DNA of 64,000 nt from Scatophagus argus (lineage: Eukaryota; Chordata; Actinopteri; Scatophagidae). This document shows, piece by piece, positions 1 to 64,000 of this stretch. A program made the position numbers and the translations under genes. The number at the start of each line of letters is the position of its first letter. Position 1 is the first letter of the stretch. The notes beneath the pieces are model-generated. The model was given only the letters and a program-made list of their open reading frames with translations, was not told where the DNA came from and made no database searches. The stretch is from assembly GCF_020382885.2 (NCBI RefSeq), contig NC_058514.1:14990249-15054248 (forward strand), written 5' to 3'.

Positions 1-59
1 AGGTCATCAAGTCCTACGCCAAGTTCAGCGCCACCCCAAGATACATGACCTACAACTGA
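1..59 (+). CDS. psmc2: 26S proteasome ATPase subunit Rpt1, C-terminal end (partial)
   Basis: These are the last 19 codons plus stop (TGA at 57-59) of a gene that begins outside the window; bases 1-2 are the end of a Lys codon. The residues end in KFSATPRYMTYN, which I recognise as the C-terminus of PSMC2/Rpt1, an AAA+ ATPase in the base of the 19S proteasome regulator that unfolds substrates and opens the 20S gate. The AAA+ core is not in the window. PSMC2 lies beside SLC26A5 in mammals too, which supports both calls. The short 3' UTR ends near an AATAAA at 173-178. Confidence 0.9.
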   Translation, partial: VIKSYAKFSATPRYMTYN

Positions 60-172
60 AAGTGTGTCTGTGTGTGTGAGAGAGTGTTTCCACTTCGGCA
101 TTTTGCTGTCAAAAGAAGCAGAGCACGGAGTCAAAAATATTGTTCTTTTGTTGTCATTCTTGTTCACTTAAA

Positions 173-185
173 AATAAAGTTTATT
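173..185. other. Palindromic poly(A) signal serving both strands
   Basis: The 13 bases AATAAAGTTTATT form a perfect palindrome around G179. The plus-strand AATAAA (173-178) is the only convincing poly(A) signal for psmc2. The minus-strand AATAAA (185-180) is the first canonical signal I find downstream of the slc26a5 stop codon. A shared signal for convergent genes is inferred. Confidence 0.6.
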
Positions 186-1358
186 CCAGAGTTGAGTCTC
201 TTTGTTCAGTAACCGTATGGTACCTTTAAAGGCCTCCTGTGTTATACAATAGCACAACTAAAAAAAAAAAAAACATATGCTAAAACTTGCACTGACAGAA
301 TGTACACTAATACATTAGTACTGCACTCGGACTCACAGCAGTGCAGGCGCACTGTAATAGACATGACACTGCAAAAGGACCAGTGATAGTGATTTTGCTG
401 GTCACACAGTAATACAGCTGAAAATAAGCAGATCATCAAGACAAAATTTCTTGGTAACCACAAACATTTGATACAGCGTGATGATAACAGGCAGCTTCCA
501 GTCAGATTCCCAGACTTTTCCAGCACTGACATTACTGATGAGGGCTACCCTAAAGTGAAGCCAAAACATCTTAAACTCCACCTGTGGGGGGGCAGTCTAC
601 AGCACAGGTTGTAAACACCTGGGGGGGGGTGTTTGAGACATCAGCCAAACTAAAAACTCAAGATGGTTTCTGTCATTTTAGGTAGTTCTTACCAAAATGA
701 GGCATGTTCAAGTGCTTTTAATGAGTTATTTAATAGTTCTAAAAAAAGGGATGAAACTTCATGACTGAGAGCTGAGTGTTGCTTGCTAATGGGCCAGACA
801 AGTGTACTGGCGAGAACTCGATCATTACTGTGCAGACTCGGGCACGTCTCCGGTACAAAATGGCAGTGCTCGTATCCAGCATGCTTTAGTGTCATTTTTG
901 TACAGTGGGAGGACGTGGAGATGTGTTGTCCATCTTTATATATGTCAGTTGTTTCCACCATAAACTGGACTCTTTCAGTAACCATTCTAATAAGATCATT
1001 TGGACCAGAGCAGCAGTACTAGAAAATGTTTCTCTCCCAGCAGTGCATTGATAACTTCAACAGAACTACAGAAACATTTTAAAAGTGCAACTCTAAACAA
1101 TCTGCTCAACAGAGTAGATGTAGAAAAATAATTCTGCAGGAATGTCTGCTCATAATCCCACATTTCTGATTGAATAAAAGCCTCAAAACCGCCTTGTGTC
1201 TCACTGTTCTGGGCATTTTAATTTAATAAAGTTGTCAGAATCTTGTGAGGGTTGGGTGGGAGGTCATCCACCTGGGTTACAAACCCTCCTCTATTCAGTA
1301 TGAATGATTGTTCAGGTCATCACTATCATGATGCTGGAACATCACAAGTTCATAGCAC
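186..1358 (-). other. Probable slc26a5 3' UTR / psmc2-slc26a5 spacer
   Basis: I see no gene in this 1.2 kb between the two convergent stop codons. Open frames here are short and have no recognisable similarity. If prestin transcripts run to the palindromic signal at 180-185, this is a 3' UTR of about 1.17 kb. A weaker minus-strand ATTAAA lies near 1216-1221 and could end a shorter transcript. G-runs occur at about 586 and 622. Confidence 0.45.
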
Positions 1359-4300
1359 CTACAGGCGGGTGCAGGTACTCCCAAGTCTGCCATCCACTTC
1401 CTTGCTGTGATTTGTCCCAGATGACAGGTGTCTTCTACTGTCAGGTCGTTTCATTGGTCGGGACAGCCGGCCGGCGAGAATTTGCAGCACAGCGTCATGG
1501 ACAGTGGGGAACACCATCTCTGGAGTCACTATCCCAGTGAAAAACTGTAAGGCATCCAGCTCAGACAGTAGGCTTCCTTGTAGATCACAGCAGAAATGCA
1601 AGATCAGTCAGATCACTTATTATTAATAGGGACAGTTCCAATATAAATAAACATACATAAAATACATTTGGCAAAAAACTCCCCAGTTCCATATAGGAAC
1701 TATTTAAATAAAAAAAAAATCAAAATTACAAGCAATTGAACTTACACCACATTGCCCTTTGAATAAGTCAACCTAGCTAAAATGAATGGCTCCTTTAAGT
1801 TCAGTTTGGTTGACACTGTTTCAGGGACGTGCTGATTCATCTTTAATGGGCGTTTTGCTCTCGTTTGTGTTGCTCTAGTTCACCAACACCAATGAGATGA
1901 ACAAAACATTAGCCCTTTTTAGTGAGTTCTTTCTTTGTTGTATTAGCTTTAGCTACATGTAACTAAAAAAAAACTGGCTGAGGAATAAATTTGGACAAAA
2001 GAGATTTAGATATGATGAAATTATTGACTGGTTGATTTTCAAGTATTTGCTGTTTGTCTTTATACAACAAGTCTATACTACTTCAGCACAAGTTTTGAAT
2101 TTGCAAGCAGAGATGAAGTTAGAGAGAAAAAAAATGCCGCCACATCAGAGTGACTGGTTTAATTTGGGTGAGGCAGCTTCACAAGGATCCTCTTTCAGAA
2201 TCAGTAAACGACCCTCGGACTACAGTTACAACAAATGCAGAAGGAAGTCGTCATCATTACTTACTGCTGCAGCCGGCTATGACCACTTTAACGTCCACAG
2301 CTGCGTATTCCTTAATGACCTACAGAGACAGACAATGACTTAATTAAACATCAGGATGTAGCATAAAAAGCCTTTCTGAACTGGCAGCTCAGGAATGAAT
2401 CATTCATCTCAGCACTGACATCTACACTTGCTGCTGTAGTGAACCTGATATTGAAAATATCTTTCGAACCTGTTTAATGGCTTTGGCTCCCACGGAATCG
2501 ATGAAGCAGGCGGACGTCCAGTCCAGGATGATGGAGTGGACATTGCTGAGAGGTTCAATAAAGACAGCCTCTTCTAAGTCTGACTCGCCGTGTCTGTCCT
2601 CCATCTGGCCGTTCATCTGCTCCTCCACCACGTTGTTTTGAGTTAAAACCTCATGAGTCACTCCCTGCTCCTTATACTGGAACCCATCAAAGGAAAAGAC
2701 CAAATCTTATACTGATGGACACGTATAAGGTCAGCATTTCCATCTAGCTACCAAGATAAAAATGATCTACAGTAGTCACGGGTTGGATAAAATAGATGTA
2801 AATGCACAGTTGTGGCTTTAAAGGATCTCTCACTGCCTGAGGCCTGAGAGACATCCATTAAACCGCCTGTTTACACTGTCAACAAAGCTGACTGTTTACA
2901 TACGCAACAAACAACCAGGCAGAGCAGACAGACTCACCTTTGCGCAAACGTTCAGTGGGGAGTTGTTGTTGCCATTTGCCTTCTCCTTCTGTTTCTTTTG
3001 CACTTTCCAGGCAGCTTGTAAGTGCTCGGGGTTTACTCCTGTCTGTAAACACATCAGTAGTAGCAGATAAGTCAGGGAAACGGCTGATAATGTCTTTTTA
3101 ACAGGGAAACAAAAGCAAACGACTATTTGAATGTTAGCCCTTTCCTGTCCTCCATGCGTCCTTTTTATAATAACGGCTGAAAACACGCGGGGTGAAAAAC
3201 ATGATATGATATTGATTTATTTTCGATAAGCACTACCTAGTTCGACTTCATACACAATCTTATTTTAATGATATACTTTTGGCTTCAATCCTCATAAATA
3301 GTCAGCGCTTAAGTATGAGTCATAAATTGTGTTCAAATAAGAAATATAATTATATTTTTGGCTTGTCTAAACTACAAACCATGAATAAGCCTGCGTGTTG
3401 CAGGTATACCATTAAATACTTGTTGCTCAGACAACAGATCAGATAATCTCGCCTTGTGTCAAATCATCAGCAATCAGAGTCGAGCTGTTTTCACATTCAT
3501 ATCATTACACGTCTCTGGGCAACAATACTGACGGCCTACGCAATGCAACCTGCTTAAAACCAGTTCAGTTCCACAGTGGCTAGGATTACCTTCTCCTTGA
3601 GGGCGTTCACATAAAGGTCACTGTTAGCAAAGTAGATTGAAGAGTTGGAGTGGAAAATCTTAATCCCTTCATATTCAGCCGCCTGGGAACAAAAGCACCA
3701 ATTACAGACGTTCAAACCAGCAGACTGACATTTCTGTCCTCTGTTCAGACTTCAGTGTTTTCTCTTGTAACAGACTCACCTCTTCATACTCATCCACAGC
3801 GCAGTACAGCCCTGTGCCGGGCACGTGGCCCAGGACTGCACTTTTAGGGCTGAAGGACAAGAAGAAAGTTCAAAAACAAATTAAATTCATCTATTAGCAG
3901 GCCTTGAACATCATTCTACTTGTTCATGCAAATGGGTTTACATGCTGTTACATGCTGCATCATGTTCAATCAGTGAACACGGTGAACAATGATGTTAAGG
4001 GAAGAAAAATACACACTTTGTTTTATCAGTACCTCTGTGTTCTGTAGATGACTGTTAGCATGGCGAATGCAATGGCTACCAAGAGGCCGTAATCCAGGCC
4101 CAACAGCACAGACGCTACAAAGGCAACCAGCCAGATGGCCTGAGAGAGACAGAGTGAAGAAACAGAAAAAATAGTGGGTTTTTTTGGCCACACTGATGAT
4201 AACACTGACAGTGGCTCCCAGTCATCTCTCAGCCATGACCTCTCATTTTCAACTGAAAACAGGGGAAAAAAAGATTGAAACTTTATGATCACATCATGGG

Positions 4301-7300
4301 TAGAACATCTGAATTCTACATGCTTTTCAAGGTTGAACCATGACTTTGAATTCAACGGCAATTAGATTAGACTGCCCTTTACTATCAGATTCCATCAAAG
4401 ATTTGTCTTGCGTCATGAGTCAGCTGTTTGTCTGCAGATACAACATAATGACAGCAGACTGAGGTTTAAAAAAGAAAAAGAAAACAGTTTTGGTTTTTTT
4501 TTCTCAAATCTGCAGCTGAACTTGAGCTCATGCCAAAAAATAAAATCAGTCAAGTTAATAAATGCTTTCATGTTACTTTTTTTCTACGGCTGCGATGCAT
4601 CTACAAAGGCATATAAATATGTAGGAAAGCACCATGTAACAGCCACTAGGACTGCTTAATTCATGAAGGAAAAACACTTGGCCAAAGGGTCCGCCTTAAT
4701 AAAGTTTCAAAAATTATCAAGACACATTCCAGTCAGTAATTTGCTGTGGTCTGATGTTGTGTCTTGGTATGTGTTAAACATGATGACTGACTAAAAAGCT
4801 CACTACCAGTTAAACTGGACCTCTTCAAAAACCACAGTGGACAACAAAGTGCATAACATCTTCAGGCTTTCAGAGGGCTGCTGAGCTGCAGTGACATTAC
4901 TGATGTTATACTGACAGACTGACCAGTTCAATCTTGCTGCTCCTCCACAGAGCAGGAATGTCTCTGAACTGTTTGAACATCCCCAGGAGGTTAACCATGA
5001 TGATGGCAGCCAGCGCAGTCTGGGGCACAGAATGGAAGATGATAAGAACAAGACAATACAAAAGCACATTATAAAAATGATTCATCCACGGTTTGCTCAA
5101 CAGATTGAGGAGAAAATAAAAGTGTCTGCAGCCGCGCCTGTGACGCCGAGCTGCCACACAGGAAGCTGGAAGCTCAGTGTCATCAGCCCCACCCACCTGA
5201 GGGAGCGGCTCGAAGACAAAACCGATGGCAACCACCACCAGCAGCACCACGAGAGATGACAGCAACCCTGCAATCTACAACAATAACTGAGTCAACATCA
5301 CAATCTAATTATGGTTTTACAACTCTAATTTAGATAGTGACAAAGTAATCACTCCTTTAAGTGTGCTTGTGTGTGTGTTACCTGCGTTTTTCCGCCAGTG
5401 CTCTCCTGCACCAGGCTCCTTGACATGGAGCATGTGATGGCAAAGGTTTGGAAGAAAGAACTGATGAAGTTACACAGGCCATGTGCAATCAGCTCCTGAA
5501 ACACAAACATTTGTTCTCAGGTGTTGACACAGTAAACCACAATGAACTCCAGAGAGGGTCGTTTACGACATCATGCACAGATCCAGGTCAGTGCGACAGA
5601 CAGACATGTACCAAATACAAAAACACAGTAAGATCCCTTGTTTCCACTGTGGCTCAGTATGTTTACATGCACTGTAATAACCTGGTATCCATGAACACAT
5701 GCAGAAGGTCAGCGATCAGATCCTCTCTACATTCAGTCTTACATCAGAAGCCTTACTTAGAGGCTCTGCACACTGTGGGAAACCGAACTTCTCGCAGTCT
5801 TTAATCCCACCGCTCTCTTGTTTCAGCAATATTTACCTTGTCTGAAGTCTTTGTCTTGCACATGTTCACATACAAAAAGCAGATTAGAAACCTGCATGCT
5901 CTTATACGTGGAGAGCAATCAGCTTTCTAGCTAGGAAATTAGGGTTCTCTAATCCACTAAATCATTTACAGAACAGCAAACAGATTTCTCTGACTGTAAC
6001 CTGCTTACTTAATGGTCCACTTTGGAGGATTTTAGCGGAGAGGTTACAGATTGCGACCAACTGAACATCCCTCATCTCACCCTCTCCTACAGTGGCTGCG
6101 ACAAAGGTGAAAGGCCCTCTCTAGAGCCAGTGTTTGGTTTGTCCTCTACCACTGTAACACCATCAATTAAATAACCCTCACATCCTGCCACCTGGTCAAT
6201 GAATGGTGTCCACGTACCCTTTTCATTACTCCATTATTTTGTTATTATTGTCTAGTTTGGTGAAACTGATCATGACATTGTTATTTACTCTATTATTTCT
6301 TAGCTTAGTAGTCAATCAGCGTCTTTTCTTTTCGTTGTTTAAAGAGCAGAAATTACATACTGTGCATTTAAGTGCATGCAGTCACCATCCTAATGAGGGA
6401 TCTGTAGCTCATCAGCAGCTCCTCACGTGTTCACACTCACCTGGTTGCCGTCGACGCTGTAGCCGTGCTTCAGGGCAAAGATCTTCGAGAGCGAGATGCC
6501 CATTGAGAATCCTACAATTGCTACAGCAAATGCATCTGCAACCAAATTGGGTAACAGCGAGAACTCTGGGACGGTAGGAGGGAGAAGCCTGAGAACACAT
6601 AAGACACATAAGACTTGTGCTACATCCAGTACAATAAGCTTTAACCACAGAAGACATGAAATACCGTACAACTTCTACAGTGCATTCATATCTCTCAGCT
6701 GTAAAATCTTTGGACTGAAATACACCTCTCTAAATTGTGAGTTTTTCCAGAAATTCCTCTAACAAATTGAAAATATGACAACCTACCCTGTTGGAATCTC
6801 CCCGACAACATCCACCTTGTAGTTGCCTGATAAGGACATGCCATACGAGACCCCAGTTGACACGATGACCACGATAATCTCACCAGGAATGGGAATAGGA
6901 AGTTTCTTCTTGAAGCGCTCATTGAGGACTTTGACCACGTACAGGAAGATGAAGCACCCGAGGCCCAGGATGAGTGTGGCGACATTGGTGCTTGTGATGT
7001 CACTGACTACAGCTTTGACACTCTGGGACAAGAGAAATAAGATAGCGTGATGAATTTAAGTCATCTAATTTTTGCATTCACCAAACACACACCAAAAAAG
7101 GGTGGCAAAAAGATATTCGACGAACTGCCAAATCAAACTCTTTCCACCGTCAAATCCTACACTTCTATTAAAACTCACATAAATAACAGAGAGGGGCCCA
7201 CTGAAGCGCTTTGTTTTCACGCCCAGCAGGTACTTCAGCTGAGAGACCACGACGTGCACAGACGCTGCTGTAGTGAAGCCTCGCACCAGGGGCTCTGTGA

Positions 7301-10300
7301 GGTAGATCGCCACAAAGCCGAACCTGAGGAGACCTAAAACAAACTGAAAAAAAGGAAAAATAACAAAGAAAGCATGGAATAAGAAAGAGGTGATGGGATA
7401 AGAACAAGCAACATAGCTTTGTTTCAAATACAAGCATTTATTCAAGGTGTGGATACATCAACATTGATTTAGATATACTTAAAACATGGGTAAACCAGGA
7501 TTTTTGAGCGTGAGAAAGCTGTATCACTTCACTGTGATCTCTTAACCAAATAACACCCGCTCTGTGGGGGGGTGAAGCCAAATCCACAGCAGCTTTCAGC
7601 TGCTGGCAGGGTGTGCTGGGTGAGTTTTTTTAGAGGCTGACCTGAATGATTCCCACCAGCGTTGTGAGTACAACAGCCACCTGCACCCTCCTGGCATCTC
7701 GAGCCGCCACGTCCAGGATGGCAGACGTGTTGGATCCGTTGGCAGGCAGGGCAAAAAAGTCGGAGTCTGGAGCCTCCCTCACTGCAACACCTCCAATCAT
7801 CAGACTTATCACTGCAAAGGTGCCTGCAGATCACACACAACAAAACACAACAGTTTGTTTAGGGTATTTGTCCATCTTTATTATGTCAAAGTTGTGAAAA
7901 TACTTGCACCTTAACTGTGTGTGCGAGCTTGTGCCTTCACCCTACACATCATGTTTAGTATCCCCCTGAGTGAAAAGGCCAGCTTGCCCAGCACTTGAAC
8001 AGCAGCCCAGTTATTTCCTCTCAGTCTCTGCCAAAATTTTGGGGGTCATCATTTCCACAGCAACTTGCTGTCAGGCTTTGGCCACAGGCCCTTCTGCAGT
8101 GAAGCCTCCTGTAGTTCACTTGAGATCAGATCTTTTGTTTAAAAAGGTTGCGCAGGTTTGGTTTATCATGCCCCTCTGTCAGATGGACTTAAAGGTTAGA
8201 GCTGACATTTGAGATGGCTTCGAGGCCGTTCTTGGCAAGAAAGTAGTCACATGGGCGACATGAGGATGAGTGTGTAACTTATTCAGACAGTTCACTGAGC
8301 TGATCCCAGAAGACCCCTGACAGAGAAGGTTGACAGTTTGAGACGGTTTTGGCGCTGACTGAGGACAACCTGTGAAAAGGCCACCGACTGCCTTAAGGAC
8401 AAGAACTAATCCAGACCTTAGTGAACACTAACAATTACACAATATACAGACAAAAGTATTGGAACAGAGTTGAGAGCAGATGTCTTTATGGACCTTGCTG
8501 TGTGTTCTGGCGCACAGTCATACTGGAATAGAAAAGGGCCTTCCCAAAACTGTTGCCACAAAGGTGGAAGCATAGCATTGTCCAAAATGTCTTGGTATGT
8601 TGAAGCATTAAGATTTCCCTTCACTGGAAATAAGAGGCTGAGCCCAAGCCCTGAAAAACAGCCCCATACCACACCTGAATTCACACCTACAGTATATAGT
8701 ATACTACTGACAATAACATATGTTCTCTGGTATTACGGTGGTAAGACCTCTACTGTTTAATGCAGGCCTACTCATGCGGTCGATCATATTGACAGGCCAT
8801 GTCATTAACAACAAGCCTCCTCCACAGGCAGTTTTTGTTTTTTGTGTTTTGACGCTGTAAAATAAATGACCTTATCATAAAAGTACTGTTAGATTGTGGG
8901 GATATATGCCTATAAAATGAACACAGATGTAGATCAGGTTCGGCTGTGCATTGGAACATTATGCAAAATGTCTAATCTTAGTCAGTCACACATACACGCA
9001 GTCTCTTATCAGTGTTTGCCTTCACTGTAGGAAAATGCGACAGAGCAACAGCAAACCAAACAGCAGTTCTCTGTTGAACGTCATCATGTCTGAATCACTC
9101 ACCTTTGCCCACCTTCTGTCCAGACTAGCTGCTGTACATTATTATGAGTGTGTATGTGTATGCCTTTGAATGAAAAGGTCATCTTGCCCAACACTTAAAC
9201 ACCAGCTTGGTAATCCCACTTGCTCACTTCCAAAAGCTAAGGGATCACCATTTCCACAATGACCGGTTATCAAGCAAGATTTGTAGCAGTGGCAGCAAAG
9301 CCAACGGCTTCCTATTGTTCACTTCTGGTCAGATCTTTTGTTTCAAATGGCTGAGCGAGTCTTGCAGATTTTACCCCTTTTGCCAGATGGATTCGTAGTT
9401 TAAAGCTGACATTTGAGATGACCTGGCACCCATTCCAGGAAAGGAAGCAGTCAGATGGGTGAGACAGGGTGGGTCTTGGAAATTTCACAATCCCACTGTT
9501 GGTGTCAGCTGAGGACACTGTTATCACATCTGAGTAAATACGGTCCCTCCACATTACAAACTGATTCCAAAAAGCTTTGATGCTGTGTAAAACATAGATA
9601 AAACAGAATGTGATCATTTGCAAACTCTTTTTGACATATACTTAACTGTATACAGTACGAAGACAATATATTTCATGTTTTACCTCATTAACTTCATTGA
9701 TTTTGTATGTAATATATGCTTATTGTGGATTTAATGCCAGCAACAAGTTGGAGCAAAAAAAAAAAAAAAAAAGACTGTGCTCAGAAAATACATGTGCATT
9801 CACCTGAACACTCCACAGGTCAACGGGTTCACTGGTAACAGGTGAGAGGATTGTGACTGGGTGTGAAAGGGGCATGCTCAAAAGGCTCAGTCATTCACAA
9901 GCAAGGATGGGGCTAGGTTGACCACTTTGTCAAACACATGACTGTATAATAACATTACATGGGCTCAGGAACGCTTCTTAAAACTGTAAATCTGCGTATA
10001 AACACAGTTTGTTTGCAAATAATTGGATTCAGTTTTTTGTTTTTTGGGGGTTTTTTTTTACATTTTATACAGCAACTCTTTTGTAATGTATTTGAGTTGA
10101 TACCCAGAGCAGTGCTGGGCTCCCTGTCAGTGTAGGACAGAAAAGGCTGGCAGTTTAAAGTGATCATAGTGTTCCTGGCACTAGCGGTGAGGAGCGTCAA
10201 AAGGCCACTGGCAGTACTTCTCACCTATCGATATGTGTCTAGACGTTCCAAAGAAGGTGTAGAGCAGGACTGGGTAGAACGAGGAGTACAGACCATAAAC

Positions 10301-12305
10301 TGGAGGCACAGCAGCCAACATAGCATAGGCTAGACCTGTGGAGCAGAAGACAGGGAGAGATGAAAATAAACTGAACAGACCCAGAGGCCCAGTGATTGTA
10401 TCACAAGCTCAGCACCACGGAGATACCAAAACAGAGACGACATGAAGCAGAGAGCAGCCCCTCAGGAGTCGGCAGCTGGTCCTTCACACATCTAACCCTA
10501 CGTCATCCCACATAACTGGCCTGACCAAACTTGGCTTCTGGCTACTGCACAAAAGCTTCAGAAAGTGCTAATCGCTGACTCCATCAGGCTGTAAAGGTAT
10601 TGTTTTACAGGCTTTCATAAACAGAGAGAGGTGTTTATTTTTTTAATTCTCCACAATAAAAGTGCCTCATTGGGTGCCTCTAAGATAGATAAAGCATGAT
10701 AAAGTGCCCTCTATAATTCCCTTTCAGTGGACAAAATGGGATACAGGGCACAAATGGTTGCCCTTAAACTTGTGAGAAGGTGATGCAGTGAAATGCAGGC
10801 TGTCCTATATACTGAAACACCAGTTCCATGTGTTAATAATTTCCTGTGTGTTTTATTATATGTATGTATATGGTTTATAACTGTTTCACCATAAATACGA
10901 CACAACTTTCTGCGTGACAGTTCAGACAGTAGTGCGGCTGGGACCACAGGATGCTGACCTTGAGGGAGCTGGACAACTCCTGTGCTGAGACCTGAGACCA
11001 CATCTGAAAACAGGCACTGCTTGACTGAATAAGATGGCAGCCATGTCAGAATAGGAAGGAAACTCAAAACTACCGCCTTGGCCTTCTCTGATGAACATCT
11101 GTGAAAGGAAACAAGTCAATTAACTGATCAGCTTGATGGGACTTTTCGCCCCATCAAAGACAACATACATATTTAATTAATTACAGAAAAAATGGAATCC
11201 ATGTTCTTTTTCATTGAGCTAAATGGTAAAAACAGCATATCATTTATGTAGATTTGTCTACATTCTAAGTCTTGCACAGACATTAATACGGCCATGTCTT
11301 TAGTCCCAACTGCAACAATTACAAGAGAGTTTAGAAAGCTCACACTGTGTGTCTTCATCTGTTTTCACTTTTCTGCTTAAAGGCTCTTTGTACAAATTCA
11401 AAACATTCTTTGTGTCTGAGCTGGTAAGACTGACACTGTACCTTTGATGGAGAAGTCACATGTCAGTGTAGGAGTACATAATATATCATCTACCTAATGT
11501 GAATGTATTAAAGAAAACTGTTCTGATGCTCCCACCAAAATGACAGGACGAACCTTATCAAACAGTGCTCGCATGTGAATTTAGGGGTACCAAATGATTA
11601 TTTTGATTATCAGCTCAGCTGCAGATTCTAACTCTATAACTGTATAACTGATTAACTGTTTAGTCTGTAATATGTAAAAAAAAAAAAAAAAGAAAAAAAA
11701 AGTTGTGAAAAATTCTCATCACAATTTCCTCAAGTGCAGCGTGACTCTTCAAATTGCTTGTTTGAAAAATTGATTGTTTATTTATCAGAAAGCACAAAGA
11801 GAAGCAGCAAATTCTCAGATTTAAGACGCTGGAACCAGCAAACGTTTGACATTTTTGCTTTAAAAACGACTGAAACAATTAACTGATCACTTATCTAATC
11901 TTATCTACTCACTAATTTTCTTTCAGTCGACTAATTGCAGCAGTTCCACACTACTTATCAAATTCTGGATTTTTCCTTTGTAATGCATCCTTTTCATGAG
12001 TTACAGATAGACTGGATACATCATTGAGCCTTGTAGCAATATTTCCTTTTTGACTTGTGTGGACAGACCTACACTCGTGCAACAATTTGCTCAACAGTAC
12101 TTCAGCATGACAAAAATCTAGAGGTAAATTCCTCAGTGTAAACTTACTGGAACTGTTGTGCCAGCCTCTGTCGAAGGCTGATGGAGTTCTCTTTGCGGTG
12201 GAGAAGCTGCGACCGGATGAAGCTTTCATTGTAGACTGGACGCTCTATCCTGTATATCAGCTGTGAGTCTGCATCCTCCCGAGCTGCAGCTTCTTCTTGA
12301 TCCAT
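1359..12305 (-). CDS. slc26a5: Prestin, SLC26 family anion transporter
   Basis: Coding exons in 5'-3' order: 12305-12148, 11098-10959, 10335-10225, 7823-7642, 7343-7179, 7022-6787, 6588-6441, 5495-5382, 5274-5197, 5019-4924, 4139-4033, 3849-3780, 3682-3590, 3042-2938, 2676-2470, 2319-2265, 1576-1359. They join in frame to 760 aa with GT-AG at every junction. The N-terminal cytosolic part leads into a 14-helix SLC26 membrane domain, then a STAS domain (about 512-735). Visible marks are [10 protein letters not shown] (exon 2), GTSRHISIG (exon 3), two N-glycosylation sequons NGS and NTS at about 165 and 168 in the region of the known prestin sites, and Ser405-Arg406, equivalent to the anion-site Ser398-Arg399 of mammalian prestin. 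Fish prestin is known as an electrogenic anion exchanger expressed in hair cells; mammalian prestin is the outer-hair-cell motor. Exon 6 is unsplit, unlike the slc26a3 copies. Intron 3 (7824-10224) is full of repeats. Confidence 0.93.
7957..8262. repeat. Diverged direct repeat, copy 1, in slc26a5 intron 3
   Basis: About 260-300 bp match a second stretch at 9157-9468 in the same orientation. Shared blocks by eye include tgaaaaggYcatcttgccca, gatcttttgttt, gccagatgg-type text and agctgacatttgagatg. Divergence is considerable, so the duplication is old. I do not recognise the family. Confidence 0.75.
8436..8700 (-). mobile_element. Tc1/mariner transposase fragment
   Basis: The minus strand from 8684 encodes [12 protein letters not shown] and continues through [14 protein letters not shown] and [16 protein letters not shown], a Tc1-like DD34E transposase C-terminal half including the second catalytic Asp region. 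The frame then degenerates. The plus-strand text acagacaaaagtattgg at about 8447 resembles the 3' part of fish Tc1 relics. It is a dead fragment in prestin intron 3, lying between two copies of an unrelated direct repeat. Confidence 0.85.
9157..9468. repeat. Diverged direct repeat, copy 2, in slc26a5 intron 3
   Basis: This is the partner of the repeat at 7957-8262, in the same orientation and about 1.2 kb away, with the Tc1 fragment between them. Similarity fades beyond agctgacatttgagatg and picks up weakly again to about 9468. Confidence 0.75.
9560..9775 (+). repeat. Teleost dispersed repeat with poly(A) run
   Basis: The text around ataaaacagaatgtgatcat, ttgcaaa and gacaatatatttcatg matches a high-copy fish interspersed repeat that I recognise by pattern but cannot assign to a class. 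It ends close to a 19-base A run at about 9756-9774. It lies inside slc26a5 intron 3. Confidence 0.55.
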
Positions 12306-13493
12306 AACAGAGGAAGGATCGCGTGGCTGAGTGTATTTCTCTACGGTGTCGTTTCTCTCTCACTTTATCTTCTCCGTCATTATTCTGACTGGTATATCCT
12401 CATTCCTTAAACTGCCCCAACTGTCAGTCTGAGCTTCTTCTCTCTGCTCAAAGGGCAAGACAAGACAAGACAGATATTACTCCAACACTTTTGCCTTTTG
12501 TCACTACTTTTAAACTTTTACTTTTAAAGGACGTGAAGAGCGGGTGTGATAACCAACAAGGCTTTGGTGTTTGTGCATTTTTGTGCTGATAAGACTTCAG
12601 TTTGACTTGCAATTTTCAGCCAATATTTAGTCTTTGGCCAGCTTGTGCAACGACATCAGCTGCATTGCATGTGATCTACTGCTGGGACAACGTGACAACT
12701 TTTTGGTGGTGGAGAACATTTCTATCAAAGGTCCTACCTTCCACATCGTTCATGTTCCAAAGAATCAAGAACATACATGCAGATATATTCAGACGTTTGT
12801 TTGCACTGTATGTGTTTCAGAGTACAGTTCATCTGGACGCAAAAAATGGACACCAAAAAAAAGGCTGAAAAATGAAAATGAAAATGAAAAATATTTCATT
12901 CAACATTAAAAGTCAGCATACACACAGATACGCATTTCTAGGTCCATGTGAATTAGCCATTAGATAAATGAATGATGCAAACAATTTTAAAACGGACATG
13001 TTTTTCTCTCAATTTACGCAAGTCAGATTTTACGTAAATGTGTGCGTAATATTTATTTGACTCGCGGTGTGAAATGACTTGAAATACAACCGACTGATTA
13101 ACTTTGTAAACGATGCGAGAGCAGATAATTTTATCACGTTACCTGTTACACTGAAGAAGACTTGACCAAGAATGTACTGCTGTCTATTTCTGTCATATAA
13201 AATGAAGCAAGTTAATTTTTTGTTGGTTCGTAGTGTGACCGGGTGGACCGACTCGTCACTTCTGATTCAATCAACTATCTGACGCAAACCGAGCTTCTTC
13301 CCGTTTACTCTCCTTTCCCATAGCTAGCTAACAGAGACTCAATAAATCTGAGGCAATAATGTTCGGGTTGTAAGGAGGAACAAGCGTCCAACTATACTTG
13401 CCCTTGCTGTGACAGGAGAGGATGTTTTTTCTGGCTGTCAACAGTTCAGCATTTAAGCTAACATAAAGATGCTAGTAAAGACAAGCTCCTTAC

Positions 13494-13640
13494 CTCCGTA
13501 CACCTCTCCTCCAGCTCCTCGGGATGCTATCGGCTGAGGGAGAATTAAAATCTATAAACCAACCTCCCGAGTTAAAGTTTAACACGAACAACGTCCTTCG
13601 TGGACGACAGACAGCACCAACCGCTTATGACTAGACCAGA
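13494..13640 (-). promoter_or_regulatory. Candidate non-coding first exon and promoter of slc26a5
   Basis: On the minus strand a good donor (CGGAG|GTAAGG) ends an exon at 13494, about 1.2 kb upstream of the prestin start codon. A matching acceptor (CACTCAG) lies about 25 bases before that start codon. The region 13500-13760 is richer in CpG than its surroundings. Vertebrate prestin genes usually have non-coding 5' exons. The transcription start is not determined. Confidence 0.35.
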
Positions 13641-15185
13641 GATAGCATACGTGGAAAGATGACTTACTCTGTTGTGAAATTCATTTACCCCTTCCGGTCT
13701 AGTGAGAACTGGAGGTGGCTGTTGATTCTTGCGCATGCGCTCCCCTCTTGTTGTCAGGCCAATTTGTAGCCCTAAACGCTGCCCTCAGAGCCATGGTTTT
13801 CCTTGCCAGTTTTCCCGTGCTTTATTCCCACATAATTTTCAGTTAAACATATCTAGGTCTATTTATTTATTCTTCAATTACTTGGAGCTTGGCAGAAGTT
13901 AGTTTGATGTTTAGTTATGATGTAGTTTTCATATGTAGAACTATAGTCTAAAGGTCTATATTAAAATTTATTAAAAATGTATGCCCAGTTAGTTAATTTG
14001 TTATCAGAAAGAAAGTCCTCAACCACAATGCAAGAAAGAAAAAAAGAAAGAAAAAAAAAGTGCGGTTCGGTCACATGAAAAATGTATGGTCGAGTTTTAT
14101 TTCGAGGGATTTTATCACATGAAATCAACGGTGTGGGCAGTGGGCTTAAAATGACAGAGAAAACGTACTTCTGTTCAAAACCGATGCCAGAGTGATAGGT
14201 CTTTATATCTATTGGATCTCTGACTGTTTGCTGGCAGGAAGCGAGGTGATGAAAACAGAATCACGGGGCTGCCTCTAGGGTTGTAATTCGCTGAAGGTCC
14301 AACATGACGAAGTAGTAGTATAATATAGTATAATATATATATCGACAATAACACACGATGTCATGATTTGAACATTTGAACGTTTGTTAAGAAATGATAA
14401 GAATTTGCAGTAACAATAATTATATTAAAAAGGTCTCACCCATCCTAACGTGTTACCTCTCTTTACTGTAATCCACAACCATCAATAAAGATTTACATTT
14501 CCCAGCCCATATTGATGACAGATAGTTTCATGCTGCTGGTTTTAGGGTATATCGTTATTATTTGACATCTGCTTGGAAGGTTAGCTTTGCAGCGGTGGGA
14601 TTTAAGTACATTTGCTCAAGCTGAGGCACTTATTAAAATACATATTATAAGGCACACTTCCCCAACATACAAATGCTAAAAATGTTCGACCCATACAATT
14701 CATATAAAAAATGTAAATACAAAACACTTAAATTTCAAATGATCATTAGCAAATGTAATCATGATCATCAATAAATTTAATAGATTGCCATTTATTGTTA
14801 TTATTATAATTACAGTGTGGGCTACTAGCACTTCTGCAAGTGGTTTTGCGTCTGAGTGTCAGATTTGGGGCATATTTGGTCAACGTCATTGAACCACAGC
14901 TACTGAACACAACAGGAGCAACATTTCCTGCAACAAGAGATCATAAAGAGGAAAAATCAGTCCTCTAAGTGCATGTTTTATCCTTACATAACAAGTGAAC
15001 AATAGCATTATAATTTATCCTGATGTCAGTCACTCACTGTCCCTGACACACTTTGGTTTTTATGTTCTGAGTATATTTCTGTCGTCTTCACTGACAAGAC
15101 TTTTAACGACTTAAAAAAAAAATCAATTAATCTTTTAGAACATTTTAATAAATCAGAATCGTTTTATCCCACTGTGCTGTTATTA

Positions 15186-15405
15186 AAAATGTCATCAGAC
15201 TAAGGAGGGAATTCCATGCATCCCTCTCCCTCACAGCATTTTCCTGCACCTCCTAGGGGATCCCAAGGTGCTTCCATTACAGATGGGATATATAATCCCT
15301 CCAGTGGCTTCTGGGTCTGCCTCAGGGTCTCATCCCAGTTGAGCGTGCCCAGAAAATCTCCAAGGGGAGGCGCCCAGGAGGCACCCCAATTAGATGCATG
15401 AGCAA
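15186..15405 (-). mobile_element. LINE fragment (reverse-transcriptase C-terminal region)
   Basis: Read on the minus strand, the text resembles the 3' end of a common fish non-LTR retrotransposon: it has the gcctcctgggcgcctcc and ggagggattat-type blocks that encode the conserved tail following the reverse transcriptase. Several stops interrupt it. The clade is not assigned. Confidence 0.65.
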
Positions 15406-16329
15406 CAAGTTTTACAATGGTACAACGTTTTTTTTTAACATGATATCAAACATCACAAATTAAATGCATCTTGCATAATTTTAGCATTTTCGGTTGGCTG
15501 AATCAAACAACCCTGACAAAAGCTATGCTGGCAAAAACACACAGGTACAGGCACAAGTGTACTGTCTATTCTACATGTGGGATGTTGTTTCTTATGTGTA
15601 AGCATTTGTTCAGACTTGAAGTCTCAGATAAGGGCGACTTTATATTTGGCTTGCACAAGCAACGGCAACAATAGTGGAAATAGATGCTGTAGTTTTGCAA
15701 ATTTTTGAAGTTGAAGAGGTGGTGATATCGCCAGGAATGGAAGGCTATATTGGATGCACTGCTGCCATTTCAGCTTTGAGTCTCGACTCAGGGCAGTGTG
15801 ACTAGTAGTTTAGTTTGACACATGATGTGCAGATATTGTTAATGTTGCTGTGGTTAATGTTGTATAATACTGCATATATTTCAAGAGTTGCTCCATCCCT
15901 GAAACCTGAAGCTAGTAAACACAGATTCAACCAGAAACAAAATTGTATCAGGTTTTAATTTCTACAGCAGGAGTCAAATCTAATGCTCAAAATTGCTTAA
16001 ACTGTGTTTTGTATGAAGAGTCAATATGCTGGCTGGATTGATCAATACTGAACATTCATGAGTAACTGATATCATTCAGTATATTGTGGCATTTACATTT
16101 GCTTCATCCCAGTTACCTTCATACAACAAATCTTACATGATAGACAACATCATATGTGGGTTTAATAGAATACTGGTGTGTGTCTTGGAGAGATGTTTGC
16201 TGACATCACAGCAGCATTCTAGAATTAATGTAACAAAGAATGAGAATTTAGAATTTGGTCATTTTGCTCTTTTACTGTTTCTGGGAGGACTACACACAAG
16301 TCGTTTGTCTACATAAGCAGCCAACGGTG

Positions 16330-16392
16330 TAAAAATCAACTACAAGGAAGAATTTAACAGAGCCAAAGTGAGAACTGAACAACTTTCTACAG
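16330..16392 (+). promoter_or_regulatory. Candidate 5' UTR exon of the kinase gene
   Basis: A strong donor (TTCTACAG|GTAAGT) follows 16392, with no coding frame before it. It lies 287 bases upstream of the kinase start codon, so a non-coding first exon is plausible. The 5' boundary is a guess. Confidence 0.35.
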
Positions 16393-16678
16393 GTAAGTCA
16401 CTGTTTCTTTTTGTGCTTCCAGTCGAGTTACATCTGATATCAACAGCTGGAAAGTGGGATGAGATATAAAGGAGTACACACACTTTTGGTGACCCCTAGT
16501 CACCTGCTGTCAGTTCACTTAACTAGTCACGAAGCTTAATAAAAACAGGTTAAGACACCAAAGTGTTAAATATATATTCAAACAAGTGATAGTGAGGAAA
16601 TTTAAAGAGAGTGAATAAACTCCTTTTGTGACTGTTCCCAATTTCCCTTTTAACTTTCTGTACAAAGATCATTTCATC

Positions 16679-18908
16679 ATGGCAGAGGACAGCAACAGCA
16701 GCAGTGACTCAGACGGGTTACTGGTCCCGAGCGACTATGAGATAGTTGACTTTATTGAAAATGGGACTGTTGAAGTCGTGACAAAGTGCAAGAGAAAGGA
16801 CACTGAAGAGCCTGTGGCCATAAAATTCTTGAGAAGTAGCAAGAGCGCGATGAAGGAGGTTGGTTAACTTATATAATTTGATGTTCACAGTTGCAAAAGA
16901 GCAGCAAATACCTAAACACATCCAACTTATCATGTATCCCCAGGTGTCCATTTTAGAAGAATTAATGAGACACAATCTGGATCAACACAACATTGTAAAG
17001 CTCTACAGCTGGTACCAGATGAAAAACACCATTGGTCTGGTGTTGGAATTGCTAGATATCACCCTTTGGGACTACATGAAGGGGGATCGTCTGCCTTTAA
17101 AGGATATCAGGCTCATCACAGAGCAGGTATGGAGGTAGTGTCACAAAGCAACATTTAACAATATATCCCATTTTAAAAATCTTTTCAAGCAGTTTTGAAT
17201 TGTGTAACTGAACTTGTACCTGCAGATGGCCACAGCTTTATATGGACTGAAGAGTGTTGGAGTGATCCATGGAGATATAAAACCCAACAACATCATGCTG
17301 GTGAAGGATCAGGAGCAGTCCTTCACACTGAAGCTTATTGATTTTGGCTTGTCATTTCATACATCTGAAGGTGTGGTGGGCACTCGTTACCAGGTACCTT
17401 ATTACAGGTGAGGATTGGTTGACTTTCTTCTGGATTATGTTTGAAATTTCCCAGTTTTGCTATGAACAGAAACTTTGATGCTGTTTTTCTGCCACATTCA
17501 GAGCTCCAGAGATCATGCTAGGACTTCCCTTCAATGAAGCCATTGACATGTGGTCTCTTGGCGCTGTGCTGGGCTTCATGATGTTTGGAGAGCTCATCTT
17601 CCCATGGTTCTGTGAATATAATCAGGTAAGCAATTTGCTAATTTTTTTTCTAATGGATCCAATAATACTGCATCCACATACCAACTCTCAGCCTCAGTTC
17701 AATCATGTAAAGAATGACTGGGCTGGATCTCATCATCCCTGTTGAGTGCTTTGGATGTGACTCTGTGTTTTGTCTCCAGATGCAGTCTATTTGTGAAATC
17801 TTGGGCCAACCAGCAGAACATCTTCTCAATGCTGGTCTAAAAACAAGCGAGTTTTTCATCAAGACCTCTGACAATAAGTTTACCCTCATGACACATGACC
17901 AGTATTGGAAAAACAAGATTTCCTTTGGCAACAAGAAATTTGCCTTCAGCTCTCTGGACGATCTGAAGGTGGTAAGTAGTTTAGTAGGTTGTAGTTGCTA
18001 AAAAGTGACTCTCACTGATTCTCTTTTCATGAATCAGGAGTAACTTGACGGCTGATGCATTTGTTTTCAATATTAGTTAGGCAAGGAGCTGGGGAATGAA
18101 GCTGAGGGATGGGGGCAGTGTGTTGAACTGCTGAAAGCGATGCTCAAGGTGGATGCCAGTGAGAGGATCACCCCCAGTGAGGTCCTTAGGCATCCCTTCA
18201 TCACACAGAGCTACCTGAATGAGAATCAGCAGCCAGCAGCAGATGAGCCCAGAACCAGTCAGGCCTCAACCGACCTCAGAAGCATAGAGTCTGTGTCTGA
18301 TGCTGATGACAGGTACAGCAGCTATTGAGCTACTGAATCATCTCTTTCTGAAGCCATAGATGGTGTCTTCAAATCAAACTCAAATCTTCTTTCTGTTGGA
18401 GACCCACACTGACAAACACTGCAGCCTTGTAGCTGTGAGAAACATTTACACAATCCTCCTGAATATACTATACTGTATGCTATAATCAACTCTCTGTGTG
18501 TTTGTGTGTGTGTTCAGTATCAAGGCTGACCAAACTGAAGATACTCAAAGTGACAGAAACCACTTCAGTGACGTACTGCGTTGTAAAACTCTAGTGCTGG
18601 ATGCTGACCATCCTGGCAGTGATCAGGACACCAGTGCTCCTGAGGAGATCCAGTCGATCATCACAGAACTAGAGGAGACCATATCAGGTACAAAACAGAC
18701 ACCTCCACTTGAGCCCAAAATGACATCCACAGTGTTGTTAATTCTACCACTAACAGCCAAAATATTTGTTTGTTTTTCAGATGACAGCAAGGCCCATGAG
18801 GAGACCAAGACAAAGAAGAAGAAGAAGAAGAAAAACTGCATCAGACGCTTCTTCTCATGGATGAGGAAGACATTTTGCTTTTGTAGTTCAACAAAAGTTC
18901 AGGACTAG
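16679..18908 (+). CDS. HIPK-like serine/threonine (DYRK/HIPK group) protein kinase
   Basis: Exons: 16679-16858, 16944-17126, 17226-17407, 17502-17625, 17780-17971, 18077-18312, 18518-18687, 18781-18908, giving 464 aa. An acidic Ser-rich start is followed by a kinase domain (about 20-335): VAIK Lys49, catalytic loop HGDIKPNN (136-143), DFG 160-162, and APEIMLGLPF / AIDMWSLG, which closely follow HIPK text. The glycine loop (NGTVEV, near 29) keeps one of three glycines. The HIPK activation-loop Tyr appears replaced by Arg175 with Tyr176 beside it. The C-tail (423-464) has seven lysines, then aromatic residues and three cysteines (442, 455, 457). HIPKs phosphorylate nuclear regulators, but this copy lacks their long C-terminal region and is much shorter. 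It belongs to the short HIPK-like genes seen in teleosts; substrates are unknown. If intron 6 is retained, the protein ends at 18328. The presence of introns excludes a retrogene. Confidence 0.85.
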
Positions 18909-19378
18909 ATGACAAAGATGGCAACCTTATTAGCCCAAATACAGAGTGAAGAATCAATGCATAATCAGTATGCTTAAAACAAAATAATTCACACAAATAA
19001 GCATAACGACACTTCCTCCAAAAATGAGAAAAGAGGTAATTCAAATCCTACATGTCAAACGATCAGAGAAGCACTTTGTTTTAAGCATACTGAGTTATGG
19101 TGAGACTATGTAACATTTGCTTTACAGTAGTCATTCTGGCCAAAACCAGTGGCAATCATGAAATGATAATACATGCTAAAACGGCATAAATGTAGTATAA
19201 AAAGAGAGAAGTCAACAATTAAACTCAGTAACGTCATTAGCACAGCAATATCCATCCAATATTTGCTAACATTACCTAACAGCTAATTCAAGCCACGTAT
19301 GTCATCATGTATGTATTTTTAAATTTATTTTTTTTTTCATATGTGCATATGTGTCTACTACATGACCATGGTAATCTG

Positions 19379-19384
19379 AATAAA
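19379..19384 (+). other. Poly(A) signal of the kinase gene
   Basis: AATAAA followed immediately by a second overlapping copy, about 470 bases after the TAG stop. It is the first canonical plus-strand signal downstream. Confidence 0.55.
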
Positions 19385-20619
19385 TAAACAATTTTGCATA
19401 TAATTTGTAGAAAACATTTCTTTAAGGAATGTCAGCAGTTAACTATATTTATTTCTGACCAAGTATGGTTGTTGTTCTATTGGTTAATTTGCATGCAGAG
19501 ATACACACGCATATACACACACACAGACGCACACACTGCCTCCAGCTTCACCAGAGTTGTCTAAAGTAAAAAGAAAAATGTTGTGCACTAAATGATGCTC
19601 CGTGTGCAAACATCAATGGCGTTGCAAGACATGCAGCTCTACTGGGGCACAGGCCCCCCACCCCCCATTGACCATATGTTTTGTTTTCTTGTTTGCTTGT
19701 TTGTTTGTTTTATTTTTGTTTTTTTAAGCCTGCTGCATATGAAATGAGCTATACTGCTCATACGTACTATACCAGTTTCCTTTGGTTAGCTCATTATTAT
19801 TGACGCTGCCATACTCCAACTGAAGCAGCTATTGGTGAAGGTAAAAATGTAGAGCTATATGATAATGTCCTCTGTTTCTGTGGGAACTGCCTCCTCAGTG
19901 TCATCTCCATGGTGTGGTCTCTCCCGACTCTCCTCGGTCTATTAAAGACGTATTTGGCGGCTGCAGTACCAGTGAGATGAACTTCAAGCCAACTAAAAAT
20001 CACACTCACAAAGTATAATTCAGTATTAACAGTTTGTTACCATTAGGGGGCAGCAACAGTCAAGGACATTAATACTAGAGAGACCATGTATAGAGTTTAA
20101 ACATAATACAGCAACACGTTTCTCTTTTTAGCTGTCGTAAATTATATATAATGTACATACATATGGTAAAAGTGAAAGATTTATTAAAATATGGCCATTG
20201 TGTGTGGGTTTTTCATTACAACAGTGATGAAAATGAAACACTCTGAGTAAAAGTCTTAATTTACTGTGTAATTGAAGACTCTGAACCTTTACTTAGTGAA
20301 AATACTATTCTTTTTATTTTAATTGTTAATATGAAGCTTGAATAAATAGTATTTGGTTATAGGTTAAAGTTAAAGTATTAGGGATAAAGGGATAGCACAT
20401 ATCATATTTCCAAGTTGAGAAAGACAAAATATCAACATTTTTTGTTTATTTGGCTCACAAAAAAGATAAATGTTTATGCATTTCAGCACAGAGCTTTCTG
20501 CAGAGTGTTTCAAATACGCAAGTTCAACTCAACAATATACACAAGGACAGAGTTAGTACACAACTGGGAGTTTGACCTAATTATCTAATTAATCATCTTC
20601 CTCTTCCCCTGGTTTGAGA

Positions 20620-21010
20620 TAGAGGACCAATCACAAATACTATCAATGATTCACTAATACCAACTTTGATTGAACTTTGATTTGAAGTCCCTTTGGTGTC
20701 ATAGTGTCAAGTGTATATATTCAAAACATTTTTCTGTGATTTTATGACTTTCTCAATCCAACAGAATTTTGAAAATTTTGAGAAGGGTGAACCATGATTT
20801 GTCTCAGCTTAATGTCTTGCAGTTGCATAATCCACATTGCTTGTATGTGTTGCAGTTTCATGCTCCAATATTTGTTGTTTGAAGGTTTGCTTGGTTTATC
20901 CAACATATACTAGATCGCAGGGACAAAACAATATGTGAATTACATGAGCTGACTTACAGTCTATATTTTCCTATTAGGTGAATTTTCCACCTAGTGTGGG
21001 CATGGTTAAA
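20620..21010 (-). mobile_element. Penelope-like retroelement relic with GIY-YIG endonuclease remnant
   Basis: Read from 21010 downward on the minus strand, broken frames give text like VYVG*TKQTFKQQILEHET, then NHGSPFSKFSKFCWIEKV, then HYDTKG in a shifted frame. This follows the order of a GIY-YIG endonuclease domain at the C-terminus of Penelope-family elements (YVG-TK...EH, NHG, GIE, TLDT-PKG). Stops and frameshifts make it a dead relic. The match is by eye. Confidence 0.6.
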
Positions 21011-22599
21011 GGAGTCATAAAATTTGGCAACAAGTTACTGTTCTTTCATCAGACCAGTAAGACCAGCAACAACGTTGACACGACTGCATATGTTCCTATA
21101 TTATCTTCTCTTCATGTTTCTTTTTGCTAGCTGTGATGGCTACACACCGGACATTTTGGAGGATGTATGGAACCTTCTGAGGTTAAAACAATGTCCAGGA
21201 TAATGAACTCTGAGCAGATGACCAAGCAATTATTGAATCAAGCATGGGATAGTTTATGGTGTTATTTTGTTCTTTGAGGCAGTAAAAACATTCTTTATGG
21301 CTCCTTGAATTACAAGCGGGTGAACACTGTTACCCCTACGTCTCTCAGCCTTCAGCCTTCCCACAGACCACTTCCCTTCAGATCCCTCCAGAAGTTCTGT
21401 TGATAGTGAAGGGCTAATGAAAGAGGACATGGCAGGTCAAACAATTAGAATCACTGTGGTGCTACTTAAATCCACAAAGAAATAAGTACCAGTAATTATG
21501 TTTGACTGTCTCTTGGTCACCACTGACCCGATGAGTCAGTGAGCCGCCAGCACGGTGAGCGGGAGCATTTCCTCTTCCTTGTCCTCATTTTGATTTTTTT
21601 TTTTTTCATGGGCTTAATTGCATTGTCACCACTCCTAAGCAATTCAACAGACCCGGTCAAACATGCTGCCAGAAATAACAATAGTCATTGTATCCAGTGC
21701 ATTAAATCTGCTACACAAAAATGTACATCAGCAGCCTGTGCAGGGACATACGGTGTCAGCATTATTGAAAACATATGTTCTGTAAAATGTCCATTGTATT
21801 TTCTTTAACATATACAGTTTCTTTATCTGAAAGATTATTAAAGAAGGTGTTATCTATGAGTTCTAATCAGAGGTTAAATATTAGTAAAATACCACAACGT
21901 GGAAAAATACTCATTACAATGGCTCCTGCCAGTGTTGTATTATACATTTTTTAATATGTGATTACTATTACTGAGGGATTTCCATTTAAACAGCACTGAG
22001 AGTAGCAGTAACACTGTATCTGTGTCTAGAACATGTGATGCCTGTCTGCTGAACAGGAAACAATGACGTGACAAACTGTGCTTCTAAGCTAACTAATGTT
22101 AAAACATGCACCTCTCATTCGTGGATTGGTTGATGAACGTTTCGTTCTGTGCAGTGATATGATTAATTATTTTTGTCCCTCATACTGACACATACATGTA
22201 TTTGCAAGCATGCACACACACACGTTTACACGTTTACAAAGGATATATTTGAGCTGGTGTGTCCTTAATAATTTTTATTGTATGAGCAGCTTGAGAAGGA
22301 AACTGAGGTCTCCTAGCTGCTCAAATTGACTGTAATCTTTTTTTTTTCTTTCTTTTTTTTGTCATTTGTCACACAGAGTTTGGAGGAGGACCACTAAATC
22401 TAATACATAGTGTTTTTGCATTTTCTGTGTTTTGTGCAAGAGTAATCTTAAACATTATTAAAGTCAAGGTAAATGTGAGAACTGGGCACATTGCTACTTT
22501 TTCCCTTTCTTTTCCTTTCACACACACACACATACACACAGACGGAAGAGAATAAATATGATGGAAATGATTTTCATGCATCAATCTATGCAACAAAAT

Positions 22600-23215
22600 T
22601 TAAGGAAGTGATACCATCTGCACTGAGCTATCATGCTCCCTTCCCATGGAACCATCTTCCGGCTTCGTTCTGGGTGGCGGAAACCCTCTCTACGTTTAAG
22701 AGTAGACTTAAAACCTTCCTTTTTGATAAAGCTTATAGTTAGGGCTGGCTTAGGCTCGCCCCTAGTGCTATAGACTTAGACTGCCAGGGATCTCCCATGA
22801 TATACTGAGCTTCTCTCCCCTCCTCTAACTCTCCTTCCACACATATCCATGTCCCATCAGTGCATGTCACTAACTTGACTTCTTTCCTGGAGTCTTTCGG
22901 CTTTCCGGTCTCTCAGGTTCCTGTGGATCGTGTCTGGACCTCCTGCTGTGATCCTGCTTGACACTAACGACTGTTATTACCACCTGTTATATTTCTGCAT
23001 TATTATTATTACTACTATTACTACTACTACTATCAAATTCATTATTGTTAATAGTGTTATCATTATTCCAATACTCTGTTGTTATTGCTGTTGTTATGCA
23101 TCTCTGTCTTTGTCTCTAAAAATCACATTGAAGAGTTTGGTCTAGATATGCTGTGATTGGAAAGTGTCCCGTTGTTGTGATTTGGCGCTATATTAATAAA
23201 TTGAATTGAACTGAA
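22600..23215 (+). mobile_element. LINE (L2-type) 3' end fragment
   Basis: The plus strand encodes WNHLPASFWVAETLSTFKSR followed by LKTFLF, the conserved C-terminal tail of fish L2-like reverse transcriptases. After the stop comes a pyrimidine-rich 3' UTR and a tail ending ttggcgctatattaataaa with TTGAA-type repeats at about 23200, typical of this family. It is a 5'-truncated copy. Confidence 0.8.
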
Positions 23216-23826
23216 ATGAATCTGTCTCTGAGGACTTCAGTTGTATTTCACACCATGTCTCCTTCTTTGTTGTTTTGTTCCATAAAAAACGCAGTGCAAA
23301 GAGGCTTTTTGGCAGACATGTTATGTTACAAATATTGTAGTGATTTATTGATGCTTGCACGGTAAATGTGGCACCTTTAGTCAGTCCACCAGCTTCTAAA
23401 GCAATGAGACCAAACTGCAGTTATTTCTGAGAACAATCTATCGTGTTAAGTCAGCCCACAGTTTCTGGCACAAGTGTTTATTTCCTCCACTGTCTACCAC
23501 TAGTTGTTAGAGTATGAGTTGAAGACTTGGACGGGAACAAAAGCCTAAACATGGAACATAATTCAGCTCATGATGAAGACTGATTACCATGCAGCTGTGG
23601 TTGATTTGAGGCATAAACACTTTGTTTCCTCCCTCTGCTGGTGCACCGGACATCTGAAAACGTGACTGACTCTGTGGAGAGAGACAGAAATACACTGCTG
23701 TTATCTTTTGATTTGGTTTATGAATTATCTTTATCCTTGAGCGGTAAATAACACATTAACCTTTTTTTATTTTTATTTATTTTTTTACTTGTGTCAGCAT
23801 TGTAGTGATTGTTAAAATCAGTCATC

Positions 23827-23935
23827 CTGTGACTGGAGAAGTTTCAATTGCCTAATAATTGCCTACTACTACCAAGTATCAGGCAACTGAAACTTCTCCT
23901 GTGACTGGAGAAGTCTCAATTGCCTGCTACTTGGT
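23827..23935. repeat. Foldback: one unit in direct, inverted and direct copies
   Basis: A unit ggagaagtttcaattgcct (23835-23853) recurs inverted at 23881-23899 with one mismatch and again in direct orientation at 23907-23925 with one mismatch. The flanking actaccaagtatc (about 23868-23880) is also inverted as gctacttggtatc (23926-23938). Strong hairpins are possible. No coding role is seen. Confidence 0.8.
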
Positions 23936-26900
23936 ATCGTTTTTGTGGATTATGTCATTCAAGAGAAGGCAGACATCTCTACAGCCAATATCTCCAAAAC
24001 TCACACCAAAGCAATCACAATGGATAAATAACACTACAGGTGAGATGATTTTGGGGTGAATTGTGACTTTAAAGTTATCAAGTACTGATATTCAGCCTTG
24101 TTCGTCAGTGTGTTTACTAAAAGACTAAAATACTCTCTGAGTTATGCTTGTAGTTCATTGGAATTAGCTATAAACTGTCTCTACTTTCTCTATAATTTCT
24201 ACCAAATTGCATAGCTTTTTCCAGGAATGTTCTTGGAAATTTTTAGATAATTATACAAAAATTGCAAACAAAGCATAAGTAGAGTCGTATAATTGAACTG
24301 TAAAGCGAATGAAGGAGAAAGCTTGCTGAATTATGAAATAATGATTAAACATTTACTTTACCACGTATCTCCTTGCTGTGTTTCTTCTAACTTTTTCAAA
24401 TTAAACTGTATCGTAGATTCTGTATCGCTTCTGGATGTCTTTAAGACACATTTCTCCATAATCCAGTCTCATATTTGATGAAATTTTGGACCATAGTAGT
24501 TTCAAACAAAATTCTGAGAGTTTGAGGTCATAATTTAGGATACATAACTTTGCATTTGTGTTTGAAACAACACTTACACTCTGTTTATTTCTTTACTTTT
24601 ATCATTGCTTTTCTATTTTTTTTTACCCACGTGAACTGCTAAACTTTGTACCCCTTGGGCCTTTAGAGGGGAAGACTCTGAAGGTTTGCACATCAACATT
24701 GTTTCACTAATGGCAGAACAATGTTTACTCTGTCCTTAAACATGACTGCTACAGCCACTGTGGGAGAACACTGCACGGTCAGTGACATTAGTCACAGAAG
24801 CAAACATGCTCACATACATAGCTTTCTCTCCCACACAGCAACCCCACACATTAAATGTACACCACAGCAGTCTGTGTCCCTCTGGTGAATGCTCATTTTC
24901 ATCTAAACACTTTCTAAGTTTTTAGAGAGTCAGCAAAGACATAAAGACTAGAGGAGGAGAGCCACAACTTTCAAGACACTTGAGGCCTGACCATGAGTTG
25001 AGTGACCTGTCTGCATCAGTAAGTGACATTTTAACTGCTCAATATTTACAATTGTATCTCCTTGTGAACGTCAATCTGCCGAACTGATAAAATGAATTAT
25101 TAGCTCAGTTGTTGTGTAGAGAGTTAACTGGATCAAAATCTGATGTTCGTGTTCAGTATCAGTCCATTGTCATTAATCTTTGATTACATCTGTTTGATTT
25201 GTACTTTGTGTCTCGGATCTGAGAATGACAAATAGTTCTAATAACTGCAGACATTATCGCTTTTTATTATTTATAGGTTTAAAGTCTGACTATAAAAAAA
25301 CAATAAAGTTTGGTGTACAGAATCATTTTATTGCAGAATTACTCGAAGGAGCACCTAGTTTGAGGGATTCTGACCTTCATATGGTGGATAAGAACATTTG
25401 TGGTTCCCCACTGGATATCTATATTGTATCTCTCTTACTTTTCCATCTCTTGGATCAAAACTATTGTGCATGTGTGAGGGTTGCTCCACAATCCTGTCAG
25501 AAGAGAAAACAGCATACAATGGAACAATAAATGTTGTTAATACTCATAAATCAGATGTAATTATGGTTTACAGTACCCTTAAATGTGTTTCCACATATAT
25601 TATATTAGTACTGTCAGGAAAAAAAGTCTTTTTATGCAGAAGACATTTTGAAATGACTCAGTAGAACAATTGTGAAATAGATGATGGGTGAGTTCCATTT
25701 AGCTACTTCAGTTTCAGGGTTCTGGTATGGTTTGTGCAGGCTCACTGCCACACTTTCATGGCTTACTGGGACACTTGAATAGAACAAAGCCATTGTTAAT
25801 GTTACTGATAATACATGTGCTTTTCTATCTATGAAAAGTCGTTTCAAGTTGTAGAAAAGGTCCGTTATCGTATGTACCTGCACAAAAAATGATGCATTTA
25901 AAGAAAAGGTTTTGCGGAAATGTCGCCGCTACAATAAATGTAGTTATTTATTCAGCTTGGTATACTGACCCAAACCGACACTGTTCTGACAAGCTGGTTT
26001 TATCTTTATACATTTATAATTCTGTGTTTAGGAGTATCTCCATATCTCACAGTAGCAGAAGTTCACCTCTTCAAAAATGTAACCACACATTAGCATTGCA
26101 GTGATGCTATCAAAAAATTAAATACTTGTTCATAGTTGTTGTTACAGAGAATACGATTGATTTTTTTTTTTTTTTTTTTTTTGAGTAACTAATTTATTTG
26201 TTACCAGCTAAAATTAGCTCTGTGTACACTAATTGATGCTGAAATGTGTTCATGAGCCAACCTGAACTGCTGATGTTTCTGGTTCATGTGGAATGAAGCT
26301 TTGCAGTTTTTTTTAACTTTGGTAAATATATAAATATAAATCATAGATTATTTTATGATTTTATATTTTAAGTTATGTACTCAATGTTTTTATTTGATTT
26401 AATTTTGATTTTGTAAAGAGGTACCCCAGTAATTTAGTATTGCACTTTCATATTACACACTTGGAAGAGACATATAATAAAAGAATGCTTAATACTGTTT
26501 AGAGGAAATGCCAGAAGACTCTGACTTTTGGCCCCTGAGGGTCAAGTTCTAAAAACCCTTGGTCCTACATTTCCTATAAAGCAACTCAACTAAAGTATTT
26601 TTCTTTAGAGTTCCCCTGCCTGGTAAAAGTCTACATCTTTCAGAGTCCATGCACCAGTTTGTAATGTGGGTTTTACGTTAAAAATGTGTTTTCTGACAAA
26701 GAAGCCCAGCCTAGATAACCCTGAAAGCATAATAATTTCTTAGACATTAGAAAACTTCTTCAGAGCCAGCAAATATAGACAGATGTATAGATATTGTACA
26801 AGTAGCTGTGTAGTACTCTCCATAATGAACTGAATTTGTGCTTAAAAATAAGTGACACTTGCTTTTGGGGATGCGTCTCCTTTATTTTCTTTGTTTTCTT

Positions 26901-29250
26901 CCTTTAATTACACCTCCTGTTAGCCTACAATTGCAAATGCCTCAGTTTCACTCTTTCACAGAAGCAACAGATCATGTCTGCTTTTCTCAGCCTTAATACG
27001 ACAGTGATGACGATTGGAGCAGAGACTTACAATGTTGCATTGTTAAGCAGATTACTCCAACCAAGTGTATCTGTCTCACCACATCCTGTTCAGTCCAGCA
27101 GGACAGTCCAGGACATTCTGTCTGCTGAAGTTGCAATGTGTTCTTGTTCTCTGGAATTTGATGTGTTTTCCCCTTTTTTGTCTGTTGTGACATTACTGCA
27201 AGCTCAGGTACAGCACAGGCACTCATACAGTGACCCTCAAAGAGCCAAAAATGTGCTTCTGCTAACTGTCAAGTTTCGCCCAGACTCCCTGTGCTTCCCA
27301 TACACAGAGAATCTGGCAGTACCTGCTCACCACACTGACTACTTTAGCGCTACATCTCTGCACGCTGTCTGCTACAGTGAGCAGTGGTCAGTCAATACCC
27401 CTTCACTCCTATGTTGCATGTTTTAAATATGCTGGGGAGGGAGGTCACTTTAGACAAGGTTAAGTTTCTGGAGCTCAGTTCAACAACAACATTTGAATTC
27501 ACACCAACGAGAAAACAGTTACATTGCAGGGTCTGCCAAGGTGGAATACACTGCAAAATGTAGAGAAGAATGGGATAAGTTGACAGCCACCAGTTTGAAC
27601 TTGAATTAGAGTTAGTAAGCAAGAATTTCTATTTCCATTCCTGAAAATGGAACCAGGTAAAAGAATATTACCCCTTGAAGGCTCAATTTAACCTGCCCCC
27701 ATGCTCTTCTTACGCTTAAAGCTGAGGTTTTTCTGGATTATATGCACTACAGTGTTTAGATTTTTAAGCCAATTTTGGTTAGTTGTTTTTGTATTCCAGG
27801 GTTTATTCCGATTGCCTCCGGGTATTTAGAATCTCGATGCATGTCCCTATATAATATAATTGAATGTACATGAAATGTGCACAAAGTTTAATGGAATTTA
27901 AGGATATCCTTATAAAATATAAAGTGCAAAGAAATGGGCTCTATCAGTGGTACAACAACATACAACATAGCACAGCATTATAGCATAAACTCTTTTTATT
28001 ATTATTACGCAACCTCCATTTTTTGCCATATCATGTTAATATGTTTTATTGCTGTAACACCCTAGGATCAATAAAGGACTATCTTATCTTTTAATTGTGC
28101 TTGTAATTTTACATCATGTTTCACTGCTGTAAAAGTACAAAAAGCAGAATGACTTCAGTGTCTCACCGTTTAATTTGTATTTACCCATCTTGTTCCATTT
28201 TTCTCAATGATGGTTAATTGGCGACTACATCGTTTGCAGACCAGTAACAGACCAATGTTGACATATTGCAGGACCAAATCAAAGCAGCCTGTACTGCTAA
28301 CGGTTGGCTTTCAAAGTGATACTAAGTAAATAAAACAGTAGGCCCTTTGACCGAATCTGCCTACAATTGATTTATTAACTCAAATAAATACATACAAAGT
28401 GGAGAGCGGCTGGCCTTGGCATTATCAACGTTATCAGTCTTTGTGCTCATTTATAACCGAACATGGTGTGACAGAACAAAAGTTGGCTGAAACCACCTAA
28501 TCACAGCCGTACAGTTAGATCACACCAATTTATTGCACTAATTTGTGTGAGCTTGGAGGCACTGTTCCAATGTTTTAAGATGTGTAAGACACACCCGCAC
28601 ACACTTTCCAAGAACCTGACCTGAACTGTGCTTAATCCTGGACAAACAGTGGGAACTGGCATTACCTGCAATTATTATATTATATATATTATAAGTACAC
28701 AGAATACACACACACAAACGAGTTTCTCCTCTTTATTCATTAAGGTTAATGTTGATCAAAATTTGACGACTTTGTAATATCTCTCTGCTCATGATAAACA
28801 TGAACTTTAACCTGTTGTGTGTTTAATTCGAGGTCGAAATCTGATAATCAGAATATTAGTGTGTCTTATCACAAGCTAGATAAATACATTTTGGAATACA
28901 ACTCCTGCATTCAGTAGCTTTTTCCTCAAACACTCTGAGTTCCTGTTAACACAAAGGCTATTTTTACCCTTGAAGAGTAAGGCAGAGCACTGCAGCCGAC
29001 CTTAAGCCGCATTTCCCATCCTGAAAAGCTACTTGATTTCCACTTCATAACAATAACCCGTCCTGTCCTGTCCAGTCTGTCCCTTCCACATCCTCCCTAT
29101 CCTGCCCATTGGTACAATATCTTCCACATACTCTTTGGGCGGAAAACCTCCACTGAAAGTTGCAGATTACAGATATCAGTACAGAACAATGGTCAAGGAT
29201 AAGGCAAGCATCCAGCATTTGTGCGAAACAGGGGCTTCATCATAATTGCT

Positions 29251-29263
29251 GTTAATAATTACA
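29251..29263 (+). promoter_or_regulatory. HNF1-like site upstream of slc26a3 copy 1
   Basis: GTTAATAATTACA matches the HNF1 consensus GTTAATNATTAAC except at the end. A GATA motif (TGATAAG) follows at about 29267. The site is upstream of a candidate first exon ending at 29389. HNF1 factors are known regulators of intestinal and renal epithelial genes; function here is inferred. Confidence 0.4.
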
Positions 29264-29319
29264 GTTGTGATAAGCGGTAGTGGTGGTGTTTATTGATGGC
29301 AAAGCCGTCTCATGTCACA

Positions 29320-29389
29320 GTTCATCAGCAGGAGCTGGAGGACGAGGAAGAGTGAGTGGAGAGTTGGACACAGATCAGGGCATCGTCAG
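29320..29389 (+). promoter_or_regulatory. Candidate non-coding first exon of slc26a3 copy 1
   Basis: A donor (CGTCAG|GTATGTG) follows 29389, and an acceptor (TGAATCTCAG) at 29780 starts the exon with the initiator ATG. The 5' edge is arbitrary; the exon is inferred only from splice sites. Confidence 0.35.
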
Positions 29390-29826
29390 GTATGTGGAAC
29401 GAGCTGCTGTACGTTACACAAGGATAAGATAAGTTGGTGGAAAAAGAAACTATTACTTTGTTTAAGTTTTGAGTGTGACTTTTTTTAACTTGGGAGGATC
29501 TTCATAAGGAATGTTAGAAATGCTGATAACAAAATCTTGGAAAATACAGGTAGCTGAGACATTTCAGTACTAAAATTTAAAACAAGCAGCTGGTGTTAAT
29601 CTGTTTCTAAAGCTCAAATACAACCTGACAAATCCCCCCCCACACACCTCAGACAGTGCAGGTCCTGACCTGGCTCTGCCTGTATTTGAGGGTCTGCATC
29701 TCTGTTGTTTGCTGTTAATACTCTTTGATAAGTCATGTTCAAAGACAAGACAGGATCCTAATGTGATTAATGAATCTCAGAGACACATAGAGAGGAAGCA
29801 GCAGTCCTCCAGGCACCAGAGGCAAG

Positions 29827-32800
29827 ATGATGCGACCAGGAGCTAGGCAGTATGTAGTGGCCAGGCCGCTGTACTCGGAGGACTCCTTCACCGAGGAGCA
29901 TGAGAAGATCTACAGGCACCGCAAGACCATTCTGGATCACGTCAAGCAGTACTTCACGTAAGGAATACATAATGCTTTTTGGTTTTTATTTGTTTTTGAG
30001 TTGCAATCAATGCACAATTAACTCTTGAAATCTGTCCTTTATGTTGGTGATGAAGTCAAAGGGGAGAGCGGGAAAAGTTCTTCTAGGTAAAATGAGTTCT
30101 GTTGTAGTTATACCACTAAAACCTACAACCTTTCTCTGTTATTGACCACAACTGTTATATAGTTTTTACACTTAAAACTGATTAACTCTTGATGGCTCAG
30201 GTCAGTTTTGCAAAGTCAAACCTTTTTGATCCACATAAATTAAAAATAATAGAGTAAGATGTAAGACATTTGTGTTTGCAGAAAATGAGAGAACCAAAGA
30301 AAACCAGCACATTGTAAATTACTTACTCACTTTTTCAGTGATGTGTTGCTCTTTGGACATTCATCCGTTAAGTTCATGTAAACATGGAGGAAAATGAAGT
30401 GAGTAGTGTGATTGTCAAACTGTGGCATTTTTTGATTCTACTCCAATTTTTTAAAATGTACCTGTCTATAAGGATTTCTGTTGTACAAGAGCTTTGTAGA
30501 AGTTGATTTCCAAAAGTATAAATTACATGACAGATTATTGAGAGTAAATTAAATACAATTTAACTTGTCAATTTAACTGTCACGGTAACAAAGAGCTCAG
30601 AAAGTGTCTAATTTTACCCTGTTCTCCCCGACTATTTGCTTTACTTTCTTCATCTTTGTTTTTGTCAATATTTAGCCTTTGACTTTTATTTCTTTGCTTT
30701 GGTGGTTTTAGTTGTCTGTAAAAATGAGCTGTTTAACCAGTTAGATTGTACTTTTTGATCTCTCTTGTATTCTCTCTTATGTTGACATATAGACATGACT
30801 GATATGAGGAATATCCTAAAGCATACACTGAATGTCACTGAAATCACTTTCATTTTACACTCTCAGCATCTTGAATCTGTTTGCTAAAGATCAGCGCCAC
30901 ATAACTTCAGCAGAGCTTCAGAGAGTGACTGTTCTTTCCATCAATTTATTCATCAGTTTCACGTGAACTCCGCATTTCTCTGCATTTCTTCTGCTATTGT
31001 GCCATTGCAGATGTGATGCCAAACGAGCCAAGAATGCAGCTCTCTCTCTTTTGCCAGTTATCAGCTGGATCAGAATCTACCAAGTCAAAGAGTGGCTGCT
31101 CAGTGACATCTTGTCTGGTGTCAGCACTGGACTGGTAGCTGTCCTGCAAGGTAATATGTGTTTCATTTCATCTGAAAGTAAGGCGAAGATTTCAGTTCTA
31201 TTTTGACAATTTTTTGTTACAACATCAGAAAGTTGCAATTATTGTCACAATAATTGCGCTATTATGGAAGGTCAATCGTATTCATCTCAAATATTATCTG
31301 ATTTTGGGCACAGTGGTTAAATTCTGTACCAGTACGACTGGGTGTGTTTGCAGTTGTGATACTGGCAATGATTCTCATCCTCCTTCTCGTCGGTCAGGGT
31401 AGTTGAAGTGTGAACCCGTTGCCACTCAATTAAGATGAAACTTCATAATTATCAGTAGCCTCATTCCCACTGCATGAGCTAACCAAAGGGAGTAGATAAA
31501 TGCACCTTTAATCACAGAGTGTTGGTATCGGTAGAAAGAAATGCACACTGTTTGAACATTCCTCGGGGGAGGGGGGGGGGGATCCTGTTACTGATTCGCC
31601 CAGAAGGGCTCCTGCGTAATTCATGGGTTTTGATGTGTTGTGGGCTTTAATCAAAAAGATGTGATTTTGCTTCTGCACAAAGCTACCAACAAAATAAAAT
31701 GATATCTCATCTGTGCCTCTAAAAATGTGTCATTACAAAATATGAAAATGAAAATGAAAAAATGTTATGTATGACACACATTTTGTTCATAAAACCTTAT
31801 CTGATAATATATGATAACAGTCAACCTTTACTCTGTTATCTGAGTTGTTTAGAATATTGATATGGTTGTCCTTAACAGTGAGTCATGATTATTATCTAAA
31901 CAAACCTAGAACTGTTATGCTATAGTTGTTGTACAAAATTATTCTTTTCATTTTCAACGTGTGGTGCCATAAATAGTATTGCAGTGTACATCATCAGAGA
32001 GGTGTAAGAAACAAGTATAAGTATAGTATAAGAATCATCAGTATAAGCATCACACTGTAAATCTGTATAATATGAGCATGCTTTTGTTTTTCAGGTCTGG
32101 CTTACTGTCTCCTGGCCTCTCTGCCAGCCTGGTACGGACTTTTCTCTGCCTTCTTCCCTGTTGTCATGTACTTCTTCTTGGGCACCTCCAGACACATCTC
32201 AGTAGGTAAGGCCAATATGTGTGCATTTGTGTTGCAGAATGTATATCTCTGTCCGCTCAAAAGGCCACAGTTAAACTAAAGGCGCCTCCCTCTGTATTTC
32301 CAGGTCCGTTTCCAGTCTTGTGTCTGATGATTGGCTCTGTGGTCACCAGGCTGATCCCAGACGAGGGTCCGCCCACCAACATCACAGGGCTTGAAGGCCT
32401 CACCATAGATGAACAAAGAGTGCTGGTGGCTTCCTCTGTGACCTTCCTCTGCGGTCTTATGCAGGTGAAACACATTCACTCGACCACTCAGCATCAAAGC
32501 CCTGTTATAGCAAGCATCTTTAAGTTTCATTGACCAAGACAAGGGCAAGTTGTGCAGATGTTGGAGACAGTCAGCTCTTCATGACCAAATGCAAAAAGAA
32601 TTTGCATGATCTGACTAAAGTACCCATTAAGTTTGACTTCAGGAAAGGCCCTTTCCAAGTAAACCCAAATACAATATGTTTATACGAACAAAATACTAAC
32701 ATATCAAATATAAAGCTTCAGCATATACATATATGTTCATTGAAAATATTTGGTTGTATCATGGTTGTGTTGCCACAAATGGGTATATACAGTAAATGTT

Positions 32801-35800
32801 ACAATGTTACAATGTCGCTGTCTCACCAAGTTATCACGCAACTGGCAAGCCATGAAGTCCTGATAAGAAGGTTATTTCATATACACATAATCTGTACATG
32901 ATGTGACTATATTGTAGAAATTTGGATGTGATACACGTAAAATGCACAGAACTAACATATCCATGGTTAACAGAAACATACAATGTCAACATTTTTTTGT
33001 GGTGACTGGGTTGCATAAAAGTTTCCAGGAATAATAATACCGAGGTCTTCAAAGGGCAAAATATTAAAATATTTTTAAAAGTTTTTATGTGTGTCATATG
33101 GAGAAGTTGTATAGCAGTCACGTTTACATCCTTCAAAATCACTCTTTAACAGGAAAAATAAAAGGTGAAAAGTGCAAAACTGGTTGACATTTTGGGAAAT
33201 GCACTCACTGTCTTGCAGAACAACACATGAACATAGTTAAATCTGCAGTCCCATTAAAATGAAGATGTTGGGTTTGGTGGACTATCAGATAAATTAATGG
33301 CTGCTCTATACACTGTTAGGAATATGAATGGACATTAGTAGTCAGGTGATTGCACACATCTGGTGAATGAGCCAGTAACTGTGAAGTATCAATAATAAAA
33401 CAGCTGACACCAGTCAGCTAATACAAGTTGCTCCTGAGGTCAGCATGAGCTTTTCTCTGCCACATTTGATGTATTTTGTTGCATCCAGCTAGAATATACT
33501 CATTCAAAAGTTGCTTTTCTGGAGTGCTGATACCAGGGAACAGGACATGGACATTTTCTGCTGTCCCATCAGTGCAACAGATCAGATTCTAGGCCAGACT
33601 ACCTAGAAAACAGTAGCTGTAGGTGTTGTGATGCACGTCACATGTCATCACTGTTTGTTACCTCCACAGAAAGGGAAGAATGTTGTCATCTGCTTTTAGA
33701 TGGGCCTTAGTAGGATGTATAGCAGTAATATTGTATAGACATGGAAACATGACCATAGCTGCAAAGGCACCACTTTCTAGTGTGCACAGTCCACTGCACC
33801 TCTAGTGGATCTAGATCAAAATCAGATCCAGGTGTGGTGACCGCTCTGTACATGGAAAGAAGTTACAGTGGGTTTCATAAACCACCACATCATTTTCACG
33901 ATCTCACTGTTTCTTCCAGCTTGCCATGGGTGTCCTGCAGGTGGGCTTTATTGTCATCTACCTGTCCGACACACTGGTGTCTGGCTTCACCACAGCAGCT
34001 GCCATCCACATCCTGGTGTCCCAGCTTAAGTTTGTGTTGGGACTGCAAGTCCCAGGCATCAGTGGTCCACTTGCTATTGTATATGTAAGTACAAAACAGT
34101 TTGAAGCTTTCTCATTGCTTATCACAGTCAGGTAATTGGGGTCATTTATCTGTTAACCCTGACTTTTTGCCCTCTTCAGACCTTAGAGATCATATTCAAT
34201 AAGATAACTTCCAGCAACGTGTGTGACGTGGTGATCTCCTTGGTGATCATGGTGACGGTGTTCATCGTGAAGGAGCTAAATGACAGATTCAAATCCAAGC
34301 TGCCCGTACCCATCCCCATAGAGGTTATCATGGTGAGTAACATTGTCCAATATGACTCATAGTATTGATTGATTGATTGATTGATATATATTTGAACATA
34401 GATAAACAAAAAGAATGAAACAATCACACAATGAAACAGCAAGACTTAACGCTTATTGATGTTCAAAAGGAGTGGGAAGAAGCCAAAGCTTATTCAGTCT
34501 CACCCCTTCTCCCTAGTTACTTCAATATATACTATGATAATTTATAGAATAGTGATATTTATATACACACATATATACATCGATACACATACGTTCATCA
34601 TACAATAATGTATAATTTATAAGCATGCATACATACACAGATACACACACACACATATATATAGACATACATAAACACACGCACACACATAGCACAATGA
34701 GTATGTTTCCATAGCCTGAGGTGTTGAAATATAAACAGTAGTAATGATAACACATATTTTGATTGTGACTATTTATGACTGTGCTTGATTGGAGTGCGGT
34801 CCATAACAATTACTAATCTAATTTATGAGCTCATCTATGTCACCTAAAAGAAAGCATTCGTCTAAGTTCAAAGAAACAGTCCTCAATCTGTAGAACAGGA
34901 GTTAATAAATATCTAATTTTGAAACTCCTGTGAATCAGGACTAACGGCTTCTATCCATTGTGTCATTTCTTCTCCAGACTGTCATTGCATGTGGAGTTTC
35001 ATACGCACTCGATTTCAAAACAAGATATGGCATTGATGTTGTTGGTCATATTCCATTGGGGTAAGACATTTTGCACAAGAGTGAAAAGCAGTTTTTTTTT
35101 GCCTAGCTGTTTCGTCAGTGATAATTACAACAAATGCATCAAACATGCTGGGTATTTGGTGACAGTGATGTGGCCATGAAACTGATATAGTTCAAAACAG
35201 AAATTACTTTTGGAAAAAGTAAGATGAGTGAGGTGTTATTTGTCCTAACTGTGCACTAGTAGCAAGCAACATGAGTTTGAGTTTTCACACTCCAGTTCTT
35301 TCTTAGATTACTGCAAATAGGACAGGGCAAGTAATAAAAAGATAACTGTTCAGTGTGTGTGCTGCCTTGTCACTATGGCAACAAGTGTGTTTACTTTGGT
35401 GAAATTGGACTTGGTGGATCTTGCCCACTTGGAATTCTCTGAATGGAGAATTGACCCAGCAAATGTGTTTTACATGGTTTTGATGGTGGGGAAAACAATG
35501 TAAACCATCCAGTCCTGGAATCAACTCAGTCCTGGAATCAAACCCAAGACCTTACCATGAAGTGACAGTGAAAGTTGATCACTATCTTTGTAAGGTTCCC
35601 AGTTCTAAGGCTACATGAATAAATTTCTTTCAAACAGCCACATCCTTTGTCAGGTCAGTGTAGCTGCTTTTGCCTTGAATATAATGTTATGATTATGTTA
35701 TGAGTTTATGGGTCTCAATATCTGTCTATCCGAAGAGACTAATTCATGAGTTACATCACTCACAGTGGAAAGATAATGAGAACATAAAATACAATGCAGG

Positions 35801-38800
35801 CACATATCTGCAAGGCTACACCCATCAATATTGTTGGAACACTTGTAGATAGTGTTTTACATGCAATGCACAAAAGCAAATGCACAAAATGCAACACACA
35901 AAAGTGTCATCAACACGGGCTGTTGACTGTTATACTGCATGGTGACTAGGGTAAAGACAACTTTCAGATAATATGGTGAATCCATAAGGCTCAGAACATA
36001 CTTGTCTTTGCAATTAACTTGATAACTCATAAGCCATAAGCACAATGAATATTGTTATATGAGGTGGAATTCAAATTGAATATCTATTAGAAATGCTAAG
36101 GAAATATTTCAACATGACATCCGTTCTCAGGTACGAGTCTCCGGTGGCTCCAAACCTGCACATCTTCAAGGAAACAGCAGTGGATGCATTTCCCATGGCG
36201 ATAGTGGGTTTCGCTGTTGCCTTCTCTGTTGCAAAAGTCTATTCTGTAAAACACGATTACACCATAGATGGAAACCAGGTACGGAACAGTGCTAAGATTT
36301 ACAAAAAGTCAAAGCCACTGTACAGATTTGATCTGATAACAAGACATGTCTTCTCTCTTACCTGATGTAGGAGCTGATAGCTTTTGGAGTCAGCAACATC
36401 TTTGGAGCTTCCTTCAAGTCCTTTGCTGCAAGCACAGCTCTTTCCAGGAGTGCAGTGCAGGAGAGCACAGGTGGAAAGACTCAGGTAAAGAAATATTGGA
36501 TGTTTTTTTCATTCAACGTGCTCCTTCATCAGTGTGCTATTTGCCTTAATCCTAGATGTACAAGATCTCAAAAGGTGTTCTTGATACCATACTGAAAATA
36601 TACTCATATTGAGAACCATAGTCATTTATAACCATGTTAAACTGTTGCAGCAACAACATTTTAGACAGTTTTCTCATATGCCTAAAATTGAATTCAGCCT
36701 GTTAAAGATAAGTGTCCCCAAGACATTCCTGAAATCTACAATTCAACATATCTGTTTGGTCATTTTCAGATCGCTGGTTTACTGTCAGCTATCATGGTGA
36801 TGATCGTCACGATGGCCATCGGATTCCTACTGAATCCATTGCCAAAGGTAAACCTCAGAATTCCCTTAAACTCTGCCAACATACAAACCTTGAAGACTGG
36901 ACTGGCTGAAATTTGAACTTAATCTACTGTCTTAACAGTCAGTGCTTGGTGCTGTAGTCATCGTCAATCTGAAGGGCATGCTGATGCAGTGTAGAGAGAT
37001 CCCATACCTGTGGAGGAGAGATAAACATGACTGTGTAAGTTATCACAAATTCTAGAGAAAATTTTAAAAGTCCAATAAAATCTCTGCATTTGAAGACTTG
37101 TTATGGTCCTTTCATTTTACTTGGCAATAAAAAAGAATGACATATTCCCCTCTAAAAAAAAACAACAAAAAACTCTTCTGCTTCTTACCACTGTTGTCCA
37201 GGTGGTGTGGTTAAGTACCTGTATTGCATCCATCCTTCTGGGGCTGGATCTTGGATTGGCTGCAGGCCTTGGTGTGGAGCTGATTACTGTCATCCTCAGG
37301 ACTCAGTTGTAAGTATCACCACTAACTCTATTTTCTTACACTCTCTATTGTCTTTTTGTCTTAGATCGTAGATTTCCTTCAAGTCTTAGTGGCACACAGT
37401 TTTCCTTTTGGTACATGGAACATCGGAAATGTTTTTAGAACTGATGAAGTCCTCAGTACTCCAATTTTTAGTCATGTAGCAGCTCTGTGGATGGTGTTGG
37501 TTGATCAGTCCAACACTAAAGTCAAAACTAAAAAATTTGATGATAGACTGCAATTCAATATTGTACAAATGTTTTCACATTCAAATATACTAATGTAAGA
37601 TGGTCAACATAGCAGCTCTTACCTGCTACCTGTTGTAATGTCATTGTGAACATGTTACCATGCTGACATTAGCATTTAACAAAAACTACTGCTGTGCCTA
37701 AGTACAACTTCTAAGAGATGTTAGCAGACTGTAGACCATCCATTCTCCACCAGTGTGTAGTTGGCCTCAGAGCACTGTTTCTTTATTAATTTCTTTGTTA
37801 TATATTTTACAAATCTATTTAGTTTTTATATGTAAATACACTCAACATAAAATTAAAAGTTCAATTACCAGTGTCTGACTATCATCACTACCATCTTTTT
37901 TTTTATTAAGCCCTCGTTGCAGTGTGCTGGCCAACATCAAAGGAACTGATATCTACAAGGACAGAAAGGATTATATTGATGTAAGTTCATATGTGTTCTG
38001 TCAGCTATTTGGGAAATACACTTGTCTGCTTTTTGGCACAGAGTTAGGCCTACAAGAGGATTCTTATCATCTAACTGTCCTTTAAAACGTTTATTGTATT
38101 GCATAACTTCCAAACTTAGGGATCTCAAGGGAGCAGTATCTGACAGTATCAGAGTTAGTTTGATTTTCAGCTTGTAATGAACTGGGGGGAAGGGTGTCTG
38201 TGCTGAAAGTTTAATTTCACCTGCAGAAAGAAAATCTCCAAATGTGCTTATACCACCCATAAAGCAGAGCTTGTGTCTTCTTATGAATAGGTGAAGAGTT
38301 GATAAGAATCAAGTTTGCATCTTATGAGAGACTAGTTTAATCTATGATTTTGAGTATAACAGTAATGACTCTCTCTAGATATATGAGCCAGAGGGAGTGA
38401 AGATTTTCAGGATACCATCACCTATCTTCTTTGCCAACATTGAGTTCTTCAGGACCAAACTGGTGGAAGCTGTAAGTACAGCTGTGGATTGTGTTGTTTT
38501 GTTTTTTCTGTTTAATTAACTTAGATGTGACACAGCATATTATCCAACGGAAAATACCATAAAGACTGCCATAAAAAGAACTGAGACAGGCTGTAAAATA
38601 CAACTGTATCTATCTTATCTTCGACCTCATTCCTTTGACTTTCTAAAATGTTCCTCTAATGTCTTCTCAGGTTGGATTTAACCCCTTGAGAGTGTTACGA
38701 AAGAGAAATAAGGCACTGAGGATGATCCGGAAACTACTAAAAAAGGGAGATCTGCAATGGACATCAGTAAGTAATAACTATGACTTTGTTGAGTTAAAAC

Positions 38801-41800
38801 AGCACAACATGTTTGCTTAAACAGCACTTTCACAATGCCGTAAAAGTCTCAGCTACTTCATTTTTAACACTGCAGTTGTTGTCTCTTCATGTTTTCATTT
38901 GATAACTCTAATCAGGCCAGAAATAAATAAACACAAAAAAACATTAACATGACTATAATTTAAATACCATTATTGAAAGCAAATCAGTTGTGAAAACTAA
39001 TGCTTTGATTCTGATTCTTTAATTAAAACTGATGTGATATGTGATAGCAATATCTCAGCAGACGGTGCAAGGTTCACCTCCACTTACATCACATGCAAAT
39101 AAATGCCTGATCACGATGCCACGTGCGTGATGTTCTAAGGACATGAAGCTTTGTTGTGACTAATTTACAGCGTGTCAAAACAAATAAAAAAAAAAAATGC
39201 TGATTAATGTGTGTTTCTATCTACCAATAAAGTTTAGATAATTGTAAAGATGCAAAATGGCACTAGGAGCTTAGATTCCATTAACTGAATCACTTGTTGA
39301 GCAAAATCTCGCTTTGCCTGCCATACTCAGATTTTGAAAAATTCTTACTAATTAGGTATCTTACATATCTAAAGAGCATTTTAACTCACAAAAAATAAAA
39401 TAACATAAACATAATTATCTATATGTTTTTATTAAGGTTTTCCAATACGCTTTTGTTATTATTGATAAGCCAACTTTTCTACCTCAGCTGAGCATAAAAC
39501 TAAAATCTTTTTGGTGTTTCCAATGCACTTTTTGAAACACAAATTGAAGAAACACATGAAAACAGGTGGGTGGAAACACACCTGTGGCTACAAACTGTAT
39601 TGCTTGAGCTTCATGATCATGAACAAAGTGGATCAAGCTTATGAAATATCGAAGGCTGCAATGCTGTTAATGCTGCACTGGGAAGAAAAGCCAAATTCAG
39701 GGTGTTCATTTGAAAATATAGTCCTTCACTCTGTATCATATATTCCTGTGGATCTTTCCAAAAGCACTCTCTAAATATTAGTCTTGCATTGCAGATCAGA
39801 ACAATTGTTTATGTCATATTGTTTTGTTGTTGTGTTGAACATTTGTTGAACATTTTTCACACATCACAGAATAATCTAGAACATTAGTTTGGAAGAAAAA
39901 GCTGTTGTATAACAGGATGTATAAGGGAATTATTTTACTTCTCTCCCATCCTCCCTTTAAATTAGGGGTTGACCTGGGTCATCACAGTAGCACTGCAAGA
40001 ATGGATAACACTGTCTTGAGCATTCTCATAGTTGTATAAAAGACTTGTGTCAGGGTTTGTCAGGGCAGAACTGGGTGGCATCACATGCAACAATTTGTAC
40101 TGATGACTCCTGACTATCCTTGAACACTCGAGTTCAATAAATCTTTCAAACATAAGACATCCAATCCAGCATCATTTCTTCAACACTGCACTACTGAGAT
40201 TTGGAATGTGCTGCTCTGTGGTAATCAAAGACAAGTAAGAAAATGAATGAACAGCATTTCACCTATATTACAGAAAGGTTTCCTGAACACATCATGTGGA
40301 CCCATCAAGGAGTCAGAGGATGAGAGTGACGTGGAGGAGTTGGACCTGCCGACTGACTTCAAGGACCTTCCTGCCCGGATCGACTGGAACAGCGAGCTTC
40401 CCGCCAACATCATCGTCCCCACAGTGGACCTCCACAGCCTGATCTTGGACTTTGCTGCTGTCTCCTTCCTGGACATCTCAGGCCTGAAGGGACTCAAAAC
40501 TGTGAGTTTTATTATTCACAGCAGCAACAGAAGCAGTTATTTTACAAATGCTGTTTTTTTTTTCTTTAATCATCTTGAACTTTATGCGCAGGCACTGAAA
40601 GAGCTGATCCGGGTTGAAGTTGAGGTCTACATTGTGGCTTGTGATCGTAAGTGTTAACCTGCAGTATGTCAGGTCCTGAGTCATTCAAACAGACATGTGA
40701 CAATCTCATCACTATCTGTGAAGCAAGAGATAGTTTTTGCATGTTCATTATTTGTAACAATTCATTTAGTATTTCAGTTTCATTGTTTAGCAAGTGCAAG
40801 TCTTTAAAGTTATTACTTTTATGTCAATTTTATCAGACACGACAAAAAAAATTCCATTGTTTTTTGTTTTTTTGGGGTTTTTTTGTTACTATGCTAGCAA
40901 AATGGAGACACACAAGGCGTGTGTGAAGTGTGTGCTCTAAGTCTGCAGAAGAGGCAGTATGCTGGCTGAACTGGGACATGTGACTTTGGCTTTGCGAAAG
41001 AGCTTATACGTCTAAAAATGTACCAGTGCTTTCTTTTTACTGAGCCCTTAGTTTAACAACTTGTGCATACATTTGTATTATCCCATGTAATCACAATCTG
41101 TATACAAAGAAAAGCAACATTCTGACTTGTGTGACACATTCAGTCTCCGATCCTCCCACCCGACTGAAGTACACTCACTGCCTTCTTCTCCTCACCTGTA
41201 GCTTACATCCTGGAGAAACTGCATGACTGTTGCTTCTTTGATGATGAAGTTCAGCCATCGATGTTCTTCTTGACACTGCATGACGCCATGCTGCACATCC
41301 TTGAGAAACATCCAGAGTCTACAGAGAAGAAGGATGACAGGGTAAAGTAGATAAGGCTTACAGTTTTTATCTGGTGCAACATACCACAGCACAGTATTTG
41401 GAAGAGGCTTCTGTCTTAATGAACTACATATATTACCACTGTGAATATGTACAGAATACTTTACTCTTCATGTCGTTCTGCAGATTATAACAACTGTCAC
41501 AGTTCACCACCCTGGAGGCAATTTGAGGAGCAGAGATAAAAATGTATGTATCTATTTTTACATGTGAGCAACAGTACCTGCAATGTTTCATCTCCTTGTC
41601 TTTAGCCATGTACCGCACTTCATGCAATTTGTTTCACTCTGTCTATGGACTGATTGTTTGGGGACTAAGGCTGCTGATCAACATACAAAGTCCACAAATG
41701 ATGGAGAGTACCAGCTGTCCATCTTTTCTACCTGAAATATTCAAATTCACAATATTCATTTAAATGTTCCTCATTTTTCATTCATTCTTTAAGCTGTTAC

Positions 41801-41952
41801 GGAAGCTACATATCCTTAAAACTGTTCGAAAATTACTGTTTTCATTTTGTAAAAGCACATTTTTGATACCTGGTCATGCTACTGAGATGAAACAGACTGA
41901 AACACAGCTCCTTCTTCTACCACAGGCTCCAGATCCAGAAACCAAGTTCTAA
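29827..41952 (+). CDS. slc26a3.1: SLC26A3-type chloride/bicarbonate exchanger, copy 1
   Basis: Exons: 29827-29957, 31011-31150, 32095-32205, 32304-32464, 33920-34084, 34180-34332, 34978-35060, 36131-36278, 36371-36484, 36770-36847, 36939-37034, 37202-37308, 37911-37980, 38379-38471, 38671-38766, 40274-40501, 40592-40646, 41202-41341, 41484-41543, 41926-41952; 751 aa. SLC26A3 (DRA) is an apical epithelial exchanger that takes up Cl- and secretes HCO3-. The N-terminus [10 protein letters not shown] and the C-terminal PDZ ligand ETKF match mammalian SLC26A3 rather than SLC26A4. There are 14 expected membrane helices, GTSRHISVG after helix 3, an N-glycosylation sequon at Asn153, Ser389-Arg390 in helix 10, and a STAS domain (about 500-725) with [11 protein letters not shown]. 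Two ATGs are in tandem; the first is used here. A same-strand paralogue follows 2 kb downstream. The .1/.2 naming follows zebrafish usage and could be swapped. Confidence 0.92.
34360..34820. repeat. Dispersed repeat with AC/AT-rich low-complexity part, intron 6 of slc26a3 copy 1
   Basis: It starts with a TTGA run (34365-34383) and contains caaaaggagtgggaagaagcc and ttattcagtctcacccctt, which I recognise as a common fish repeat type. A long ACAC/ATAT-rich stretch follows to about 34720. Class unassigned. Confidence 0.5.
37576..37738 (+). repeat. Teleost dispersed repeat, intron 12 of slc26a3 copy 1
   Basis: Blocks such as aagatggtcaacatagcag, tgaacatgttaccatgctga, cattagcattta and gctgtgcctaagtacaa are characteristic of an abundant fish non-autonomous repeat. 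A related stretch sits in intron 2 of the second slc26a3 copy. Confidence 0.6.
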
Positions 41953-43788
41953 CTTGTGAATTGAGAAGATGAATTCTGGGAGGAAGCAACAAAAAGATCA
42001 AAGGGACAAAACAAAAGAGTAAATGTTTTACAGATCATGCTGTACAATGTAATGATGTAATGAATAATGAGATACTGTTTTTGACTTGATACATATGACA
42101 ATCTGAGTTTACATATACAGTATTAACTGTAATGTAAGAAAACAAATTTTATACTGTTGTTCTTTTTTTATACTGTATATAGTGAATTTGTAGAAATTTT
42201 AGGTGCAATATACTTTGTATAGTTGTTATTGTTATTATTATTGTTATTGTCATAACAGTGAATTTTTTTGGTGCACTCTTTTCAAAGTAATGTTGTCTAT
42301 TTGGGTTCAAAACAATGTGAAAAAGAATGAATTTGTAGTGGCTGAAATATGGAAATCAATATTTTATCACTACAAACATCTAATGTTTCTGTTTGCTACT
42401 GTCATGCTGTTCAAAAGGTGTCAGACTCACCGCACATCAAGGCTGGATTACCAACCGGCAACAGTCAAAAAGCCAGCTAATGCACTTCATGAACAACTGT
42501 TGTCACACTTGGTTCAAGGGTTGCTCACTTGTTGCTGGTCTTGACAGATAATATCTATTGACATTTTTTCCCTAAACTGTTGTCATTGTTTGTTTGGCCA
42601 TAAATATTTAAGATCACAGAAAAATAAAAATATAAGATTTAAAACAGAAGTTTTCCAGGACTTTAATGTGTTTCCTGCCTTATTAACTGATCTTGGAGGT
42701 GCCATGTTTCAGTTATTGTTCCACTCATTACTGCAGAGCAGGTTCATCTGAACGAGGCCACTGATTGGAATTCAGTCTGCTAATGCCGGTACTGTTTGTC
42801 ACATACTTGTTCCAGTTCATAAGCTTTACATCTCATGTCATTTAGTAGTAATTAAAAATAGAGAATAAAATGAATAACATATTTAGGTCACTGTTCTGTA
42901 TATTTCCTGTTCGACAAGAGGATCTTATATGTCCTTGAAACCTGTCCTGAAATGCTACACCAGTCTGCCTGCCTGCTTCAATATGTTTGACAAACTGAGT
43001 GTGCCCCTTCTTGGTGACTTTGCACTGATAATTAATGAATGAGAACACATAATAATTATAGATATAATTATCTTCGCTGAATAATTATGCGACTGCAAGG
43101 AAAGGGAAAAGAAACGATGTGATTGTCCCTGAATAATTTTTAAAGGAGCTATGTGTAGAAATTGGCAACTTGTCAGATTCATACTCCAAACAAATAGGGG
43201 ACAGCATTATCAGCAGACAGTTTGGTCGGACAAAACGGTAGACTTCTAAGTGAACTGTGTCTGAAGCTGACTTTGTGCTGGTGATTACATCGCTAGCAAA
43301 GGAGTTTCTGATTGCCGGGAAGAGCCAGAAATGACACCAGAAATGGAGCCAGTACACAGGCAACAGAACTGGGCTCAGCAGACTTCCAGTGAACGGGACT
43401 GGACAAGGACCGAACACAACCTCCAAGACTGACGGACAACAGATTAATGATGAGGAAAACAGTGCCGAGACAGGCTTTTGCATGCTCTTTTTCATTATAG
43501 AACAATCTCTCCACTGAAAGGTGCAGAAAAGCCACAAAAACTTTACTGATCTTATAATGGCTGTATCTGTCTGTTCTACGTGTCTTGTTATGTGCAACAA
43601 TGTATTCTCGCTCTCTCTCTGACATGTCATGTTGAGTTTTGCTCTGTTACATTAGAATCCAGTGCATTTTGGAGTCATTAGTCCTGAAGGGAAGAAATCA
43701 GCTTTCTTTCAGCTCTTTTCACATCCACATGTGCAGTGAACTAAAAATGAAATGACATACAAACGCACTGGATCATAAATCTACTTGT
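41953..43788. other. Spacer between the two slc26a3 copies
   Basis: The left part is the 3' UTR of copy 1, with AATAAA at 42623-42628 about 670 bases after the stop. I see no coding gene. The stretch 43085-43630 has long open frames on the minus strand (up to 181 codons) but no recognisable protein; phrases such as aaggagctatgtgtagaaa suggest dispersed-repeat DNA. Confidence 0.5.
42623..42628 (+). other. Poly(A) signal of slc26a3 copy 1
   Basis: AATAAA about 670 bases after the TAA stop at 41952. I saw no earlier canonical plus-strand signal in this spacer. Confidence 0.5.
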
Positions 43789-43801
43789 GTTAATGATTGC
43801 A
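43789..43801 (+). promoter_or_regulatory. HNF1-like site upstream of slc26a3 copy 2
   Basis: GTTAATGATTGCA is a partial match to the HNF1 consensus, 166 bases before the exon with the initiator ATG (acceptor TTTCCAG at 43954). It is weaker than the site upstream of copy 1. Confidence 0.3.
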
Positions 43802-43973
43802 CAGAGTTAAGACAAAACTGACACAGAGATGCAGCTAATTGCAGATCAGAGATCAGATACACAGAGTCACCAAACTGCAGAGTGGTGCGCAAAGGGTTTT
43901 TTTTTAGGAATCTATCTCCAGAACCTTTCATATTGAACTGAGATTCATTTCCAGAGACACTCAGTGCATTAAG

Positions 43974-46900
43974 ATGACGACTTTGAGGAGACAGTATGTG
44001 GTGGCCAGATCCGTGTATTCTGAGGACAGCTTTGCAGAAGATCACGAGAAAGTCTACAGGCAACGCAAAACTATGCTGAACCATGTGAAAGAGTATCTAA
44101 CGTAAGTGAAGCCCAGTTCTCTAGAGATCAGGAACATGGTCTTTGATTTGACTTAATAATTTGCACTCTTGACTGCAAACCTTATGCAAAATAAGGGGTT
44201 CATTGTGATAAGGAGCTTAAAGATATTGTTTCCAAGGTAAAGTCTTCAAAGAAGAAATTAGTAGATAAGTATAACAGCTTTTTACTTCTGTCAAATCCAG
44301 GTGTGACTCAAAACGGGCCAAGAATGCATTGCTCTCTGTTCTGCCGGTCATTGGCTGGATGAAGATCTACAAAGTTAAAGAGTGGATCCTGGGTGACGTG
44401 GTGTCTGGGATCAGTACTGGACTGGTGGCCATCATGCAAGGTGAGGAGCAGTACAGAGGGAGCCTGAGTGTGTGACTGCAGAGTCCAGTCACTGTCGAAG
44501 CATACAAAACAACCAATATCACTGGCTAAGTGGAAGACTGAGGAAATGATTCCATAAGAAAAATATTAATACTGACTATACATGCATCTATTATCCATTC
44601 TTACTTCTACTGTATTTTATGATCATTATTTATCTATTATAACATTATTTGCATTGTGACAGAATATTGCATAACAATATAATCTGCTGACTTTGCACTA
44701 CGTATGGATATAATTTGTAAAGGACTGTCATTGAGTTTGGCACTGTGTGCACGATCAGATCCTTACTCCTGTTCAGTTCACCTTTGATCAGATATTTTCT
44801 TTTTTGTTTTGAATTTTTTCGATTTTACACAGCGTTGCATGTAAGTGTAATATTTTGTATGGTTAGTTGTAATGACAATTAAATGACGACTATTGACTCT
44901 GACATAATTCCCCAAAGACTTGATCAGAAGCTTTCTCAGCTTTACATTAATTATGGTCAAGCCGTAAACAGCATTTTAAAAATGCCAGTGGCGTGGCTCT
45001 TGGAATGAGAATGTAAGTCACCCAGTCTGTCCCAGGAATATCCCATGAGAACTACTGGATGGTTTGGTAGAAAGCATTCTGGTACAAATCTTTGATTCAT
45101 AAGCACATATCTGCAAACTAATGACATCCCCACCAGCCTTAGTCGTATGTTGTGTTTTGTGCAAACTTGCAATTGGCAGCATGCTAACATGCAAAACTAT
45201 GATCATAAACGTCAGTTAGAATTTTCATTTGCACATGTTAGCATGCTGACTCAAAGAGCTACTGACTGTAGAATCTTAGTCCTTTTTTGTTAAATGTTAA
45301 CAATTTGTTGACAGCTTATACCCACAGATTTAGCTTCTCTTAGTAACAATTGTCTTGGTCTCCTTATAACTGTGGGACAGAACATAACTGGTCATTTATG
45401 GAAGCTGTTTGTTTGTTTTACAGAGACATTTAAATGAAAATGATGCATTAGTATTTAAATCTTCATTCTGTGTTTGATGTTTCGTTGCTTTCTCGCTCAG
45501 GACTGGCCTTCTCTCTGCTGGCCTCGCTGCCTCCAAGTTATGGCCTTTACACAGCTTTCTTCCCCGTACTAACATACTTCTTCTTTGGTACTTCAAGACA
45601 TCTATCTGTAGGTATGTCATACAACGCTGAGCTGCCATGAAATATTTTACATTTTTTTTCCTTTTGAATTAACTTTCCATACTCAGCTGGAAAAAGCATT
45701 TTAACATAAAATTATACAACTTAACTTTGAAAATAGCACCTAATGAACTTTTCAGAAAACTGAACACTCTTTGGGAAAAAACGTTTTCTTTATCTGTCTC
45801 CAGGTAATAAAACAAGTTTTCTGTCATAAAGCATAAACATATCACTTAAAGAGGCCACTTTGTTATGGATGTTATCATTTTTACCCAAGGAGATAAGACT
45901 GGATGTGATAAGGCTTAAAAGTGTCCTCCCGCTCCTCCACACTCACCTTCATGCAGGGTCCTTCCCAGTCTTGAGCCTAATGGTGGGGGCTGTGGTGACC
46001 CGTTTGGTCCCAGAGGATGGACCACCAGCCAACATCACTGGCTTCGAGGGACTGACCCAGGACCAGCAGAGAGTCCTGGTGGCTTCCTCTATGACCTTCC
46101 TCATGGGGATTTTCCAGGTCAGTTTAACTTTGTCTCCACACTGTACCAGCAATTCTGCAAGTTCTAAGAGGGATTTTTAAATCATTTTTCTGTTCCATGC
46201 AGCTTGCCATGGGTGTCCTGCAGGTGGGCTTTATTGTTGTGTACCTGTCTGACACTCTGGTGTCTGGCTTCACCACAGCAGCTGCTATCCACATCCTGGT
46301 GTCCCAGCTCAAGTTCGTGTTAGGGTTGACCGTCCCAGGCATCAGTGGTCCTCTTGCTCTCATATATGTAAGTACCAAACAGTTTGAAGCTTTCTCATTG
46401 CTTATCACAGTCAGGTAATTGGGGTCATTTATCTGTTAACCCTGACTTTTTGCCCTCTTCAGACCCTAGAGATCATATTCAATAAGATAACTTCCAGCAA
46501 CGTGTGTGACGTGATGAAGTCCAGAATGTACCTGAAAGTTATTTTACCAAGGGGTCTTTCATGTTGTCATGTGTAATGCCAGAACAATTAGCCTTGTCAA
46601 TTAATGTCAGCTCTGATAGAAACATTAATATTTCACTTTAGTGTACTGCTGGGTGGGAGAGCTGAGACAGCAGACAGCCACTAATAAATAGCTTTGTTGT
46701 TTTAAGGACCTCTGTTGCCATTATGGCACCAGGAAGTATGGAAATTTAATTTGACGTGGTACAATGCCAAATTTTCCCAAGTCCAAGTTCTTTCATAAGA
46801 TGTGCATGATGGTCTGTTGGATTATATATGAATCCCATCATGAACCAAATCAAATCTTGTTTCAATGAAAGATTTTCAGAGTATATTAGTACTGACCCAA

Positions 46901-49900
46901 AAGAGCTACACTAAACTATGAATGAATTGTACATCCACTGTATGAAGCAGTTGAAATAAAACATACAACATTTGCCTCTAAATTGTAGTGGAATAGTATA
47001 AAGCAGCAGAAAATGGAAACACTCAAGTAGAGTACCTCAAAATGTAATCAGGTACAATACTTGAGTATTATTTACTTTATTTATTATTTATTTACTTTCC
47101 CCCACTGAGAGCAGCCCTGCAAAATGTCCACAAAAAGAAAGAAAAGTTGATGCAGAGGGAAGGCAGTTTCATAACAGATGAGTAAGTGAATACATGTTTT
47201 TGTTTAATGGAGACTGGTACATTGTTTTGGTCGCAAAGGAGTGGCAGTGCTAAAGAAATACAATATACAGTTGGAGTACGGAGCCAAACACGGAGCCAAG
47301 TATGCTAAGCTTATTACTAAAACCAATAATAATAGAATATAATAAGGCCCAGGGGTGAAATTGAGTTTGACACCCTCGGAATAAATCAGCAAAAGTAGGG
47401 TTGCTCAATTATTAAATAATCACAACAAGACAATTTGAACTCTAACCTGTAGTAACACATTGTGCCAAATGTATAAGCAACATGCATTTGTGGACCTAAA
47501 AGAGTCTATGAACGATATAGCAGCTGGTGAGCTGAGCTTAGCACAAAGACTGGAAATAGGACAAAACAGGCAACCAACCATCCCATTTAAAACTTAGTAA
47601 CACGTTTGAGAATGGTGTCAAGCTCATTTGTTGAGCAGTGAGGAGTTTGAAAATGAGTTGGTAACACTGTTTCGGAGTGCAAACAGCTTAAACTAGCAGG
47701 TATAATAGTTAGCTGTTAGCTATTAATTGTCAGTTTACTCAAATTTCCACCAGTGTAAATTTCAAACAAAATTCCACTCACCTGTGTTCTATTCAGATGT
47801 TGGCAAAGTTTCACAGGTATCTCAAAAATATTCACAAGACAGGAGGCATCCATTAAAGCAGTACTGCCTATCTTTATGTGTTAAATGACACTTGAATATA
47901 TGGCCTTTTTATGATTCCTGTTGCATCTTTAAATGCCATGCCATGCCAATTTTGTCTGGTTGTGACAGTGTGACGCAATTGTAACCTATAACAAAATATT
48001 CCTTAATTGAGCTCAAAGTGCTGAGTAGTTTGTGTGTGCTTTTTTTTTTTTGCAACAGACCCTGGAGAAGATCTTTGTCCAGATCACCTCCACCAACATT
48101 TGTGACCTGGTGATGTCCATAGTGATCATGGTGGTGGTGTTTATTGTGAAGGAGCTGAATGACAGATACAAAGCCAAGCTGCCTGTTCCTATTCCCATAG
48201 AGGTTATCATGGTGAGATAAACCTTCAAGGAAGATACCTCTCATGCACAATTTACCTTATCAGCTACAACCCATGTATACATTACTACCTCACCATGCAT
48301 CACATAAATTTAGGCCTTTATTTGTATTGCTAAAGTTAACAGCATCAACCCTCACTGGTTGTGGCATCTAAGGAACACCTGGGAATTGAAAGTTGTTTGT
48401 TGTCAGGTATTGTTATATATGTTATATGCTATAAATGTATTATAAATATTATAAATGTATAAATGTTCATGAAGAATCAAACGCAGAACACAAAGTAAGA
48501 AAACAGAAGAGTTGCTTAAAATGGCTGCTGTTCACCAGCCACCACTCAAATCTTAGACGCTAGAAGTTGCCCTCACGCCTGTGAACACGCTAACTAAAGG
48601 TATAGTTTGGGAAGTTACTCTTTGTGTCCCAAACTAGACCTTTTTATAAGAGACATTTTGGATAGTCATAGTAGGAAAAGCATAACTGTTACTAATAACA
48701 TTAATAACATTATGACGTCAACGCTGACTTTGTACTAGTGTCCCGGTAAGCCACGAAAGTGTGACAGACAGACTGAAAATTGAAGCAGCTAAATGGAATC
48801 CAGTCATCGTTCATCTCATTATTTACACCTGCACTTTTCCTGCTGTGAAGTGCCAAAGTGTTGAGGTTTCTGCAAGTGAATTCTAAACCGCAATAGGTGC
48901 GAGTGCTTATAACTCTCAGGTGTTTTTTCTATTCACAGACTATCATAGCTTGTGGAATTTCCTATGGCTTCAACTTCAAGGATAAATATGATGTTGACAT
49001 TGTTGGCAAAATGGTTAGTGGGTAAGTTTAAAGCTCTACTCTACTTATGTCAGTAGATCATGTCAGGTGATTTGGATCCATTGATGGAAGAAATACCAGT
49101 GCTTTAAATACAGTACTGGATTTCTACTACTGGATTTCTAGATAAGGGGAACTAACTAGACAATGCCTTTTTTTCATGTATTTCACAAGCTTATTCTTTT
49201 TTTTTTTTTTTTTTTTTGAATACAGTATTAACGCAAGTTTTAACTCCCTCAAAATTGATATATATGCTACTTTCCATCAGATACTTTAAATGCAACGTTA
49301 AACACAATCATCCTTCAGGTATGAGTCTCCCATTGCGCCCAATATGGAAGTCTTCAAGGAGAGTGCTGTGGAGGCCTTTCCTGCAGCCATTGTGGGGTTT
49401 GCTGTTGCTTTCTCTGTGGCCAAAGTCTATTCTACCAAACATGATTACACCATTGATGGGAATCAGGTGAATTACGTATATTATCCTTGTCTGGATCTGA
49501 AAAAGGAAAAGAGTTAATTAGTTACTGATACAAAACTAGTATGAAAGTAAGACTGCTCATAAGTTTCTTTATGAACATATAAAGTTATGCTAACTGCTGA
49601 TTTTACTTCAAGGTCAGATGTGTATAAAAAGCAGGCCAAACAGAATTATTCAGTTATGTAATCTTTTGTTGCCAGGGAGGTTAACTTTTAATTACTTCCT
49701 TCACAGGAGCTAATTGCATTTGGGGTTAGCAACATATTTGGTGCCAGCTTCCGGTCATTTGCAGCCAGCACGGCACTCTCAAGGACAGCTGTGCAGGAAA
49801 GCTCGGGAGGTAAAACACAGGTCAGATGACAAATCTTCCCGTTTACAGCATAATTTCATGAGTTACAAACTTTTACTACACACAGATTTTTTTGTCTCCC

Positions 49901-52900
49901 TAAAAAATTATTGTAGTATTCCTTTACAGTTTGGTTTATAACATATTATTTTCCTCCACTGGCAGGTTAAAATGAAACATTAACTCTTTTACAGATTGCA
50001 GGTCTGATCTCAGCCATGATGGCGATGATTGTAACTGTGGCACTTGGCTTCCTGCTGGAGCCGCTTCCCAGGGTGAGACCCACTTCTGTAATATGTTTAC
50101 ACTCCCTTTATGGAGACAGAATTTGAAATGTCTGTCATGTTGTTTTATAGAGTGTATATCTTACACAGTATGTCTAAAAGTATGTTTGTTTTGTTATGCA
50201 TTCCCTTAATATCTGACTTTGCTCCAGTCTGTCCTGGGTGCCTTGGTTATCGTCAACCTGAAGGGCATGCTGATGCAGTTCAGAGAAATCCCGTACCTGT
50301 GGAAGAAGGACAAACCAGACTGTGTATGTATTCAAAATGTCATTTATTTTACTTTACTATTACTTACTCTTCTCTTTCAGTGTTTGACCTCAGGTGTTTG
50401 TCTGCAGGTGGTGTGGGTATTCACTTGTCTGTTTGCCTGCCTCCTGGGACTGGACCTTGGTCTGGCGGTGGGCTTGGGGGTGGAGCTGCTCACTGTGGTC
50501 TTCAGGACTCAATTGTAATAATACTTACAAAGTTTAAACATGCAAACTGACTAATAGTGGATAAAAACACTATTGACACCCAGAAGTATACATAGTATAC
50601 AATAATAGTGCACCAAATAGCACTAAAATTTGCAGCACTAAAGCAGCAAAATTCCTCAGTGATGACTGGAAAGACAAAAAGTTATTAAGTAAATCTTTAA
50701 AAGTTTTGTTTCATTATCATAAAATCCACACCCTAACCTAAACAAACCAATACTTATGTTGGACCCTCATCATGTCCTTGTAGCCCCCGCTGTTCTGTCC
50801 TGGCTAACATCCCAGGGACCGACCTCTACAGAGATCGCAAAGATTACTTGCATGTGAGTGTGTTAAACAAACCCAGCTGAACATACATCTTTTGAATTGT
50901 TTCAATTCATGTTGTGATATCCTGCTGATGTCCTTCACCATTTTTGTCATGGTGCTTCTCTTCTCAGTTATTTGAACCAAAGGGAGTAAAAATCTTCAAG
51001 ATACCCTCGCCTATCTTCTTCGCCAATATTGAGTTCTTCAGGGACAAGCTCGTAGAAGCTGTATGTATGACGTATCTACCGCCCAGAAACGTTCCTGTGC
51101 CATTATTTCCTTCCTGTTACTGATTTCAACGCCTGAAATCTGGCAATACGTACTTCCAATTCAATACCAAATCTATTATTATTATTTTTTTAACAGCTGT
51201 ATACTTCTAACTCTGTATGGATGTGATATATTTTCTATCATTGTTGTATGGTCCAGCTAAGGTTGAACGCTTTGTAAAACATAAACAAATACAAACAGAG
51301 AAATGATGTCATAGAACTTTCCTGTTTTATCTAGTCAGTCAGTCTACTTAGTGCATCTTTTCCCTGTCACCCAAAAATACACAAGGACAAATCTAAGTTT
51401 TCTGACATTTGCTTAAAGTTACAAAAATCCCTTGCTGTTTATATTGCCCAATCTGTTAAGTTATATAAAGATTTCAGGGCTAATAATTTACACAGAGTCA
51501 GATCCAGCACTTTAGTATCAGAATAACTGTGAACATAATGCATAAACATGGTTGTTTCAGGTTGGCTTTAACCCTCTGAGGATTTTGAAGAAGAGGAACA
51601 AGGCTCTCGGGAAAATTAAGAATCTGTTAAAGAAACAGGACGATGACTTCACAGAGGTAAGAAACTACTGCACCAGTGAGGGCTTCATAGTGTTCTTCTT
51701 AAAGACCTGAAGCATCCTTTCCTACCTCTGTCAAACAGAAAGGCTTGAGGAACTTATGCAGCCAGATGACTGATGAGCCTTACATGAATATGGAGCAGTT
51801 GGATCAGCCCACTGACCTAAATGACCTTCGTTTTCGGATGGACTGGAACGTCGAGCTTCCTCCTAACATCAATGTTCCCAGAGTAGACATCCACAGCCTG
51901 ATCCTGGACTTCTCTGCTGTCTCCTTTGTGGACATCTCTGCTCAGAAGGGACTCAAAATGGTATAATGTTATTCAGGGGGCTCCCACATAATAGAGTTTA
52001 ATAAATTCTAATGGCAGTGAAGCTAAGAAAAGTGAAAATTACTTAGCAGGTTTTCCCAAAACTCAAAGCTCATTGTGTAAATTACCCACGTCATCACTCC
52101 AAAACATGTATTCATAAATTCAAGTATTCAATTAGTTTTCACCAAAGAGTAAGAAAGAGTCATAACTCACCTTGTTTGCAGTTCAAGGTGTCCTGTCAAC
52201 AGATGTCTCCTTTATAATGGTAGTCTATGGGCTAAATTCTATATTAGTTATTATTATTTTTTTTGCTGCAATACTGTCAGTGGCCATTGGGCACATCCAT
52301 CCATCCATTTTCTATACCGCTTATCCGTCAGGGTCGCGAGGGAGCTGGAGCCTATCCCAGCTGACTACGGTACACCCTGGACTGGTCGCCAGTCAATCAC
52401 AGGGCCGACACATAAAGACAGACAAACACACACTCTCACACTCACACCTAGGGGCAATTTAGAGTAGCCAATTAACCTAATGTGCATGTTTTTGGTATTG
52501 TGGGAGGAAGCCGGAGTACCTGGAGAAAACCCACTCAGGCAACTTAGCTCATGCAAACTCCACATCATTCAGTGGATCTATGCTTAGCTTAGGAAGTACT
52601 TAAAGTGCTTTAAAATAAATTCTAAAACTCCACTGTGGACATCTGAGGTGGCATCAGGAGGAAATGTTTGCATCCCAGCAATGACAGCTCAATAATATTA
52701 AAACTCCAAAGATTTTACATACATTCAACTTTTAACAGTGTTAGAAAATATTATATATATAAAATATTTAATAATAATACTACACTGCCAGCAACTTGTC
52801 ATGAGACAAAACTTCCTTTCCAGACCAAGATGGTCAAATCCAAAGTGTGCAGAAAGATCGCATATATGTAAGTGGTGAATATGCAATGAAGTAGTCCTGA

Positions 52901-53544
52901 TATAAGAACTGCATTCTCCACAGATGCTCAAAGACTACATGCGTATTGGTGTGGATGTGTACATTGTTTCTTGTGATGGTGAGTTTCTTTAGTATTTCTT
53001 AAAAGCACAGCATCTTATGATCAGTGTACACTGAATATTGTCTGTGAGAACATTCTCCTCATGTGTTGACAGCATACATCCTGGAGATATTCCACAGCTG
53101 TATGTTCTTCGATGATGAGATTCTGACCTCCACGTTCTTCCCGACGCTTCATGACGCCATGCTGCACGTGCTTGAAAAACACAAGGAGGACAAGAGAAAA
53201 GGCAGTGCGGTAAGGAAAACTTTTTATATCATTCTTTTGTATATTCATTGGAAACTTGTGTGTGTGTGTGAGTGTGTGTGTGTGTGGGGGGGGGGGGGGT
53301 GGCAATTTGAACATTATAGTGGGTCAACTTTGGGAAGCCCTGTACCAAAACAAAGGTCATGGGGTCATTGTAATCAAAATTTAAGTTCCTTCATATAATT
53401 AGGTGAGAAGCATGGAAGATGCCCAAACAAACAAACAAAAAAAATCAAAGAAATAATGCCATTTATAAATACCATTCATACAGTAAAACACTGAAACTTT
53501 TTTTTTTTTTTTTTTTTTTGCAGTTAAAAGATACCAAACTCTAG
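43974..53544 (+). CDS. slc26a3.2: SLC26A3-type anion exchanger, copy 2
   Basis: Exons: 43974-44101, 44301-44440, 45501-45611, 45957-46117, 46203-46367, 48059-48211, 48939-49021, 49319-49466, 49707-49820, 49995-50072, 50228-50323, 50408-50514, 50784-50853, 50968-51060, 51561-51656, 51739-51960, 52924-52978, 53073-53209, 53524-53544; 725 aa. It is a tandem paralogue of the preceding gene with matching exon sizes and phases. It begins [16 protein letters not shown] and has the same SLC26 membrane domain (GTSRHLSVG, one NIT sequon, [11 protein letters not shown]) and STAS domain. The C-terminus is shorter: it lacks the 20-codon penultimate exon of copy 1 and ends DTKL, a class I PDZ-type end. Intron 5 (46368-48058) carries a near-identical piece of copy 1 including part of its exon 6, so the real exon 6 must be chosen 1.7 kb further on. 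The last acceptor follows a long T run. Transport stoichiometry cannot be read from sequence. Confidence 0.92.
44985..45275 (+). repeat. Teleost dispersed repeat, intron 2 of slc26a3 copy 2
   Basis: Text such as gtggcgtggctcttgg, caggaatatcccatgagaac, agcatgctaacatg and gttagcatgctgactcaaag belongs to the same family as the repeat in intron 12 of copy 1. It ends at gactgtag, as that copy does. Confidence 0.6.
46368..46576 (+). pseudogene. Decoy exon 6: transferred piece of slc26a3 copy 1 in intron 5 of copy 2
   Basis: Bases 46368-46513 match 34085-34230 of copy 1 with about two mismatches, covering its whole 95-base intron 5 and the first 51 bases of exon 6. The acceptor CTCTTCAG (46462) is intact. 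After 46513 the similarity stops and no donor follows. If spliced in, the frame runs 37 codons to TAA at 46574-46576 and would truncate the transporter in the membrane domain. The genuine exon 6 is at 48059-48211. Confidence 0.85.
52288..52565 (+). mobile_element. Abundant teleost retroposon-type repeat, intron 16 of slc26a3 copy 2
   Basis: It begins with catccatccattttctatac, continues cgcttatccgtcagggtcgc, ctggagcctatcccagctga and ggaggaagccggagtacctg, and ends at catgcaaactccacatca. This is a very common fish repeat; I do not assign its class. It is truncated and slightly diverged. Confidence 0.75.
53257..53300. repeat. TG microsatellite and G run
   Basis: An interrupted (TG)n tract leads into a run of 14 Gs in the last intron of slc26a3 copy 2. 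Confidence 0.85.
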
Positions 53545-54161
53545 AAGAGCAGCTGTCGCCAGGAAGATCCTTTCAAAAAGTCCATTCAACTACAGACTGG
53601 ATAGAAATATCAAATATACTGCACCATTTTGATCTACTGTACTCACCATAATAGCACAACACAATTTCTGTATATTTAACTTTCAACTAAATAGAAGTCT
53701 GAGTAGGGGATGAGCAAAGTGTCCTTACAGTTGAAGTTGAAAATTTAAACCTGAAATTTATATGGGTTTATTCAAAGTTGGTATATTTATTGCTTATTTT
53801 TTTAAAAAAGTATTTGCAGCCTCAGAATAGAGCTTCAGATCCACAGTTTAGATCACCAGACTAAGAACTATTTACAGGTTACAAGGAAGTTTTTTATGAA
53901 CTTAAATGAAAATTCAGTCATCTACCCAATGTGGATTTTTCGTCATTATAAGTATAGATAGTGGCACAATTTACTTGGATGATACTCGCAAAAATTACAT
54001 TATGTGTAACAGATATTTACTTCAGCTGAGTACTCGCTCATTCCTACTTCTGTGTTTTATTTTGAAATGCCACTTTGGTCTGTTGTCCTCAGTGTCACAG
54101 GACATGTTTCACGTCTTTTTCAGACTGTTTCCTTGATAAATGCAAGACATTTTAAAGATTA

Positions 54162-54167
54162 AATAAA
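54162..54167 (+). other. Poly(A) signal of slc26a3 copy 2
   Basis: AATAAA about 620 bases after the TAG stop, with a T-rich stretch just downstream. The facing cbll1 signal is 480 bases further on. Confidence 0.6.
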
Positions 54168-54643
54168 TTTTTTTAAAAAAAATCATTTGGTGTAACAGTG
54201 TGTTAAATGAGACCAGTGTGAAATTCATCTTAAATGTTTGGCACCTCGATGGTTAAAACCAGCTTCTTTTTTTTTTTTAAACGGTGCAAAATGTTCATCA
54301 ATAAAAGGACCCAAAGAAGACAAACAGCTGTTGAAGCATCAGATAGTACCTGAAAAACAAGGAACACAATGCCCTTTAGTGTGTACTGCAGCAGACAGCA
54401 TGAACACAGGGTATTTTTTTTTAGTTCTGTGTCGCTTTCTGACATTTGTTAAAAAAACTGAAAATTACATAAGAATTACTACCTCAAACTGGACACAATG
54501 TCCAAATAACCAAAACCAAATGTCTTCTTGGGTCACTTAAGACATTAAAATGCTAATTGTTGTTATTCATAATCTAAGCAAATGAACTAGCTTCAATAGT
54601 AATCATATTAAACAAAGATGAGATGCAAATCTGCTGTTAAAAA

Positions 54644-54649
54644 TTTATT
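54644..54649 (-). other. Poly(A) signal of cbll1
   Basis: TTTATT on the plus strand (AATAAA on the minus), about 315 bases beyond the cbll1 stop codon. It gives a short 3' UTR and a tail-to-tail arrangement with slc26a3 copy 2. Confidence 0.6.
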
Positions 54650-54960
54650 GGGACATAGTTGGCGTCTTTCAATGTACAGTACACAAGCGTGAAATCAGAT
54701 GACATATATACAGAAATATTTACCATACACTATTTAAAAAAAAAAAAAAGAGGGACAATCCTGCTTTTCTCCAAGTCTATCGCATGTTCAGCAGGAAGTT
54801 CAGCACACTTAACTAAAATGTGCAGCACATACACATTTGCTTTGGGGCAGTTTTATCAAAATCAATGTCCTACATCCTGTAACCCTGAGGTCTACCATCA
54901 CATTATTCAGACAAGTGGTATGGAACAGAATGACTGTTACCCATCCATTCAGTTGGCAGT

Positions 54961-57900
54961 TTACTGATAATAAGGCCGGTAGCGGCCTTGATCTGGGTGG
55001 TGTGGCCCAGGCATCTGACCCTGGGGAGGAGGACCCTGCATTCGTGGTGGGGGCCCTCTTGGAGCAGGCCACATCCCAGGACTGAGCCCTCCTGGCTGGC
55101 TGAAAGGGGGACTGAGAGTGCCCTGATCTTCAGGGAACTGCTGCATGGAGTTGGGGTTGTAATGATGAGGTGGGGGGGCATTGACAGGGGGACCACTGTG
55201 TTGTGGTGGAGGTCCTGGTGGTGGGTGGTTCATATAAGGGGGCATCTGGCCCATGATGTGCCCTGGTGGTGGAGTAATTGGTGGGGGAGCTGTAGACATG
55301 GGGGGTGGAGGGGCCTGGTTATACACCATGTGTGGTGTCCCAGAGGCCTGGGGAGGATGCTGCATGGGGTGGCTGATAGGAGGAGGAGGCGGGGGAGGTG
55401 GAGGGCCAAAGTGCTGCTGTGGAGGTGCCATCATGTGGTGAGAGTGGGATACTACAGGTGGCTGGCCAGGGTATTCCCCAGGGTGGTGGTGGGGGGGTTG
55501 ACCAGGGCCTGGCCCACCAGAGTGGGGCTCCCGAGAGGATGAGGAGTCATCTTGGATGGGCACGGTGATGAGATTGCTGTGTTTACGAGTTGTTACTGTA
55601 GCGATGCGGAATGTCTCAGGGCCGAGAGCAGGGGTCGGTGGTGGGCCTTCATGAGCAGTGGGTGGGGGCGGCTGACTGTAGGGGTCATGACTACTGTGCT
55701 GGAGCGGGTTGGGTAGGTGAACATGGTTCTTGGGTAAGTGAGGTGGAGGTACGCGGAACCGCTCAGGGACTTCAGATGCAGGGGGCAGGTGCACGGGCTC
55801 CTGGCGGCCAGCAGAAGACTTGGCTGCCCTCATGTGGCGGTGGTTGACATGGGCCTGCAGGTCACGCTGGGAGAGGTAGGTGCGCTTGCATCCCGGCACA
55901 ACACTGCACATGTGGAGGGAACCACGCTGGCACTGCTCAATGCGCTGCACCGGGTCTGTGCAGTTGTACAAGGTGAGGCTGAAAACACAGGGACAAGATT
56001 TAGTGACACATAGCAGTAATAAAAACACATCAGGTTAAGCAACTACGCAATAAACACCTGTGAACTAGCACATAGGTGAGGAACTGCAATGTTTGTCACA
56101 TTTAAATAGTTAGGAGCTCACCCAGGACACATCTTCTCTCCTTTCTTCTCATGAAGCAAAGCACAGTCGTAGCAGAAAACATGCTTACATGGGATCTAAG
56201 AAGTTTGAAGGAGAAGAAAGAATTGGAGTTACACATGAACATTTCTCTGTGGGTTCCTGCAGAGTAAGTTCCATTCAACACAAGATTACAGCTGCTCCAC
56301 AGCAGTGCATTGGGATGAGGCATTACGAGAAGGAGGAAGACAAGTATGAGGGGGAATAAAGGGAGACAAATGAGAAACACAGAAGGGTCCATAAACAAAA
56401 CTGACTAAGCCAAAATTATCATTACCCTTTAGAGTTTTGGGGCATTTTCAGGGCACTACTTTTACTCACAAGCATTTACTTTGGTCATTACAAGTGCCAT
56501 CCATACATGCTACACATTGTTTTTTGTTGTTGTTTTTTTTCCAGCACAATCTAGGCTATCCAGATCTGCCACCATTTTATGTGGTAATACTTGCATATAT
56601 TTTATATAAAATTTGTGTCAACAGTAAGATATTCAGCATATTGTGAAATTCTTACAGAAGAGCTGCCTGGTCCCTTATAATTCTTTAATTCTAATTCTGC
56701 TCTAAAAGAAAAATGAACACTATATACAGAGTCAGCCAAAATAATGTATACACACATCAGGAAAAAGGCCATATGCCATCTGTTGGGAAAACATCGTGCA
56801 ACAGTACAGTGCTAACATAATTTGATCAAACTTCGAAAGAGGTATCTATATGTATAGAAGTACTAACACAAAATAAATATTTATACATGTTTTTCTTTGT
56901 TCCCAATATGTGTATACATTATTTTGTCTGATTCATATACATATACACACACACATATATATCTATGAATACATACCATCCGTCCATACATCTGGATAGG
57001 AAGACCACATTTATCACAAAAGTGAATTGGTACTTGATCCCGTTCTCCAATCAAGTTTAACTGTAGAAAAACAAAAGACCAAAATCACAGGTAACTACCA
57101 TTAAAACACACTCAAATCAACTATTTGGATCACATTAGAACTGAGAATGTGTCTACTTTTGTTTGCCCATTCTTCTACAATAAGTGTAGGAATTCCTCAC
57201 AATTCCACTTTTCTGATTGGAAGGGAGACATCCTGTACTGTGTGCCAGACATCTGTGATAAAGTATTTGTCATTAATATGCTGAATGAGCTGCTGAGCTG
57301 TTTTGATGTACCTTATAGTCCCAAAACAGTGGCTGAGGGAATCTCCTCTGACTTGCAAATACATCACCGGCTTTAGCACCGCAATCAAACCTCTCCTCTT
57401 GCTTGAAGCAGAAGTTATCTGTAGAAGAGACAATAATTAATAATTGCATAATAATGATTCAATGCAGGTAAACTAAGAAACAGCTAAGTGGTGATGAAGC
57501 AGTATAATTCAATTGCCCCAAAGTAGATACCATGACCCTTGACAGGACTGTGACAAAATGCCAATTTGATGATAATTATGGACATTGACAGAGTAACGAC
57601 AATTCAGTTATAGTTATGTCAGTTTAATTTGTGCATGAAAAACAAATGTCTGTATGTCAACCTGACACTATATCTGATATATAATAAAATACAAAAGCAT
57701 GCCTGAAAATTAAATTATTATACTAGAATCGACTTTTATGATAACTCAAAAAATCCTATTTTTCTGATTGTTGAAACCCCCCAAATGTTAATGTATTGTT
57801 CAGTTTCAAAGCTCACATTTCAAAGAAAACAAGGCTGTGTAGTATGTCCTTAATTTAGTCACAAATAATATCAATATCCAAGTAGTACTTCAATACTGTG

Positions 57901-59572
57901 CTCGTTTGAACTGCACTTGATATAACAACTGAAGACAGAACTGTATTGTGTAAGATCCTCTATATCTGTGCTGCAACATAAGGTCAATTATGGTCACCAG
58001 AAGTAATTTAATGGCACCCTCTGGTGGTGCAAAAGTAAACTGCACAATGTCGCCACAACTTTCAACTTAAAAACTTGCTAGGATATCAGTTACTACTCAA
58101 AATGTATCCTCAAACCTCAAACATCACCTTAAGCTTAGTTATATCTTAAGCAACATGATGGCATGTGACAGAACAGGAAACATACACTGACAAAGAAGAA
58201 AAAAAGTCACATTTTTGACCCTCATCATCCCCGAGCAAAGGACACTAGGAACACTAGCTTAGCTACATTGTCTGAGCCCCACTAACAATGCTGTTTCTAA
58301 AGTCCTTCAAATTCCATGTTTAAAGGCATGGTGTGCTGCAGACTGTGCCTACCATCTTCCCCAGCCTCAATTTTAGATGGCCTGCTGATGGGTCTCTGGG
58401 CACGGGGCTGAGGTTTGCTCCTTAAGGGCTGCTTGTTTAGGAGTTTGATGGGGATTCGTCTGCGAACATCCGGGCCACCCAAGCTCCCAGAGCCATCGCT
58501 TCCTTGAAGATCATTGTCTGCTGGACGAAAAGGCAGTGAAAATTCTCTGTACTTTGGAAGTCGTATAGAAGGCCATAAGAAAACTATGACATGGATTCAA
58601 AGTACATGGCAACATTTTGTCAAAATTATAATCATTTGATATAATTTTTGTAAATGATGGGAGCAGAATGTGTGGTGTTGTGTGATGAGTGAAATTTTTG
58701 GAGAAAGAGTTCGCTGGAGGGAAAGGACATTTGAGTGTGCAACGCTGTTCAGAGGGCGTGTGATAGTGGCCCCTGCCTGTCCACAAGGCTTGAGTTTACA
58801 TTACAGATCAACAAACATTTTTCTATCAATACTACTGAGGAGACACGTTTTGGAGAAAATTCTTAATGGCAAAGCCCTCACAGTTGAGGCAGAGCAAGAC
58901 ATTAGTATGATCATACATTCCAAGTTAACGTCTGACAACGTCTTGTAATTCTGGATAACAAACTAACTAGATTATTACCACATGGAAATTCATCTGTTGT
59001 GATCACAGCGGTCTAGCTTTGGGACTAAAAGTTAAAATGCTAATATTACGGACTCATACATTTAAGCAAAATTTTGAAGATTGGTCCTTAAATCACTTGT
59101 GTTTCCTCTTACACCTTAACTGAGTTAGCTTAATTAGCACTATTGCTAATATTGGTCAAGTAGCATTCGCGCCGCAACTCGTTCGCAGTTAGCGGTCTCG
59201 CTTACTGACATGCAGTAAAAAGCAAATATTTGCCATTCAACATTAAAACTGTGGAAACTCGGTGGTGATGTTGCTTGTGACTATTACTTTAGAACTTAAC
59301 GTTGACTTTTGGAAAATATAAGTGCCCTAGCGTAACTCCATCACTACCCTGCTTTCAGCTAACGCTAACGTTAGCCTGGATCATGCTAGCTGTAACGCTG
59401 CTCTGGAAGATCAATCGGATGCTGTAGCAAACCCCTCTACTGAAAGATTTAGATGTCGTTATCTTAAGAGCTGGAACAGCAATAATTACAACTACGTGGT
59501 GAATCATTCATAAGAAAAAGAAGTTTACTAACGTCGGCCCTACTGGTCATTTTGCTTACCGCTTTGGTCCAT
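54961..59572 (-). CDS. cbll1: E3 ubiquitin ligase Hakai (Cbl-like protein 1)
   Basis: Coding exons 5'-3': 59572-59560, 58517-58353, 57418-57312, 57060-56977, 56195-56122, 55978-54961; 486 aa, close to the 491 of human CBLL1. Hakai ubiquitinates tyrosine-phosphorylated E-cadherin and is also a component of the m6A writer complex. Visible parts: [10 protein letters not shown] near the start; RING cysteines CDKC (110-113), CKHVFC (126-131), Cys134 and CPG (146-148); then DPVQRIEQC and a C2H2-like stretch [19 protein letters not shown] that completes the HYB phosphotyrosine-binding domain; and a long Pro/His-rich C-terminal half ending RYRPYYQ as in mammals. Odd point: five residues (LTLYN) lie between CPG and the next Cys where mammals have CPGC. 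The first coding exon has only 13 coding bases. CBLL1 is next to SLC26A3 in mammals as well. Confidence 0.94.
56729..56934. mobile_element. Mariner-like MITE in cbll1 intron 4
   Basis: The ends are inverted repeats of about 28 bases with about three mismatches: gagtcagccaaaataatgta and onward on the left, and the complement of tacattattttgtctgattc on the right. The element is about 206 bp with no coding capacity, and flanking DNA is TA-rich (tatata / atata), consistent with TA insertion. The family is unassigned. Confidence 0.75.
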
Positions 59573-59593
59573 GATACAACGAGTGAACCCAAT

Positions 59594-59604
59594 GCATTAT
59601 GGGA
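59594..59604 (-). promoter_or_regulatory. ZNF143-like motif at the cbll1 promoter
   Basis: On the minus strand TCCCATAATGC lies about 22 bases before the cbll1 ATG and differs at one base from the ZNF143/STAF core TCCCAGNATGC, which is frequent at housekeeping promoters. The transcription start is not mapped. Confidence 0.3.
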
Positions 59605-60975
59605 TACACGAGGGGAAGAACTGAGGGCAGAGGAAAAGGAAAGAAGAGAGGAGGGAAGGAAAATAAAGTGGAGAGAAAGGCGAAAGGGGATGAGATAAAC
59701 ATGAGATGATAACATAAATTAATCAAAGAGAGAAAAAAACAATAGACAGCAAAAATTTCAGAGCATAATGAATAAGAAGTCATTTTCGTAATAGCCTATA
59801 AATGTCTAATGACTGACGTCAGTGATCTGAAATATACTTGCATTGAATGATTAAAAACTAAAATAAATAACATAAACATTTTTACCAGTTTTATAAGTAA
59901 CAGGGTTCTGTTGCATTCATAGGTCTATATAGCTTCATAATATTTCCTTGCTTGTGGGTCAGAACAACCGTATTAAATCTCTTTGCACTCTGTAAACAAA
60001 GCAAGACCATAAGATGTTTCAGTCTTACTAAGAACTGAATACTGAATTTGGAAATGTAATCGCTACTACTTAAGGTTGAAATGTCAATATCTCTGTTTTA
60101 CTTTACTTGCATTGAAATATTTTATTTTTAATGAAATCCATCTGTCTGAATTTATGTGGTTTGAATTCCCCTCAGAAAATAAATCATTTCAAGTTGTGCA
60201 ATTTCAAAATAAAAATCAAATACTATTTTTTAGGGTTCACGAAGTCAAATACTCAAGTTGCTACATTTCAGTTGATTATTCACCAACCTAAAAATTCAAA
60301 TACAGTCCAAATTATTGTAAACCTCAGCCATCAAAATTCAATATGAATGTTTAACTTTTTCTAACTAAAACTGGGCTAAAATAAAAAAATGAAAATAACT
60401 GGTGTTATTGCAGCTATGTCTGTCCTTACTACATATACCAAATTTAAAAAAAGTCCGCTGTGCTTAACTACCACACAACTGAAACATCTGCTCTCAGATA
60501 TTGATAATGAGACTTTGTGGTTTTCTACAGAACAGGCCGACATGCTGTGCTACCTTAAAAAGACACCGTGTCTTATTGTTGTTTAAAGGTTAGAGATCAG
60601 GCTCAGCTACTCAACACTCTTGATGAAGCACCCCCACAGTCAGTGCGACACCCGTATTAAACATTTATTGTGTTTATTTAAATGGAATATGACAACAAAA
60701 TTAAGCAAAAGCTAAATTTGAACTTCTCAAAATACATTTTTTGAAGGTCACTCCTCGTCGGCGATCGCACATAGATGGGCCTTTAGATGTATTATAACAA
60801 ATATTATTTATTTAAGACTCTTAGAATTTTAGTATTGGTTTAACTGAATGTACAAAGAAAAGTGTCTCACTGTCATACCACTAGTGTTCCAACATGCTTG
60901 AGCTCAAAGCTCAGTGCAATGCCCCAAGTCAATGCACGTCCCCCGTGCAGGTCCACTGCGCGCTCTCGTTCCGAT

Positions 60976-61383
60976 GTCGCCATTTTGATTCGAAAAATAT
61001 GACTGAGTTTTTCCTGCTTTGCGTGCTAAACTTAGCCCCGCGTCTCAATTACTTTGTGTGTGAGTACGAATCGTACACTCTATAACAGATATTGCTACTA
61101 ATGTCAAGTAACCATTAATGTTGCGAAACGGTTTATATAATAGACTTCAAAGCCACATTTGTCTAACGGTAGCTAAGTTGAGCTAGCTAACAGTAGCCTG
61201 TGCTGTCGCCGATTGACCCTTCAAAACAAATCACTATTCGCTCACAGGCTAATGTATGTATGCTAACATAGCTAGCTAGTAGTTAGCTGGATAGCTAGTG
61301 ACTTGGTAGCTGGCTGCTTAACGAAAAACTCCAACAACAATATCATACAGACGGGAGGAACAGCAGCTGACTTTCAATCAAAG
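60976..61383 (+). promoter_or_regulatory. Possible promoter and non-coding first exon of an unseen plus-strand gene
   Basis: GTCGCCATTTTG at 60976-60987 matches a YY1 site of the kind placed at the start of many housekeeping transcripts, within locally CpG-rich DNA (60930-61030). A strong donor (CAAAG|GTAAGT) follows 61383. No coding exon is recognised downstream in the window, so the gene would continue to the right. Confidence 0.3.
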
Positions 61384-64000
61384 GTAAGTTGTGGACAGCA
61401 AGATCGTTATGAGTTTGAGCAGCTAGCTAACGTTAACTCCTACGTCAACGTTAACTGCATCGACAAAGTTGAACCCAAGTTGGAGAGCTATTTCAGTTGA
61501 CTACCTCAGCTCAGTACACGTTAACTGTTAGTAGCTAATTAGCTTAAGTGCTAATCAGGGGAAAGGAGGAACTAACGATAACCACAACGTTAGCTAAACT
61601 GTTTTGCTAACTAGATAACTTAGTGTCTAAAATCGTCAGTTAACATAAGTCGTGATAAAGAGACTGATGTTTGTTAACTTTGCCTAAGAAATCTGCTCAG
61701 CCATTTGATCACTTGACGCTATTTACCATATCACAGTCGCTAAGTTAAACGTTTAAGATTTATAGTTTGTTGGCTGCCATCTATATTAACGTCACCCCCC
61801 CCCCTAATAACGCAATGTTTCTTACAATACCGTGCTTCTTTTGAATGTTCAATACTGTCTAGTTAGTAACGAACAAGCTAAGCTAAGTAGTTAGATAAGT
61901 TAGGTATTCTTCACTGCTGCCTTTCCGAGTTGAATAAGGCCAGTAGCAGCGAAGCCTTGCTGCGTTACTGAAATCAAGTACCTAGGTTAATTTGCACATT
62001 AGCTTAATTGCCGCCGGTTAGCAAAGGGGCCTCGCTTGTGAACCACGCAGTACAATTAACCGCAAGTATCTTCATTAATACAAAGTAAATAATGTGTTTT
62101 TATTTCTTCTATTAATGGGCTGTGGTTCCTCCACTGGAGTTGAAGTAAACAGAAATCTGAGCTCCTACCGCAAGTCAGTTGATGTGCACTTCATGCCAAG
62201 GCAACGGCAGCTCAGTTTACATTACACACCAGTGTGTCTCTCATTGTTAGACAGTCTTAACAAATGGATACCCCCTTACTCAGCAAAATATTACAAACCG
62301 GTGATGCAGATACATCATTTCCGACATTAACAATCGCACATTTTCACATTTCAGGTCAAACGAAGAATGCTTAATAATCATAATTGAATAGGCTAAGCAC
62401 TATGAATATTTTGGGACCATCATCTGTGTACCTAACATCAGACACAGGTCTGCTCACTTAATTTTACAACTTAAGTGCAGCTAAGTGCAAGTGAGCAGCA
62501 ACAAGCTGAGTAATGTCGATTTTGTTTGTCGTCAGAAGTGAACTATTGCCAGTTGATCATTTGTAGTGCATGTTGCACTGGGTGTTTAGTACGACATGAT
62601 AAGCATCCAGTCACAACCAGTTATATATGTATTCACACTCAGTAAGTAAAGAAGAACTCAAGTAAAAGTGCAGGTGGAATTTCCTTTTGCTTGATTTCCG
62701 TGCTTTTTGACTTGCCTAATTACAGACTGATGTTGGCTCACAACATCCACATGTATGCACTTTATGTGTGCCATTGTTCCTCTTTTCATCGTCTGTTATA
62801 TGTGCCGGTGGAGTGTTTTGTTGAGGTTGCCTCTGGTGGATTCTATTTTGGATGTAAAGTCAAGCGTTTGCTTTCCTGCTCAGTGTCCACAGAGAGCGTT
62901 CAGCGGGTTATTATTGCACTTGTGTACTCTGCAAATGTATGCCAGATGGACACTGCTGCTGCTGCGGCTGGTGCGTGTGCAGGGAAGGGTCCTCCTTCGG
63001 AAAAAAAGGAAAAGAGAAAGGAGGAAGCACTTTGATTTCCTCCTTCAGTTTTACTTCCACGATCAACAGTTGATAGCATGTTGCCTAGCAATACACACTT
63101 TGACAAAGCCAGAAAGTGTACTTGTCTTTGTGTTACTGCTGGTGTGTTAGGTCGTCTAGATTAGCTGCCACAGTAACCAAATGAGGCAAAACAAACCTAA
63201 CAATCTTGGGTAGTCACAAAATTATGACATACTTTTTCTCTCATTTAAGATGCATTCTCCATTTGCCTCTACCTGATAGTAGACATTTAAAGCCTCTGGT
63301 TTGGTGCAAATGAGACGTGAGAAATAGATGACGATCAAATCTTGTTCAGTGGTTGTCTAAGTATAGAGTGATGAGCATCTAGATGTTGACTGTTTAAAAT
63401 ATAATGAATGAAGTTCACTAAATAGGTAGTGTAATACCTGAGGCGTACAATTTCCTAATCAGTTTTGTTATGTTGGGAATGTTCACAGCCTTCTCACTCA
63501 TGAAAATTCCCATTGTGTTGAGTTAATATGTTATTGATGCAGCCATGCACATCATAATTACTTGTAATTATTATTACATTTGTTAGTTTGAGCTCTTTAG
63601 GTTGTTGTTGTAACCTGAGAGATGTCACATTTTAAAATATGCGGGTCTTCAATCTAGAATGAAATTTTTTGCTAAAATATAAATTGTAAAACTTTGGTTT
63701 TCCCAGATGTCATTTCAAATGACCTCAAAGTCATAAAAATACAGCATTTCAAATGCAAAATAATTGCTGTGACTCTTATACTATTTTAATCACTGTATGT
63801 CATTGGGGCTCTTTTCCCAAACTAGGGAATCGGTATTTTTATTTTTTGACTTAAAACTTAAAATGGCAATGACACGGATTTATTTGTGTAGCTGTTGTAC
63901 TGTTGTGATAAGCCATTTCCAGTTTACAGAACACCACATTGTTGGGTCTCTCTATAAAATACTTCCACACTCGAGGTGATCTTAGTTGGCTGCAGCTTGT
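61384..64000. other. Right-hand end, no recognised gene
   Basis: The sequence is AT-rich with many TTAGC/GCTAGC words at 61140-62000 and a C run at about 61795-61804. Open frames such as 62691-63035, whose end reads like an alanine-rich start (MDTAAAAAG), have no recognisable family. It could be a first intron of a gene starting near 61 kb. Confidence 0.45.

Follow-up and report, generated by a model that had tools for sequence, protein, structure and literature searches.

The analyzed window, i.e., the whole stretch of 64,000 nucleotides under study (NC_058514.1:14990249-15054248), originates from the Scatophagus argus assembly (570.7 Mb in 48 contigs) and harbors two tandem slc26a3 genes, both on the + strand. 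Gene models (exons 1 to 16) and their start codons were defined manually, the exons 3' of exon 16 being seen as fragments; in both copies, exons 1-16 join to open frames of 1974 bases (copy 1) and 1965 bases (copy 2), separated by GT-AG introns. In copy 2, the Pfam domains PF00916 (Sulfate_transp) and PF01740 (STAS) were identified, and the best solved relative of its residues 1-427 was the Chloride anion exchanger (E 1.1e-151), which we take to be SLC26A3; this combination of both domains and best solved match characterizes SLC26A3 members. The peptide encoded by exons 5-6 of copy 1 also matched the Chloride anion exchanger best (E 3.1e-33), followed by prestin (4.3e-32). Upstream of the pair, and opposite to it on the - strand, matching fragments of a prestin-like SLC26 gene were observed at about 1440-11100, whose exon 5-7 peptide had prestins as best solved matches. 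The two slc26a3 copies were compared over 14 of the 16 modelled exons (exons 1 and 16, which are of unequal length, being left out) and all 15 introns. The features relevant for this comparison are as follows:

33920-34084, + strand: exon 5 of slc26a3 copy 1 (hand-built 16-exon open frame; 147 of 165 bases identical to copy 2)
34085-34179, + strand: intron 5 of slc26a3 copy 1, 95 bases, likely donor of the tract (94/95 identical to 46368-46462)
34180-34332, + strand: complete exon 6 of slc26a3 copy 1, its first 51 bases representing the presumably copied part (tract alignment and open frame)
46203-46367, + strand: exon 5 of slc26a3 copy 2 (more synonymous identity to copy 1 than in other exons; perhaps an older layer of conversion)
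46368-46462, + strand: presumably copied intron 5 in copy 2, whose first bases (GTAAGT) also serve as the exon-5 donor of copy 2
46463-46513, + strand: truncated, presumably copied exon 6 start (decoy) behind a stray acceptor (50/51 identical; acceptor score 11.1)
46502-46503, + strand: GT following exon base 46501, a weak candidate donor (score 5.2)
46514-46576, + strand: non-homologous remainder of the decoy frame up to the stop (17/51 identical to copy 1)
46683-46688, + strand: AATAAA in the letters, possible poly-A signal downstream of the decoy stop
46947-47314, + strand: diverged stretches resembling interspersed repeats, within native intron-5 DNA of copy 2 (70-86% identity to scattered genome places)
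48059-48211, + strand: own exon 6 of slc26a3 copy 2 (open frame; 123/153 identical to copy 1 exon 6)

Pairwise alignment of 34085-34230 with 46368-46513 revealed 2 mismatches in 146 positions and zero gaps, confirming the number that an earlier note on this DNA had estimated. The mismatches are located at 34093/46376 (A-C) and 34183/46466 (T-C), i.e., one in the intron part and one in the exon-6 part (50/51 identical). Since the first of them lies 9 bases into the intron, it may represent native copy-2 sequence, in which case the tract would comprise 46377-46513 with 1 mismatch in 137. The left edge is sharp, with 36 of the final 45 bases of exon 5 being identical, followed by 94/95 in the intron. 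The longest exact runs common to both gene regions (89 and 47 bases) were each found within the tract, and its 43-base core occurred twice in the 64-kb window and in none of 100 shuffles. As is expected for gene conversion, the tract (144/146) is far closer than its flanks, namely the left exon (147/165) and the next 51 bases on the right (17/51).

The slc26a3 neighbours represent an old tandem pair. The 12 other compared exons showed identities between 59% and 82% (jointly 941 of 1297 bases), and among the 15 same-position intron pairs, intron 5 was the sole clearly similar one (E 1.6e-46), the best other match between any two introns of the copies comprising 27 bases (E 5.6e-4). In exon 5, 18 of 165 positions differ between the copies, as previously approximated, versus 1 of 95 in intron 5 (Fisher p=0.0023), and the fourfold sites of this exon also exceed the intron in divergence (7/33 versus 1/95, p=0.0003). 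An intron that is less diverged than the exon next to it is the opposite of what shared descent predicts. Equal divergence of intron and exon, which the earlier note had named as the outcome speaking against its proposal, was not found in the alignment, and the proposal itself, a recent event resembling gene conversion from copy 1 to copy 2, is supported by this difference. Furthermore, the first 51 bases of exon 6 in copy 1 differ from the real exon 6 of copy 2 at 16 positions and from the decoy at only one (p=8e-5). The two real exons 6 are unevenly diverged (34180-34332 versus 48059-48211), the last 102 bases differing at 14 positions versus 16 in the first 51 (p=0.016). This unevenness is not predicted by a simple history and counts against the explanation preferred below.

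On its right side, the tract enters the native flank of copy 2 without a gap. Past 46513, neither copy 1 nor the real exon 6 of copy 2 showed homology above that of shuffled sequences; the best local score was 8, compared to a mean of 8.8 for single-base shuffles (422 of 500 scored as high). When the right-flank DNA (beyond query base 150, up to 46640) was searched for in the genome, no second place was found besides its own. The native remainder of intron 5 in copy 2 is about 1.5 kb long and contains the repeat-like stretches at about 46947-47314, for which many scattered matches with 70-86% identity were obtained, these identities resting on 40 of 228 candidates scored. As the stretches are diverged, the native remainder is probably older than the transfer event. 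A cryptic acceptor (score 11.1) was also noticed in this native intron, at 47797.

The best explanation for these observations, and in our judgement a highly probable one, is a recent, one-sided transfer from copy 1 to copy 2 by templated repair or gene conversion. In copy 1, intron 5 and exon 6 are continuous and complete, whereas copy 2 possesses a truncated exon-6 start in addition to its own exon 6; from this we infer that copy 1 is likely the donor. The reverse direction is less likely, as it would require that an orphan exon piece was already present in copy 2. With respect to the repair route, copy 2 may have suffered a break or a stalled fork close to where exon 5 meets intron 5, which was repaired on the copy-1 template, with strand pairing or invasion presumably taking place within the homologous exon 5 or the donor. 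Copying would then have extended over about 140-150 bases (intron 5 plus the initial third of exon 6), before the new end was rejoined to native intron DNA of copy 2 that lacks homology to it. As an outcome, a donor, an intron of 95 bases, an acceptor and a truncated exon 6 would precede the long native intron of copy 2 and its real exon 6. The two ends of the tract, the left one adjoining homology and the right one lying without it, fit such a course of strand invasion at exon 5, brief synthesis and non-homologous rejoining. Because of this right end, which is unlike copy 1, the event does not represent a textbook two-ended conversion, where both tract ends are placed in homologous DNA and no DNA is gained on balance. 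Its template is local (same contig and strand, at a distance of 12.3 kb), and one end was joined without homology, as in templated insertion. The event therefore appears to work like conversion while being closer to templated insertion, i.e., a mixture of both. At rates between 1e-8 and 5e-9 per site per year, the 2 mismatches in 146 would correspond to an age of about 0.7-1.4 million years with a wide margin; the mismatches are few (95% upper bound of the tract divergence about 5%), leaving this age loose.

To evaluate the splice sites, a weight matrix was built from the own sites of both genes (about 30 of each kind), giving rough scores. With real sites left out of their own matrix, the stray acceptor reached 11.1 and the real exon-6 acceptor of copy 2 (48059) 9.5; with 48059 kept in, the order flipped (11.5 for the real acceptor versus 11.1), so that the two are to be regarded as comparable. 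Of the 1449 AG sites in both genes, 14 scored at least as high as the stray acceptor, among them the decoy, its counterpart in copy 1 and two further sites at which no modelled exon begins. The open frame from 46463 comprises 37 codons and its stop ends at 46576, and the real exon 6 begins 1596 bases beyond the stray acceptor. The earlier descriptions of a good acceptor (as scored with this small local matrix), of a 37-codon frame and of a real exon 6 about 1.5 kb further on were thus accurate. It had also been stated that the piece ends inside exon 6, which agrees with the dissimilar right flank, and that it has no donor, which is slightly too strong, given the weak GT after 46501. The score of this site exceeds 6 of 32 real donors (leave-one-out), and an equal or higher score is reached by 120 of the 1463 GT sites, of which 30 belong to the 32 real donors. 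Splicing from the weak GT would yield a 39-base in-frame microexon; with each of three further donors that were read through (46503, 46572 and 46605), the frame is shifted.

As the stray acceptor is comparable to the real one, the decoy could serve as a premature terminal exon, and a fraction of the copy-2 transcripts may be spliced to it and terminate prematurely. Due to the stop after 37 decoy codons, exons 1-5 plus the decoy would specify 272 residues (235 + 37), i.e., a truncated transporter. One may further suppose that the piece was retained as a regulated poison or premature terminal exon, because it lowers the output of copy 2 or makes a short protein. This reading concerns the consequence and is compatible with the transfer; the good acceptor behind a short intron, the in-frame stop and an AATAAA starting at 46683, 107 bases past that stop, would suit it. 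The splice signals, however, come free with the copied DNA, and an AATAAA occurs by chance in such a span with a probability of about 0.21 (about 0.23 expected), and we consider such a regulated exon unlikely. Hardly more probable is the broader proposal that one repair event moved a whole splice unit (donor, branch region, acceptor and exon start) and thereby equipped copy 2 with a premature terminal exon by which its product is reduced or truncated, which would represent a single-step regulatory divergence of tandem duplicates. Most likely, the copied piece is a near-neutral scar.

The earlier note regarded an assembly error as the main alternative to the transfer. Such an artefact, in which a read or contig piece of copy 1 was misplaced into copy 2 in gap filling or polishing, is still a rival, since the tract has about the length of one short read, for which a small probability was kept, and starts beside an exon common to both genes. 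It is nevertheless weakened by the contiguity of the assembly, whose 570.7 Mb are contained in just 48 contigs, and by the window and 100 kb on either side (264 kb in total) being free of N. Moreover, the piece carries its 2 mismatches relative to copy 1 and passes on the right, gapless, into DNA found at that place only; an artefact is therefore quite improbable. Within the 570.7 Mb, the tract was found at two places, both in slc26a3, by a search that skips very common words, and an origin from a transposon is unsupported, as genome searches gave just these two places. In a genome-wide protein search, the decoy was absent as a separate match among the 15 matches listed. The tract pair was also absent from the three pairs listed in a self-comparison of the 264 kb at an identity of at least 94%, because the alignment extends into exon 5, where similarity is lower. 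A 280-base direct repeat with 97.5% identity was observed in the 100-kb flank before the window (L018 about 8250-8529 and L020 about 6102-6381); its second copy partly matches a place in L034, itself 94% identical to 52398-52531 of the window, indicating that it is probably an interspersed repeat.

Exon 5 itself (33920-34084 and 46203-46367), the first 35 bases of which are identical in both copies, appeared to be unusually similar. Codons for the same amino acid were identical in 40 of 50 cases, versus 147 of 312 in the 12 other exons (p=1.3e-5). The fourfold sites agreed in 26 of 33 cases, versus 67 of 169 (p=4e-5). In a column-shuffle test over exons 2-15, the best segment was equally high in 6 of 5000 shuffles, an outcome that uneven constraint could also cause. 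Compared to the prestin-like gene, with 9 of 16 exons taken in, the excess was weaker and non-significant for copy 1 (16/28 in exon 5 versus 49/126 elsewhere, p=0.09) and copy 2 (15/28 versus 47/122, p=0.20), so that constraint may contribute in part, without being favoured as the sole cause of the likeness. Exchange at the slc26a3 pair may hence be layered, and there is moderate evidence, from these synonymous sites, for an earlier exchange in exon 5, i.e., a putative older conversion tract. An old homogenisation of exons 5-6, after which selection on a conserved regulatory or RNA element kept the intron alike, would share this excess of synonymous identity as support, but is very improbable, as it requires an intron constraint exceeding the coding constraint, leaves the truncated, extra exon-6 piece of copy 2 unexplained and finds no parallel in the other 14 same-position intron pairs, none of which is clearly alike.

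The recent transfer is of a known kind, of which this locus is a tidy example. With interlocus (ectopic) gene conversion between tandem paralogs, it has in common that a short tract passes in one direction between homologous genes lying side by side, and differs from it in the non-homologous right end. With SDSA, microhomology-mediated BIR and templated insertion, it shares strand invasion, limited synthesis and rejoining elsewhere. The sections considered here of a review describe dissociation of the D-loop after several hundred bases, as well as template switches that occur at microhomologies of 2-5 bp (PMC7407515); they provide the component processes, while this exact hybrid outcome is absent from them. 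Exonization of intronic insertions (e.g., Alu), as outlined in the portions of the literature considered, is alike in that the inserted DNA brings an acceptor into an intron; there the source is a transposon, whereas the copy-2 tract stems from a real exon of the paralog together with the intron belonging to it, and the decoy is a candidate exon. No published description of this very case was found among the matches listed in a literature search of titles and abstract openings.

The gene at stake encodes a transporter important for salt and water balance in the fish gut. For eels, the parts considered of one study report two slc26a3 genes whose expression is abundant in the intestine and increases after seawater transfer (PMC8215749). 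Use of the decoy in RNA, if found, would raise the importance of the tract. If the tract is real and used in RNA, it would provide a clean natural test of a short copied intron against a distant real exon, and would indicate that one non-allelic repair event can give a gene a ready-made splice acceptor.
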